A DNA stretch of 64,000 nucleotides from Sphingomonas tagetis (GTDB lineage Bacteria > Pseudomonadota > Alphaproteobacteria > Sphingomonadales > Sphingomonadaceae): positions 124,001-188,000 of the forward strand of contig NZ_JAMLDX010000006.1 in NCBI RefSeq assembly GCF_024211275.1, given 5' to 3'. Of this stretch, positions 1 through 64,000 are shown piece by piece. Under the pieces are notes generated by a model that did no database searches, was not told where the DNA came from, and was given only the letters and a program-made list of their open reading frames with translations. Position 1 is the first letter of the stretch. Each line of letters starts with the position of its first letter. Both the position numbers and the translations under genes were made by a program.

Positions 1-1
1 G

Positions 2-1186
2 GTTTATCAGTTCGCCCGCGCCGCGCGTCACGCTGAAGTCGCCCACGCCATGCTCGAATCCGGCCACGCTTACCGCTGCTGGATGAGCCAGGACGAGATC
101 GCCGCGCAGCGCGAGGAAGCGCAGGCCGCCAAGAAGCCCTATCGCATCCGCAGCCCCTGGCGCAACCGCACCGACGGCCCGCTCGATCAGCCGCACGTCG
201 TCCGCATCCGCGCCGAGCGTGACGGCGCGACCACGGTCCGCGACCTCGTCCAGGGCGAGGTGACCGTCCAGAATGCCGAACTGGACGACATGATCCTGCT
301 GCGCTCTGACGGCACGCCGACCTATATGCTGGCGGTGGTGGTCGATGACCACGACATGGGCGTCACCCATGTCATCCGCGGCGACGATCACCTCAACAAC
401 GCCTTCCGCCAGCTGACCATCATCCGTGCGATGGGCTGGCCCGAGCCGACCTATGCGCACATCCCGCTGATCCACGGCGCGGACGGGGCGAAGCTCTCCA
501 AGCGCCATGGTGCGCTCGGTGTCGAGGCGTATCGCGACGAACTGGGCGTCCTGCCCGAAGCGCTGTTCAACCACTTGCTCCGCCTCGGCTGGGGCCATGG
601 CGACGCCGAGATCATCAACCGCGCACAGGCGATCGAATGGTTCACGCTCGACGGCGTCGGCAAGAGCCCGTCGCGCTTCGATCTCAAGAAGCTCGACAGC
701 CTCAACGGCCATTACATCCGCGCCGCCGACGATGCGCGACTCGCCGAACTCTCGGCACCATTCCTACCCTTCGAATCGACGCTCGAGCAGCGTGAACTAC
801 TGCAACGCAGCATGCGCGCATTGAAGCCGCGCGCCGCGAATCTCCTTGAAATCGCAGACGGCGCGGCCTTTCTCTTTCGCACTCGCCCCCTTGAAATGGA
901 CGCAGATGCACAAGCTCTGCTAGGGGGCGATGCACAAAGCCTTTTGGGCCAGCTCCACGCCGCACTTGACGCGGTCGCAGACTGGAATACGGAAGCGCTC
1001 GAAACGGCGGTACGCCAGGTGGCGGAGTCGGCGGGGGTCAAATTGGGGGCGGTGGCACAGCCGCTCCGCGCGGCGCTCACAGGGCGGCGCACATCCCCCG
1101 GCATCTTCGACGTCCTCGTCCTTTTGGGGCGCGAGGAAAGCCTGGGCCGGATTGCCGATCAGGTTACGGCCTCCCCGGGCGAGTGA
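2..1186 (+). CDS. gltX: Glutamyl-tRNA synthetase, 5' end outside window
   Basis: This class I aminoacyl-tRNA synthetase charges tRNA-Glu with glutamate in the cytoplasm. The reading frame is open from the first bases of the window, so the N-terminal catalytic part with the HIGH motif is missing; 394 residues are visible. The KMSKS-type signature is present as KLSKRHG (bases 491-511), preceded by the family pattern [11 protein letters not shown] and followed by the helical anticodon-binding region, which ends in a normal stop. The end SPGE lies only about 30 bases from gltA. Several alphaproteobacteria carry two GltX paralogues, one of which may charge tRNA-Gln for later amidation; the sequence alone does not say which one this is. 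Confidence 0.95.
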
Positions 1187-1214
1187 ACCGAAGGCTGAAG
1201 AAAGGACGATGCCA

Positions 1215-2489
1215 ATGACCGACTCCACCCTCAATTTCGCCGGCAAGGATTATCCGGTTCGACAGGGCAGCGTCGGTCCGGAGGTCGTCGATATCCGCAA
1301 GCTCTATGCCAATACGGGCATGTTCACCTATGACCCGGGCTTCACCTCGACCGCCTCGTGCGAATCGGGGCTGACCTATATCGATGGCGATGCGGGCGTG
1401 CTGCTTCATCGCGGCTACCCGATCGATCAGCTCGCCGAACAGTCGAGCTTCATGGAAGTCGCCTATCTGCTGCTCAACCACGAGCTGCCGAGCAAGGCCG
1501 AGCTCGAAAAGTTCACCTACACGATCAGCCGCCACACGATGCTGCACGAGCAGCTGGCTACCTTCTATCGCGGCTTCCGCCGCGACGCGCACCCGATGGC
1601 GATCATGTGCGGCGTGGTCGGCGCGCTCTCGGCCTTCTACCACGACTCGACCGACATTTCCGACCCGCACCAGCGCATGGTCGCGTCGCACCGGCTGATC
1701 GCGAAGATGCCGACGATCGCGGCGATGGCCTACAAATACTCGATCGGTCAGCCCTTCCTCTATCCGGACAATTCGCTGTCCTACACCGGCAACTTCCTGC
1801 GCATGACCTTCGGCGTCCCGGCCGAGGCGTATGAGGTCGATCCGGTGATCGAATCGGCGATGGACAAGATCTTCATCCTGCACGCCGATCACGAGCAGAA
1901 CGCCTCGACCTCGACCGTGCGCCTTGCAGGGTCTTCGGGCGCCAATCCGTTCGCGTGCATCGCGGCGGGCATCGCCTGTCTCTGGGGTCCGGCACATGGC
2001 GGCGCAAACGAGGCCGCGCTCAACATGCTGCGCGAGATCGGCCGCCCCGAGCGAATTCCCGAATATATCGCCCGCGCCAAGGACAAGAACGATCCGTTCC
2101 GCCTGATGGGCTTCGGCCACCGCGTGTACAAGAATTTCGACCCGCGCGCGAAGGTGCTGTCCAAGGCCGCGACCGAAGTGCTCGACAAGCTCGGCATCAG
2201 CGATCCGGTGCTCGACACCGCGCGCGAGCTCGAGCAGATCGCGCTCAAGGACGACTATTTCGCCGAGAAGAAGCTCTACCCGAATGTCGATTTCTATTCG
2301 GGCGTGATCCTCTCGGCGATCGGCTTCCCGACGACGATGTTCACCGTGCTGTTCGCGCTCGCCCGCACCGTCGGCTGGGTCGCGCAGTGGAACGAGATGA
2401 TCAGCGATCCCGACCAGAAGATCGGCCGCCCGCGCCAGCTCTACACCGGCCCGACGCAGCGCGATTATGTGGCGGTGGACAAGCGCTGA
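1215..2489 (+). CDS. gltA: Citrate synthase
   Basis: Condenses acetyl-CoA with oxaloacetate to give citrate, the entry step of the TCA cycle. It is 424 residues long, normal for the bacterial hexameric type. The citrate synthase signature [13 protein letters not shown] is intact (about bases 2108-2146), as is the upstream histidine region HADHEQNAS. Two in-frame ATGs lie close together at 1209 and 1215. The AAAGGA ribosome-binding sequence at 1201-1206 is only 2 bases from the first and 8 from the second, so I take 1215. It follows gltX closely and may share its transcript. A strong intrinsic terminator lies about 20 bases after the stop. Confidence 0.96.
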
Positions 2490-2510
2490 GCTTCACTGAA
2501 ACCTAAATGC

Positions 2511-2546
2511 AAAAGGCCCGCCCGAGCGATCCGGCGGGCCTTTTTT
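2511..2546 (+). terminator. Rho-independent terminator after gltA
   Basis: A perfect 8-bp stem GGCCCGCC/GGCGGGCC (2515-2522 and 2533-2540) is flanked by AAAA on the left and a run of six T on the right. It ends gltA transcription. On the other strand the same hairpin is followed by TTTT, so it could also end the tRNA-like transcript that runs toward it from 2654. Confidence 0.9.
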
Positions 2547-2571
2547 GTTCACGAATCGCAGCGCCGGAAGC

Positions 2572-2654
2572 TGGTGGGAGGGTGTGGTTACGCTCCACTC
2601 CCCGAAGGACCGGTTTTACAGACCGGCTGCCGGAACTACCGGCTTTACCCTCCC
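2572..2654 (-). ncRNA. tRNA-Tyr(GUA)-like structure with encoded CCA
   Basis: Read on the minus strand, this 83-nt stretch has a perfect 7-bp acceptor stem (GGGAGGG with CCCTCCC) followed by ACCA. It has a perfect 5-bp anticodon stem CCGGT/ACCGG with the loop CTGTAAA, which places GTA at 34-36 as in tRNA-Tyr. The variable arm has a short CC-TTCG-GG hairpin, as expected for a class II tRNA. Against this, the T-loop reads AGCGTAA instead of the TTCRANY consensus, the last T-stem pair is mismatched, and the D-arm pairs only in a shifted register (GCCGG with CCGGC). It is either a divergent tRNA, a decaying copy, or another RNA with tRNA-like ends. It lies between convergent gltA and the YjbR gene, with a terminator just beyond its 3' end. 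Confidence 0.45.
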
Positions 2655-2856
2655 GAAGAAGGGCGATGTTCGCGCGATTAGATGCTGGTGAAGTGGAAGC
2701 ACCGCTTCCGCCGGTCTCGCCGTCCGCATCCGGGACGCACGCCATCGCCCCGTCAATCAGATGACGCGGTAATATCGATAGCTGTGGCGGACCTGCATGT
2801 TCATGGCGGCGCGTGTGTCACGGCTTCGCGGCACGGTCAACCGCCGTCCGAAACCG
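2655..2856. other. Intergenic stretch without a recognisable gene
   Basis: These 200 bases separate the tRNA-like structure from the YjbR gene. The only structure I see is a short hairpin GGAAGC-ACC-GCTTCC at 2695-2709 with no T run. I find no convincing promoter or open frame with a ribosome-binding site. Confidence 0.5.
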
Positions 2857-3213
2857 TCAGTCGCGCGCGTCGAGTTCCTTGACCAGCTTTTTCGGCGCCT
2901 GGGCGCGGTAACTTTCCTCGACCCATTCCCTGAGCTGCTTGAGGTCCGGGATCGACCTATCCTCCGGCTCGAATGTCACCCACCCGCTCTTGCCCAGGCC
3001 ATAAGCCGTCGGCGTCGCGAACGGCAGATCCAGCGCGACTTCGCTGGTGAAGCGCAATTTCACCGACATGCGGAACGCGTCGCCGGTCGAAAGATAGGCG
3101 AAGGTCTTGTCGTTGACGGCGAGGTCAGAATGCTCGGGCCAAGGCGATTTGAGATGCGCGCCGGGCAGCGTCAGGCCCCACGCACGAACGTCATCGATGA
3201 TCTTGTTGCTCAT
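2857..3213 (-). CDS. MmcQ/YjbR family protein (DUF419)
   Basis: A small cytoplasmic protein of 118 residues from the MmcQ/YjbR family, which adopts a CyaY-like DNA-binding fold; the cellular role is not established. Family features visible here are the N-terminal helix followed by LPGAHLKSPW, then a lysine-tethered strand segment (DKTFAYLS) and a C-terminal WVEESYRAQAPKKLVKEL helix. The ATG at 3213 gives the usual family length; longer upstream readings run into the neighbouring kinase gene in another frame. The upstream gene on the same strand (kinase, stop at 3246) ends about 30 bases before this start, so the two could be cotranscribed. Confidence 0.85.
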   Translation of the reverse strand: MSNKIIDDVRAWGLTLPGAHLKSPWPEHSDLAVNDKTFAYLSTGDAFRMSVKLRFTSEVALDLPFATPTAYGLGKSGWVTFEPEDRSIPDLKQLREWVEESYRAQAPKKLVKELDARD

Positions 3214-3245
3214 TTGCCGGAGCCTATCACCCCGACCAGCGGGCG

Positions 3246-4613
3246 TCAGCCCTCGCGGACCGGCAGTGTCAGCACGAAGCGCGCGCCCTGTCCCGGCGCG
3301 CTGTCGACGGTGATATCCCCACCCATCGCCCGCGCGAGCCGCCGCGCGATGTACAGGCCCAGCCCGCTGCCGCCCGGCTCGGTCGGATCGACCCGGCCGA
3401 ACTTCTCGAAGATCCTGACCTGATCCTCCGACGCGATGCCCTTGCCCTGATCGGCGACGATGACACAGCCGAGCGCACCTTCGCGCTCCAGCCGCACCCA
3501 CACCATCCCGCCCGGCGGCGAATAGCGGAGCGCGTTGCCGATCAAATTGACCAGGATCTGGAGCACGCGGCGGAATTCGCCGGTGACCGGCAGCGTCTCT
3601 TCGGTCTTCGGCTTGTCGATCCGCACTTCGGCCTCGCTCGCGCGCACCGCGAGCAGCCCGGCGGCGCGCCGGGCGAGATCGGCGAGGTCGAGCGGCTCGG
3701 GTTCGATCGCGAAATCCTCGCGCTCGACCGCGCTCAGATCGGCAAGGTCATCGACCAGCGACATGAGGTGCCGCCCCGCACTCGCGATGTCATTGGCATA
3801 TTCGGCATAGTCCGCGCGCAACGGCCCGTCGACCTGCGCGCTGATGCTGTCGGCATTGGCGATGATCCGGCTCAGCGGCGACCGCAGCGCGCGGTCGAGC
3901 CGCTGGCCGAACGTGCCGCTGAAGCCGGCGTCGAGCGCCTCACCCGTCTCGGCCGGGTCGATCATCGCCGCCGCGCCGGTAAAGCCGGCGAACCGCCCCT
4001 GTGCGTCGATCCGCGGCGTGGCCGAGAGACGGACGCGCTTGCCGGTGCCGCGCAGCTCGGCGACCTGCCCCTCGAATCGAGTCTGCCCCGCCGCCGCGCT
4101 CAGGATCGGCAGCGCCCCCTCTTCATCCGCTTCCAGCGCGAACAGCAGGGTGATCGGCTGACCCAGCATCGCGCCGGCATCGAAACCGTGCTGCGCGCCC
4201 GCTTCGATCGACAGATGCGAGATCCGCATTGCGGCATCGGTCTCCCAGACCCAATCGGCCTCCACGCGCAGGAAATCGCTCTCGCGCGCCGCGTCCTCGA
4301 TCGGGGCATGCCATGCCGCGCGCGGCCGCCAGCCGCTGACCTCGAGCAGCACGCCGTCCGCATCGGGCTCGGCGCGCACCCACAGGTCGATATCGTCCTC
4401 GCCATCGGCCGCGACGATGCCGCGCGACACGGCGATGCCCAGCCGCTGCGCGAGCCGTGCGATCGAGGCGATCTGCGGTACCGCCAGCGGCGCGCCAGCC
4501 TTGCCCCCGGCGCGCGCGTTGAGGTCCGCAAGCCGCGATTCGGCGTCCAACAGCCGCCCGTCGCGCCCGAGGCGGCCCATCGCCATCGGCTGACGGGGGT
4601 CGATCGCGTTCAT
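3246..4613 (-). CDS. PAS/histidine-kinase-like protein lacking the phospho-acceptor His
   Basis: A 455-residue predicted cytoplasmic sensor kinase with no membrane segment. A PAS-like region lies around residues 150-250, a HisKA-like dimerisation helix around 270-330 and a HATPase_c domain from about 340 to the end. The ATPase boxes are intact: N-box NLIGNALRYS, G1 DQGKGIA, F-box FEKFGR, G2 GSGLGLYIARRL. The H-box reads RALRSPLSRII where HELRTPL is expected, and the DNA codon (CGC) confirms arginine in place of the phosphorylated histidine. Autophosphorylation at the usual site is therefore not expected. It may be a pseudokinase, an ATP-dependent conformational switch, or a kinase acting through another residue. 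The ATG overlaps the stop of the DUF2336 gene (ATGA), so the two are translationally coupled. Confidence 0.85.
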   Translation of the reverse strand: MNAIDPRQPMAMGRLGRDGRLLDAESRLADLNARAGGKAGAPLAVPQIASIARLAQRLGIAVSRGIVAADGEDDIDLWVRAEPDADGVLLEVSGWRPRAAWHAPIEDAARESDFLRVEADWVWETDAAMRISHLSIEAGAQHGFDAGAMLGQPITLLFALEADEEGALPILSAAAGQTRFEGQVAELRGTGKRVRLSATPRIDAQGRFAGFTGAAAMIDPAETGEALDAGFSGTFGQRLDRALRSPLSRIIANADSISAQVDGPLRADYAEYANDIASAGRHLMSLVDDLADLSAVEREDFAIEPEPLDLADLARRAAGLLAVRASEAEVRIDKPKTEETLPVTGEFRRVLQILVNLIGNALRYSPPGGMVWVRLEREGALGCVIVADQGKGIASEDQVRIFEKFGRVDPTEPGGSGLGLYIARRLARAMGGDITVDSAPGQGARFVLTLPVREG

Positions 4614-5713
4614 CGCGCCCGCCTTTCCACATCCATGATCGCCGCGCGGAAATCGGCCGGCAGCCGCAGCATCGACAGCGCCTCGCGCGCCGCGCCCGCT
4701 TCGATCGCCATGATGACGTCGAGCAGGTCGGCAAAGCGCTCGACATCGCGGCGTGGGTCGGCCTCGCTCAACGCGACGCCGATCCGTGCGATCGCTTCGC
4801 GTCCAAACTCCAGCGCGCGAAGCGCGATCCATAGCCGGCTGCCATCGGCGTCCAGCGCGATGTCGCGCGCCAGCTCATATTCGGTGCCCAGCGCATGGGC
4901 GAGCAGCCCCGCGAACAGCGTTACGCGCCGGTCGCCCAAAGCCTCGATCATCAGCTCGACCAGCTCGTCGGCCTGTGCGTCGACCGCGACCGCCAGCCGC
5001 ATCACCGCCGCTTCCAGCCGGTCGCCCTCGTCATGCGCGGCCAGGCTGCGCTGCGCCGACTCGGCCAGCGCGCGATCGAGCGCCGCTTGCGACCCTTCGG
5101 CCGTCAAGCACTCCTCGCGCAGCGCCGCCGCGACCCACCACACCAGCCGGTGATGCAGCTCGGCCGGCAGATCGGATTGCGCGAGCGGCCCCGCCTCGCG
5201 CACGACGCGGCGGCGACTCTCGGCAGTCAGTACGGCAAGAGCGGCTTGCGCCAGCACGCGGTCGCCATGCTGGACGAACCGGTTGATCAGGCTCGGCCGG
5301 TCGGGTTCGTCGGGCGCCTGCGCCGGCATGAAGCCGGCCAGGAGTTCCTGCCGCACGCGCCCGAGCAGCTCGGCGATCAGGGCACGGTCGCACAACACGC
5401 CCGGGCCACGCAGCCGATCGAGCAAGTCCACGCCGCCCAATGCCTCGGCCTTGGCAGCCTCGCCCTGCACGCGAAGCAGCCGCACGGCGTGCCCCACCAC
5501 TTCGCCTCCGACGGTCTCGATCAGCGCGCGCAACAGGCGCGCGAGCGCCAGCCGGGTCCGCTCTTCGATCCGCCCGTCATCGGGCAGGAAAAAATCGTCG
5601 ATCGCCACGTCCAGCCCGTGACGCGAGGCATGGTCCACCGCCGCGGCATGCGCGATCAGCGTCCAGGCGCCGTCTTGGGCGCCATCGCTCATGTCGACAT
5701 TGGGGTCGGACAT
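4610..5713 (-). CDS. DUF2336 domain protein
   Basis: A 367-residue, almost wholly helical, predicted cytoplasmic protein matching the alphaproteobacterial DUF2336 family; function unknown. Visible features are an N-terminal helical block (about 1-100), a central DUF2336-like segment with SLINRFVQHGDRVLAQA (about 140-190), and a C-terminal repeat-like helical array rich in Leu/Ala. The start ATG at 5713 follows GAGAGAGC, a good ribosome-binding site; a second ATG lies 7 codons in. It is the first gene of a two-gene unit with the His-less kinase, overlapping by four bases. The arrangement suggests that the two products form a complex or act in the same signalling step; that is inference. Confidence 0.8.
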   Translation of the reverse strand: MSDPNVDMSDGAQDGAWTLIAHAAAVDHASRHGLDVAIDDFFLPDDGRIEERTRLALARLLRALIETVGGEVVGHAVRLLRVQGEAAKAEALGGVDLLDRLRGPGVLCDRALIAELLGRVRQELLAGFMPAQAPDEPDRPSLINRFVQHGDRVLAQAALAVLTAESRRRVVREAGPLAQSDLPAELHHRLVWWVAAALREECLTAEGSQAALDRALAESAQRSLAAHDEGDRLEAAVMRLAVAVDAQADELVELMIEALGDRRVTLFAGLLAHALGTEYELARDIALDADGSRLWIALRALEFGREAIARIGVALSEADPRRDVERFADLLDVIMAIEAGAAREALSMLRLPADFRAAIMDVERRAR

Positions 5714-5749
5714 GCTCTCTCGACTAGCGGATGTTAAGTTACGTTGTGA

Positions 5750-6916
5750 TTAAGGCTTTTCCCGCCGGCTCTCAACCGCCGCCGCCAGCGTGATGAAGGC
5801 ATAGGCCGCCACCGCCGCCAGTCCCCAGCTCACCCGCCCGGCAATCGCGAACGGCACCACCAGCAGCAGATAGGCCGCCGGAGAACCCCACCAGCGCCGC
5901 ACCCGCGCCTGCGTGCGCTCGCCGATCGCCGTCGCGGCGACCGTCACCAGCGCGAGAATCAACCCGTCCCACGTCGCGTCGGCACGCGATTCGGCAGCCC
6001 CCAGCGCCAGGAGCACGACGGCGGAAATCACCGCGATCAGCGTTTCCTGCGCGCTCGCCCGCTTGTCCTCGCCGCGCAGCGCCGACAGCGCCGCGCCGGT
6101 CGCCAGCGCCGCCACGCCGGGCAGCGCCACCGCCGCGCCCCATGGCCAGCCCGCCGCGACCAGCGCCACCGCGCCGCCGCCGAGCAGCACGCCGCCCGCA
6201 GTCAGCAGCCAGCCGGGCAGCGCCTTCTCGACCACCTTGGGCAGCACCAGCCGCGCGATCCGCGTGAACACATGCCGGTCGGCCCAACTCGTCCGCCGCT
6301 CGGTCAGCGCCGCCAGCACCGCATTGCTGCGCGAGGCGAGCGCCGCGCCCTCGCGCTCGACGCCATGCCCCGCCCGCACCGCGCTGGCGGGCAGCGGGAT
6401 CTGCTCGGCCCCGGCCTGCACGATCGCGCGCAGCAGCGTCGACTGGAAGTCGTAATCGGCGGGGAACGCCGCGATATCGGCCAGCCGCTGCGCCGGCGCG
6501 CGCGCCACGCCGGCCCAGCAATAGCGCGCGTCGAGCCGTTCGAGCGAGGCCGACGGCTCCTGCGTCACCACCACCGCATCCTTGCCCTCGCCCGCGACGC
6601 GATCGACGACATCGTCCGTGGTGACGAGCCCGTCGGCGACCACCACCACGCTCGCCAGCGGGTGCACTTTGGCCGCCGCCTCCTCGGGCGAGCGCACGAC
6701 ATCGACCGGCACCCCGCGCTTCGCCGCGCGGCTCACCGCGCCGAGCAGCGCCGGGGTCATGCGCGTCACCGCGACCAGGATATGACCCGCCCCCGCTCCG
6801 ACCAGCAGCCGCGCTTGATATTCGAGCAACGTCATGCCGCCAAAAGGCAGCGTCGCGGCCAGCACCCCCGGCCGGTCGCCCGCATCCTCGGTCGCGAAAA
6901 TGAGCCCCGCCAACAT
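5750..6916 (-). CDS. NTP-transferase-like N-terminus fused to a membrane domain
   Basis: A 388-residue protein. Residues 1-190 resemble a nucleotidyltransferase fold: ATLPFGGMTLLEYQARLL looks like the family pattern in which a sugar- or polyol-phosphate nucleotidyltransferase begins, and VVVVADGLV fits the next strand. From about 230 the pattern SWADRHVFTRIARLVLP followed by several hydrophobic segments recalls the CDP-alcohol phosphotransferase half of bifunctional inositol-phosphate enzymes. The catalytic D-x2-D-G-x2-A-R motif of that family is absent; the equivalent stretch reads ALSALRGEDKR. The glycine-rich nucleotide loop is also not typical. I infer a diverged, possibly non-catalytic relative. 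It lies 22 bases after the NamZ-like gene on the same strand. The start is uncertain, since no clear ribosome-binding site is seen. Confidence 0.6.
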   Translation of the reverse strand: MLAGLIFATEDAGDRPGVLAATLPFGGMTLLEYQARLLVGAGAGHILVAVTRMTPALLGAVSRAAKRGVPVDVVRSPEEAAAKVHPLASVVVVADGLVTTDDVVDRVAGEGKDAVVVTQEPSASLERLDARYCWAGVARAPAQRLADIAAFPADYDFQSTLLRAIVQAGAEQIPLPASAVRAGHGVEREGAALASRSNAVLAALTERRTSWADRHVFTRIARLVLPKVVEKALPGWLLTAGGVLLGGGAVALVAAGWPWGAAVALPGVAALATGAALSALRGEDKRASAQETLIAVISAVVLLALGAAESRADATWDGLILALVTVAATAIGERTQARVRRWWGSPAAYLLLVVPFAIAGRVSWGLAAVAAYAFITLAAAVESRREKP

Positions 6917-6938
6917 CGGCAAATCGGTTAGGGCAAAG

Positions 6939-8135
6939 TCAGTAGCGAAGGAAGGGCCGTCGCACTTCTTCCCATGCGGTCTCGTCCGCCCCCGCCGCCG
7001 CATCGAGAACGCCCGGCGCCGCGCCGACATCGTCGACCCATAAGCGCAGCCCCGGCCCGCCGTTGATAACGTCGATCGCCAGCTTGTCGAACTCATATTC
7101 ATACGGAAAATCGCGCCACAGATCATAGTCGGGATAGAGCGAGCGGATCGCCCTGAACCCCAGCGCCTGCACTCGCCACGGCCGGAACGCCGCATGGTCA
7201 TATCCCGCCCCCTCGGCATGAATGAACACGCCGTGGCACAGCTGTCCGACATGCTTGTGAAAGGTCGGCTGGAACCAGAAATCGCGCAACGTGCAGCCCG
7301 CCAGCCATTCGGGCGCGATCCGCCGCATCTCGGCGATTACCGCCCTGGCGTCGATATCCGGCGCGCCGAACAGCTCAAGCGGCCGCGTCGTCCCGCGCCC
7401 TTCGGAAAGCGTCGTCCCCTCCAGCATCACCGTCCCGGCATAGCCGCGCGCCATGTTGACGTTCGCCGCGTTGGGGCTCGGGTTGATCCATACGCGATCC
7501 GTGGGCCAGCCAAAGCCCGGCGCGTCATCGGGCGACCAGCCTTCCATCTCGATCACGCGATAGTCGACGTCGAGCTTGAAATGATCGATGAACCAGTGCC
7601 CCATCTCGCCCAGCGTCATGCCATGCCGCATCGGCATCGGCCCCGCCCCGACAAAGCTCTCCCCGCCGGGCAGCAAGGTCAGTCCCTCGACCGGCCGCCC
7701 CGCCGGATTTGGCCGGTCGAGCACCCACACCGACTTGCCATGCGCCGCCGCCGCTTCGAGCACATAGAGCAGGGTCGTGACGAAGGTGTAGATACGGCAC
7801 CCGACATCCTGCAGGTCGACCAGCATAACGTCGAACGTGTGCATCGACTGACCCGTAGGCCGCCGCACCTCGCCATAGAGGCTGAACACCGGCACCCCGT
7901 AAGTGGGGTCGGTATAGTCCGGCGACTCCATCATATTGTCCTGCAGGTCGCCGCGCACGCCATGCTGCGGCCCGAACACCGCCGAGACATTGACTCCCGC
8001 CGCGACCAGCGCGTCGAGCGAGTGGGTCAGATCCGCCGTCACCGAGGCAGGATGCGCGAGCAGCGCCACGCGACGCCCCTTGAGTTGATCGAGAAGCGCG
8101 GGGTCGGCGAGCAGCCGGTCGATACCGAAGTTCAT
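6939..8135 (-). CDS. DUF1343 / NamZ-type exo-beta-N-acetylmuramidase
   Basis: A 398-residue protein of the DUF1343 family, whose characterised Bacillus member NamZ removes terminal N-acetylmuramic acid from peptidoglycan fragments (family GH171). Typical conserved stretches are present: VALLAHPASVT, FGPQHGVRGD, MLVDLQDVGCRIYT, VLDRPNPAGR and GTTLSEGRGTTRPLELFGAPD. No signal peptide is visible at this start, so it may act on muropeptides imported into the cytoplasm. The ATG at 8135 overlaps the stop of the DOMON-like gene (ATGA). Location and substrate are inference. Confidence 0.88.
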   Translation of the reverse strand: MNFGIDRLLADPALLDQLKGRRVALLAHPASVTADLTHSLDALVAAGVNVSAVFGPQHGVRGDLQDNMMESPDYTDPTYGVPVFSLYGEVRRPTGQSMHTFDVMLVDLQDVGCRIYTFVTTLLYVLEAAAAHGKSVWVLDRPNPAGRPVEGLTLLPGGESFVGAGPMPMRHGMTLGEMGHWFIDHFKLDVDYRVIEMEGWSPDDAPGFGWPTDRVWINPSPNAANVNMARGYAGTVMLEGTTLSEGRGTTRPLELFGAPDIDARAVIAEMRRIAPEWLAGCTLRDFWFQPTFHKHVGQLCHGVFIHAEGAGYDHAAFRPWRVQALGFRAIRSLYPDYDLWRDFPYEYEFDKLAIDVINGGPGLRLWVDDVGAAPGVLDAAAGADETAWEEVRRPFLRY

Positions 8136-8677
8136 GGGCGGACAGGTGCCGGGAGTTCGAGCGCAAAGCAATCCGGATGATGGAAGTCGGGCTTGCCCGG
8201 AGGGTGTTTCAGCGCCCAATAGGATTTGGTGCCGTTGGCTTCTTCGATCACCGCGGACAGGCCGATCGCATCTGGCCAGGCGGACAAGGCGCCCAGTTCG
8301 ACATAAGCGGTCAGACCCAGCCTGCCATCGTCGCGCTCGACATGGATGTAAGGCGATGGGTAGGCGGGCTGCATTCCTTCGCGATAGCCATCGAACCGGT
8401 AGGCCGCCCAATTCTCAGACGGCGAATAGTTATGCTCGACATAACCGACACCCGGCACCCGGATGAACGCTTCGAAACATGTATGCTGCCACAGCCCATC
8501 CGCTCGGTCGCCAATCACGGACGGCGGGATCACGACACGATCGAGTTCGCCGGTCAGCGCGTACTCGATGCGCAACACGTCGCGGCTGAGCATCATCAGC
8601 TTGGTGCCGATCGATATCGGTGGCGCTTCGCTGCCTGGATGCGCCACCAGCCCGCGCTTCGCCAACACTCTCCCCAA
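8132..8677 (-). CDS. DOMON-like domain protein
   Basis: A 181-residue beta-sandwich protein resembling the DOMON-like (murB-like) group common in sphingomonads, a possible carbohydrate- or ligand-binding fold. Recognisable stretches are [40 protein letters not shown] and [20 protein letters not shown]. The likely start is TTG at 8677, because GGAGGA lies 6 bases upstream; GTG at 8668 is an alternative. No signal peptide is seen. It heads a coupled three-gene unit with the NamZ-like and nucleotidyltransferase-like genes, which hints at a shared role in cell-wall sugar handling. It is divergent from tyrS with only about 30 bases between the starts. Confidence 0.75.
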
Positions 8678-8709
8678 AGCCGTTCCTCCATGCTAACCGC
8701 GCCGCCACC

Positions 8710-9933
8710 ATGACCGAATACCAGTCCGATCTGCTCCGCCTTTTGTCCGACCGTGGGTACATCCACCAGGTCACCGATGCCACTGCGCTCGACGCGCTGG
8801 CGAGCAAACAGATCGTGCCCGGCTATATCGGCTTCGACCCGACCGCGCCCTCGCTGCATGTCGGCAGCCTCGTGCAGATCATGCTCCTGCGCCGCCTCCA
8901 GCAGAGCGGGCACAAGCCGATCGTGCTGATGGGCGGCGGCACCGGCAAGGTCGGCGACCCGAGCTTCAAGGACGAAGCGCGCAAGCTGATGACGGCCGAG
9001 ACGATCGCGTCCAACATCGCCTCGATCAAGACCGTGTTCGAGCGGTTCCTCACATTCGGCGACGGTCCCACCGACGCGGTCATGCTCGACAATGCCGACT
9101 GGCTCGACGCGCTCGAGTATCTTCCCTTCCTGCGCGACTATGGCCAGCATTTCTCGGTCAACCGCATGCTCTCGTTCGACAGCGTCAAGCTGCGGCTCGA
9201 CCGCGAGCAATCGCTGTCCTTCCTCGAATTCAACTACATGATCCTCCAGGCCTATGACTTCCTGGAATTGAACCGCCGCTACGCCTGCCGGCTGCAGATG
9301 GGCGGGTCGGACCAGTGGGGCAATATCGTCAACGGCATCGAGCTGTCGCGCCGCGCCGACGGGGCCGAAGTCTATGGCGTCACCACCCCGCTGATCACCA
9401 CCGCGGACGGCGGCAAGATGGGCAAGACCATGTCGGGCGCGGTGTGGCTCAATGAGGATCAGCTGCCCGCCTTCGATTACTGGCAATTCTGGCGCAACAC
9501 CGACGACCGCGATGTCGGCAAGTTCCTGCGGTTGTTCACCGACCTGCCGCTCGACGAGATCGCGCGTCTCGAAGCGCTCGAAGGCGCTGGGATCAACGAG
9601 GCCAAGAAGATCCTCGCCACCGAGGCGACCGCGATGTGCCGCGGGCGCGACGCAGCCGAAGCAGCGGCGGAGACCGCGCGCAAGACGTTCGAGGAAGGCA
9701 GCTCGGGCGACTCGCTCCCGACGCTCGACGTCGGTGGCGAGATCAGCGTGGTCGATGCGCTGGTAGGTCTAGGCTTCGCCGCGTCGAAGGGCGAGGCGCG
9801 GCGACTCATCAAGGGCGGCGGCGCGCGCATCGATGGCGAAAAGGTCAGTGACGAGGCCGCGACGGTTACGGTCGCCGCGCAGGTTCGCGTCTCGGCCGGC
9901 AAGAAGCATCACGGCCTGCTGAATCCTGTCTGA
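8710..9933 (+). CDS. tyrS: Tyrosyl-tRNA synthetase
   Basis: Class I synthetase that charges tRNA-Tyr in the cytoplasm. It is 407 residues long. The HIGH-type motif appears in [11 protein letters not shown] (about residue 50), the tyrosine-pocket region as [11 protein letters not shown]-like [16 protein letters not shown] (about 195-210) and the KMSKS-type loop as KMGKTMSG (about 237). A C-terminal S4 RNA-binding domain is visible in [17 protein letters not shown] (about 360-377). This is the bacterial TyrRS form (TyrZ-like length). It is divergent from the DOMON-like gene; the gap is too short for two separate promoters, so one probably lies inside the opposite coding region. Confidence 0.97.
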
Positions 9934-10026
9934 TAGCCTTTCGGTAACCACGCCGGTTGCGGTGGCGTTTACATCCGGCGCTTACCACCTGCTTCCAATG
10001 GCTTGGGCCAAAGAGCTGGGGCGCTT

Positions 10027-10347
10027 GTGACGTACCATTTCTCGACCGTGACGGCTGACGAACGGCGTGTGGCGGACCGCGACGAGGTCCATTACCGCGC
10101 CCGCGCCTTCGGTCCGGACGCCCGGCCGCACACATTGCTCGTCGTCAACCTCTCCCCCCACGGCCTGATGGCACGCTGCGACGCCGATTTCGCCGAGGGT
10201 GACCGGTTGCGGATCATGCTCCCGGTGGTGGGCGTCGCCGTCGCCGAAATCCGCTGGTGCCTGGGCGGCCGGATGGGCGTCAATTTCGAGACAGCGATCG
10301 ATCTCGCCAGCTATTACGAGCTGCTCGCCCAGCTAATGAAGAAATAG
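10027..10347 (+). CDS. PilZ domain protein
   Basis: A 106-residue single-domain PilZ protein, expected to bind cyclic di-GMP. The two binding motifs are visible: RVADR (RxxxR) near residue 15 and NLSPHG (N/D-x-S-x-x-G) near residue 44, followed by the short beta barrel ending in MGVNFE. I use the GTG at 10027, preceded by GGGGCG; a TTG at 10003 would add 8 residues without a ribosome-binding site. The stop TAG at 10345-10347 is the first three bases of a long inverted-repeat element, so the present C-terminus (QLMKK) may have been set by insertion of that element. Confidence 0.8.
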   Translation: MTYHFSTVTADERRVADRDEVHYRARAFGPDARPHTLLVVNLSPHGLMARCDADFAEGDRLRIMLPVVGVAVAEIRWCLGGRMGVNFETAIDLASYYELLAQLMKK

Positions 10348-10614
10348 GGTTCAGACCGATAACCGGCAACGGCCGGGATCGCCCGGAGATGGGCGCTGGC
10401 AAGGAAGCTCGCGCAGCACGGGCTGGTGGCCCGTGCTGCGCGAGGTGACGCGGTCCAGCGTTCATCTCCGGGCGACCGAAGCGGCGGGCGCATTTTGGCG
10501 CTGGGCGGCGTCATTCGTCGGTCACGAGGCCGCCACCTCGCTCCCTCCTCATTTCTTGCCCAACGCCAAAATGCGCTCCGTCACGGCCATTGCCGGTTAT
10601 CGGTCTGGACCCTA
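10345..10614. repeat. Nested palindromic element (MITE/REP-like) between PilZ and recG
   Basis: The terminal arms 10345-10375 and 10584-10614 are inverted repeats matching at 29 of 31 positions, beginning TAGGGT and ending ACCCTA. Inside are two further hairpins. The first has an outer 13-bp perfect stem (10379-10391 with 10463-10475), a 6-bp stem CGCTGG/CCAGCG, and a 16-bp perfect inner stem (10408-10423 with 10429-10444). The second has a 13-bp perfect stem (10488-10500 with 10564-10576) and a TGGGC/GCCCA continuation. Nearly the whole 270 bases folds into a three-way structure. No transposase frame is present. It fills the space between two convergent genes, and its ends touch or abut both stops. 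Confidence 0.85.
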
Positions 10615-10615
10615 G

Positions 10616-12673
10616 TCAGCCGGCCCGCAACAGCCCGACCGCCGCATCGCGCTCGAACAGGTACAGCGCCACCCGCGCCGCCGCGCCGCGCTCGCCTTCC
10701 AGCCCGCCGTCACGGTCGACCAGCAGCCGCGCATCGGCATTGGCCGCGCCGATGAGCTCGGCGAACTTCTCCGGCGGCGCGAGCCTGAACGTCTGCTCGC
10801 CCGACTGCCGTGTGCCCAGCATCTCGCCCGCGCCGCGCAGCCGCAAATCCTCCTCGGCGATGCGAAAGCCGTCATTGGTCTCGCGCATCAGCGCCAGCCT
10901 CGCCCGCGCCGTCTCGCTCAGCGTGCCGCCGCGCAGCAGCACGCACACCGACCGGCCCCCGCCGCGCCCCACGCGCCCGCGCAGCTGGTGCAGTTGGGCA
11001 AGGCCGAAGCGGTCGGCATGCTCGATCACGATCAGCGTGGCGTTGGGCACGTCCACCCCTACCTCGATCACCGTCGTCGCCACCAGCACGCCGAGCTCGC
11101 CTGACGAGAAGCGCGCCATCACCGCGTCCTTCTCCGGCCCCTTCATCCGCCCATGCACCAGCCCGATGCGATCCCCGAACCGAGTCTGCAACGTCGCCGC
11201 GCGCGCCTCGGCGGCGGCGAGGTCGGTCTTCTCGCTCTCCTCGACCAGCGGGCACACCCAATAGGCCTGCCCGCCGCCCGACAGATGCCGCGCCAGCCCA
11301 TTGACGATCTCGTCCAGCCGCTCCTCGCTGATCACGCTCGTCTCGATCGGCTCGCGCCCCGGCGGCATCTCGTCGAGCTTGCTCACATCCATCTCGCCAT
11401 GCGTCGCGAGCTGGAGCGTGCGCGGGATCGGCGTCGCGGTCATCACCAGCAGATGCGGCGCGGTCTTCGCCTTGGCCTGAAGCATCATCCGCTCGGCCAC
11501 GCCAAAGCGATGCTGCTCGTCGACTACCACCAGCCCCAGATCGCGATACTCGACCCCCTGCTGAAAGATCGCATGCGTCCCGATCAGGATATCGATCGAC
11601 CCGTCCGCCAGCCCCATCAGCGTCGCTTCGCGCGCCCGCCCCTTGTCGCGCCCGGTCAGGATCGCAAGGTTCACCCCCAGCCCCGAAAACAGCCGCTGCA
11701 ACGTCTCGAAATGCTGCCGCGCGAGGATTTCGGTGGGCGCCAGCATCGCCCCCTGCGCCCCGGCCTCGACCGCGATCAGCAGCGCCATCGCCGCGACCAA
11801 TGTCTTGCCCGCGCCGACATCGCCCTGCAGCAACCGCAGCATCGGCCGCGACTGCGCCATGTCGCCCTCGATCTCGCCGATCGTCCGCGCCTGAGCTCCG
11901 GTCGGCGTGTACGGCAGACGTAACGCATCGCGCAGCCGCCCCGTGCCCGCCAGCGCCCGCCCCTTCTTCCCCCGCGCCGCGCCGCGCACCAGCATCAGCG
12001 CCAGCTGGTTGGCGAACACCTCGTCATAGGCCAGCCGGTCGCGCGCCTTCACGTCCGCCGGATCGGCGTGGATGCGCTCGAGCGCTTCGCGCCAGTCCGG
12101 CCAGCCATGTTTCGCCTTCAGGCTCGGCTCGATCCATTCGGGCAATTCCGGCGCGCGCTCGACAGCCTGCGCCGCCAGCGCCGCCAGCCGCTTCGAGGTC
12201 ATTCCCTCCGACAGCGGATACACCGCCTCGCGCCCACCCGGTTGCGCATCCGCGGGCAGCACAACCTCGGGATGCACGATCTGCAATTCCTGACCGTACT
12301 GATCGAGCTTGCCCGACACCCAGCGCGGCTCGTTGAGCGGCAGTTGCTTCTTCGCCCAGCCCGAATTGCCGCCGAAGAAGACCAGCGTGACGTAATTGCC
12401 CTTGCCATCCACCGCCTCGACCCGCGCCGGCGCTCGCGCACTCCCGCTCATGCGGTAGTTCACCGGCGTCAGTGTGATCGCGATCGTCCGCCCGACATCG
12501 GCCTGATCCAGTTCCTCGCGCGGGAGCCGGTCGATCCACCCGCTCGGCAGGTGAAACGCCACGTCCACCGCGCGCGCCAGCCCCAGCCGCTCGAGCGGCT
12601 TGGCAAGCTGTGCCCCCACGCCTTTGAGCGCGGTGACTTCGGCAAACAATGGATTGAGGATTTCGGGCCGCAT
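10616..12673 (-). CDS. recG: ATP-dependent DNA helicase RecG
   Basis: Branch-migrating helicase that remodels stalled forks and Holliday junctions. It is 685 residues long, the usual length. The N-terminal wedge/OB-fold region contains VKGVG-like LKGVGAQLAKPLERLGL, followed by the helicase motor with Walker A GDVGAGKTLVA, DEQH box DEQHRFGV, motif III TATPIPRT and motif VI region QLRGRVGRGG. The start ATG at 12673 gives the family-typical MRPEILNPLF; a longer in-frame reading runs through non-coding sequence. It is divergent from sdhE-mfd across a 72-bp gap containing an inverted repeat, and convergent with the PilZ gene across the palindromic element. Confidence 0.96.
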   Translation of the reverse strand: MRPEILNPLFAEVTALKGVGAQLAKPLERLGLARAVDVAFHLPSGWIDRLPREELDQADVGRTIAITLTPVNYRMSGSARAPARVEAVDGKGNYVTLVFFGGNSGWAKKQLPLNEPRWVSGKLDQYGQELQIVHPEVVLPADAQPGGREAVYPLSEGMTSKRLAALAAQAVERAPELPEWIEPSLKAKHGWPDWREALERIHADPADVKARDRLAYDEVFANQLALMLVRGAARGKKGRALAGTGRLRDALRLPYTPTGAQARTIGEIEGDMAQSRPMLRLLQGDVGAGKTLVAAMALLIAVEAGAQGAMLAPTEILARQHFETLQRLFSGLGVNLAILTGRDKGRAREATLMGLADGSIDILIGTHAIFQQGVEYRDLGLVVVDEQHRFGVAERMMLQAKAKTAPHLLVMTATPIPRTLQLATHGEMDVSKLDEMPPGREPIETSVISEERLDEIVNGLARHLSGGGQAYWVCPLVEESEKTDLAAAEARAATLQTRFGDRIGLVHGRMKGPEKDAVMARFSSGELGVLVATTVIEVGVDVPNATLIVIEHADRFGLAQLHQLRGRVGRGGGRSVCVLLRGGTLSETARARLALMRETNDGFRIAEEDLRLRGAGEMLGTRQSGEQTFRLAPPEKFAELIGAANADARLLVDRDGGLEGERGAAARVALYLFERDAAVGLLRAG

Positions 12674-12697
12674 GACTATCTGCCGCTGCCTACACCC

Positions 12698-12727
12698 AGC
12701 CGAGGGCGCACGAAAGCGCCGTCGGCT
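12698..12727. repeat. Inverted repeat in recG/sdhE divergent region
   Basis: AGCCGA-G-GGCGC and GCGCC-G-TCGGCT pair as an 11-bp stem with one internal mismatch around a short loop. It sits mid-way between the divergent starts of recG and sdhE and could be an operator or a structured leader. There is no T run. Confidence 0.4.
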
Positions 12728-12745
12728 ATTTGCCGTTGAGGAATC

Positions 12746-13012
12746 ATGGACCGCGAAACCCGCCTGAAACGCCTCCGCTTCCGCGCCTGGCACCGCGGCG
12801 TCAAGGAAGCCGACCTGATGATCGGCGGCTTCTTCGACGCGCATCACGCGGGTTGGAGCGATGCCGAGATCGAGCTGTTCGAGACGCTGCTCGAGGAACA
12901 GGATGTCGACATCATGGCCTGGGCGATGGGAACCCAGCCGGTACCCCCGGAGTATCACGGCACGATCATGTCCGCGCTCAAGACCCTGAACTACGTGCCT
13001 GTCAGCAGATAG
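12746..13012 (+). CDS. sdhE: FAD assembly factor SdhE (succinate dehydrogenase assembly factor 2)
   Basis: A small 88-residue helical protein of the SdhE/YgfY family that helps attach FAD covalently to the flavoprotein subunit of succinate dehydrogenase. The diagnostic RGxxE motif is present as HRGVKEAD, followed by the family pattern FE-x-LLEEQDVDIMAWAMG. The start follows TTGAGGAATC, a good ribosome-binding site. Its stop TAG shares a base with the GTG start of mfd (TAGTG), so the two are translationally coupled, although their functions are unrelated. Confidence 0.93.
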   Translation: MDRETRLKRLRFRAWHRGVKEADLMIGGFFDAHHAGWSDAEIELFETLLEEQDVDIMAWAMGTQPVPPEYHGTIMSALKTLNYVPVSR

Positions 13013-16000
13013 TGCCCGATCTCGCCCGCATCCTCTCCGCCCGGACTCAGCTGACGCTCGCCGGCGTTCCGGCCGGCTTCCTCTCCTGGCTGCTGGCCGA
13101 CCTCGCGCGCGCTTGCCCCGCGGGCGCCGTCTATATCGCCCCCGACGAAGCCGCGATGCGCGCCGTCGCCGCGACCGCGACCTTCTTCGCGCCCGAACTC
13201 GACATCGTGCAGTTCCCCGCCTGGGACTGCCTGCCCTATGACCGCGCCAGCCCGACCTTGCGCGTCATGGCCGAGCGCATGGCGGCGCTGTCCGCGCTTC
13301 AGGCCAGGCCACCCGGCCCGCGCCTGATCCTCACCACCGTCAACGCCGCCACCCAGCGCACGCTGACCCCGTTCCGCGTCCGCCAGATGACCGCGCGGCT
13401 CGCCCCCGGCGAGCGCATCGCACTCGACAAGCTCGCCGCCCTGCTCAGCGCCAATGGCTATGTCCGCACCGACACCGTCCATGATTCGGGCGAGTTCGCG
13501 GTGCGCGGCGGCCTCGTCGACCTGTTCCCGTCGGGCTCCGAACAGGGCCTGCGGCTCGACTTCTTCGGCGACGAGATCGAGAGCGTCCGCACGTTCGACC
13601 CCGCCGACCAGCGCACCACCGGCCGCATCGACGGCTTCACCCTGCTCCCCGCCTCCGAAGCGCTGCTCGACGAAGACACGATCAAGCGCTTCCGCACGCG
13701 CTATCGCGAGAAGTTCGGCGCGACCGCGACTGGCGACCCGCTCTATCAGGCGATCAGCGACGGCCGCCGCCTCGCCGGCATGGAGCACTGGCTGCCGCTG
13801 TTCGAGGAGCGGCTTGAAACGCTGTTCGACCATTTGCCCGAAAACGCCGTCGTCATTCGCGACTCGGGCGAGGCGAGCGCGGCGGAATCGCGCTTCGAGG
13901 CGATCGCCGACTATCAGTCCAACCGCGTTCGCGCCCAGTCGAGCGACGCCGGCAGCTACCGCCCGCTCGGTCCTGGCGAGCTCTACCTGACCTCGGGCGA
14001 ATGGACCGAGCGCCTCAAGGCCGCCACCGCCCACCTCACCACGCCCTTCCACGAGCCGGAAAGCGCCACCGTCCTCGACTTCAACGTCGATGGCCCGCGT
14101 GACTTCGCGCCCGAGCGGGCTGCCGGCACCAACATCTACGACGCGGTCACCGAGCATCTCGCCAAGCTGCGCAAGGCGGGGAGGAAACCGATCCTCGCCA
14201 GCTACTCCACCGGTTCGCGCGAGCGCCTCTCGGGCTTGCTCAAGGACCATGGCCTGACCGCCATGCGCCTCGCCGAGACCTGGCAGGAAGCGCTCGGCGC
14301 GGCCAATCAGGGCGTCGGCCTGATCGTCTTGCCGCTCGACCACGGCTTCGCCGCGCCCGATGTCGCATTGTTGACCGAGCAGGACATGCTCGGCGACCGC
14401 CTCATCCGCCGCAACAAGCGCAAGAAGTCGACCGACGCCTTCCTCGCCGAACTCGCGACGCTCTCCCCCGGCGACCTCGTCGTGCATATCGAGCACGGCA
14501 TCGGCCGCTATGAAGGGCTGACCCAGATCCCGGTGCAGAAGGCGCCGCACGATTGCGTCGCGCTGACCTATGCCGGCGGCGACAAGCTCTACGTCCCGGT
14601 CGAGAATCTCGAAGTCCTCTCCCGCTATGGCAGCAGCGAGGAAGGCGCCTCACTCGACAAACTCGGCGGCGAAGCGTGGCAGCGCCGCAAGTCGAAGATG
14701 AAGGAGCGCATCCGCGAGATTGCGGGCGAACTCATCGCCACCGCCGCCGCGCGCGCCGTCCGCCCGGGCGAAGTGCTCGAACCCGATCCCGGCGGCTATC
14801 CCGCATTCGTCGACCGCTTTCCGTTCAGCGAGACCGACGACCAGGACCGCGCGATTTCCGACGTGCTCGACGACCTGTCCGCAGGCCGCCCGATGGACCG
14901 GCTCGTCGTCGGCGATGTCGGCTTCGGCAAGACCGAGGTCGCATTGCGCGCCGCGTTCATCGCGGCGATGGCGGGACATCAGGTCGCCGTCGTCTGCCCC
15001 ACGACCCTGCTCGCACGCCAGCACTTCAACAATTTCGTCGCCCGCTTCGAAGGCTTCCCGATCCGCATCGGCCGCCTGTCGCGCCTCGTCCCCGCCGCCG
15101 AGGCCAAGGCGACCCGCGAGGGCCTCGACTCCGGCCAGATCGACATCGTCGTCGGCACCCACGCCGTCCTCGCCAAGGGCATCGAGTTCAAGCGGCTCGG
15201 CCTCGTCATCGTCGACGAGGAGCAGCGTTTCGGCGTCACCCACAAGGAGCGGCTCAAGGGCCTCAAGGCCGACGTCCACGTCCTCACCCTCACCGCCACG
15301 CCGATCCCGCGCACGCTGCAGATGGCGATGTCCGGCCTGCGCGAGCTGTCGGTGATCCAGACCCCGCCGGTCGATCGCCTCGCCGTGCGCACCTATGTCA
15401 TGCCATGGGACCCGGTCGTCCTGCGCGAAGCCCTGCTGCGCGAACATTATCGCGGCGGCCAGAGCTTCTTCGTCACCCCGCGCATCGCCGACCTGCCCGA
15501 TATCGAGCAGTTCCTGCGCGAGGAGGTGCCCGAGATTCGCTACGTCGTCGCCCATGGCCAGATGGCCGCCAGCGAGGTCGAGGAGCGCATGTCCGCCTTC
15601 TACGATAAGAAATACGAAGTGCTGGTCTCGACCACGATCATCGAATCCGGCCTCGACATCCCGAGCGCCAACACGATGATCATCAACCGCGCCGACCGCT
15701 TCGGCCTGGCGCAACTCTACCAGCTGCGCGGCCGCGTCGGGCGCGCCAAGACGCGCGCCTATGCCTATCTCACCACCGCGCCGCAGCGGATGATGACCGA
15801 GGCGGCGGACAAAAGGCTCAAAGTGCTGTCCGACCTCGACTCGCTGGGCGCCGGCTTCCAGCTCGCCAGCCACGACCTCGACATTCGCGGCGCGGGCAAT
15901 CTGCTCGGCGACGAGCAGTCCGGCCATATCAAGGAAGTCGGCTACGAGCTCTACCAGTCGATGCTGGAGGAGGCGATCATGGACGCCAAGGCCGGCGGCC

Positions 16001-16470
16001 TGCGCGACGCGCGCCCGCGCGACTTGAGTCCGCAGATCACCGTCGATGCACCGATCCTGATCCCCGAAGGCTTCGTGCCCGACCTCGACCTGCGCATGGG
16101 CCTCTACCGCCGCCTCAACGAGGTCGAGGACAAGTCCGGCATCGAGGAATTCGCCGCCGAACTGATCGACCGTTTCGGCAAGCTGCCCGAGGAGACCGAA
16201 AACCTCCTGCTGCTGATTGAAGCCAAACTGAACGCAAAAAAGGCATGCATCGCCAAGATCGATGTCGGGCCGAAGGGCGCACTGGTCAGCTTCCACGAGG
16301 ACAAATTCCCCAGCGTCGACGGGCTGCTCGCTTATGTCGAACGCCTTGAAGGCACGGCGAAATTGCGTCCCGACATGAAGCTCGTCATCGCCCGCGCCTG
16401 GGCGACTCCGCGTGCGCGACTCAACGCCGCGGTGCAACTGTCCCGCGGACTTGCCAAGGCCGCGGGTTAA
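13012..16470 (+). CDS. mfd: Transcription-repair coupling factor Mfd
   Basis: A 1152-residue translocase that removes RNA polymerase stalled at lesions and recruits UvrA. Domain order matches the family: UvrB-like N-terminal part with ERMAALSAL (about 85-100), the RNA-polymerase-interacting CarD-like domain with DLVVHIEHGIGRYEGL (about 487), the RecG-like motor with Walker A GDVGFGKTEVAL, DEEQRFGV, TATPIPRT and QLRGRVGRAK, and the C-terminal regulatory TRCF domain. The GTG at 13012 gives the usual length and overlaps the sdhE stop; there is no better start upstream. Confidence 0.96.
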   Translation: MPDLARILSARTQLTLAGVPAGFLSWLLADLARACPAGAVYIAPDEAAMRAVAATATFFAPELDIVQFPAWDCLPYDRASPTLRVMAERMAALSALQARPPGPRLILTTVNAATQRTLTPFRVRQMTARLAPGERIALDKLAALLSANGYVRTDTVHDSGEFAVRGGLVDLFPSGSEQGLRLDFFGDEIESVRTFDPADQRTTGRIDGFTLLPASEALLDEDTIKRFRTRYREKFGATATGDPLYQAISDGRRLAGMEHWLPLFEERLETLFDHLPENAVVIRDSGEASAAESRFEAIADYQSNRVRAQSSDAGSYRPLGPGELYLTSGEWTERLKAATAHLTTPFHEPESATVLDFNVDGPRDFAPERAAGTNIYDAVTEHLAKLRKAGRKPILASYSTGSRERLSGLLKDHGLTAMRLAETWQEALGAANQGVGLIVLPLDHGFAAPDVALLTEQDMLGDRLIRRNKRKKSTDAFLAELATLSPGDLVVHIEHGIGRYEGLTQIPVQKAPHDCVALTYAGGDKLYVPVENLEVLSRYGSSEEGASLDKLGGEAWQRRKSKMKERIREIAGELIATAAARAVRPGEVLEPDPGGYPAFVDRFPFSETDDQDRAISDVLDDLSAGRPMDRLVVGDVGFGKTEVALRAAFIAAMAGHQVAVVCPTTLLARQHFNNFVARFEGFPIRIGRLSRLVPAAEAKATREGLDSGQIDIVVGTHAVLAKGIEFKRLGLVIVDEEQRFGVTHKERLKGLKADVHVLTLTATPIPRTLQMAMSGLRELSVIQTPPVDRLAVRTYVMPWDPVVLREALLREHYRGGQSFFVTPRIADLPDIEQFLREEVPEIRYVVAHGQMAASEVEERMSAFYDKKYEVLVSTTIIESGLDIPSANTMIINRADRFGLAQLYQLRGRVGRAKTRAYAYLTTAPQRMMTEAADKRLKVLSDLDSLGAGFQLASHDLDIRGAGNLLGDEQSGHIKEVGYELYQSMLEEAIMDAKAGGLRDARPRDLSPQITVDAPILIPEGFVPDLDLRMGLYRRLNEVEDKSGIEEFAAELIDRFGKLPEETENLLLLIEAKLNAKKACIAKIDVGPKGALVSFHEDKFPSVDGLLAYVERLEGTAKLRPDMKLVIARAWATPRARLNAAVQLSRGLAKAAG

Positions 16471-16492
16471 CTATTCGTTTTCACAACGTTTT

Positions 16493-16520
16493 TTGATCCG
16501 CAACAATAGCGTGCTACACC
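16493..16520 (+). promoter_or_regulatory. Possible promoter of the GAF gene
   Basis: TTGATC (16493-16498) and TACACC (16515-16520) are separated by 16 bases in an AT-richer stretch just after mfd. The match to the vegetative consensus is only partial. Confidence 0.3.
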
Positions 16521-16542
16521 TTGCCTTGAAGGGGGAATCGGG

Positions 16543-17040
16543 GTGCCGCAACGGGGCTTCCTCAATCGCAGGGTCAGGCTCGCACATACGCTCGGCCTGC
16601 TGAGCGCCGCTGCCGACGAGGCGGACGCGGTCACGATCCTGCGCGACCATGCCCGCGTCGTCGCCGCCTCGGACGGCATCACAGTGGTCCGCCGCGAGGG
16701 CGACCAGGTCCATTACGTCACCGAGGACGCGATCGGCGCGCTGTGGACCGGTCAGCGCTTTCCGATCTCGATGTGCATCTCGGGCCTCGCGATCATGGCC
16801 GGCGAGCCGATCCTGATCCCCGACATCCGCCTCGACCCGCGCGTGCCGTTGAACGCCTATCTCGCGACCTTCGTGCACAGCATGGCGATGTTCCCGATCG
16901 GCCGCACCGCTGCGGTGGGCGCCTATTGGCAGGCCGCCGGCCCGATCGACATGGAGACGGTCGAGCTGATGAGCGAACTCGCCGACGCTGCGGCGATGAT
17001 CTTCGACCCCGCCGCCCCGCAGGTCCGCGCCGCGGGCTGA
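16543..17040 (+). CDS. GAF domain protein
   Basis: A 165-residue single GAF-domain protein. The domain spans roughly residues 15-155: a helix with LAHTLGLLSAAADEADAV, a central strand pair with TVVRREGDQVHYV, and a ligand-pocket region FPISMCISGLAIMAGEPILIPDIRLDPRV. No output domain is attached, so it may sense a small molecule or redox state and signal by contact. The start is GTG at 16543, with GGGGAATC upstream. No conserved partner is evident nearby, and the ligand is unknown. Confidence 0.75.
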   Translation: MPQRGFLNRRVRLAHTLGLLSAAADEADAVTILRDHARVVAASDGITVVRREGDQVHYVTEDAIGALWTGQRFPISMCISGLAIMAGEPILIPDIRLDPRVPLNAYLATFVHSMAMFPIGRTAAVGAYWQAAGPIDMETVELMSELADAAAMIFDPAAPQVRAAG

Positions 17041-17045
17041 GTTCC

Positions 17046-17074
17046 TTGACTTTCGGCAGCATCGCTGCCATATC
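17046..17074 (+). promoter_or_regulatory. Probable promoter of the RhlE-like helicase
   Basis: TTGACT (17046-17051), a 17-base spacer and CATATC (17069-17074) match the vegetative pattern well and resemble the rpoB promoter, including the following GCG. It would give a leader of about 160 bases before the helicase start. Confidence 0.55.
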
Positions 17075-17244
17075 GCGCCCCATCGAGGCGTCATGCAGCG
17101 TGATCGGGCTCCGGGATACATCCGGACTCAGGCTCCGCTTCGGTTCATCTACCGGCTTCCCTAGTCACGCGGGTTGTCATTTTTGACACCGCTTCCGCGC
17201 GTGCATTCCGCATGCGCGTCGGCCGTATTTACGAAGAGATTCAT

Positions 17245-18783
17245 TTGACTCAGTTCAACACGCTCGGCCTGTCCGAGATCACCCTCGCCGCGCTCGCTGC
17301 GAAGGGTTACACCGAAGCAACGCCGATCCAGGCGCAGTCGATCCCGGCCCTGCTCGAAGGCCGCGATCTGCTCGGCATCGCGCAGACCGGCACCGGCAAG
17401 ACCGCCGCGTTCATGCTGCCCTCGATCGAGCGTCTCGTCGCCTCGAACAAGCGTCCCCAGCCGCGCGGCTGCCGCATGCTCGTCCTCGCCCCGACGCGTG
17501 AGCTGGCCAGCCAGATCGCCGAGAGCGCGCGCCAGTACAGCAAGGGTACGCGCCTGTCGGTCGCGACCGTGTTCGGCGGCACCTCGATCCACAAGAACAA
17601 GACCGACCTTGCGCGCGGCGTCGATATCGTCGTCGCCACCCCGGGCCGTCTCGTCGACCTGATCGACCAATGCTATGCGATCCTGCTCGGCATCGAAATC
17701 CTGGTGCTCGACGAAGCCGACCAGATGATGGACCTCGGCTTCATCCACGCGCTCAAGCGCATCGTCCGCGAGCTGCCGAGCAAGCGCCAGACTTTGTTCT
17801 TCTCGGCCACCATGCCCAAGACGATCCGCGACCTCGCCAACCAGTTCATCCATGAGCCGGTCGAAGTGAAGGTGACCCCGGTCGCCACCACTGCCGAGCG
17901 CGTCGAGCAGTTCGTCACGCACGTCAACCAGACCGAGAAGCAGTCGCTGCTGACGATCGCGCTGCGCGACGAGAGCGTCGAGCGCGCGCTGATCTTCACG
18001 CGCACCAAACATGGCGCCGACCGCGTCGTGAAGCTGCTCGCGGGCAACGGCATCGCCGCCAACGCGATCCACGGCAACAAGAGCCAGCCGCAGCGCGAGC
18101 GCGCGCTGGGTGAGTTCAAGTCGGGCAAGGTCAAGTTCCTGGTCGCGACCGACATCGCCGCACGCGGCATCGACGTGTCGGGCGTCAGCCACGTCTTCAA
18201 CTTCGAGCTGCCCAACGTGCCGGACCAGTATGTCCACCGTATCGGCCGCACCGCGCGCGCCGGCGCGACCGGCATGGCGATCAGCTATTGCGCGGACGAC
18301 GAGCGGACGTACCTGCGCGACATCGAGCGGCTGATCCGTCAGAAGATCACCGCCGTGCCGCTGCCCGAGGGCTTCCTCGCCGAGTCCGCCAAGATCAAGT
18401 CGACCCGCGCCCCGGTGGCGATGGGCCGCGACGAGCAGAACGGCCGCAACGGCCGCGCGATGCAGGATCGCGGCGGGCAGAACCGCAACGGCGCGGGCCG
18501 CAATGGCCAGCACGACCGCGGCCCGCGCGCCAACCCGCATGCCGCCAATTCAGGTGAGGGGCGCCGTCACGGCGAGCAGCCGCGCGGAGACCGTCCGCAG
18601 GGCGAGCGTCAGGCGCGTCCGGAAGGCCAGCGCCAGACGCTCGGCGCCAGCTTCGGCGGCGCGCGCGACGGTGCCGGCCAGCGGCCGCAGGGCGACCAGC
18701 CGCGCTTCTACGGCCCTCGCAAGAAGAAGTTCAGCGCACGTCCCGCCGGCAATGGCGGCCAGCGCGGCGGCGCCCAGCGCTAA
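17245..18783 (+). CDS. DEAD-box RNA helicase (RhlE-like)
   Basis: A 512-residue ATP-dependent RNA helicase. Motifs in order: Q-motif region YTEATPIQAQSIP, Walker A AQTGTGKTAAF, PTRELASQ, DEAD in LDEADQMMDLGF, SAT in FFSATMPK, and motif VI HRIGRTARAG. The last 150 residues are a low-complexity tail rich in Arg, Gly, Asn and Gln, which usually provides nonspecific RNA binding. I prefer the TTG at 17245, which has GAAGAG 6 bases upstream and gives MTQFNTLGLSE, over the ATG at 17212, which lacks a ribosome-binding site. Long leaders are common for cold-induced helicases, so autoregulation is possible. Confidence 0.9.
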   Translation: MTQFNTLGLSEITLAALAAKGYTEATPIQAQSIPALLEGRDLLGIAQTGTGKTAAFMLPSIERLVASNKRPQPRGCRMLVLAPTRELASQIAESARQYSKGTRLSVATVFGGTSIHKNKTDLARGVDIVVATPGRLVDLIDQCYAILLGIEILVLDEADQMMDLGFIHALKRIVRELPSKRQTLFFSATMPKTIRDLANQFIHEPVEVKVTPVATTAERVEQFVTHVNQTEKQSLLTIALRDESVERALIFTRTKHGADRVVKLLAGNGIAANAIHGNKSQPQRERALGEFKSGKVKFLVATDIAARGIDVSGVSHVFNFELPNVPDQYVHRIGRTARAGATGMAISYCADDERTYLRDIERLIRQKITAVPLPEGFLAESAKIKSTRAPVAMGRDEQNGRNGRAMQDRGGQNRNGAGRNGQHDRGPRANPHAANSGEGRRHGEQPRGDRPQGERQARPEGQRQTLGASFGGARDGAGQRPQGDQPRFYGPRKKKFSARPAGNGGQRGGAQR

Positions 18784-18804
18784 GCGATCACCGGCGCGGG
18801 TGGC

Positions 18805-19728
18805 TTAGCGCCCCCGCGCCGCATCGTCCTCCTGCGCAGCGATCAGGCTCGCAACGCGGTCGGCGCCGATCGTCGCCTCATTGCTCCCCCGCGAGATCAG
18901 CGGCGCGGCACGGCGATACAGCTCGAGCGCAGCCGCATAGGCCCGCTCCGCCTCGGCACACAGGCCCAGGTCGAACACGACCGAGGGATGGTTCGTCGCC
19001 TGCCCGTCCATCGCGGTCCACGCGGTGCAAGCCGCTCGAAGATCGCGCTGAGTCTGCTTGACCGCTTCCTTGAACGGCCGCTCCAGCGCCTTGGGCAGCC
19101 CGCGCGTGCTCTCGCGGAAACGGATCGAATAATCCTCCACCCGCGGCGCGATGTCGCGGCGTACTTCGCCCGCCACATCCATCACCATCCCGCGCATCGC
19201 CTCCTCGACCGTGCCCGGCGGATTCTTGCCGCGGCACCAGCTGCTCTCGTCGCGCCGCGTCTTCTCGACCGAATAGACGATGCGCCCGTCCGACCGCCGC
19301 TCGAGCCGCAGGTCGGCGGACAGGTTCACCACGCGCCGGATGCAATCGGTTTCGACCTCCGCCTCGCGCAGGCACTTGTCGTCTGCGCCGCGCTCGACGC
19401 ACTGCTTTTCCTTGCCCTTGTACTTGTTCTCCTGAACGCCGCTCGTCACCGCGCCGCCGAGCACGCCCTCCGGCCCCGGCCCCGCGCCGAACGCGCCGAT
19501 CAGCTGGAAATGCGGCCGCCCGTCGATATCGGGCTGCGACAATGCGCGCTCGATCGCCATCTCCAGTGCTCGCCCGTCGCGCCCCGAAAACCGATCGATT
19601 CCCAGCGAGCGCAGCACCGCTGCCTCACGGTGCGCCGCGGCGAATTTGCCCGTCATCCGCACCGCTTCCGCCGACGCGCTCGCCGGCCAAAGCATCACAG
19701 CAAGCGCTGCCACCAAGCTGAATTTCAT
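18805..19728 (-). CDS. Unknown secreted protein
   Basis: A 307-residue protein with a clear signal peptide, cleaved after PASASA, so it is probably periplasmic. I do not recognise the family. Four or more cysteines cluster around residues 115-190 in QCVERGADDKCLREAE, DCIRRV and WCRGKNPPG and could form disulphides. The C-terminal third (EAERAYAAALELYRRAAPLI) looks like a TPR-type helical pair. The start ATG at 19728 follows GGGGATC. The gene is convergent with the helicase gene (21 bases between stops) and divergent from rplK. Confidence 0.7.
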   Translation of the reverse strand: MKFSLVAALAVMLWPASASAEAVRMTGKFAAAHREAAVLRSLGIDRFSGRDGRALEMAIERALSQPDIDGRPHFQLIGAFGAGPGPEGVLGGAVTSGVQENKYKGKEKQCVERGADDKCLREAEVETDCIRRVVNLSADLRLERRSDGRIVYSVEKTRRDESSWCRGKNPPGTVEEAMRGMVMDVAGEVRRDIAPRVEDYSIRFRESTRGLPKALERPFKEAVKQTQRDLRAACTAWTAMDGQATNHPSVVFDLGLCAEAERAYAAALELYRRAAPLISRGSNEATIGADRVASLIAAQEDDAARGR

Positions 19729-19786
19729 GGTGATCCCCCGATTCTCCCGCCGCCAGTCTCGCATCGTGATCGCGGCCAACGCAACC

Positions 19787-19815
19787 TTGCGCCTCGCGCG
19801 CAAGTCCGCTAAGGG
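19787..19815 (+). promoter_or_regulatory. Possible rplK promoter
   Basis: TTGCGC (19787-19792) and TAAGGG (19810-19815) with a 17-base spacer lie about 110 bases before rplK. The -35 match is fair and the -10 weak; offered as a candidate only. Confidence 0.3.
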
Positions 19816-19893
19816 CGCGCGCTTCCAGAGCATCAGCAATGGAAACCTGCGGGAGAGTGCTTCGGCGCTCGTCTGTACCGCTAAACTTGAACC

Positions 19894-19909
19894 GGTCCGT
19901 TCGCGGACC
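19894..19909 (+). promoter_or_regulatory. UUCG hairpin in the rplK leader
   Basis: A perfect 6-bp stem GGTCCG/CGGACC capped by TTCG lies 16 bases before the rplK start. In enterobacteria L1 represses this operon by binding the rplK leader; whether this hairpin is part of such a site is inference. Confidence 0.45.
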
Positions 19910-19925
19910 AGCTAGAGAGTGAAAC

Positions 19926-20357
19926 ATGGCTAAGAAAATCACGGGCTATATCAAGCTCCAGGTGCCCGCGGGCGCCGCCAATCCCTCGCCGCCGATCGGC
20001 CCTGCGCTGGGTCAGCGCGGCGTCAACATCATGGAATTCTGCAAGGCGTTCAACGCGGCGACCGACGGCCAGGAAAAGGGCACGCCCCTCCCCACCGTCA
20101 TCACCGTCTATGCCGACCGCAGCTTCTCGTTCGAGACCAAGCAGCCGCCCGCGACGTACCTGATCAAGAAGGCCGCGAACCTCAAGTCGGGCTCGAAGGA
20201 GCCGGGCAAGATCTCGGCCGGCAAGATCAAGCGCTCGCAGCTCGCCGACATCGCGACCGCGAAGATGAAGGACCTGAACGCCAACGATCTCGACGCCGCG
20301 ACGCGGATCATCGAAGGCTCCGCCCGCGCGATGGGCCTCGAAGTGGTGGAGGGCTGA
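19926..20357 (+). CDS. rplK: 50S ribosomal protein L11
   Basis: L11 of the GTPase-associated centre of the large subunit, binding 23S rRNA helices 43/44. It is 143 residues long. The N-terminal proline-rich motif [18 protein letters not shown] (about residues 20-37) and the C-terminal rRNA-binding domain with [13 protein letters not shown] are intact. The start ATG at 19926 has GAGAGTGAAAC upstream. Four bases separate its stop from rplA, so they form a two-gene operon. The usual upstream partners secE and nusG are not present; an unrelated divergent gene sits there instead. Confidence 0.98.
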
Positions 20358-20361
20358 GATC

Positions 20362-21060
20362 ATGGCAAAGCTGACGAAGAAGGCGAAGGCCTTGGCCGGC
20401 ACGGTCGACCGCGAGAAGCTGTACGGCGTCGACGAGGCGATCGCGCTCGCGCGCGCCAACGCCACCGCCAAGTTCGACGAGACGATCGAAGTCGCGCTGA
20501 ACCTCGGCGTCGATCCGCGCCACGCCGACCAGATGGTCCGCGGCGTGGTGACGCTGCCTAAGGGCACCGGCAAGACCGTGCGCGTGGGCGTGTTCGCCAA
20601 GGGCGCCAAGGCTGACGAAGCCCGCGAGGCCGGTGCGGACGTGGTCGGCGCCGAAGACCTGCTCGAGATCGTGCAGGGCGGCAAGATCGAGTTCGACCGC
20701 TGCATCGCGACCCCTGACATGATGGGTCTGGTCGGCCGCCTCGGCAAGGTACTGGGTCCGAAGGGCCTGATGCCGAACCCGAAGCTCGGCACCGTCACCA
20801 TGAACGTCGCCGAAGCGGTCAAGGCCGCCAAGGGCGGTCAGGTCGAGTATCGCGTCGAAAAGGCCGGCATCATCCATTCGGGCATCGGCAAGGCGTCGTT
20901 CCCGGCGGAAGACCTGCGCGCGAACTTCGACGCGCTGGTCGATGCGGTGGTCAAGGCCAAGCCGTCGGGCGCCAAGGGCAAGTATCTGCGCAAGGTCGCG
21001 GTCTCGTCCTCGATGGGCCCGGGCGTGAAGGTCGACGTCGCCGAGGTTTCGGCGATCTGA
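20362..21060 (+). CDS. rplA: 50S ribosomal protein L1
   Basis: L1 builds the mobile L1 stalk of the ribosome and in many bacteria represses its own operon. It is 232 residues long. Conserved parts include [52 protein letters not shown] and [17 protein letters not shown]. It follows rplK immediately and is closed by a strong terminator, so rplJ and rplL are not on the same transcript. Confidence 0.98.
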
Positions 21061-21081
21061 TCCTTCGCTGCCAGCGAGACA

Positions 21082-21113
21082 AAAAGGGCCGGGGGAAACT
21101 CCGGCCCTTTTTT
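21082..21113 (+). terminator. Rho-independent terminator after rplA
   Basis: AAAAGGGCCGG pairs with CCGGCCCTTTT around the loop GGGAAACT, followed by more T. It ends the rplK-rplA operon about 22 bases after the stop. Confidence 0.92.
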
Positions 21114-21209
21114 CTTGTCCGGAATGGCCGAAATCCGCCGCTTTCGCCGCGCCGGTGGCTGAATCTTAACGCTCGCCCGCTACCACTCCCCCATGGGCTT
21201 GGGGCAGGC

Positions 21210-22379
21210 ATGAACGCATTCACCGCCATCGACACGGCAAGCGGCACTGCCGCTGCGCCGGCGCTGCATGCCGAGCCCGTGGCCCAATTCGTGCGCCTCG
21301 ACGCGGCCACCCCCGTTTTCGCTGCCGAATGGGACGATCTCGCTGCCCATGCCGCCGAGCCCAATGCCTTTGTGGAACGCTGGTTCCTCACCGCCAGCGC
21401 GCCGCTCGCCGATACCAGCGTGCGCCTGCTTGCAATCCGCGACCGCGGCACGCTGATCGGCCTGCTTCCGCTCGCTCGCGGCAGCCATTATGGTCGCCTG
21501 CCCATCGCGCATGTCGAGAACTGGCTGCACTATCACGCCTTCCTCGGCGGCCCGCTGCTGCGCCGTGGCCATGAGCAAGCCGCCTGGACCGCGATCCTCG
21601 CCACGCTCGACGCCGACCCCGCCTCGACCGGCCTGCTTCATCTCACCAACCTGGTCGAGCATGGCCCGGTCCACACCGCCCTGCTCGCCACGGCAAACCG
21701 CCCGTGCGACACCGTCCACCGCATAGAGCGCGCGATGCTCGCCAGCGATCTCAATCCCGACGCCTATTACGCCGCCACCGTTCGCAAGAAGAAGCGCAAG
21801 GAAATCGGCCGCCTCCAGTCGCGCCTCGCCGAACTCGGCAGTGTCACCACGCGCCGCCTCCCCGAGACCGGCGAGCTCGACGAGTGGATCGACACCTTCC
21901 TCCATCTCGAAAAATCCGGCTGGAAAGGCCGCGCCGGTTCCGCGCTCGCCTGCCAGCCCGAAACCGCCCAATTCTTCCGCGACGCGCTCCACGGCGCGCA
22001 TGCCGCCGGCAAGCTCGAAATGCTGCGGCTTCAGGTCGACGACCGCACCATCGGCATCCTTGTGAACTTCCTCGCCGCGCCCGGCAGCTTCTCGTTCAAG
22101 ACCGCGTTCGACGAGGACTTCGCCCGCTACTCCCCCGGCGTCCTGATCCAGCTCGCCAATCTCGGCATCCTCGCCCGCAGCGACATCGCCTGGATGGACA
22201 GTTGCGCCGCCGAAAACCACCCGATGATCAACAGCCTGTGGGGCGAGCGCCGCAGCATCGTCCGCGTCACCTTGCCCCTCGCCGGCTGGCGCAGCCGCGC
22301 GCTGTTTCATGCCGCACGTACCGCGGAACGCGCCGCCGCCGCGCTGAAACGCAGTCCCGCCCCGGAGCCCGCAGCATGA
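21210..22379 (+). CDS. GNAT acyltransferase, CelD/FemAB-like (first of a coupled trio)
   Basis: A 389-residue cytoplasmic protein of the double-GNAT CelD/BioF2-like acyltransferase group. The first half has WDDLAAHAAEPNAFVERWFL, the usual entry into these proteins. The second half carries RKKKRKEIGRLQSRLAELG followed by the acyl-CoA fold with LHLEKSGWKGRAGSAL and FSFKTAFDEDFARYSPGVLI. Such enzymes transfer acyl or aminoacyl groups to amines on sugars, lipids or peptides; the substrate here is unknown. The stop overlaps the start of the JmjC gene by four bases (ATGA). The start ATG at 21210 lies after GGGGCAGGC. Confidence 0.75.
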   Translation: MNAFTAIDTASGTAAAPALHAEPVAQFVRLDAATPVFAAEWDDLAAHAAEPNAFVERWFLTASAPLADTSVRLLAIRDRGTLIGLLPLARGSHYGRLPIAHVENWLHYHAFLGGPLLRRGHEQAAWTAILATLDADPASTGLLHLTNLVEHGPVHTALLATANRPCDTVHRIERAMLASDLNPDAYYAATVRKKKRKEIGRLQSRLAELGSVTTRRLPETGELDEWIDTFLHLEKSGWKGRAGSALACQPETAQFFRDALHGAHAAGKLEMLRLQVDDRTIGILVNFLAAPGSFSFKTAFDEDFARYSPGVLIQLANLGILARSDIAWMDSCAAENHPMINSLWGERRSIVRVTLPLAGWRSRALFHAARTAERAAAALKRSPAPEPAA

Positions 22380-23266
22380 CCGCCCCGCTCGCCCGCCTGA
22401 CCCAGGGCACCGTGTTCGACGCGCAAGCCCGCGCGCACTTCGCCGCCATCTATCCCGAGCGATCGGGCAAGCTCACCCACGGCCTTGCCGGCCACCCGCT
22501 GTTCGAGCTTGAAGCACTGGTCGAGCTCTCGCAGCGCATCCGCCCGGTCGATGTCGAACAGAACCTCGCCGACCTGCCGATCGAGGTCGATCCGTCGACC
22601 GTCCAGCATAACGGCCTCTCAGTCGCCGACTCGATCCGCTCGATCGAGGCGAACGGCTCGTGGATGGTCCTCAAATTCGTCGAGCAGGACCCGATCTACC
22701 GTGCGCTGCTCGATGACATCCTCGACGAGCTCGAACCCTTCGTCCGCCCGCGCACCGGCCGCATGTACAAGCGCGAGGCGTTCATCTTCGTCTCCTCGCC
22801 CAACGCGGTCACGCCATTCCACATGGACCCCGAGCACAACATCCTGATGCAACTGCGCGGCAGCAAGACGATGACGCTGTTCCCCGCCGCCGACCCCGAA
22901 CTCACCCCCGGCGAGCTGCAGGAGGCGTTCCACCGCGGCAGCCATCGCAACCTGCCCTTTCACGATGCATTTGCACCCAAGGGCCAGCCGATCACGCTGA
23001 CCCCCGGCGAAGGCCTCTACGTCCCGGTCAAGGCGCCGCACTGGGTGCAGAACGGCCCCGCCACCTCGGTCTCGCTGTCGGTCACCTGGCGCTCGGAATG
23101 GAGCTATCGCGAAATGGACGCGCACGCCTTCAACGCGATGCTGCGCAAGGCGGGCCTCAACCCCCGCCTCCCCGCGCGCCACCCCGGCCAGAATCTGCTC
23201 AAGGCCTATGCCTGGCGCGCGCTCAACAAGCTCAAGCGCACGACCGCAAGCAACGGCGCCGAATGA
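22376..23266 (+). CDS. FIH-like JmjC / cupin-like Fe(II)-2-oxoglutarate oxygenase
   Basis: A 296-residue predicted hydroxylase. The Fe-binding triad is visible as HMD in TPFHMDPEHN and a distal His in PHWVQNG. After the first His the spacing and context QLRGSKTMTLFP mirror the FIH-type pattern, with a Lys 15 residues after the His at the position that binds 2-oxoglutarate. The cupin strands and the GLYVPVKAPHW turn fit the family. Substrates of bacterial members include amino acids, peptides and ribosomal proteins; none can be assigned here. It is coupled by ATGA overlaps to an acyltransferase on each side, which suggests a shared substrate modified by both acylation and hydroxylation. Confidence 0.82.
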   Translation: MTAPLARLTQGTVFDAQARAHFAAIYPERSGKLTHGLAGHPLFELEALVELSQRIRPVDVEQNLADLPIEVDPSTVQHNGLSVADSIRSIEANGSWMVLKFVEQDPIYRALLDDILDELEPFVRPRTGRMYKREAFIFVSSPNAVTPFHMDPEHNILMQLRGSKTMTLFPAADPELTPGELQEAFHRGSHRNLPFHDAFAPKGQPITLTPGEGLYVPVKAPHWVQNGPATSVSLSVTWRSEWSYREMDAHAFNAMLRKAGLNPRLPARHPGQNLLKAYAWRALNKLKRTTASNGAE

Positions 23267-24321
23267 CCGCGAATTTCCCCCGGATCGAGGCCGAAACCGA
23301 CGCGCGAATCCTCGATTCGCTGCAATCGGTCGCGCTCGACGCGGGCGGCGCGCTCGACCGGCGCATCCAGCCGGGCCTGTACGACCGGCTCGACTGGCTC
23401 GACCTCACGCGCAGCCAGCTCTGGCCCGACACACCACTTGCCATCGCGGCGGTTCGGCAGGGCAGCGATGCGCTGTGGTTGCCGATCCGCGACGACGGCC
23501 ATCGCCACGGCCGCGCGCTCGCCAGCTGGTACACGCTTGCCTTCGCCCCGCTATTCACCCCGCACACCGGTCCCGACACGCGCGCCGAGCTGCTCGGCGA
23601 GGCGGCCCGCCGCCTGCGCAAGCGCTTCGCCACGATCAACCTCTGGCCGCTCGAACCCGCGGACGCCGCCGCGCTACAACGCGCCTTCGCCGCCAATGGC
23701 TGGCTGGCTCGCGACCAGTTCGAGGCAGCGCACTGGGTCGCGCACACGCAAGGGCTCGACTTCGACGCCTATTGGGAACGCCGCGCGTCCAAGCTGCGCA
23801 ACACGGTCCGCCGCCGCGCCAAAAAGTCGGCGGTCGAAACGCGCGTCCATGACCGCTTCGATGCCCAGGCATGGTCCGCCTATGAGGCGATCTACGCCGC
23901 CAGCTGGAAACCCGCCGAAGGCTCGATGGCCTTCCTCCGCGCGCTCGCCGAGCAGGAAAGCGCCGCCGGCACGCTTCGCCTCGGCCTCGCCTGGCGTGAG
24001 GGCCGCCCCGTCGCCGCACAGTTCTGGACGGTCGAGAACGGCACCGCCACGATCCACAAGCTCGCCCATCTCGAAAGCGAGCGCGAGCATTCGCCCGGCA
24101 CCTTGCTGTCCGAAGCGATGTTCCGCCACGTCCTCGATCACGATCGACCGGACCTCATCTCCTATGGCAATGGCAACGAGCCCTACAAAGCCGAATGGAT
24201 GGACGAACGCCGTGTCCGCCACCGCCTCCAGCTGTTCAACCTGCGCAGCCTGACCGGCCTTTCGCGCGCCGCCACCAAGGCATGGCGGTCAGCCCTCGCC
24301 AAGCGCCCGCTTTTCCGCTAA
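23263..24321 (+). CDS. GNAT acyltransferase (third of the coupled trio)
   Basis: A 352-residue acyltransferase related to, but clearly diverged from, the first member of the trio. The C-terminal GNAT part shows DFDAYWERRASKLRNTVRRR (the basic segment typical of this group), YEAIYAASWKPAEGS and the ending HDRPDLISYGNGNEPYKAEWM. No signal peptide or membrane segment is seen. The ATG overlaps the JmjC stop (ATGA), so all three proteins are probably made in fixed ratio. The next gene, a helicase, begins about 50 bases later and has its own ribosome-binding site. Confidence 0.78.
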   Translation: MTANFPRIEAETDARILDSLQSVALDAGGALDRRIQPGLYDRLDWLDLTRSQLWPDTPLAIAAVRQGSDALWLPIRDDGHRHGRALASWYTLAFAPLFTPHTGPDTRAELLGEAARRLRKRFATINLWPLEPADAAALQRAFAANGWLARDQFEAAHWVAHTQGLDFDAYWERRASKLRNTVRRRAKKSAVETRVHDRFDAQAWSAYEAIYAASWKPAEGSMAFLRALAEQESAAGTLRLGLAWREGRPVAAQFWTVENGTATIHKLAHLESEREHSPGTLLSEAMFRHVLDHDRPDLISYGNGNEPYKAEWMDERRVRHRLQLFNLRSLTGLSRAATKAWRSALAKRPLFR

Positions 24322-24375
24322 GGGCCACGCCAACCGCGCGCCGCGCCTTTCGCCTGCGCGCCACATTTGAGGCCC

Positions 24376-26091
24376 ATGACCTTCCCGAACCTCCCCACCA
24401 GCCTCGCCGAGGCGCTGGCCGCACGCGGCTATACCGATCTCACTCCGGTGCAGGCCGCCGTCGTGCAGGACGACGCCAATGGCCGCGACCTGCTCGTCTC
24501 CGCGCAGACCGGCTCGGGCAAGACCGTCGCCTTCGGCCTCGCCATGGCCGACGATCTGCTGGCGGACGGCGTGCTGCCGCCGCCGGGCCTGCCGCTCGCG
24601 CTGGTCATCGCCCCGACGCGTGAGCTGGCGCTTCAGGTCGCCAAGGAACTGGCCTGGCTTTACGCCTCCGCCGGCGCGCGCATCTCGACCTGTGTCGGCG
24701 GCATGGACGCCTCGCGCGAACGCCGCGCGCTGTCGCACGGCACGCATATCGTGGTCGGCACGCCGGGCCGGCTGCGCGATCATCTGGAGCGCGGCGCGCT
24801 CGACTTGTCCAAGGTCCGTGTCGCCGTGCTCGATGAAGCCGACGAGATGCTCGACATGGGCTTTCGCGAGGAACTCGAAGCGCTGCTCGACGCGACGCCG
24901 GCCCAGCGCCGCACCTTCCTGTTCTCGGCCACCTTGCCCAAGCCGATCGTGGCGCTCGCCAAGCGCTATCAGCGCGACGCGCACCGTATCTCCACCGTCG
25001 GCGAGGATCGCGGTCATGGCGACATCGCCTATCAGGCGATCGCCGTCGCCCCGGCCGATATCGAACATGCCGTGATCAACCTGCTGCGCTTTCATGAGGC
25101 GGAGACGGCGATGCTGTTCTGCGCCACGCGCGACAATGTCCGTCACCTCCATGCCGGCCTGACCGAGCGCGGTTTCGCCGCCGTCGCCCTCTCCGGCGAG
25201 CACAGCCAGAACGAGCGCAACGCCGCGCTTCAGGCGCTGCGCGATCGCCGTGCAAGAGTGTGCGTCGCGACCGATGTCGCCGCGCGCGGCATCGATCTGC
25301 CGACGCTCAGCCTGGTCGTCCATGTCGAGCTGCCGCGCGACGCCGAGACGCTCCAGCACCGCTCAGGCCGCACCGGCCGCGCCGGCAAGAAGGGCACGGC
25401 GGTTCTGATCGTCCCCTATCCCCGCCGCCGCCGCGTCGAGATGACGCTCAAACAGGCCAAGATCGCGGCGGAATGGCTGCCGGTGCCAAGCATCGAGGAC
25501 ATCCGCGCCAAGGACCGCGACCGGCTGATGGAAAAGCTGATCGCCCCGGTCGAGATCGACGACGAGGACCGCAACCTTGCCGAGGCGTTGCTCGAGCAGA
25601 AGACCCCGATCGAAATCGCCGCCGCGCTGGTTCAGGCCCATCGCGCGTCGATGCCCGCGCCCGAGGAGCTGATCGACCGCGGGCCGGCCGACCAGCGCGC
25701 GCCGGTCCACCGCCCCGGCTTTGACGACACGGTGTGGTTCGCGATCAATATCGGCCGCCGCCAGAATGCCGATCCGCGCTGGATCCTGCCGCTGATCTGC
25801 CGCCGCGGCCATGTCACCAAGCAGGAGATCGGCGCGATCCGCATCGGCGCGGGCGAAACCCGCTTCCAGGTGCCGCGCGCCATCGCCGACCGTTTCGCCA
25901 AGGAAGTCGCCAAGTCGGCCGGTCCCGACGACGAGGATGTCCGCATCGCCGTCGCTGATGGCCCACCCCCGCCCGGCACGCGCGGCGACCACGAACCGCG
26001 CCGCGGCGGCCCACCGCGCAACCACGACCGCGCCGTACATCGCGCCCGACCCGCCAAGCCCCACCATCGGGGCAAGCCGCCGAAGAAGTGA
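24376..26091 (+). CDS. DEAD-box RNA helicase with DbpA-type RNA-binding domain
   Basis: A 571-residue helicase. Motor motifs: Q-region YTDLTPVQAAVV, Walker A AQTGSGKTVAF, PTRELALQ, LDEADEMLDMGF, FSATLPKP, HRSGRTGRAG. After a linker, residues about 450-530 form a DbpA/CsdA-type RNA-binding domain (WFAINIGRRQNADPRWILP and RVPRAIADRFAKEV-like FQVPRAIADRFAKEV), which in DbpA directs the enzyme to 23S rRNA. The tail is rich in Pro, Arg and His. A role in large-subunit assembly or cold adaptation is likely by family. The ATG at 24376 follows TGAGG; a TTG three codons earlier is less likely. The stop overlaps the start of the YaiI gene. Confidence 0.88.
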   Translation: MTFPNLPTSLAEALAARGYTDLTPVQAAVVQDDANGRDLLVSAQTGSGKTVAFGLAMADDLLADGVLPPPGLPLALVIAPTRELALQVAKELAWLYASAGARISTCVGGMDASRERRALSHGTHIVVGTPGRLRDHLERGALDLSKVRVAVLDEADEMLDMGFREELEALLDATPAQRRTFLFSATLPKPIVALAKRYQRDAHRISTVGEDRGHGDIAYQAIAVAPADIEHAVINLLRFHEAETAMLFCATRDNVRHLHAGLTERGFAAVALSGEHSQNERNAALQALRDRRARVCVATDVAARGIDLPTLSLVVHVELPRDAETLQHRSGRTGRAGKKGTAVLIVPYPRRRRVEMTLKQAKIAAEWLPVPSIEDIRAKDRDRLMEKLIAPVEIDDEDRNLAEALLEQKTPIEIAAALVQAHRASMPAPEELIDRGPADQRAPVHRPGFDDTVWFAINIGRRQNADPRWILPLICRRGHVTKQEIGAIRIGAGETRFQVPRAIADRFAKEVAKSAGPDDEDVRIAVADGPPPPGTRGDHEPRRGGPPRNHDRAVHRARPAKPHHRGKPPKK

Positions 26092-26543
26092 GCGCCGTGC
26101 GCATCCTCGTCGATGCCGACGCCTGCCCGGTCAAGGATGAGGTGTACAAGGTCGCGTGGCGGCGCGCGGTGCCGGTGACGATCGTCGCCAACAGCTTCAT
26201 CCGCATCCCCGATCACCCGCTGATCGACCGCGAGGTCGTCTCCGACGGCTTCGACGCGGCGGACGACTGGATCGCGGAACAGGCGGGGCCGAAGACGGTG
26301 GTGATCACCGCCGACATCCTGCTCGCCGACCGCTGCCTCAAGGCCGGCGCCACGGTCCTGTCGCCGACCGGCAAGCCGTTCACGCTCGCTTCGATCGGCG
26401 CCGCCATCGCCACCCGCGCGATCATGGCGGACCTGCGCGCGGGCGGCGACCAGCTCGGCGGCCCCGCCCCCTTCGCCAAGGCCGACCGTTCGCGCTTCCT
26501 CCAGTCGCTCGACGAAGCGCTCGTCCGTCTCGCTCGCGCATAA
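26088..26543 (+). CDS. YaiI/YqxD family protein (DUF188)
   Basis: A 151-residue protein of the UPF0178 family, which has a PIN-like nuclease fold. The acidic cluster is intact: ILVDADACPVKDE at the N-terminus, DAADDWIAEQA in the middle and ITADILLADRCLKAGA. RNA cleavage is plausible from the fold but has not been shown. GTG at 26088 overlaps the helicase stop TGA (GTGA), so it is translationally coupled to an RNA helicase, which fits an RNA-related role. Confidence 0.85.
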   Translation: MSAVRILVDADACPVKDEVYKVAWRRAVPVTIVANSFIRIPDHPLIDREVVSDGFDAADDWIAEQAGPKTVVITADILLADRCLKAGATVLSPTGKPFTLASIGAAIATRAIMADLRAGGDQLGGPAPFAKADRSRFLQSLDEALVRLARA

Positions 26544-26610
26544 GCAATCCGCAATCGCACTCGTTGCGCAGGCGTGATAATCACGCCGCGTCCCCGGCTT
26601 GGAGGCGCGC

Positions 26611-27429
26611 ATGAGCGAAGAACGGATCACGCATCCCGACGGCACCCAAATCAACTTGCACAGCTGGCCCGCAATCAGTCCGAAAGCGGTCGTCATCCTT
26701 CAGCACGGTTTCAACGCGCATGGGGGGCATCTCGCTTGGGCCGCCGGGCAACTGAATACCGCCGGCTATGCCGCCTACGCCGTCGATCTACGCGGCCGCG
26801 GCAAGTCGGACGGCGAACGTTTCTTCGTCGATGACTTCGGCAAATATCTGTCCGACCTCCAGCTCGCCTTCGACCGCGCCCGCACCGATTATCCCGGCCT
26901 GCCCGTCTTCCTGATGGGCCACAGCGCCGGCGGTGTCATCGCCACCAGCTATGCGCTGCGCCACCAGCGCGAGCTCAAGGGTCTGATCTGCCACAGCTTC
27001 GCCTTCCGCGTCCCTGCCCCGCGGCTCGTCCTCAACCTGCTGCAATTGCTCAGCGGCCCGTTCCCGCGGCTCAAGGTGCTCAAGCTCAAGAACGCCGATT
27101 TCTCTCGCGATCCTGCCTGGGTGGCGATGATGAACGCCGATCCGCTGATTCATGACGAGAACCAGCCCGCCAGGACCGTCGGCGAGATGTGGAAGGCCGA
27201 CAAGCGTCTCGAAGTCTCGTTCCCGCAGCTGACCCTGCCCGTGCTGATCATCCATGGCACGAAGGATCACGCGACCCTGCCCGCCGGCAGCCAGTTCTTC
27301 TTCGACACCGCCGGCGCCACCGACAAGACGTTGAAGCTCTATGACGGCCATTTCCACGACCTGCTTGCCGATACCGGCAAGCAAGGCGTGATGGCCGACA
27401 TCGTCGCCTGGCTGGACGCACGGATTTGA
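26611..27429 (+). CDS. Alpha/beta hydrolase, monoacylglycerol lipase-like
   Basis: A 272-residue serine hydrolase of the alpha/beta fold. The nucleophile elbow is GHSAGG (about residue 108), the acid is the Asp in HGTKDHATLP, and the catalytic His lies in YDGHFHDLL. QHGFNAHGGHLAWAAGQL and DLRGRGKSDGER match the monoacylglycerol lipase subfamily. No signal peptide is present, so it should act in the cytoplasm on membrane-derived glycerides. The ATG at 26611 has GGAGG 5 bases upstream. Confidence 0.85.
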   Translation: MSEERITHPDGTQINLHSWPAISPKAVVILQHGFNAHGGHLAWAAGQLNTAGYAAYAVDLRGRGKSDGERFFVDDFGKYLSDLQLAFDRARTDYPGLPVFLMGHSAGGVIATSYALRHQRELKGLICHSFAFRVPAPRLVLNLLQLLSGPFPRLKVLKLKNADFSRDPAWVAMMNADPLIHDENQPARTVGEMWKADKRLEVSFPQLTLPVLIIHGTKDHATLPAGSQFFFDTAGATDKTLKLYDGHFHDLLADTGKQGVMADIVAWLDARI

Positions 27430-27511
27430 ACGCATCCCGCCGCGCAAGCGGGTGACATTCGTCCCCGCCCCCCTTATCATCCCCAAACCGGTGCCAAAGC
27501 CGTTGACTGGG

Positions 27512-29026
27512 ATGAAGCAATCGATGTTTGAACGAACCGGGCCGCGCGTGCTTGCGGCCCTGCTTGCAGCTGGCGTTTCCACCGCGGCGTTCGCGCAGCA
27601 GGCGGCCCAGCAGGTGACGGCGCCCCCGCCCGCGACCACCGCCATTCCCGCGCCGCAACCGGGTCAGACCCCCGTGCCGGTGCCGGTCGCGCCGGTTCAG
27701 GCGCCGCTGCCCGACCTCACCCCCGATCAGGCCGATCAGGTCCGCCGCCTGATCGTGCAGGGCCGCATCGCGCAGGGGCTGCGCTATTCGACCGCCGAGG
27801 CCGAAGTGCTGCCCGCCGACCCGCAGGGTCTCGTCCGTGCCGCGCTCGATTATGCCCGTGCGATCCATATCGGCCGGCTCGATACCGCGGATTTTCAGGA
27901 AGATTGGGCGCTGCGCCCCGCCGCCTGGGACCCGCTGCCCGGCTTTACGCAGGCCGTCGCCGGCAACCGCATCCCGGCTTGGTTCGCCGGCCTGACGCCG
28001 CAGTACGAAGGCTATGACAACCTCCGCAAGGGCCTCGCCCGCTACCGCCGGGTCGAGGCTGCCGGCGGCTGGAGCACGATTGCCGCCGGCCCCGACATGG
28101 CGCTGGGCGCCAGCGGCGCGCGCGTCGCCGCCTTGCGCGCCCGGCTCGCGGTCGAGGATGGCGAGGTCGTCGCCACCGGCGACAAGTTCGACGCCGCGCT
28201 CAAGGAAGCCGTGGTCCGCGCGCAACGCCGCTACGGCCTGCCGCCGACCGGCGTCGTCTCGACCGGCACGCTCGCCGCGCTCAATGTCCCCGTCTCCAGC
28301 CGCGTCCGCCAGATCATGGCCAACATGGAACGTTGGCGCTGGATGCCCAAGGAAATGCCGGTCGACCGCATCCAGGTGAATATCGCCGCCGCGCAAGTCG
28401 CGGTGTTCGAGGGCGACAAGCCGGTGATGTCGATGCGCGGCGCCACTGGCAAGCCGGGCGGCGGCGAGACGCCGATGCTCGCCTCGTCGATCCACTCGGT
28501 CGTGCTCAACCCGCCCTGGAACGTCCCCGCCGGCATCGCCCAGCGCGAGCTGTTCCCCAAGGGCTCGGCCTATCTCGCGCGCAACGGCTTCAAGGTGATC
28601 GGCACCGGCGCCGCGCGCCGCCTGCAGCAGCAGCCGTCGCACTCCGCGCTCGGCAAATACAAGTTCGACTTCGCCAACCCGTTCGCGGTCTATCTCCACG
28701 ACACGCCGGGCAAGGGCATCTTCTCGAGCTACGATCGCCTCGCCTCGCACGGCTGCATCCGGCTCGAACGCCCCGGCGACCTCGCCCGCCTGCTGCTCGA
28801 CGGCAGCACCGAATGGACCCCCGAAGCGATCGACGCCGCGCTCGCCAAGGGTGAGACCAAACGCGCCGACCTGCCCAAGGATGTCGCGGTCTATCTGCTC
28901 TACTGGACCGCCTATGCCAGCCAGAGCGGCACGATGAACTTCCGCGGCGACCCCTATGGCTGGGACAAGACGCTCGCCACCAAGATCGAATCGCGGTCCG
29001 CCGCCCAAGCGCTGGCCGCTCGTTGA
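27512..29026 (+). CDS. L,D-transpeptidase, YcbB/LdtD-like
   Basis: A 504-residue periplasmic peptidoglycan cross-linker that forms 3-3 bridges. A signal peptide ends near AAFAQ (about residue 26), followed by a Pro-rich linker. A scaffold region and a peptidoglycan-binding-like helix set (ALKEAVVRAQRRYGLPPTG) precede the YkuD catalytic domain. The active-site motif SHGCIRLERPGDL is intact with the nucleophilic Cys, and the lid-type segment with MLASSIHSVVLNPPWNVP fits the YcbB group. The ATG at 27512 gives a complete signal peptide; an ATG at 27524 is an alternative. It is followed at 45 bases by a lipoprotein gene. Confidence 0.9.
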   Translation: MKQSMFERTGPRVLAALLAAGVSTAAFAQQAAQQVTAPPPATTAIPAPQPGQTPVPVPVAPVQAPLPDLTPDQADQVRRLIVQGRIAQGLRYSTAEAEVLPADPQGLVRAALDYARAIHIGRLDTADFQEDWALRPAAWDPLPGFTQAVAGNRIPAWFAGLTPQYEGYDNLRKGLARYRRVEAAGGWSTIAAGPDMALGASGARVAALRARLAVEDGEVVATGDKFDAALKEAVVRAQRRYGLPPTGVVSTGTLAALNVPVSSRVRQIMANMERWRWMPKEMPVDRIQVNIAAAQVAVFEGDKPVMSMRGATGKPGGGETPMLASSIHSVVLNPPWNVPAGIAQRELFPKGSAYLARNGFKVIGTGAARRLQQQPSHSALGKYKFDFANPFAVYLHDTPGKGIFSSYDRLASHGCIRLERPGDLARLLLDGSTEWTPEAIDAALAKGETKRADLPKDVAVYLLYWTAYASQSGTMNFRGDPYGWDKTLATKIESRSAAQALAAR

Positions 29027-29070
29027 TGTTGCGTTTTTCGGCATTTGCCGCACCTCGAACAGGAGATCAC

Positions 29071-29382
29071 ATGACCCGTCGCCTGCCCCTCGCTGCCGCG
29101 CTCCTCGCCGCCGCCACGCTCGCCGCCTGCTCGGGCGGCTCGGACGCGCCGCCGCCGCCTGCCAACGAAGCCGATAATGTCGTCGTGGTCGACGAGACTC
29201 CGCCCGAGAATGTCGTCGAGCCGACGCCGAGCCCAACGCCGACGCCCAGCCCGACCCCGGTCGCGCAGGAGCAGCCGCACGCGCAGCAGGTGCAGGACGA
29301 TGCCGACGCCGTCGGCATGACCGCGCGCCTGCCGCAGCAGGAGGGCGAGGAAAAGGCCCAGCCCGCCGAGCCGGTCCACTGA
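29071..29382 (+). CDS. Small Pro-rich lipoprotein
   Basis: A 103-residue lipoprotein with signal and lipobox ATLAAC, so lipidation at Cys 20 or thereabouts is expected. The mature part is disordered: acidic and valine-rich (NVVVVDETPPENVV), then a PTPSPTPTPSPTP stretch and a Gln/Glu-rich tail. No known domain is seen. AGGAG lies 5 bases before the ATG. The position after the L,D-transpeptidase suggests an envelope role, for example a tether or a cofactor of the transpeptidase; that is inference only. Confidence 0.75.
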   Translation: MTRRLPLAAALLAAATLAACSGGSDAPPPPANEADNVVVVDETPPENVVEPTPSPTPTPSPTPVAQEQPHAQQVQDDADAVGMTARLPQQEGEEKAQPAEPVH

Positions 29383-29411
29383 TCCGATCCCGGCCGGGCG
29401 GGGAAGGCGAC

Positions 29412-29439
29412 TTGACTTCCCCGCCCCGCCCTGTATTGG
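29412..29439 (+). promoter_or_regulatory. Probable rplJ promoter
   Basis: TTGACT (29412-29417) and TATTGG (29434-29439) are separated by 16 bases, about 270 bases before rplJ. The -35 is strong and the -10 fair. Confidence 0.45.
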
Positions 29440-29710
29440 CGCGCCTTCGCTTCGCCGCGGGGAGACTCGTGGCGGGACGAAACCGTCCGAGACAGTTGGT
29501 GACCGGAATTTGCCGGTCTTAATTTCCAGCCAAGACGGGGACAGCGATATTTACCGGCGGACCCAAGCGATTGGCGTCTCCGGGTCAGCCAGCCGGAGCT
29601 CATCCGCGCCCTGACGATCATGCCCCTCGGACGAGGGGGTTGGGCATCCGCCCTTCCTCCGGCGTAACCGGCTCCAGTCCTTTGGGCTGGGGTATTTTGA
29701 GGAGACCGGC
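29440..29710 (+). promoter_or_regulatory. rplJ leader region
   Basis: This 270-base non-coding stretch before rplJ is rich in hairpins: GACCGG-AATTTG-CCGGTC around 29503-29520, CCCCTCG-GA-CGAGGGG at 29623-29638, and a CCAG/CTGG pair just before the ribosome-binding site TGAGGAG. In many bacteria L10-L7/L12 represses rplJL by binding such a leader. I cannot confirm the kink-turn element by eye. Confidence 0.45.
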
Positions 29711-30226
29711 ATGGATCGTGCTCAGAAGACCGAAGCCGTTGCCGAGCTGAACCGCACCTTCAACGAGGTCGGCGTGGTGGTCGTCACCCGCAACCTCGGG
29801 ATGACCGTCAAGCAATCGACGGACCTCCGCAACAAGATGCGCGACGCCGGTGCGAGCTACAAGGTCGCGAAGAACCGCCTTGCCAAGATCGCGCTCGACG
29901 GCACCGATTATTCGGTGCTCTCGGACCTGCTGACGGGTCCGACTGCGCTCGCCACCTCGATCGATCCCGTTGCTGCTGCAAAGGTCGCGATCGAGTTCGC
30001 CAAGACCAACGACAAGCTCGAGATCGTTGGCGGCGCGATGGGTGCGCAGCTGTTGAACGCGGAAGGCGTGAAGGCGCTCGCATCGCTGCCTTCGCTCGAC
30101 GAACTGCGCGGCAAGCTCGTCGGCCTGCTTCAGGCTCCGGCCTCGAAGCTCGCTGCGATCACCGCGGCGCCCGCCGGCCAGCTGGCGCGCGTGTTCAACG
30201 CCTATGCGGAGAAGGAAGCCGCCTGA
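29711..30226 (+). CDS. rplJ: 50S ribosomal protein L10
   Basis: L10 anchors the L7/L12 stalk to the ribosome. It is 171 residues long. Family features: the N-terminal [14 protein letters not shown], the rRNA-binding [16 protein letters not shown] region and the C-terminal helix [14 protein letters not shown] that binds L12 dimers. It heads the rplJ-rplL operon, with a structured leader before it and rplL 51 bases after it. Confidence 0.97.
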
Positions 30227-30277
30227 GGCGTGCTTTCGCGACTATTTTCGAACCAATCTGATTGAAGGGAATATACC

Positions 30278-30655
30278 ATGGCTGACCTGAACAAGCTCGT
30301 CGACGCTCTCTCGGAGCTGACCGTCCTCGAAGCCGCCGAGCTCTCGAAGCTCCTCGAAGAGAAGTGGGGCGTTTCGGCCGCCGCGCCTGTCGCCGTTGCC
30401 GCTGCCGGCGGTGGCGCCGCCGCTGCCCCGGCTGCTGAAGAGCAGACCGAGTTCGACGTGATCCTCACCGGCGACGGTGGCAAGAAGATCAACGTCATCA
30501 AGGAAGTCCGCGCGATCACCCAGCTCGGCCTGACCGAAGCGAAGGCTCTCGTCGAGGGCGCGCCGAAGGCCGTCAAGGAGGGCGTGTCGAAGGACGAGGC
30601 CGAGAAGATCAAGAAGCAGCTCGAGGAAGCCGGCGCGACCGTCGAGGTCAAGTAA
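30278..30655 (+). CDS. rplL: 50S ribosomal protein L7/L12
   Basis: The multi-copy stalk protein that recruits translational GTPases. It is 125 residues long: an N-terminal dimerisation helix ([20 protein letters not shown]), an Ala/Gly-rich hinge, and the C-terminal domain with [20 protein letters not shown] and [16 protein letters not shown] precedes the start. A terminator follows at once, so rpoB is not on this transcript. Confidence 0.98.
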
Positions 30656-30684
30656 GCTTCTTCTGCTTCACGGCAGACGAGATG

Positions 30685-30717
30685 AAGGGGCGGTCCGGTA
30701 ACGGGCCGCCCCTTTTC
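30685..30717 (+). terminator. Rho-independent terminator after rplL
   Basis: AAGGGGCGG pairs with CCGCCCCTT across an inner CC/GG extension and a short loop, followed by TTTTC. It separates rplJL from downstream genes. Confidence 0.88.
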
Positions 30718-30806
30718 TGTTGTGGGGGCGGTATCGACACGCGCCTCCATCCCCGTCCCTTTTCGTCGCGCAATACCTCACCTAAGGCTTTGCGCGGGGG
30801 CACATT

Positions 30807-32837
30807 TTGACCGGCACGCGATCGACTTCATCCACCCGCTATCTTCCGGCGATCGACGGGCTGCGCGCGGTCGCCGCGCTCTCGGTCATGCTGTTCCACA
30901 TCTGGCCGCGGCTGCTGCCGGGCGGCTATACCGGCGTCGACATCTTCTTCGTCATCTCGGGCTTCGTCGTCACCCGCTCGCTCGCCGGCCGCGAGTTTGC
31001 GAGCCTCGGACAATTCGCTGCCTTCTTCTACGCGCGCCGCCTGCTGCGGATCATGCCGGCGCTGGTCGCGATGCTGCTCGTCACCCTGCTGGCCGCACAG
31101 CTGTTCATCCCCGACGCCTGGCTCAGCAACAGCCTGGCCCAGGTCGCGCGCTTCGCCTTTTTCGGCCTCAGCAACATCGTCCTCGCCACCGATACCGACA
31201 GCTATTTCGGCCCGCAGGCGACTCACAATCCCGTCACCCACACCTGGTCGCTGGGGGTCGAGGAGCAATTCTACCTGATCTTCCCGCTGATCCTGTGGTG
31301 GCACATGCGCAGCCACAGCCGTGCGCGCGCGGTGCGGTCGGTGGCATGGCTCTCCGCGACGTCGCTGATCCTGTGTGCGGTGCTGAGCTTCGCCGCGCCG
31401 AAATTCGCTTTCTACTTGATCGTCACGCGCTTCTGGGAGCTCGGCCTCGGCATGCTGCTATGTCTGACGCAGGACCGCTGGCGCGGCTGGGCGGCGCAGC
31501 AGCGCTGGCTCGTCCCGGCAGGCCTGCTGCTGATCGCGACCGGATTCGCCACGCCGGAGGGGCTGCCTTTCCCCTTCCCGTTCGCGCTGCCCGCCGTCCT
31601 CGGCACCGGCGTGCTGATCATGGCCGTCGCCGCGGAAACCTCGCCGCGCCTCCTGTCGAACCCGCCGATGGCCGGCATCGGGCGCGTCTCCTACTCGCTC
31701 TATCTGTGGCACTGGCCGGTGATCGTGCTGCTGCGCTGGACCACCGGCCTGCACACGCTGCCGCTCCAGCTGCTCGCGCTGGCGCTCGGCGTGACGCTCG
31801 CGGTCGCCTCCTATCTCCTGATCGAAAAGCCGCTGCGCCGCCACCCGCGCTTCACCGCGCAGCCGCCCGCGCGCACCGTGGGTCAAGCCGCCATCGCCGT
31901 GATCCTCTGCACGCTGGCGGGTCATGGCCTGATCGCGGCGCACGACCGCATCACGCTGAGCGTCACCGGCGACCGCCATGCCTGGTATGCCGAGCCGGAA
32001 CGCGCGCTACCGGCGCCCGCGCGCTGCGCCGTGCGCTACGCCAAGCAACGGCTGGAGCGCGGCGAGCTGTCGAGCTGGACGCCCGGCTGCCCGCCTGCCT
32101 TCACGATCTTCGTCCCCGCGGACTCGCACGGCCTCGCTTATGCGCCGAACCTGCACCGGCTGGCGGCGGAGACCGGCGCGCAGGTGCGGCTCTATTTCCG
32201 CGCCGGCTGCCCCTATTTCAAGCTGATCGAGACTCACGCCTCGCGGCCCCGTTGCGCCGGCTGGTACCAAGCCGTGGCCGAGGACATTGCAGGGCGCTCG
32301 CGCCCCGGCGACGTCGTGTTCCTCCCCGGCCTGCGCCTCAAGCGCATCGCCAACCAGTTTCCCGGCGATCCCGACGCCGGCGCGGACCTCGACCGGGTTG
32401 TGCCCGCCGCGCTGGCGGAGGCGACCACGATCCTGGCCCGGCTCGGTGCAGGCGGCGCGGGGATCGTGCTCGAAGCGCCCAAGCCGCTCTTCCCCAGCCC
32501 GGTGTTCCGCTGCGCCGACTCGTTCAACCGCGCCAATCCGATCTGCCGCGGCCTCACCACCTCGCGCGCCCAGGTGATCGAGCGGCGGCGTCATGTCATG
32601 GCGGCGATGCAGTCGCTGGCAGCGAGCGTGCCCCGGACCTTGCTATGGGATCCGCTGCCGCTGCTCTGCCCCGGCGCAACCTGCGAGGCGCTGCCCGGCG
32701 GCCACCCATTGTTCCTCGACGGCGATCATCTGAGCGGCCTTGGCAACGACCGCGTCTATCCAGATCTCAAACGTGCGATCCTCAGCCGGGCGGCTTGGGG
32801 ACGTAGCGCTTCGCCGCAAGCGGCCCGAACCCGCTAG
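30807..32837 (+). CDS. OatA-type acyltransferase with C-terminal SGNH domain
   Basis: A 676-residue inner-membrane protein. The N-terminal acyltransferase-3 domain has about ten membrane segments and the signature YLPAIDGLRAVAALSVMLFH, GGYTGVDIFFVISGFV and THTWSLGVEEQFYL. The periplasmic C-terminal part is SGNH-like: the nucleophile block reads ADSHGLAY (usual form GDSHA) and the catalytic Asp-His block is DGDHLSGLGN. Such proteins O-acetylate peptidoglycan, lipopolysaccharide or exopolysaccharide; the target is unknown. The start is TTG at 30807 with GGGGG upstream. The last 56 bases overlap the end of the convergent minus-strand gene. Confidence 0.85.
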   Translation: MTGTRSTSSTRYLPAIDGLRAVAALSVMLFHIWPRLLPGGYTGVDIFFVISGFVVTRSLAGREFASLGQFAAFFYARRLLRIMPALVAMLLVTLLAAQLFIPDAWLSNSLAQVARFAFFGLSNIVLATDTDSYFGPQATHNPVTHTWSLGVEEQFYLIFPLILWWHMRSHSRARAVRSVAWLSATSLILCAVLSFAAPKFAFYLIVTRFWELGLGMLLCLTQDRWRGWAAQQRWLVPAGLLLIATGFATPEGLPFPFPFALPAVLGTGVLIMAVAAETSPRLLSNPPMAGIGRVSYSLYLWHWPVIVLLRWTTGLHTLPLQLLALALGVTLAVASYLLIEKPLRRHPRFTAQPPARTVGQAAIAVILCTLAGHGLIAAHDRITLSVTGDRHAWYAEPERALPAPARCAVRYAKQRLERGELSSWTPGCPPAFTIFVPADSHGLAYAPNLHRLAAETGAQVRLYFRAGCPYFKLIETHASRPRCAGWYQAVAEDIAGRSRPGDVVFLPGLRLKRIANQFPGDPDAGADLDRVVPAALAEATTILARLGAGGAGIVLEAPKPLFPSPVFRCADSFNRANPICRGLTTSRAQVIERRRHVMAAMQSLAASVPRTLLWDPLPLLCPGATCEALPGGHPLFLDGDHLSGLGNDRVYPDLKRAILSRAAWGRSASPQAARTR

Positions 32838-33915
32838 CCGCCCGCTCGACCCAGAGCGGGCCGAGCTTGTCGCCGCCCGGCGCCGGCACCGTGCCCACCA
32901 TGAACGCATCGCGGAGCGTCTTGATGCTCAAACCCGCATACCAGCGCAGCGCGACCGGCACGATCGGCACGAACATCGGCTTGCCCTGCACGTTCACCGC
33001 CGGCATCTGCCCGTCGGGCAAGCTCACCTGGCCGTTGAGCATGAACACGCCGCCCGGGGCGATGCTGAATGGTTCCGACCCCGTCGTCATCCGCGCCGAG
33101 GCGTGGAAGCCGGCGATATGCTCGTCCTGCTGGGCATTGGCGCCCATCAGCGCCATCACGGCGCGGATATTGTCGGCGCTCTCGGTCCCGCGATTCTGGA
33201 TGAACAGCTCGAAATCGAGCGTCACCAGTCCGTCGCGGATTGCCGCGCGCAGCGGGCGCAGTTCGGTCACCAACATGCCCTCGGGCGGCGGTGCCGGCGC
33301 GGCGGCGGGCGGTGTCTGGACGCGGGCTGGCGGACTCGGTGTCGGCGGTGGCGGCGGCACCGCGACCGGCGCGCTCACCGGCTCGACCGCCTCGACCTCC
33401 TCCGCCGCCGCGCGGCGCCGGCGGCCGAGCAACCATCCCGCCGCCACGCCGAGTACCAGCAGCAAGCCGCCGCCCAGCGCCGCCCAGATCCACACCGGTA
33501 CGGCCTCGCCCGCAGGTTCCGGCGCAGCCGCGATGTTGGTGCTGAGATCGCTTTCCACCGCTGGCGCCGGCTCGGACACCACTGCCGGCGTCGCACTCGC
33601 GGTCCGACTGGCAGACGGAGCCGGCACAGCCGCGGCTGCGTCCGGCGCGCGCGCGGCGGGCCGTGTCGCGGCTGGTCGCGCGACTGCGGGCGGCGATGCG
33701 GTCGCGGTCGGAAGCGGCTGGATCGTCAGCGGCGTCGGAGTTGGCGATGGCGCGGGTGTCGGCGGCGGCGCGGGGGTCTGGCCCGACGGCGGCAGATTGA
33801 AATCGCCGACCGGCGGCGTCACGATCACCGGCTGCCGGCTGTTCTGGCCAGCCGCAGGAAAAGCGAGAAGGAAAAGGGTCAGCGCACTCGTGGCGCGAAG
33901 CTTGAACACGGTCAC
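32782..33915 (-). CDS. Pro/Ala-rich single-pass membrane protein (paralogue B)
   Basis: A 377-residue protein of unknown function. Layout: signal peptide (LTLFLLAFPAAGQ), a short mature N-terminus with PVIVTPPVGDF, a long Pro/Ala/Thr-rich linker, one membrane segment (VWIWAALGGGLLLVLGVAAG) followed by RRRR, another Pro-rich linker, and a C-terminal beta-rich domain (about 230-375) with VTLDFELFIQNRGTESADNI. The domain resembles an Ig-like or CARDB-like sandwich, probably cytoplasmic if the signal is cleaved. The neighbouring gene at 34007 has the same layout and shares the VTPPV motif. The start GTG at 33915 has GGCGG upstream. Confidence 0.68.
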   Translation of the reverse strand: MTVFKLRATSALTLFLLAFPAAGQNSRQPVIVTPPVGDFNLPPSGQTPAPPPTPAPSPTPTPLTIQPLPTATASPPAVARPAATRPAARAPDAAAAVPAPSASRTASATPAVVSEPAPAVESDLSTNIAAAPEPAGEAVPVWIWAALGGGLLLVLGVAAGWLLGRRRRAAAEEVEAVEPVSAPVAVPPPPPTPSPPARVQTPPAAAPAPPPEGMLVTELRPLRAAIRDGLVTLDFELFIQNRGTESADNIRAVMALMGANAQQDEHIAGFHASARMTTGSEPFSIAPGGVFMLNGQVSLPDGQMPAVNVQGKPMFVPIVPVALRWYAGLSIKTLRDAFMVGTVPAPGGDKLGPLWVERAASGFGPLAAKRYVPKPPG

Positions 33916-33939
33916 CCGCCGCGCGTTAGCAGATGCGCG

Positions 33940-34002
33940 CGGCCCCGCGCACCAACAAAGTGCGCGGGGCCGGCTCGGATGGCGCCCGCCTCATTGCGGG
34001 CG
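33940..34002. repeat. Two hairpins between the paralogous membrane-protein genes
   Basis: A perfect 12-bp stem (33940-33951 with 33961-33972) is followed by a 7-bp stem CGCCCGC/GCGGGCG (33983-33989 with 33996-34002). Neither has a T run on the coding (minus) strand. They could stabilise or process the transcript between the two genes. Confidence 0.5.
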
Positions 34003-34006
34003 GAGT

Positions 34007-35308
34007 TCACACCTTGGCGGGGACGCTGTGCAGCCGCGCCTCGATATCGGCGTACATTGCCGGCTCGTCCTCGAATGCGATCGGCACCAGCGCCTCGCCG
34101 CCATTGACGCGGCCGATGGTGAAGGCGGCCGCGGTGCGCCCCTCGCTGCCGTCCGGCAGGCGATAGCGCGCATCGGCGAGCACGACCGGCGTGAAGCCCT
34201 CATGGCCCTCGCCGTCATTCGCGACATGCAGGTCGTCGCGCGGCAGCGTCACTGCGCCGTCGACACGCGTGCCGTCGCCCGGTGCGATCGCATCGGCCTC
34301 GACCACGCCGTCCGCCGGCGGATCGATCAGCAGCTTTTCGATCGCGGCGGTCTCGCCGGGGCGGCCGCTCAGCATGAACGCGCCGATGCGGACATCCTCG
34401 GCCTGCACGCCGCCAGCGTTGGCGACGGTCAGCTCGAACTCGACCACGCCTTCGTCGCGATTGAGGCCGGCACGGATCGGCCGCATCGCCAGCTCGAGCT
34501 GCGGACGGTCACCATGCGGCGCGGCGCCACCCAATACCGCGTCGATGTCATCGGCGTCGGGGCGGCTCAGCGTGGCATTCTCGAGCGCGGCATGGACTTC
34601 AGGCTCATGCTGCGGCGGGGCGGCCGGACGGTCGATGAACATCGGTGCGGCCGCGATCGGCTCCGGCGCGATCGGCGCGCGGGATTCGACGAACGGCACG
34701 GTCTCGGCGACCGGCGCGGCGGCGACCGGCGCGGCCTCGTAATAGTCCTCATACACCTCGTCCTCGCGGCGGCGGCGCAGCAGCAGGAACGCGGCAATCG
34801 CGGCAGCGGCGACCCCGAGGCCGGCCAGCACCAGCCACAAGGTGCCGCCGTCCCCGGCGGGTTGCTCCGCCGGCGTTTCGACCGTCGTGGTTTCGACCGG
34901 CGCGGCGGTGGCCGGCGCGGTCTCGACCGGCGGCGTCACCGGTGCGGCGGCAACTAATGCTGCAGGTTGCACAGCAGGCACTGCCTGAGCCGGGGCGGGA
35001 CGAACCGGCGCACGTTGCGCGACCGGCGCGTTGCGGGCCGCGGGCCGTTCGGCGCGCTGCGTGGCGGCGCGCTCACGCGCCTCCTGCTGCGCCTGCTCGG
35101 CGACGCCAGGGGCGATCGTCGTGCGCGACTCGCCGGACGGCGCCTGCGCCACTGGTGCCGGTGCGGGCGCCGGCGCGGCCGGCACCACGACCACCGGCGG
35201 GGTCACGATGTCCTGCGCGAAAGCGGTTGAAGGGATGGCGACGGCCGCAAGAAACAGGGCGGTCGCCGGGCGAAGCGCGTTGCGCGCAATGTTTGGGTTT
35301 GGGGTCAT
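34007..35308 (-). CDS. Pro/Ala-rich single-pass membrane protein (paralogue A)
   Basis: A 433-residue protein with the same layout as its downstream neighbour: signal peptide cleaved near STAFAQ, mature start DIVTPPVVVV, a long Ala/Pro/Gln linker, one membrane segment (LWLVLAGLGVAAAAIAAFLL) followed by RRRRED, an acidic stretch with YEDYYE, and a C-terminal beta domain (about 290-430) with VVEFELTVANAGGVQAEDVRIGAFML. Both proteins share the phrase pattern V-x-F-E-L-x-(V/I)-x-N-x-G followed by an alpha-turn. I do not recognise a characterised family. The ATG at 35308 precedes the unit; the two genes are probably cotranscribed. Confidence 0.7.
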   Translation of the reverse strand: MTPNPNIARNALRPATALFLAAVAIPSTAFAQDIVTPPVVVVPAAPAPAPAPVAQAPSGESRTTIAPGVAEQAQQEARERAATQRAERPAARNAPVAQRAPVRPAPAQAVPAVQPAALVAAAPVTPPVETAPATAAPVETTTVETPAEQPAGDGGTLWLVLAGLGVAAAAIAAFLLLRRRREDEVYEDYYEAAPVAAAPVAETVPFVESRAPIAPEPIAAAPMFIDRPAAPPQHEPEVHAALENATLSRPDADDIDAVLGGAAPHGDRPQLELAMRPIRAGLNRDEGVVEFELTVANAGGVQAEDVRIGAFMLSGRPGETAAIEKLLIDPPADGVVEADAIAPGDGTRVDGAVTLPRDDLHVANDGEGHEGFTPVVLADARYRLPDGSEGRTAAAFTIGRVNGGEALVPIAFEDEPAMYADIEARLHSVPAKV

Positions 35309-35478
35309 AACGGGGGGTCAATGAGTGGAACCTGCGATTCGTCGCCTGAGCGGCTCCAAATTGCGGCGAGCCGTTAACCAGCACCGGCGAGACGATGACT
35401 CCGTTCCGCCATGAAAACGAAACGGCGGCAACAATCGTTACCACCGTTTCTACTTCATGCCTTCGTCGAAACGACTAT

Positions 35479-36888
35479 TCAGGGCACCGTCACCGTCCTG
35501 AACTCGATCCCCTTGAGTTCGGGCAATGCCTGAAGTTGCGGCGTGATGACCTTGAGATCGCCGACCACCACCAGCGTCATCTTTTCGAGCGGGAACGCCT
35601 TCGCCGCAGCGCTGATCTGCGCCGGCGTGACCGCCAGCGTCGCGGGCACATAGCGGTCCATCCAGTCGCGCGGCAGGCCCAGCATGTCGCGCGTCGCCAG
35701 CGTGTTGACCAGCGAGCCCGCGGTCGAGTTCTGGATCACGAACAGCCCGGCCATGTACTGCCGCATCCCCGCCGCTTCCGCGTCAGCCGGCGGCGTCGCC
35801 TGCAGCGTGCGGATCTCGTGGAACACCTCCTTGAGCGACGCCCCGGTCGAAGCCGTCGTCACGTCCGCATTGAACGTCCACAGCGTGTTGTGCGGGAAGA
35901 AGCCCAGCGCCGACCCCGGCGAATAGGTATAGCCCTTCGCCTCGCGGATGTTGCGCGTGATGCGCGAGCTGAACGCCCCGCCGAGCAGCGCGTTCGACAC
36001 GCGCATCGGGATATCGCCCGCGCTCCCCGCCTTGGGCGCGGCGAAGGCCAGGTTGATCGTGCTCTGCGGCGAACCTGGCCGGTCGATCAGCAGCACTTGC
36101 GGCCCGGCCTTGGGGCTGGGCGGCAGCACCAGCCGGTCCGGTCCGGCGGTCCAGCCGCCGAACGCCTTGCTCACCGCCGCCTTGACCGCCGCCGCGTCGA
36201 ACTTGCCGGCGACATAAAGGTGCGAGCGCTTCGCCCCGTAATTGGCGGCGTGCCACGCGCGCAGCTGCGCGGTCGTGTACGCCCCGAACTGCTGCGGCGT
36301 CGGCAGCACGCGGCCGTAGGGATGGCCGGTGCCGTAATAAGCCCGGTCGAGCGCCGCGTCCGCCAGCGTCCCCGGCTGAGTCAGCGCGACCGCCAGGCGG
36401 CGGTTCCAGTTCGCCTTGACCCGCGCCAGATCGGCATCGGGATAGGCCGGGCGCTGCGCGACATCGGCGACCAGCGCGATCGCATCGCCCGCGCGTTCGG
36501 ACAGCACGTTCAGCGTGACCGACGAGTTTTCGAGCCCCGGATTGGTGCCGATCCCGCCGCCCATCTCCGCGGCCTTCTGCGCAATCTGCGCGCCGGTCAT
36601 GCCGCCCGCACCCTCGCGCATCATGTCCACGGCAAGCAGCGAGAGCCAGGTGTCCTCGCCCTCATTGACCTGCCCGGCATAGGTGACGAGCGACACCACC
36701 GTCTTGGGCGCGACGCCATAGGGCACCAACGTCACTTTCATCCCGTTGGGCAGCGTATAGGTCTCGCTCGCCGGCACCTTAAACGCCTTGGGCGCGGGGA
36801 TCGGCGGCGGGGTGGTCGGAAGCTCCTGCGCGGCGAGCGGGCCAGCGAACAGGGCGGCAGCCGTCAGGCTTGCGATCAGGCGGCACAT
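35479..36888 (-). CDS. M16 peptidase-like protein, non-catalytic partner
   Basis: A 469-residue M16B-type protein with a signal peptide (ALFAGPLAAQ). It has the two-domain M16 layout, including YTLPNGMKVTLVPYGVAPKT at the start and SSRITRNIREAKGYTYSPGS in the second half, which is the region completing the active site of the partner. The zinc motif HxxEH is replaced in the corresponding place by MMREGAGGM, so it cannot bind zinc. Paired active/inactive M16B subunits are known, including from a sphingomonad. The ATG at 36888 follows the stop of the catalytic partner by one base. Confidence 0.88.
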   Translation of the reverse strand: MCRLIASLTAAALFAGPLAAQELPTTPPPIPAPKAFKVPASETYTLPNGMKVTLVPYGVAPKTVVSLVTYAGQVNEGEDTWLSLLAVDMMREGAGGMTGAQIAQKAAEMGGGIGTNPGLENSSVTLNVLSERAGDAIALVADVAQRPAYPDADLARVKANWNRRLAVALTQPGTLADAALDRAYYGTGHPYGRVLPTPQQFGAYTTAQLRAWHAANYGAKRSHLYVAGKFDAAAVKAAVSKAFGGWTAGPDRLVLPPSPKAGPQVLLIDRPGSPQSTINLAFAAPKAGSAGDIPMRVSNALLGGAFSSRITRNIREAKGYTYSPGSALGFFPHNTLWTFNADVTTASTGASLKEVFHEIRTLQATPPADAEAAGMRQYMAGLFVIQNSTAGSLVNTLATRDMLGLPRDWMDRYVPATLAVTPAQISAAAKAFPLEKMTLVVVGDLKVITPQLQALPELKGIEFRTVTVP

Positions 36889-36889
36889 C

Positions 36890-38311
36890 TTACTTGGCTC
36901 CCGCGGGCTTGGCGGCGGCAGGCGTTGCGCCGGGGTCGATGACATAGATCGAGCGGTTGGTCGGGCGCAGATATTCCTGCGCGGTCTTGCGGATCAGCGC
37001 CGGCGTCACCTTGGCGAAGCCATCCTCGATCTGGTTGACCTTCGCCGGATCATTGTCGAACAGCGCGTACACCGCGAGCAGATCGATCAGCCCGATCCGC
37101 CCCTGCCCGTCGATCGTCGAATAGAGCGACGATCGCATCTTGGTCCGCGCGCGGTTCAGCTCTTCGGGCGACACCGGCTTGCTGCGCAGATCCTCGATCA
37201 CCGCATCCACCGCCGCCTTGATCTCGTCGCGGCTGCGGTTGGCGTCGTGCGTGAAGCTGAAGCTCCACAGCATCGGGCCCTGATAGTTGAACATCGTGCC
37301 GAGCGGGAAGTTGATCCCGCCGCCGACCTCGCCCGCGATACCGCTCTCCGCGACCAGCTTGCGGTAGAGCCGGCTGTCCTGCCCCTTGACCAGCATCTGG
37401 TCGATCAGCCCCATCGCATACCATTCGGGCGTGCCACGTGGCGGTACGTGATAGCCCGCCGCCCAGCCCGGCTTGGGCGCGAGCTTGTCGACGCGGCTGG
37501 CGAACTTCTCCTTCTCCTGCCGCGGCTCGCTGATGTCGGGCAGCTTGACCGGCGCCGACTTGGGCATCCAGCCATAATATTTCTGGATCATCGCGCGGGT
37601 CGCGGCATAGTCGATGTCGCCCGCGACCACGAGCACCGCGTTGGACGGCTTGTAGAAGGCGTCGTGGAACTGCGACGCGTCGGCCACCGTCGCGGCCTCG
37701 ATCTCCTTCAGCTCGCCGTAGAAATTGTGGCTGTTGTACCAGTTGGTGTTGGCCAGCATCGGCAGGTCGATCCACGGCCATGTCGAATAGGGCTGGTTGA
37801 GGACGTTGACCTTGACCTCGTTGCCGACCACGCCCTGCTGGTTCTTGAGCACCTCGTCATTGATGATCGGGCTCGCCATGCGGTCGGCTTCGAGCCACAG
37901 CATCCGCTCGAGCGCGTTCGACGGCACGACCTCGAAATAGTTGGTGAAGTCATAGCGGGTCGATCCGTTGAGGATGCCGCCCGCGGTGTTGATCGTGTTG
38001 ATGTGCACGCCCTTGGGCGCGTTCTTCGATCCCTGGAACAACAGATGCTCGAACAAATGCGCGAAGCCGGTGCGCTCCTTGGGTTCGATGCGGAAGCCGA
38101 TGCCGTAATAGACCGCGACGGTCACCGTCGGCGCGATGCTGTCCCTAGCCAGCACGACGCGCAGGCCGTTGGGCAGCGTATAATATTGCGTCTCCACCGA
38201 CAGCTTCTGCTTGGCGCCCTGCGCCGCGGCGGGCGTGGCGGACGTGGCGGCTAGGCCGAATGGCACGGCGCTGGCGAGCGCGAGCGCCGCGGCCCATCGC
38301 TTCATCTTCAT
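36890..38311 (-). CDS. M16 zinc peptidase, catalytic subunit
   Basis: A 473-residue periplasmic zinc metallopeptidase. A signal peptide ends near TPAAAQ. The inverted zinc motif HLFEH (in GFAHLFEHLLFQGS, about residue 87) and the downstream Glu region NEVKVNVLN are intact. The second half lacks its own zinc motif, as usual. It is the first gene of a two-gene unit with the inactive subunit at 35479, and together they probably form a clamshell heterodimer that degrades short peptides. The gene is divergent from rpoB and shares a dyad-containing promoter region with it. Confidence 0.9.
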   Translation of the reverse strand: MKMKRWAAALALASAVPFGLAATSATPAAAQGAKQKLSVETQYYTLPNGLRVVLARDSIAPTVTVAVYYGIGFRIEPKERTGFAHLFEHLLFQGSKNAPKGVHINTINTAGGILNGSTRYDFTNYFEVVPSNALERMLWLEADRMASPIINDEVLKNQQGVVGNEVKVNVLNQPYSTWPWIDLPMLANTNWYNSHNFYGELKEIEAATVADASQFHDAFYKPSNAVLVVAGDIDYAATRAMIQKYYGWMPKSAPVKLPDISEPRQEKEKFASRVDKLAPKPGWAAGYHVPPRGTPEWYAMGLIDQMLVKGQDSRLYRKLVAESGIAGEVGGGINFPLGTMFNYQGPMLWSFSFTHDANRSRDEIKAAVDAVIEDLRSKPVSPEELNRARTKMRSSLYSTIDGQGRIGLIDLLAVYALFDNDPAKVNQIEDGFAKVTPALIRKTAQEYLRPTNRSIYVIDPGATPAAAKPAGAK

Positions 38312-38370
38312 GGCTATCCCCTAAACTCGACGACGTAACGAACTGTATTAGGCTAACGGCACAGTAGCTC

Positions 38371-38400
38371 GTGTCAAACGATACCGGGGCGGTTTGACAC
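38371..38400. promoter_or_regulatory. 9-bp inverted repeat carrying both divergent -35 boxes
   Basis: GTGTCAAAC (38371-38379) and GTTTGACAC (38392-38400) are a perfect inverted repeat with a 12-base spacer. The right half contains TTGACA of the rpoB promoter; the left half contains TTGACA on the minus strand, suitably placed for the M16 gene pair. It could be an operator or simply a shared bidirectional promoter. Confidence 0.6.
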
Positions 38401-38422
38401 TTTCCAACATGGCTCCTATATC
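38394..38422 (+). promoter_or_regulatory. rpoB promoter
   Basis: A consensus -35 TTGACA (38394-38399), a 17-base spacer and TATATC (38417-38422), the best promoter match in the window. It would start transcription near 38429, leaving a leader of about 195 bases before rpoB. Confidence 0.8.
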
Positions 38423-38428
38423 GCGCTC

Positions 38429-38623
38429 TCCCGACTGGCCGGGAAATGAGGCGCCGTCGCGCAGCGCTTTGTACGAATGGGCCGTCCGGGAGTTATAGAC
38501 GCTTGAAAGGCTGAGGTTTTCCCCGATCGAATGGGTGAAGGCACTCGGCCCTTTGGCGTCTGTTTGCGTGCCTGCCCCGGCGGATACCGGGCGACATTCA
38601 GGCTGACAAAGGCAAATAGCTAC
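38429..38623 (+). promoter_or_regulatory. rpoB leader
   Basis: About 195 bases of untranslated leader between the predicted start and the rpoB ATG. I see short GC-rich pairings but no known riboswitch or clear attenuator. The stretch ends GGCAAATAGCTAC before the ATG, with no strong ribosome-binding site. Confidence 0.4.
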
Positions 38624-42781
<4,158 letters not shown>

Positions 42782-42783
42782 TC

Positions 42784-42818
42784 GTCAGGCCCTCGCATTA
42801 CGAATGCGAGGGCCTGAC
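42784..42818 (+). promoter_or_regulatory. 16-bp perfect hairpin between rpoB and rpoC
   Basis: Bases 42784-42799 pair perfectly with 42803-42818 around a 3-base loop ACG. No T run follows, so it is not an intrinsic terminator. It lies 2 bases after the rpoB stop and about 40 before rpoC. It may be an RNase III site or a stability element between the two subunit messages. Confidence 0.7.
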
Positions 42819-42856
42819 CTCCCGCCCAGAGATTTACCCTCCTGAGGGAAAACGAC

Positions 42857-47137
<4,281 letters not shown>

Positions 47138-47171
47138 TCGCTTTCGTCAGCGGCAACGCCTGACAAGAAAC

Positions 47172-47206
47172 AGCCGCCGTCCGGGATACCGGGCGGCGGC
47201 TTTTTC
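47172..47206 (+). terminator. Rho-independent terminator after rpoC
   Basis: GCCGCC-G-TCCGG pairs with CCGG-G-CGGCGGC around a short loop, followed by TTTTTC. It ends the rpoB-rpoC operon about 35 bases after the stop. Confidence 0.9.
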
Positions 47207-47329
47207 GTGGACGGTTGCTGACTGGGACTTTGGTGCCCCCTTCGTCCCGCCCCGCCGCATCCTGCCCTCCCTACACCCCAATTGCCACCTCGCCCCCACG
47301 CGCTACACTCACCACAGGGGGACTTCATC

Positions 47330-48094
47330 ATGCGCAACTTTCGCCGCGCGCTCTTCGAGCAGCTCGATCCGCCGAAATGGCCGGGGCGCGGCCTGTCGCC
47401 GCTCAACGCCTTTTTGTGCGTCCTGATCCTGATCGCGACAGCGCTCGCCGTTCTCGAGACCGAACCGCTGGTGACGCGCGGCAACGAGGCGCTGTTCCAC
47501 CGCATCGAGATCGCGTTCGGCACGCTGTTCCTGCTCGAATTTCTTGCGCGGCTGTGGGTCGTGCCGGAGGGGTCGGACGGCCCGGCGTGGCGCTGCCGGT
47601 TGCGCTTCGTGCTTTCGCCCTGGTCGCTCATCGACATTCTGGTCATCGTGACCAGCTTCGCCCCGTTCATCGCCGCCAACGGCCAGATGCTCCGCCTGCT
47701 GCGCCTCGCGCGCATCCTGCGCCTCGCCAAGCTCGGGCGCATGTCGTCGGCGATCCAGCATTTGACTCACGCCATCGCCTCGCGCCGGCTCGAGCTCGGC
47801 CTCACCGCCGGCATCGCGCTCGGCCTGCTCGTGTTCGGCGCGACCGCGCTCTATCTCGCCGAGGGCGACATCCAGCCCGACAAGTTCGGCAGCATCCCGC
47901 GGTCCTTGTGGTGGGCAATCATCACGCTGACCACGATCGGCTATGGCGACGTCTATCCGGTGACCGTGGTCGGCAAGATCATCGCCGGCTTCGTCGCGAT
48001 CTGCGGGATCGGCCTGATCGCGATGCCCACCGGAATCCTCGCTGCGGCGTTCAGCGACGCGATGGAGCGCAGCCGCAAGGCCGATTGCGACTAG
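47330..48094 (+). CDS. Voltage-gated potassium channel / ion transporter
   Basis: A 254-residue inner-membrane protein with six membrane segments. The fourth has the spaced arginines of a voltage sensor (RLLRLARILRLAKLGRM), and the pore has the potassium selectivity filter TTIGYGD. It probably works as a tetramer. No cytoplasmic RCK or cyclic-nucleotide domain follows. AGGGGGAC precedes the ATG at 47330. The stop TAG shares the palindrome CTAG with the stop of the convergent CinA-like gene. Confidence 0.9.
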   Translation: MRNFRRALFEQLDPPKWPGRGLSPLNAFLCVLILIATALAVLETEPLVTRGNEALFHRIEIAFGTLFLLEFLARLWVVPEGSDGPAWRCRLRFVLSPWSLIDILVIVTSFAPFIAANGQMLRLLRLARILRLAKLGRMSSAIQHLTHAIASRRLELGLTAGIALGLLVFGATALYLAEGDIQPDKFGSIPRSLWWAIITLTTIGYGDVYPVTVVGKIIAGFVAICGIGLIAMPTGILAAAFSDAMERSRKADCD

Positions 48095-48858
48095 ATCCCG
48101 CCCGCCGTCACCTCGCGCCCGCCCGCCTCAAGCTGCCCTGTCAGGTCGGCGATGCACGCGTCCACCACATGTATGTCGGTCGCGCGCACCACGAAATTCG
48201 CGCCGACGCGCCCTTCGCGGAAGAACGGATAGCTGCCGATCGCCACGCCCTCATGCGCGCGCTCGACCGCGCCAAGCAGCTCGGCGATTTCGCTTTCTGC
48301 CACCCAGCAGCCAATCGTCCCGCTCACCACCGGCTTGCCGCCCTCGAGCGTGCCGGTGAGCGCGTCGAGCATGCCCGCGGTGATGTTGGGCACGCCCGCG
48401 AGGATGTAGATATTTCCCACCTGAATGCCCGGCGCACCCGACATGCGGTTGGGGATCAGTGCCGCCCCCTGCGGCACCCGCGCCATGCGCAGCCGCGCGT
48501 CGGTCAGCCCGCCGCGGGTCTCGTAATAGCCGGCCAGCATCGCCCGCGCGCCTTCGTGGATCACCACCGGCACGCCCAGCGCCGCGGCGATCGCGTCGAC
48601 GGTGATGTCGTCATGCGTCGGCCCGATCCCGCCCGTCGTAAAGCAATAGTCATGGCCGGTCCGCATCGCGTTCACCGCCTCGATGATGCGGCTCTCCACG
48701 TCCGGCACCACGCGCACTTCGCTCAGCCTGATGCCCTGTACGTTCAGCCACACCGCGATCTGCGCGACATTCTTGTCCTGCGTGCGGCCCGAGAGAATCT
48801 CGTCGCCGATCACCACAAGGCCTGCCGTCCAGATGCGTTCGCTCATGTGCCCGGCCAT
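48091..48858 (-). CDS. CinA-like MoaB/Mog domain protein
   Basis: A 255-residue protein consisting of the molybdopterin-binding (MoaB/Mog) domain found at the N-terminus of CinA, without the C-terminal amidohydrolase. Family motifs are GDEILSGRTQDKN, FTTGGIGPTHDDIT and GNIYILAGVP. In relatives this domain hydrolyses ADP-ribose or nucleotide-type substrates. The ATG at 48858 has AGGTGAG 6 bases upstream and is preferred over the ATG at 48846. It is divergent from map. Confidence 0.87.
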   Translation of the reverse strand: MAGHMSERIWTAGLVVIGDEILSGRTQDKNVAQIAVWLNVQGIRLSEVRVVPDVESRIIEAVNAMRTGHDYCFTTGGIGPTHDDITVDAIAAALGVPVVIHEGARAMLAGYYETRGGLTDARLRMARVPQGAALIPNRMSGAPGIQVGNIYILAGVPNITAGMLDALTGTLEGGKPVVSGTIGCWVAESEIAELLGAVERAHEGVAIGSYPFFREGRVGANFVVRATDIHVVDACIADLTGQLEAGGREVTAGGI

Positions 48859-48892
48859 ATGCGCTCACCTAGGAAAATGCCACCGCTTGGCC

Positions 48893-48898
48893 TATATC
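48893..48898 (+). promoter_or_regulatory. -10 element immediately before map
   Basis: TATATC, followed by GCG as at the rpoB promoter, ends 7 bases before the map ATG. The -35 region is weak. If used, the transcript would begin at or next to the start codon. Confidence 0.4.
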
Positions 48899-48905
48899 GC
48901 GCGCC

Positions 48906-49733
48906 ATGACCGAATATGTGACCGTCACCGCCGACACCAACTTCGCCCGCGACGGGTCGATCAAGCTCTATGGCCCGGACGGCTTCGCCGGCATGCGTGC
49001 CGCTGGCCGGCTCGCGGCGGAGATCCTCGACGCGATCGCGCCGCATGTCTTGCCCGGCGTCACCACGGCGGAACTCGACGATTTCGTGCGTGAACGGACC
49101 ATCGCCGGCGGCGCGGTGCCCGCGACGATGGGCTATCGCGGCTATACGCACAGCTGCTGCATCAGCATCAACCATGTCGTCTGCCACGGCATCCCCGGCG
49201 CCAAGACGCTCAAGGACGGCGACATCGTCAATATCGACGTGACGCCCTTGCTCGACGGCTGGCACGGCGACACCAGCCGCATGTACCTCGTCGGCGACGT
49301 GCCCCTCAAGGCGAAGCGCCTGGTCGACGTCACCTATGAATGCCTCATGCTCGGCATCGAGCAGGCCAAGCCCGGCAACACGATGGGCGATGTCGGCCAC
49401 GCCATCCAGCGCCATGCCGAAAAGCACCGCTACGGCGTCGTCCGTGATTTCTGCGGCCACGGCCTCGGCCGCGTGTTTCATGACGCACCCGAAGTTGTCC
49501 ATGTTGGCCGCCCCGGCACCGGCCCCGAGCTCAAGCCCGGCATGTTCTTCACGATCGAGCCGATGATCAATATCGGCCGCCCCGACGTGAAACTGCTCGA
49601 CGATGGCTGGACGGCAGTGACGCGCGACCGCTCGCTCTCGGCGCAGTTCGAGCATTCGATCGGCATCACCGAGACCGGCTGCGAGATCTTCACCGCCTCG
49701 CCCGCCGGCCTCCACCAGCCGCCCTATTTCTGA
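48906..49733 (+). CDS. map: Methionine aminopeptidase, type I
   Basis: Removes the initiator methionine from new proteins. It is 275 residues long. Metal ligands are visible in NIDVTPLLDGWHGDTSR (two Asp), CGHGLGRVFHD (His), TIEPMI (Glu) and FEHSIGIT (Glu), and the substrate His in INHVVCHG. No ribosome-binding site precedes the ATG, and a -10-like sequence ends 7 bases upstream, so the message may be leaderless. Confidence 0.96.
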   Translation: MTEYVTVTADTNFARDGSIKLYGPDGFAGMRAAGRLAAEILDAIAPHVLPGVTTAELDDFVRERTIAGGAVPATMGYRGYTHSCCISINHVVCHGIPGAKTLKDGDIVNIDVTPLLDGWHGDTSRMYLVGDVPLKAKRLVDVTYECLMLGIEQAKPGNTMGDVGHAIQRHAEKHRYGVVRDFCGHGLGRVFHDAPEVVHVGRPGTGPELKPGMFFTIEPMINIGRPDVKLLDDGWTAVTRDRSLSAQFEHSIGITETGCEIFTASPAGLHQPPYF

Positions 49734-49746
49734 TGCCAAAAAAACC

Positions 49747-49929
49747 ATGAGCGACAGCAAGTTCGAGCGTCACCGCCAGCCCTGGCGCCAGGACGAGATC
49801 CAGAAGCTGCACACGCTGGCCAAGAAGGGCATGGCGCTCAAGGCGATCGCCAAGGCGCTGACCCGCAGCGAGGAATCGGTCAAGGACCGCGCCAAGGCCG
49901 ACGGCCTGCCGATCGCGAAGTTGCGGTGA
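49747..49929 (+). CDS. Small HTH/SANT-like protein
   Basis: A 60-residue basic protein. WRQDEIQKLHTLAKKGMALK and AIAKALTRSEESVKDRAK read as a helix-turn-helix of the SANT/Myb-like or GcrA-like kind: a Trp in the first helix, then a small three-helix bundle. It is probably a DNA-binding or nucleoid-type protein, but no function is known. It begins 13 bases after map and may be cotranscribed with it. The ribosome-binding site is weak. Confidence 0.65.
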   Translation: MSDSKFERHRQPWRQDEIQKLHTLAKKGMALKAIAKALTRSEESVKDRAKADGLPIAKLR

Positions 49930-49956
49930 GCGCATCCGCTTTGGACAATCAACCGC

Positions 49957-50031
49957 CACCCCGGCCTTGAGCCGGGGTCCCGCTTCTTCCGACCGCCCGC
50001 AACAGCGGGACCCCGGCTCAAGGCCGGGGTG
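49957..50031. repeat. REP-like palindrome
   Basis: Two perfect inverted arms of 28 bases (49957-49984 and 50004-50031) surround a 19-base loop. Each arm contains its own hairpin CCCCGGC-CTTGA-GCCGGGG. This type of dispersed palindrome is common between sphingomonad genes. It lies between the small HTH-like gene and the flavoprotein gene, and its right edge is 15 bases before the latter's probable start. Confidence 0.88.
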
Positions 50032-50045
50032 ACGAAGGTACCAAG

Positions 50046-51227
50046 CTGAACACCCCCACCCACTACGACGCCATCATCCTCGGCGCCGGCGCCGCGGGCC
50101 TGATGTGCGCGCTCACCGCCGGCCAGCGCGGCCGCCGCGTGCTGCTGGTCGATCACGCCGAGCAGGTCGGGAAGAAGATTCTCATCTCCGGCGGCGGGCG
50201 GTGCAACTTCACCAACCTCCACACCGCGCCCGACCGCTATCTCTCGGCCAACCCGCATTTCGCCAAGTCGGCGCTGCGTCGCTACACCCAGCACGATTTT
50301 CTCGAACTGGTCGAACGCCACCGCATCGCCTGGCATGAAAAGACGCTTGGCCAGCTCTTTTGCGACGGCGGCGCGCGGCAGATCGTCGATATGCTGCTCG
50401 CCGAATGCACGGCCGGAGGCGTCGAGATCGCGCTCGGCCACCTGGCCCGCGACATCACCCATGCCGATGCCAGCTACCGCGTCACCATCGGCGACCGCAT
50501 CGCGACCGCCCCCGCGCTCGTCATCGCCACCGGCGGGCCGTCCATCCCCAAGATGGGCGCGACCGGCTTCGCCTACGACCTGGCGCGCCAGTTCGGCCTG
50601 AAAATTATCGAGCCGCGTCCCGCGCTCGTCCCGCTCACGCTCGGTGGCGACGAAGTCCTGTTCCGCGAGCTCTCCGGCGTCGCCGCCCCGGTCGAGGCGC
50701 GCGCCGGCAAGGCGAAATTCCGCGAAGCCGCCCTGTTCACCCATCGCGGCCTGTCCGGCCCGGCGATCCTGCAGGTCAGCTCCTATTGGCGCCACGGCGA
50801 GCCGGTCGAGATCGACTTCCTGCCCACCCATCCCGCCGACTGGCTCGTCGCCGCCAAGCGCGCCCACCCCCGCACCACCCTGCGCAAATTGCTGACCGAC
50901 GCGCTTCCCACCCGCCTCGCCGACACCCTCGCCGATCAGCTCGGCCTCACCACGGAACTCGCCAACACCCCCGACAAGGCGCTTGCCGAAGCCCAGCGCC
51001 GCCTGTCCGCATGGCGCTTCCATCCCAACGGCACCGAGGGCTTCGCCAAGGCCGAAGTCACGGTCGGCGGCATCGCCACCGCCGGCCTCTCCTCGCAGAC
51101 GATGGAAGCCCGCGACGTCCGGGGCCTCTACGCGATCGGCGAGGCGGTCGATGTCACCGGCTGGCTCGGCGGCTACAATTTCCAGTGGGCCTGGGCCAGC
51201 GGCTGGGCGGCGGGTCAGGCGATCTGA
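50046..51227 (+). CDS. HI0933/YhiN-type FAD-dependent oxidoreductase with probable CTG start
   Basis: A 393-residue flavoprotein of the HI0933 family; its substrate is unknown. The FAD-binding Rossmann motif is AIILGAGAAGLMCAL at the N-terminus, then ISGGGRCNFTN (family signature) and the C-terminal GLYAIGEAVDVTGWLGGYN. The first ATG (50103) would cut off the GAGAAG motif. The frame is closed by a stop at 49968 and has no ATG, GTG or TTG before 50103. A CTG at 50046 has GAAGG 6-8 bases upstream and gives a full-length protein, so I take it as the start. The palindrome just upstream may have displaced the original start. Confidence 0.8.
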   Translation: MNTPTHYDAIILGAGAAGLMCALTAGQRGRRVLLVDHAEQVGKKILISGGGRCNFTNLHTAPDRYLSANPHFAKSALRRYTQHDFLELVERHRIAWHEKTLGQLFCDGGARQIVDMLLAECTAGGVEIALGHLARDITHADASYRVTIGDRIATAPALVIATGGPSIPKMGATGFAYDLARQFGLKIIEPRPALVPLTLGGDEVLFRELSGVAAPVEARAGKAKFREAALFTHRGLSGPAILQVSSYWRHGEPVEIDFLPTHPADWLVAAKRAHPRTTLRKLLTDALPTRLADTLADQLGLTTELANTPDKALAEAQRRLSAWRFHPNGTEGFAKAEVTVGGIATAGLSSQTMEARDVRGLYAIGEAVDVTGWLGGYNFQWAWASGWAAGQAI

Positions 51228-51310
51228 CCTCATGGTTGAACTGGCCGCCGGAACATCCTGACCGTTGCGCCGCGGCCATCCGCTTGCCACACCCGCGCCG
51301 GGAGACCCGC

Positions 51311-53287
51311 ATGCGTAAACTGGCCGTTGCCCTGTTCCTGCTGACCGCCGCGCTCCCGGCCATCGCGCAGACGCCGCCCGCCCAACTCCCCACGCTGACC
51401 ACCGCCGATCGATCCCGCGCCGACGCCGCGCTCATCCAGGCGCTCGAAATCCTGCTCGCGGACAAGCGCAGCCCGGCCTCGCCGCCGATCCTGTCCGCGC
51501 TCGACCTGACCGGCCCGCCGGCCGACATCGCCGCGCTCAAGGCGGGCGATATGTCGGGCGTCTATGCCCGCTGGCTCGACGCCCGCTCCGCCGCGTTCAA
51601 GGCGCGCGACTGGGCGCTGATGGCGCGCTGGATTCAGCTCACCGCTTTGTATCGCCTCGGCAATGTCGCACTCGACGAAGCCGCCGACGCCACGCCGGTC
51701 ACCGGCCAGACGTTCGACGACATCTATTTCATGGCCTATGCGCTCGCCATGGCGGGCGAAGCGGAACGCGCGGCCGCGTTCATCAAACCCTTCCTCGCCG
51801 CGGCCGACCCGCAATTCGAGATCGCCTTCGCCGCCGACCTCGTCGCGCGCGTGCAGAGCGTCGACAATTGGGGCGGCGGTGACCGGCCCAGGGCGGCGGC
51901 GCTGGTCACGCTCGCGCTGTCGCTGTTCGACCGCCCCGGCGCACGTGCACCGCAACAGGTCCGCAACCTCCACCACGCGCTCGGCAATATCCGCCGCACT
52001 GCCGGCGACATCGCCGGCGCCCGCGCCGCCTATACCAGAGCGCGCGCACCCGGCGCGGCGCCCGCCGATGTCGAGATCGCGCTGATGTTCGAGGCGGGCG
52101 AAACCGACGCGGGCCTTCGCGCGATCCAGCAATCGCTCGGCGAGACCCCCGGCGCCGCTTTGTCGCGCAAGGCCACCGACAAGCTCGTCGAAATCGGCGG
52201 CCAGACCGGCAGCGGCAATGCCGGCACGATCGCGATCTACCGCATCGCGCTGCAAAATTACCGCCGCCTGCTCAAGCCCACCGACAAGCCGCTCGAGGAT
52301 GCCGCCGCCGTGCTTGCCGACGCCTATATGGCGGCGGGCGATCCGGCGCTGGCCGAGCCGCTGCGCGCCGAACTCTTTGCCTCCTATGAGAAGCGCTACG
52401 GCTTCGATTCCGGCGGCGCGAACCGCTATGCCAAGCAGCTCGCCGACGCCATCGCCGCCCAGTCGCGCTATGACGAGGCCGATCTGCTCTATCGCCGGCT
52501 ATGGGCGCTGGTCGAGAAATACGGCGCCTATGAAGACCTCGACGCCCAGCGTTATGCCGAGGCAATCGCCGGCATCCTGCTTGCCCGCGGCCAGATCGCC
52601 GCCGCCGAAGCATTCAATGCCGACGCGCTGCGCCGTGCGCGCGCCAAGGATTTGGACGCCACCACGCTCACCGCCTATCTCATCGTCCAGGCGCGCATTC
52701 TCGCGCGCGCCGGCAAGGCCGCGCAAGCCGAGGCTGCCGCGCGCGAAGCCGTCGCCGCCGGTCCCGCCGACGACAAGCTGACCGTCTCCGCCGCGTTCGA
52801 CAGCCCCGAGGCGCGCGCCCGCGCCCAGCTCGCCGCGCTGCTCGAAGCCAATGGCAAGGCCGCCGAGGCCGAGCCGATCCGCCGCCTGCTGCTCGCCCGG
52901 ATCGAAGCCAACGACATGATCCCGTGGGAAGGCAATCTGCGCCGCGACGCGGTGCTCGCGCTCGCCGCCAACCTCACGCTGCAGAACAAGCCCGAGGGGC
53001 GCCGCATGTTCGGCGAGCGCCTCGCCACCAACGCCCGCATCTTCGGCGGCGACAGCCCGCAATTGCTCGACGTCGCCGAGCCCTTCGCCCGCGCGCTGCT
53101 GCGCTCGGGCCGCGCCGGCGACGCGCTCACGCCTGCCCGCGCCGCGCTCGCCGCACGCACGTCGAGCCGTTTCACCGGCGACGCCGCCGCGGTCACCATA
53201 TCCGACCGCGCGCTCGCCAACCGCCGCCGCGAAGCCGCGCGGCTGATGGTCGAGGCGGCGTGGCGCGCGCGTCCGCCGGGCGGCTGA
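51311..53287 (+). CDS. Secreted TPR-like helical repeat protein
   Basis: A 658-residue protein with a signal peptide (LPAIAQ) and a mature part made of Ala-rich helical pairs throughout. Several segments fit a TPR-like pattern, for example ALGNIRRTAGDIAGARAAYTRA and LLARGQIAAAEAFNADALRRA. It is probably a periplasmic or surface scaffold; no specific function is recognised. GGAGAC lies before the ATG at 51311. A gap of about 80 bases separates it from the flavoprotein. Confidence 0.75.
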   Translation: MRKLAVALFLLTAALPAIAQTPPAQLPTLTTADRSRADAALIQALEILLADKRSPASPPILSALDLTGPPADIAALKAGDMSGVYARWLDARSAAFKARDWALMARWIQLTALYRLGNVALDEAADATPVTGQTFDDIYFMAYALAMAGEAERAAAFIKPFLAAADPQFEIAFAADLVARVQSVDNWGGGDRPRAAALVTLALSLFDRPGARAPQQVRNLHHALGNIRRTAGDIAGARAAYTRARAPGAAPADVEIALMFEAGETDAGLRAIQQSLGETPGAALSRKATDKLVEIGGQTGSGNAGTIAIYRIALQNYRRLLKPTDKPLEDAAAVLADAYMAAGDPALAEPLRAELFASYEKRYGFDSGGANRYAKQLADAIAAQSRYDEADLLYRRLWALVEKYGAYEDLDAQRYAEAIAGILLARGQIAAAEAFNADALRRARAKDLDATTLTAYLIVQARILARAGKAAQAEAAAREAVAAGPADDKLTVSAAFDSPEARARAQLAALLEANGKAAEAEPIRRLLLARIEANDMIPWEGNLRRDAVLALAANLTLQNKPEGRRMFGERLATNARIFGGDSPQLLDVAEPFARALLRSGRAGDALTPARAALAARTSSRFTGDAAAVTISDRALANRRREAARLMVEAAWRARPPGG

Positions 53288-53940
<653 letters not shown>

Positions 53941-54001
53941 CTGCGTTGCGGCGCAACATGATTCTCCCGGTGACGGGTCCAAGAGAGCGAAAGGGCAAGT
54001 A

Positions 54002-55414
54002 ATGGCTAACACCGCCAGCGATATTCTGAAGATGGTCAAGGATCAGGAGATCGAGTGGATCGACCTGCGGTTCACCGACCCCAAGGGCAAGTGGCAGCAC
54101 CTCACCATGGTCGCTTCGGTGATCGGCGAGGACGAGCTGACCGACGGCCTGATGTTCGACGGTTCGTCGATCGAGGGCTGGAAGGCGATCAACGAGTCGG
54201 ACATGATCCTCAAGCCCGATCTCGATGCGGTGTGGACCGATCCGTTCAGCGCGACCCCGATGCTGATCCTGGTGTGCGACATCGTCGAGCCGTCGACCGG
54301 CGAACTCTATGCCCGCGACCCGCGCTCGACCGCCAAGCGCGCCGAGACCTATGTCAAGTCGATCGGCATCGGAGACACCGTCTATGTCGGGCCGGAAGCC
54401 GAATTCTTCATGTTCGACGACGTCCGCTTCGAAAACAGCTATTCGACCAGCTATTACGCGATCGACGACATCGAGCTTCCGGGCAATTCGGGCAAGGAAT
54501 ATGAAGCCGGCAACATGGGCCACCGCCCGCGCGCCAAGGGCGGCTATTTCCCCGTCGCGCCGGTCGACAGCGCCGTCGACATCCGTGGCGAGATGGTCTC
54601 GACCATGCTCGAAATGGGCCTGCCGTGCGACAAGCACCACCACGAGGTCGCCGCCGCGCAGCACGAGCTCGGCCTGACCTTCGGCACGCTGGTCACCACC
54701 GCCGACCGCATGCAGATCTACAAATATGTCGTGCATCAGGTCGCGCATGCCTATGGCAAGACCGCGACCTTCATGCCCAAGCCGATCAAGGAAGATAACG
54801 GCTCGGGCATGCACACGCACATCTCGATCTGGGAAGGCGGCCAGAACACCTTCGCCGGCAACGGCTATGCCGGCCTGTCGGAAGCGTGCCTCTACTTCAT
54901 CGGCGGCGTGATCAAGCACGCCAAGTCGCTCAACGCCTTCACCAACCCGTCGACCAACAGCTACAAGCGTCTGGTCCCGGGTTACGAAGCGCCGGTGCTG
55001 CTCGCCTATTCGGCGCGCAACCGCTCGGCCTCGTGCCGCATCCCCTATGGGGCAGGCACCAAGGCGAAGCGCGTCGAGTTCCGCTTCCCCGACGCGCTGG
55101 CCAACCCGTATCTCTGCTATGCGGCGCTGCTGATGGCCGGCCTCGACGGCATCCAGAACAAGATCCACCCGGGCGACCCGATGGACAAGAATCTGTACGA
55201 CCTGCCGCCCGAGGAACTGAGCCTCGTCCCGACCGTCTGCGGCTCGCTGCGCGAAGCGCTCGACAGCCTCGAGGCCGATCAGGACTATCTGCTCAAGGGC
55301 GACGTGTTCTCGGCCGACCAGATCGAGGCCTATGTCGAGATCAAGCGCGCCGAAGTCGCCCGCTGGGAAATGACCCCCAGCCCGGTCGAGTTCGACATGT
55401 ACTATTCGTCCTGA
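54002..55414 (+). CDS. glnA: Glutamine synthetase, type I
   Basis: Makes glutamine from glutamate, ammonia and ATP; it acts as a dodecamer of 470-residue subunits. Visible motifs: [10 protein letters not shown], the metal-binding [17 protein letters not shown], and the adenylylated Tyr in [10 protein letters not shown], so it is under GlnE control as in enterobacteria. AAAGGGCAAGTA precedes the ATG. It follows glnB, and a strong terminator closes the unit. Confidence 0.98.
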
Positions 55415-55458
55415 TTAATCCCGCGCCGCCTCGGGGGAGGCGGCAACGGACAGCGGAG

Positions 55459-55486
55459 CGCCCGGACCGAAAGGTCCGGGCGTTTT
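55459..55486 (+). terminator. Rho-independent terminator after glnA
   Basis: A perfect 10-bp stem CGCCCGGACC/GGTCCGGGCG with a GAAA tetraloop, followed by TTTT. Confidence 0.9.
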
Positions 55487-55505
55487 CCGTTGCGGCCATC
55501 CACAG

Positions 55506-55523
55506 CCGTCATCGCTGCGTCAT
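55506..55523 (+). promoter_or_regulatory. PhoB-box-like direct repeat
   Basis: CCGTCAT (55506-55512) and GCGTCAT (55517-55523) are in the 11-base phase of a Pho box, whose consensus is CTGTCAT-N4-CTGTCAT. Eleven of 14 positions match. It lies about 90 bases before the TonB receptor gene, whose neighbour encodes a phytase. Confidence 0.5.
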
Positions 55524-55609
55524 CGTTTCATCACCGAACCGAAACCGGAATCGCACCGAACCGTCACCGAACGTCCCTAGCGCCCCCTAAACTTCACTCG
55601 GGGGACATC

Positions 55610-58390
55610 ATGACCAGCCGTTCGATCATCCGCACGCTCACCACCGCCAGCTTCACAACGCTCGCCCTGGCAACCGCCGCACCGGCGCTTGCCGACGAGG
55701 CGCCCGCGCCCGAGGATGGCGACAGCATCGTCGTCACCGGCGCCCGCCCGATCGCCGAATCCGAAGCCGCCGCGCTCGAAGTCCAGAAGAATTCGGACTC
55801 GCTCGTCACCGTCGCTGCGGCGGACGGCGTCGGCCGCCTGCCCGACCAGAACATCGCCCAGGCCACCGGCCGCCTGCCCGGCCTCGCGGTCGAGCGCGAT
55901 CAGGGTCAGGCGCGCTATGTCTCGATCCGCGGCGCGCCCAACTATTGGACGACGCTCTCGTTCGACGGCATCAACGTCGTCAGCCCCGAAGGCCGCGACG
56001 CGCGCTTCGACTCGATTCCCTCGGCGATCGCCAGCAAGATCATCGTGTCGAAGGCGGTCACGCCGGACATGCCGGGCGAGACCGTCGCCGGCAACGTCAA
56101 CGTCATTACACGCTCGGCATTCGACTATCCGGGGTTCCACTTCGCCGGCAAGGCGGGCTTCGGTCAGGCCGAACTGGGCCGCCGCGGCGAATATGAGGCA
56201 TCGGCGGTCGTCTCCGACCGCTTCGACACCGGCCTTGGCGAGATCGGCGTGCTGTTGTCCGGCAGCTATTACCGCCGCGAGATGATCACCGACAATTTCG
56301 AGAACGATTATGAGCGCGTCGCGCAGGACCAGCGCCCCGGCGCCGGCACGCGCTTCTGGGCGCACGAGACCGAGAACAAGCTCTATCGCCTGACGCGCCG
56401 CAACTGGTCGGTCTCGGGCCGGCTCGACTGGCGGCCGGACGACGCCAACCAGGTGTCGCTGCGTTCGATCTACACGATCTTCAAGGACGACGAGAAGCGC
56501 GACAATTACCGCTTCGACCTCGACGACCGTCAGGGCGACCTCGTCGCCAACACCGCCGCCTGCACCATCGCCGCCAACCCGACGCCCACCACCAGCGGCT
56601 ATGCCGATGTCTGCATCGGCAACACCCCGCCCGCCGGCACCGTCTATGGCGTCGACATCCGCCAGCGTTCGACGCTGCGCGCCTTCCGCCAGTCGATCTT
56701 CACCAACACGCTCGAGGGCGACCACGAATTCGGCGAGGGCTGGAAGCTCAACTGGCTCGGCAATTTCACCCGGTCGAAGGACGACCGCTCGGTCACCGGC
56801 GAGGTGAGCTGGGAAAGCCCCGGCACGCGCACCGCGCGCCCCACCGTCGTTTATGACTTCACCGACCCCAACCGCAGCAACCTCACGCTGTTCACCACCA
56901 CCCAGCTCAGCGGCCCGACCCGCTTCCAGGCCGGCACGCGCGTGACCGACATCGACAGCTTCGCCAAGCCGCCGGTGTCGCTGACTGTGCTCGACGCGGT
57001 CGACACCACCGACGCCTATACCGCGCGCCTCGCCCTCTCGCGTGAGACCGCGCTGTTCGGCGGCGAGGCGGTGCTTACCGTGGGCTTCCAGTTCGACCAG
57101 CGCACCAAGACCGCGGACGAGAAGCAGATCAGCCTGACCGGCGCGCAGGCCAATGCGATCGGCCTGCCGACCGACTTCAACCAGTTCGCCTCGTCGGCGC
57201 CGTTCCAGGGCAAGATCCCGCTCGGCTACACCTTCAAATATTTCGACGCGGCGAAGATGGAGGCGATCTCTGCCGCCGCTCAGGCCAATTTCGCCTTCGC
57301 GCCGGTCACCGCCAACAATTACGAGGTGCGTGAGCGCATCCTCGCCGGCTATCTGATAGGCACGGTACGCTACGACTGGGGTTCGATCGTCGGCGGCGCC
57401 CGCGTCGAGCACATCACCAATCGCGGCGCGGCGGTTGCCACGGTCGGCGTGACGACCGGCCCGGTGGTCACCGAATCGAGCGACACGCTCGTCTTCCCGA
57501 GCCTGCACATCAACTACAATCTCGACGACACCAAGAAGCTGCGCCTCTCGTTCAACACCGGCGCCGCGCGCGCCGATTATGACCAGCTGCGCCCCAACGT
57601 CGTCATCAACGACACCAACGGCTCCATTTCGGGCGGCAACCCGGCGGTGAAGCCCGAGCGCGCCTATGGCGTGGACGGCTATTTCGAATGGTTCGTCCGC
57701 CCGCAGGGCTATCTGATGGTCGGCGCCTTCTACAAGAAGGTCGAGGACGTGCTGTACCGCCAGACGCGCACCTTCGGTTCCGACGCGCTCAACACCGGCG
57801 GCGTGGACCGTTCGGGCTACACCTTCTCGGGCATCACCAATGGCGGCGGCGGCCGCGTGTTCGGCGCGGAGGCGGCGGCGCAGCTCCAGCTCGAGCCGTG
57901 GACCGAGCAGCTCGGTCTGCCCGGCTGGATGGGCGGCTTCGGCCTTTCGGCCAATATCACGATCAACGACAGCGAAGTGACCAAGCCCGCGATCGGCGCG
58001 GTCCCGGCGCGCAAGGTGCGCCTGCCCGGCACCTCAGACCTCGTCTACAACATCGGCGGCTATTACGAGAAATACGGCGTCTCGATCCGGCTTCAGTACC
58101 AGCGCCGCAGCACCTGGATGGACGGCATCGCCGACGATCTCACCGATGGCGGCGACACCTATTGGGCGGCCGACGACGAGCTCGATTTCTCCGCGCGCGT
58201 CTCGGTCACGCCATTCGCCGAAATCTATTTCGACGCGTCGAACCTGCTCAACAATCCGGGCCGCCGCTATTCGGAGCCGGGCAATCTGCTGACCGCGACC
58301 GGCACGCCTTCGCCCACGATCACCTATCAGACGATCGAGTGGGAGCGCTTCGGACGCCGCTTCAGCGGCGGCGTGCGGGTGACCTTCTGA
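55610..58390 (+). CDS. TonB-dependent receptor, linked to phytase
   Basis: A 926-residue outer-membrane receptor. A signal peptide ends near APALAD, then IVVTGARP as a TonB-box-like start. The plug domain carries RLPDQNIAQATGRLPGLAVE, YVSIRGAPNYWTT and VTPDMPGETVAGNVNVITR, which are typical of the Xanthomonas-Caulobacter subgroup. A long beta barrel ends in FSGGVRVTF with the usual terminal Phe. The stop overlaps the phytase start (TGATG). It probably imports phytate or a phosphorylated breakdown product; the exact ligand is inference. GGGGGAC lies before the ATG at 55610. Confidence 0.92.
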   Translation: MTSRSIIRTLTTASFTTLALATAAPALADEAPAPEDGDSIVVTGARPIAESEAAALEVQKNSDSLVTVAAADGVGRLPDQNIAQATGRLPGLAVERDQGQARYVSIRGAPNYWTTLSFDGINVVSPEGRDARFDSIPSAIASKIIVSKAVTPDMPGETVAGNVNVITRSAFDYPGFHFAGKAGFGQAELGRRGEYEASAVVSDRFDTGLGEIGVLLSGSYYRREMITDNFENDYERVAQDQRPGAGTRFWAHETENKLYRLTRRNWSVSGRLDWRPDDANQVSLRSIYTIFKDDEKRDNYRFDLDDRQGDLVANTAACTIAANPTPTTSGYADVCIGNTPPAGTVYGVDIRQRSTLRAFRQSIFTNTLEGDHEFGEGWKLNWLGNFTRSKDDRSVTGEVSWESPGTRTARPTVVYDFTDPNRSNLTLFTTTQLSGPTRFQAGTRVTDIDSFAKPPVSLTVLDAVDTTDAYTARLALSRETALFGGEAVLTVGFQFDQRTKTADEKQISLTGAQANAIGLPTDFNQFASSAPFQGKIPLGYTFKYFDAAKMEAISAAAQANFAFAPVTANNYEVRERILAGYLIGTVRYDWGSIVGGARVEHITNRGAAVATVGVTTGPVVTESSDTLVFPSLHINYNLDDTKKLRLSFNTGAARADYDQLRPNVVINDTNGSISGGNPAVKPERAYGVDGYFEWFVRPQGYLMVGAFYKKVEDVLYRQTRTFGSDALNTGGVDRSGYTFSGITNGGGGRVFGAEAAAQLQLEPWTEQLGLPGWMGGFGLSANITINDSEVTKPAIGAVPARKVRLPGTSDLVYNIGGYYEKYGVSIRLQYQRRSTWMDGIADDLTDGGDTYWAADDELDFSARVSVTPFAEIYFDASNLLNNPGRRYSEPGNLLTATGTPSPTITYQTIEWERFGRRFSGGVRVTF

Positions 58391-59439
58391 TGCTCGCCCG
58401 CGCCCTCGCCCTCAGCATGCTGCCGCTCGCGGCGGCAGGCTGCGCCACCACCGGGGCGCAAGTCCCCATCGTCCCCACCACCCCCGCCGCGTCGGTCACG
58501 GCGCGCGGGGAGACCGAAGCGGTCGCCACCGCCAATGCCGACGCCGCCGACGATCCCGCGATCTGGCGCAACCCGGCCGACCCCGTCGCCAGCCTGATCG
58601 TCGGCACCGACAAAAAGGCCGGGCTGCACGTCTATGACCTGACCGGCAAGAGCCGCTTCTTCATCGATGCGGGCCGGGTCAACAATGTCGATCTCAAGGA
58701 CATGGGGCCGCTCGGCATCATCGTCGCGGCGAGCGACCGCAACGACAAGCTCAACGCCAGGCTGGCGCTGTTCCGGCTCGACCCTGCCACCGCGAAGCTG
58801 ACCCCGCTCGGCATCGTGCCGGTGGGCGCGGGCGAAGCCTATGGCGTGTGCCTCTACCGTAGCGCGGGCAAGCTCCACGCCTTCAACGTGATCAAGGACG
58901 GCACCATCCGCCAGGTCGAGCTCGACCTCTCGGGCGCCGCGCCCACCGGCAAGCTGCTGCGCACGATGAAGCTCGCCACCCAGTCCGAAGGCTGCGTCGC
59001 CGACGAGCGCACGCATCGGCTCTATGTCGCCGAAGAGGACATCGGCCTGTGGCGCTTCGACGCCCGTGCCGACGGCTCCACCGACGCGATTCCGATGGCC
59101 AAAGCCGACGGCGCGCAGATCGTCGCCGACACCGAGGGCGTGACGCTCGCACCCGAGGGCGACGGCAATGGCGGCTACCTCATCGTCTCCAGCCAGGGCG
59201 ACCACGCCTATGCCGTCTATCGCCTGTCCGACGACCGTTTCGTCGGCCGCTTCCGCATCGCCCCGGGCAAGCTCGGCGCGACCGAGGAAACCGACGGCAT
59301 CGACTTCGCCCCCGGCGATTTCGGTCCCGGCTATCCCGGCGGGCTGTTCGTCGCGCAGGACGGCTACAACCCGCCCAAGGCGCAGAACTTCAAACTCGCC
59401 GCTTGGGACGACATCAAGGCCGCGCTCAAGATCGATTGA
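58390..59439 (+). CDS. Beta-propeller phytase, predicted lipoprotein
   Basis: A 349-residue 3-phytase of the beta-propeller type, which needs calcium and removes phosphate from inositol hexakisphosphate. Signatures are ADAADDPAIWRNPADP, GTDKKAGLHVYDLTGK, NNVDL and ADTEGVTLAPEG with the acidic calcium ligands. The signal sequence ends LAAAGC, so it is probably a lipoprotein held at the outer membrane. The start ATG overlaps the receptor stop by one base. The pair is a known association of receptor and phytase in sphingomonads and relatives. Confidence 0.92.
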   Translation: MLARALALSMLPLAAAGCATTGAQVPIVPTTPAASVTARGETEAVATANADAADDPAIWRNPADPVASLIVGTDKKAGLHVYDLTGKSRFFIDAGRVNNVDLKDMGPLGIIVAASDRNDKLNARLALFRLDPATAKLTPLGIVPVGAGEAYGVCLYRSAGKLHAFNVIKDGTIRQVELDLSGAAPTGKLLRTMKLATQSEGCVADERTHRLYVAEEDIGLWRFDARADGSTDAIPMAKADGAQIVADTEGVTLAPEGDGNGGYLIVSSQGDHAYAVYRLSDDRFVGRFRIAPGKLGATEETDGIDFAPGDFGPGYPGGLFVAQDGYNPPKAQNFKLAAWDDIKAALKID

Positions 59440-59443
59440 CCCC

Positions 59444-59469
59444 TATCCTCCCTCGCCAGGGGGAGGATA
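59444..59469. repeat. Short palindrome after phytase
   Basis: TATCCTCCC (59444-59452) pairs with GGGAGGATA (59461-59469) around 8 bases. There is no T run. It is of the kind of dispersed short palindrome often found after genes in this group. Confidence 0.5.
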
Positions 59470-59551
59470 AGGACGATACCCGATTAACCCCGTTCCTCAC
59501 GGAACTTCCTCCCGCCCACGCGTTACGCATCCGACACGAACGGAGGATGCG

Positions 59552-61030
59552 ATGCGCGCGACTTTGCTCGGCCGCCTTGCCCTGATCGCCACCACCACGC
59601 TCGCGGCGTGCAGCGGAGGCGGCGCCACGCCCCAACCCGCGCCGCCACCCCCCAACCAGCCGCCCAGCTTCACCTCCGCCACCACCGCTTCGGTCGCCGA
59701 GAACAGCACCGCCGCCTACACCGCCACTGCGACCGATCCCGACGGCAACCCGCTCACCTTCTCGATCGCCGGCGGCGCCGATGCGGGCCGCTTCACCATG
59801 GGCAGCGGCGGCGCGCTGGTCTTCACCCCCGTCCCCAATTTCGAGCTGCCCGGCGATGCCGACGCCGACAATGTCTATCGCGTCCAGCTGCGCGTCAGCG
59901 ACGGTTCGCTGACCGCCACGCAGGACGTCGCGATCACCGTCACCGACAGCCGTGAAGGGATTGCCGTGCGCCGCGTCGGCACCGGCTTCACCGCCCCGCT
60001 CTATGTCGCACCGATCCCCGGCGACACCCGCGTCCATGTCGTCGAGAAGGGCGGCGGCATCTGGCGGCTCGACCCCGCGACCGGCGCGCGCACGCTCGTC
60101 CGCACCGTCGGTAATCTCTCGACCAGCGGCGAGCGCGGCCTGCTCGGCCTCGCGCCCAACACCGTCCAGCCGAGCGTCTATGGCGATGCCTTCGTCGTCG
60201 CGACCGCCCCCGACGGCGCGGTCGAGGTGCGCGCCTATCTGCTCGGCGACCCCAGCTTCGGCGGTGCGGCGGGCTATCGCCTCGTGCTCAGCACGCCGCA
60301 TCCGACCTTCGACAACCACAATGGCGGCTGGCTCGGCTTCGGCCCGGACGGGCTGCTCTATGTCGCGGTCGGCGATGGCGGCAGCGGCGGCGATCCGTCG
60401 AACAACGCGCAGAACCCGATGGTCCGCCTCGGCAAGATCCTGCGCATCGCGCTCAGCGGCGGCGGCTATGGCCCGGCCCCGAACAACCCCTTCTTCATCG
60501 CCGGCGGCGACCAATGGGTGTTCGCGCTCGGCCTGCGCAACCCGTTCCGCGCCTCCTTCGCGCCCGATGGCCGCCTGTTCATCGGCGATGTCGGGCAGAG
60601 CGCGGTCGAGGAGATCGACGTCGTCCGCACCGACCAGCCCGGCCTCAATTTCGGCTGGCGCTTCATGGAGGGAAGCCAGCCGTTCAGCGGCACCGCCCCG
60701 GCCGGCCTGACCGGCCCGGTCACCGAATATCCCGCCGGCACCGGCCCGCGCCAGGGCCGATCGGTGATCGGCGGCTATGTCTATCGCGGTCCGGTCACCT
60801 CGCTGATCGGCTCCTATGTGTTCGGCGATTTCGTCAGCGGCAACATCTGGACCGTCCCCGCCGCGTCGCTGGTCGCAGGCAGCCTCTACCCGTCGAGCAA
60901 CTACGAACGCCGCAATATCGACTTCACCCCCGATGCCGGCACGATCAACCAGCTCGCCTCGTTCGGCGAGGATGCGGCGGGCAATCTCTATCTCGTCGAT
61001 CTCGATGGCGAGATCTTCCGGGTAAATTGA
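59552..61030 (+). CDS. PQQ-dependent sugar dehydrogenase-like lipoprotein with cadherin-like domain
   Basis: A 492-residue lipoprotein (lipobox TLAAC, Cys about 20). A short Pro linker is followed by a cadherin-like repeat (about 35-135) with PPSFTSATTASVAENSTAAY and DGNPLTFSIAGGAD. The C-terminal six-bladed propeller is of the soluble glucose/aldose dehydrogenase type, with HNGGWLGFGPDGLLYVAVGD and LGLRNPFRASFAPDG. It probably oxidises sugars in the periplasm or at the surface, with PQQ and calcium; PQQ genes are not in the window. It starts 112 bases after phytase and may share its regulation. Confidence 0.87.
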   Translation: MRATLLGRLALIATTTLAACSGGGATPQPAPPPPNQPPSFTSATTASVAENSTAAYTATATDPDGNPLTFSIAGGADAGRFTMGSGGALVFTPVPNFELPGDADADNVYRVQLRVSDGSLTATQDVAITVTDSREGIAVRRVGTGFTAPLYVAPIPGDTRVHVVEKGGGIWRLDPATGARTLVRTVGNLSTSGERGLLGLAPNTVQPSVYGDAFVVATAPDGAVEVRAYLLGDPSFGGAAGYRLVLSTPHPTFDNHNGGWLGFGPDGLLYVAVGDGGSGGDPSNNAQNPMVRLGKILRIALSGGGYGPAPNNPFFIAGGDQWVFALGLRNPFRASFAPDGRLFIGDVGQSAVEEIDVVRTDQPGLNFGWRFMEGSQPFSGTAPAGLTGPVTEYPAGTGPRQGRSVIGGYVYRGPVTSLIGSYVFGDFVSGNIWTVPAASLVAGSLYPSSNYERRNIDFTPDAGTINQLASFGEDAAGNLYLVDLDGEIFRVN

Positions 61031-61211
61031 TCTGGCCGTCGCTTTCCCTCGGGCGAGGCAACGCTGGCATCGGCATCCATTTAAAGAAGTGCGTTGTCGC
61101 CGTTGTTTCCGTTGATTTGCTCGATCCAACAGAAATTGGATACCCTCGATTCGAAATTGGCATTTGCGCGGCCCGCATTCCCTTCCGCGCGATCTGCGTT
61201 AGGCTGGCGGC
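61031..61211 (+). other. Intergenic stretch before the M20 peptidase
   Basis: An AT-richer 180-base gap. It contains the small palindrome ATCCAA-CAGAAA-TTGGAT around 61125-61142, a possible operator. No promoter pair is convincing. Confidence 0.4.
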
Positions 61212-62510
61212 ATGACCCACACCCTGCTCGCCGCCTTCGCCCTCGCCGCCGCCCTCCCCGCGCTCGCGCAGAGCGCCAGCGACCGGAAGATCGCCGCCAC
61301 CGTCACCGCCGAAACCGGCCGCCATGTCGAGCTGCTCGAACGTCTCGTCAACGTGAACAGCGGCTCGCTCAACCTGCCTGGCGTCACCAAGGTCGGCGAA
61401 ATGGTCCGCGCCGAACTCGCACCGCTCGGCTTCCAAGTCGAATGGATCGACATGACGGCGACCGGCCGCGCCGGGCATCTGATCGCCACCCACACGGGCA
61501 ATGGCCGCGGCAAGCGCATCCTGCTGATCGCGCATCTCGACACCGTGTTCGAACCCGAATCGCCCTTCCAGAAGTTCGTGCGCGAGGGCGAGCGCGCGAC
61601 CGGTCCCGGCATCGGCGACGACAAGGGCGGAATCGTCGTGATCGTCGCCGCGCTGCGCGCGATGCAGGCGGCGGGCACGCTCGAGGGCGCCGACATCAAG
61701 ATCGTGCTGACCGGCGACGAGGAGCGCACCGGCGCCCCGCTCGCTATCGCCCGCCGCGACCTGATCGAGGCCGGCAGATGGGCGGATGTCGCGCTCGAAT
61801 ATGAAAATCTGGCGCGCGAGGACGGCGCCGACAAGGGCACCGTCGCACGCCGCAGCTCGGCCAACTGGACGCTCACCACCACCGGCAAGACCGGCCACAG
61901 CAGCAATGTGTTCGGCCCCGGCCTCGGCTATGGCGCGGCCTATGAGCTGGCGCGCATCCTCGACGAATTCCGCCGCACGCTGCCCGAGCCCAACCTGACC
62001 TTCAATATCGGCGTGATGGCCGCGGGCACCCCCGCGACGCTCGCCGAAAACGGCTATCAGGTCAGCGCCGGCGGCAAGACCAACATCATCGCCGAGAGCG
62101 CGGTCGCGCGCGGCGACCTGCGCGCGCTCACGCCCGAGCAGGAGGCGAAGACCCGCGCCGCGATGCAGGCGATCGCCGCCGCCGGGAACCTGCCCGGCAC
62201 CAGCGCCAGGCTGGTGTTTCAGGACGGCTATCCCCCGATGTCGCCCACCGCCGGCAACCGCGCGCTGCTGACGAAGCTCAACGCCGTCAACCGCGACCTC
62301 AAGCTGCCCGAAATGGCCGAGATGGACCCCGCCCGGCGCGGCGCCGCCGACTCCGCCTTCGTCGCGGCGGACGTCGACACGCTCGCCGGCCTCGGCGTCG
62401 CGGGCGGCGGCGCGCATGCCGAGGGCGAGTGGATCGATCTCCCCTCGATCCCGCTCCAGGCGCTGCGCAGCGCGGTGTTCATCACCCGGCTGTCTAAGGA
62501 AAAGCGCTGA
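61212..62510 (+). CDS. M20 family zinc peptidase, CPG2-like
   Basis: A 432-residue periplasmic metallopeptidase with a signal peptide (LPALAQ). Zinc and catalytic residues are in LLIAHLDTVFEPES, GPGIGDDKGGIVV and LTGDEERTGAP, with a dimerisation domain between (TTTGKTGHSSNVFGPG). Close relatives are glutamate carboxypeptidases (CPG2 type) that cleave C-terminal glutamate from folates or peptides; substrate unknown here. The last third has GGAHAEGEWIDLPS with the final His ligand. Confidence 0.9.
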   Translation: MTHTLLAAFALAAALPALAQSASDRKIAATVTAETGRHVELLERLVNVNSGSLNLPGVTKVGEMVRAELAPLGFQVEWIDMTATGRAGHLIATHTGNGRGKRILLIAHLDTVFEPESPFQKFVREGERATGPGIGDDKGGIVVIVAALRAMQAAGTLEGADIKIVLTGDEERTGAPLAIARRDLIEAGRWADVALEYENLAREDGADKGTVARRSSANWTLTTTGKTGHSSNVFGPGLGYGAAYELARILDEFRRTLPEPNLTFNIGVMAAGTPATLAENGYQVSAGGKTNIIAESAVARGDLRALTPEQEAKTRAAMQAIAAAGNLPGTSARLVFQDGYPPMSPTAGNRALLTKLNAVNRDLKLPEMAEMDPARRGAADSAFVAADVDTLAGLGVAGGGAHAEGEWIDLPSIPLQALRSAVFITRLSKEKR

Positions 62511-62517
62511 CTCCAAG

Positions 62518-62539
62518 CCCCTCCCCTTCAGGGGAGGGG
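62518..62539. repeat. CCCCTCCCC/GGGGAGGGG palindrome
   Basis: A perfect 9-bp stem (62518-62526 with 62531-62539) and loop TTCA, followed by TTGGGGTGGGG. This short repeat is common between sphingomonad genes. It lies between the convergent M20 peptidase and quinone oxidoreductase genes and has no T run. Confidence 0.6.
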
Positions 62540-62571
62540 TTGGGGTGGGGAATGTCTCACCGAGACCGCCG

Positions 62572-63543
62572 CTAGGGCACCAGCACCGTCGATCCCACCG
62601 TCGCCCCCGCCTCGAGCGCCCGGTGCGCCTCGGCCGCGTCCTCCAACGCGAAGCGCTGCCCGATCTCGACGCTCAACACTCCGCTCTCGACCAGCTCGAA
62701 CACCCGCGCCATCCCCGCCGCACGCTCGTCGGGCGCGATGTAATAGTCGAACGACTTGGGCCGCGTGACGAACAGCGAGCCATGCTGGTTGAGCGTCGCG
62801 AGATTGACGCCCTCGACCGGCCCGCCGGCATTGCCGAAGCTGATGATCAGCCCGCGCCGCGCCGCCGATTTGAGCGACGCCCCCCAGGTCGATCCGCCGA
62901 CGCCGTCGATCACCACTTCGACGCCCTTGCCGCCGGTGATCTCGCGCACCCGCGCGGCGATGTCCTCGTTCTTATATTCGATGACATGATCCGCCCCCAG
63001 TGCCCGCGCCCGCCCGGCCTTGGCCGCGCTGCCCACGGTGCCGATCACGGTCGCGCCGACATGCTTGAGCCACTGCACCAGCAGCTGCCCGACCCCGCCC
63101 GCCGCCGCATGCACCAGCACCGTCATGCCCGGTTGCACCCGGGCGCAGCGTTCGACCAGAAACTCGGCGGTCGCGCCCTTCAGCGTCACCGCCGCCGCCG
63201 TGTCGAAGTCGATGCCATCGGGCAGCTTGAACAGCGACGCCGCGGCGACGTTGCGCTCGGTCGCATAGGCCCCCAGCGTCGGCCCGAACGTCGTCACGCG
63301 ATCCCCTACGGTCAGGGCCACGCCCTGGCCGACCGCGGTCACCTCGCCCGCCGCCTCGCTGCCCAGCCCGCTCGGCATCGGCAGCGGATACAGGCCGCCG
63401 CGGTGATAGGTGTCGATGAAGTTCAGCCCCACCGCCGCGTGCCGCACGCGCACCTCGCCCGGCCCTGGCGGCGGCAGCTCGCGCGTCTCCCACCCGATCA
63501 CCTCCGGTCCGCCCGTTCGTTCGATCACCGCGACCCGCGCCAT
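62572..63543 (-). CDS. NADPH:quinone oxidoreductase, zinc-free MDR family
   Basis: A 323-residue medium-chain reductase of the quinone oxidoreductase (zeta-crystallin) type. It has the GroES-like N-terminus (AVGLNFIDTYHRGGLYPLP) and the NADPH-binding motif AAAGGVGQLLVQW. Zinc ligands of alcohol dehydrogenases are missing, as usual. It reduces quinones or alkenals. The start ATG at 63543 lies 76 bases from the divergent aldehyde dehydrogenase; a shared control region is possible. Confidence 0.92.
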   Translation of the reverse strand: MARVAVIERTGGPEVIGWETRELPPPGPGEVRVRHAAVGLNFIDTYHRGGLYPLPMPSGLGSEAAGEVTAVGQGVALTVGDRVTTFGPTLGAYATERNVAAASLFKLPDGIDFDTAAAVTLKGATAEFLVERCARVQPGMTVLVHAAAGGVGQLLVQWLKHVGATVIGTVGSAAKAGRARALGADHVIEYKNEDIAARVREITGGKGVEVVIDGVGGSTWGASLKSAARRGLIISFGNAGGPVEGVNLATLNQHGSLFVTRPKSFDYYIAPDERAAGMARVFELVESGVLSVEIGQRFALEDAAEAHRALEAGATVGSTVLVP

Positions 63544-63619
63544 ACCCGATTCTCCAGTTTCACATTGCAACCCGCACCCGCTGCCGCCATCTACACCACT
63601 CGACAAGCCGGAGGCCACG

Positions 63620-64000
63620 ATGCGCAGCTATCTCAACCATTATATCGGCGGCCAATGGGTCGAAAGCGAGGGCGGCACGCGTCACGCGGTGATCAATCCT
63701 GCCACGGAAAGCCCCGTCACCGAAATCACGCTGGGCTCGCAGGCCGATGTCGACAAGGCCGTCGCCGCCGCCAAGGCCGCGTTCGACAGCTTTTCGCGCA
63801 CCACCGTCGAGGAACGCGCCGCGTTGCTCGAAGCGATCCTCGCCGAATACAAGGCGCGCGCCGGCGACCTTGCCGAGGCGATGGCGGCGGAAATGGGCGC
63901 GCCGATCAGCCTCGCGCGCACCGCGCAGGCGGGCAGCGGCATCGGCCACTTCATGTCCACGATCAAGGCGCTGCGCGAGTTCGTTTTCGAAGAGCAGATC
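63620..64000 (+). CDS. Aldehyde dehydrogenase, 3' end outside window
   Basis: The first 127 residues of an aldehyde dehydrogenase-family protein. YIGGQWVESEGGTRHAVINP and ITLGSQADVDKAVAAAKAAF match the N-terminal NAD-binding part. The catalytic Cys and Glu lie beyond the window. GGAGG is 6 bases before the ATG. It is divergent from the quinone oxidoreductase gene; both act on carbonyl compounds, which suggests a joint detoxification role. Confidence 0.9.
   Translation, partial: MRSYLNHYIGGQWVESEGGTRHAVINPATESPVTEITLGSQADVDKAVAAAKAAFDSFSRTTVEERAALLEAILAEYKARAGDLAEAMAAEMGAPISLARTAQAGSGIGHFMSTIKALREFVFEEQI

Follow-up and report, generated by a model that had tools for sequence, protein, structure and literature searches.

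The palindromic element of about 270 bp that lies between two convergent genes in the window (the 64,000-nucleotide stretch of Sphingomonas tagetis DNA analysed here) is best explained as a MITE-like element with IS427-type ends, moved in trans by IS427-type transposases, that has retained a core of nested hairpins; we put the probability of this reading at roughly 0.83. The dispersal of the family, the ends and the target that its copies have in common, the covariation of its stems and the recent mobility of a short subfamily are all directly observed. The element belongs to a MITE-like family that has the ends of insertion sequences (ISs) together with an unusually conserved nested-hairpin core. 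Under the model that we propose, a transposase of the IS427 group, presumably supplied in trans, would bind the ends of about 17 bp and insert the element into a YTAR site, leaving a TA at both ends. The window copy most likely entered a stop codon of the form TAR at the end of the gene opposite recG; there the element's initial G would have restored TAG, so that neither neighbouring gene lost its end. Between the ends lies a conserved core of two related, inverted hairpins, joined in most copies by a mini hairpin; the stems of this core change freely yet stay complementary, and the internal loops change less.

The initial annotation described a non-coding, three-way nested palindrome that joins the ends of two convergent genes, and most of this description holds (Table 1). 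The element lies between the upstream ORF, whose TAG stop codon (10345-10347) is formed by its first three bases, and recG, with a stop codon at 10616-10618 on the minus strand; the ORFs listed over it are mechanical only. Positions 10335-10624 fold with an energy of -204.7 kcal/mol on the plus strand (z -13.9; shuffled mean -126.4) and of -202.9 kcal/mol on the minus strand (shuffled mean -120.5), and none of the 200 shuffles matched the real energy on either strand. The three-way architecture is the minimum-energy fold of the window copy. The hairpins had also been called perfect, which is correct for the 16-bp inner stem of hairpin A but not for the outer stems of hairpins A and B, which are 90% and 95% complementary, respectively. 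The identification of the upstream gene as PilZ is not supported by Pfam, the 114-aa ORF matching no family up to E 10.

Table 1. Features of the window copy and its neighbours (window positions).
Feature	Position	Strand	Basis
Whole element with flanking TA dinucleotides (MITE-like copy, 270 bp)	10345-10614		fold; boundaries common to other copies
Left target TA; with the element's first G, TAG stop of the upstream ORF	10345-10346		sequence; YT..AR context in 178 copies; empty sites of other copies
Right target TA	10613-10614		sequence; target context; empty sites of other copies
Terminal arms	10345-10378 / 10581-10614		self-match, 91% complementary over 34 bases
Left terminal inverted repeat, IS427-like, AGGGTTCAGACCGATAA	10346-10362	+	14/17 identical to an end of IS L311
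Right terminal inverted repeat, IS427-like, AGGGTCCAGACCGATAA	10597-10613	-	15/17 identical to an end of IS L311
Outer stem P1, left arm	10346-10378		self-complementarity, consensus fold, covariation
Outer stem P1, right arm	10581-10613		self-complementarity, consensus fold, covariation
Hairpin A, outer and inner stem	10379-10475		window fold, self-complementarity, consensus fold
Hairpin A, outer stem (21 nt)	10379-10399 / 10455-10475
Hairpin A, inner stem	10408-10423 / 10429-10444
Place of the mini hairpin; here CCG-AAG-CGG only, 3 pairs	10476-10484		consensus fold, 33 copies
Hairpin B, basis of covariance model R1	10485-10580		self-complementarity, alignment, model searches
Hairpin B, stem (19 nt)	10488-10506 / 10558-10576
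Hairpin B conserved motif, internal loop and inner stem, GGAGGGAGCGA...TCGTGACCGACG	10516-10548	-	motif search (0 expected by chance); alignment A1
Upstream ORF, 114 aa, ending in the element's TAG; start uncertain	10003-10347	+	ORF list; similar ORF adjoins recG in several relatives (by eye)
recG, convergent neighbour; start from mechanical ORF	10616-12958	-	ORF list; RecG by Pfam

The fold is conserved across the family. In the consensus of 33 of the 37 full copies (alignment A2, from which L021, L032, L045 and L046 were left out as divergent, deleted or inverted), an additional mini hairpin lies between A and B; it is present in most copies and absent from the minimum-energy fold of the window copy. 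Standard pairs occupy 96.8% of the 3192 pair cells in this alignment, double changes are found in 64 of the 97 pairs, and none of 500 shuffles was as good, structures slid along the alignment being far off as well. A sequence confined to a single locus and lacking covariation, the outcome that the initial annotation had named as fatal to both a mobile element and a selected RNA, is clearly not what was found. Judged by eye, the two hairpins seem to be related, one being an inverted version of the other (AGGAGC...GCGACGC). Three copies (L046, L032 and L126) carry the interior of hairpin A in the opposite orientation, as if flipped inside its stem.

Complementarity of this sort could also be kept up by template switching or gene conversion between the arms, without selection. 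Such copying would account for arms that pair well and nevertheless differ widely: the left arms of different copies are 50% identical on average, and the arms of one copy pair at 95.7%, compared to 67% when an arm is paired with that of a foreign copy. It would also fit the excess of double changes over independence that is already apparent between copies with 94-96% identity (168 single and 37 double changes, with 6.5 double expected). However, the closest copies, those at least 96% identical, differ by 38 single and 1 double stem changes, so that nearly all changes are uncompensated; instant copying between arms predicts a different tempo. At 80-82% identity, there are 1855 single and 4978 double changes, of which 4736 keep Watson-Crick pairs. 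Stem mutations seem to be uncompensated first and compensated in the lineages that persist, as selection predicts, a tempo that is indicative only because the pairs of copies share ancestry and are not independent, and because the alignment onto which short copies were placed is a long one. Taking these observations together, we consider maintenance of the palindrome by template switching or gene conversion to be fairly unlikely.

If selection maintains the pairing, it could act on RNA or on DNA. The element might be mainly a functional RNA (a terminator, an insulator, a substrate of RNase III or a small RNA) that was dispersed in the form of a mobile cassette, with selection on transcripts of either strand. 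Such an RNA would be consistent with the very stable fold of both strands, with the covariation of the stems, with the better conservation of the interiors of A (84%) and B (88%) than of the outer stems (78%), with the 168 gene 3' ends that face elements, and with a slight excess of G-U over A-C in P1 alone (112 versus 83, p 0.04). However, if folding of a single RNA strand were selected, G-U should far outnumber A-C mismatches, and a balance is seen instead: there are 226 G-U and 272 A-C among the 12382 outer-stem cells of 175 copies, an imbalance with a p value also near 0.04 and a direction opposite to that in P1, and 60 G-U compared to 40 A-C in the 33-copy set. (Both this test and that of tempo used 175 of the 178 copies with readable arms.) Such a balance could equally come from selection on transcripts of both strands. 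Moreover, scans for promoters and terminators found no terminator-like or promoter-like sites, the 13 matches up to E 10 in a scan of Rfam 15 were all far under the gathering score, and the enrichment of copies between divergent rather than convergent genes (see below) is unlike that of terminators. An RNA-only reading is thus unsupported by the Rfam scan, by the promoter and terminator scan and by the G-U to A-C comparison, and the proposal of a structured RNA active on both strands gained no support from these tests; we regard a function mainly as RNA as distinctly unlikely. Under the preferred reading, a mobile element with IS427-type ends, pairing would be selected at the level of DNA, where a fold-back or cruciform may join the ends or may protect the element from clearance, and the function of the core may be that of its loops as a putative binding site of the transposase or of a host factor. 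Variable stems with less variable loops form a data set on why bacterial mobile palindromes stay palindromic, and on whether the selection acts on DNA or on RNA.

The element family is mobile. In genome G083, three 190-bp copies are 100% identical and another is 99% identical to them, all in different flanks; two further copies, at 95-96%, have a common right flank. Across 178 copies, position -2 of the target context is Y in 162, position -1 is T in 122, position +1 is A in 125 and position +2 is R in 160. The complete YT..AR context is found in 82 copies; the T and the A that adjoin the element are seen in no more than about 70% each, a point against the preferred reading. Among 42 junction-spanning alignments, six give a clear YTAR empty site (the others are too diverged or lack YTAR), and each of these six sites is CTAG or TTAG with one TA. 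The more similar pairs of empty and filled sites are L118 for L119 (94%, a repeat in the same genome), L176 for L267 (93%) and L229 for L026 (85%), and three more diverged pairs (L221/L137, L212/L151 and L264/L031) align at 70-75%. The junctions of relatives at the window site, which the initial annotation had proposed to compare, were also read: there the two convergent genes almost touch, with TGA abutting TCA in L055 and L056, where there is neither a gap nor a TA, and with CTAG as the stop in L066. The suggestion of a non-autonomous mobile element is thus well supported by dispersed copies, by identical recent copies, by empty YTAR sites and by IS5/IS427-like ends.

The likely mobilizer of this folded repeat family, which is spread across a bacterial order, can be named from its ends. 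IS5-family ISs with a DUF4096 (PF13340) gene share their terminal 17 bp with element arms; most are 837-847 bp long (L311, 743 bp), and L299, the one IS tested, has a DDE_Tnp_1 ORF. The IS ends are AGGGTCAGGACCCATTG (L299 and L317), AGGGTCCAAACCCAATCA (L410), AGGGTCCGGACCTATAA (L311) and AGGGTCGGGACYCATAA (G026). At least 14 of the 17 positions agree with an IS end in 87 of 356 element arms, as opposed to 1 of 356 when bases 5-17 were shuffled (Fisher p 2e-27). Complete 17/17 matches join L299/L317 to L038 and L410 to both L254 and L219, and 16/17 matches join L311 to L026, L012 and L011. All 20 IS copies (16 of them from G026) carry T on the left and A on the right. Judging from length, ends, TA/YTAR and DUF4096 rather than phylogeny, these ISs are candidate members of the IS427 group. 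Membership of the element in the IS5 family (IS427 group), as a MITE or non-autonomous element, is claimed in a broad sense only; its size, ends and target agree with it. At two places in G026 (C1, about 8526-10622 and 3903595-3905695), three adjacent DUF4096 matches of the same IS of about 839 bp were seen.

Several results count against this partnership. No IS with matching ends was seen near the three DUF4096 matches in the element's own genome (of these matches, two fall short of the cut-off), and elements and DUF4096 do not co-occur significantly (both in 32 genomes, the element only in 14, DUF4096 only in 43, neither in 12; Fisher p 0.37). The 190-bp class, which has AGAGCG ends, shows the clearest recent mobility, yet it has no known partner IS, the best end match being 10/17 (L045 apart), and a search of G083 gave no IS with the same ends. 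A search of G000 and G096 for an IS with type-2 ends (AGGGTCYRAACYC) gave 39 pattern matches; as far as these were read from the table, they are lone ends or pairs separated by a few hundred bp, with none at a distance of about 840 bp, and no such IS was found. The interior of the element gave short BLASTN matches only to four ISs (at most 34 bp, E at least 0.08), so an origin by internal deletion of an IS is unsupported. MITEs without descent by internal deletion are known.

A transposase of the IS630/Tc1-mariner type, which moves the RUP elements, also has a TA target and could be invoked in view of the TA at both ends of many copies. However, of the four genomes with the element in which DDE_3 (PF13358) was sought, one has it and three lack it, the preference is for YTAR, and the ends match IS5/IS427-like ISs, which makes an IS630-type partner very improbable.

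The element can be compared with several known systems, as far as the accessible text of the sources describes them. Like the IS5 family, IS427 group (IS711/IS6501, IS1248), it has terminal repeats of similar length, a YTAR target and TA ends (PMC2266754, PMC3281130); unlike them, it lacks a transposase gene, its length is 270 or 190 bp rather than about 840 bp, and its interior is unrelated to the four ISs compared. In the text available, IS711 appears to duplicate the TA of YTAR (PMC2266754), and IS5/IS427 elements of Paracoccus are 832-865 bp long, have 2-bp repeats in nearly all cases and in some carry two overlapping ORFs (PMC3281130). ERIC/RU-1, Correia/NEMIS and RUP are likewise small, with TA termini and a stable stem-loop fold (PMC2229807); going by their descriptions, the element differs in its branched fold, its conserved loops, its hypervariable paired stems and in ends that resemble several IS427-like lineages. 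Bru-RS1 and Bru-RS2 of Brucella are also palindromic repeats tied to an IS with the same target (IS711) but, unlike the element, are said to serve as hot spots at which the IS inserts (PMC2266754).

Paired or alphaproteobacterial hairpins are also known from the CIR elements of Caulobacter and from REP dimers of the CGTC and GTAG types (PMC2229807, PMC3733652). As described there, CIR elements consist of two arms and a linker and, unlike the element, have no end-to-end stem (PMC2229807), and CGTC REPs have stems of 8-9 bp, a CGTC tag and a CCA tail that set them apart from the hairpins seen here (PMC3733652). The element could still be built from several REP sequences and owe its dispersal to RAYT (IS200/IS605-type) transposases that act on folded single-stranded DNA: its paired, inverted and related hairpins recall REP dimers, and REP dimers nested in longer palindromes have been described (PMC3733652, in the part available). 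Its symmetric YTAR target, together with ends common to a DDE-type IS group, argues against such an origin, which we consider highly improbable. A plain REP (GTAG or CGTC; a hairpin of 20-40 bp with a short stem and an unpaired tag, according to the available text of PMC3733652) was rejected in view of the stems of 19-21 bp and the branched fold. Beside recG in L058, intergenic repeats similar to CGTCATTGCGAGCGTAGCGAAGCAATCCAG resemble the CGTC REPs described in the consulted part of PMC3733652.

An IS427-type target also explains why these repeats sit exactly on stop codons, YTAR containing TAR and the first G of the element remaking TAG. Gene context was taken from a codon-scored gene caller, with which genes split by a copy are not recognizable. 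The 172 placed copies lie between tandem genes in 82 cases, divergent genes in 47 and convergent genes in 43, compared to 355, 83 and 126, respectively, of 564 control gene pairs; copies are thus enriched between divergent genes but not between convergent ones. No called gene spans a placed copy, a result in which split genes would escape the caller. Among the 168 gene 3' ends that face a copy, 64 have their stop codon exactly at the boundary TAG. A stop codon is found at the site of 51 of 170 elements (30%) as compared to 108 of 511 non-coding YTAR sites (21%; p 0.02), and in 1 of 20 IS copies. Because the YTAR target holds TAR, which is often a stop codon anyway, the overlap with stop codons is mostly a by-product, and target availability explains most of the apparent preference.

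The BLASTN check that the initial annotation had suggested revealed further copies, with the family present in 17 of 61 genomes, its own included. Covariance model R1 of hairpin B was built from 41 sequences (alignment A1, 41 of 43 hairpins, without L032 and L038). It matched 15 times in the own genome. Within the genus, 61 of 121 genomes have matches (1 to 18 each); within the order, 43 of 246 do, and these represent 16 of 71 genera. The exact loop pattern occurs in 4 of 398 phylum genomes in the sample, all of the same genus. Carriers named among the matches listed are Sphingomonas, Sphingopyxis, Novosphingobium, Porphyrobacter, Croceibacterium, Qipengyuania, Tsuneonella, Sphingosinicella, Aureimonas and Gordonia. 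A distant BLASTN search of plasmids gave no match to the element, and viral contigs contained no exact match of the loop pattern. Judged by titles and abstract openings, no description of the family was found among the open-access papers that the searches listed, and the accessible parts of PMC10969869 and PMC2759123 hold nothing on this Sphingomonas element family. For the analysis of arms, 178 of 303 matches were kept after dropping 81 duplicates, 27 partial matches, 12 at contig edges and 5 without arms; these copies comprise 142 of about 270 bp, 25 of about 190 bp with a short hairpin A, and 11 of other sizes.

Contigs frequently end within a copy or close to one (L006, L010, L028, L035, L047, L048 and L356-L359), and copy counts may be lower bounds because the element may break assemblies. 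Copies L196, L200, L204 and L242, all of the 190-bp class, come from a record named Bacillus sp. 2B10, in which the surrounding G+C content is 64-69%; the record is probably mislabelled or mixed. In G028, copy L026 (C11:231389-231660) is a second, independent copy near the other end of recG.

Outside the Proteobacterial lineages, elements of Gordonia rhizosphera NBRC 16068 (L197, L238 and L240) have the same loop motif under unrelated arms (TAGTGGTGCTGTTCGG...), which suggests that the loop, and not the ends, is the conserved part. This genome has 13 matching places, self-complement rows being left out, and seven of them match over at least 129 of the 164 query bases. By eye, the ORFs that neighbour these copies and their G+C content look actinobacterial. 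We tentatively raise the possibility that the core, with the motif GTCGGTCACGATG...CATCGCTCCCTCCT, is a selected nucleic-acid module that occurs with the ends of several IS lineages in both Alphaproteobacteria and Actinomycetota, although we hold this to be doubtful at present. If it were so, the core would represent a recognition signal on folded DNA for a transposase or a host protein, a single parasite core with exchangeable tickets for transposition.

Finally, smaller palindromes (for example, GGGGCTCCCCGCAAAGTATTACTTTGCGGGG) sit within the hairpin loops of some copies and produce nested elements of up to 373 bp; such copies are L326 and L334 in G096, L035, L047 and L048 in G028, and L043 in G034.
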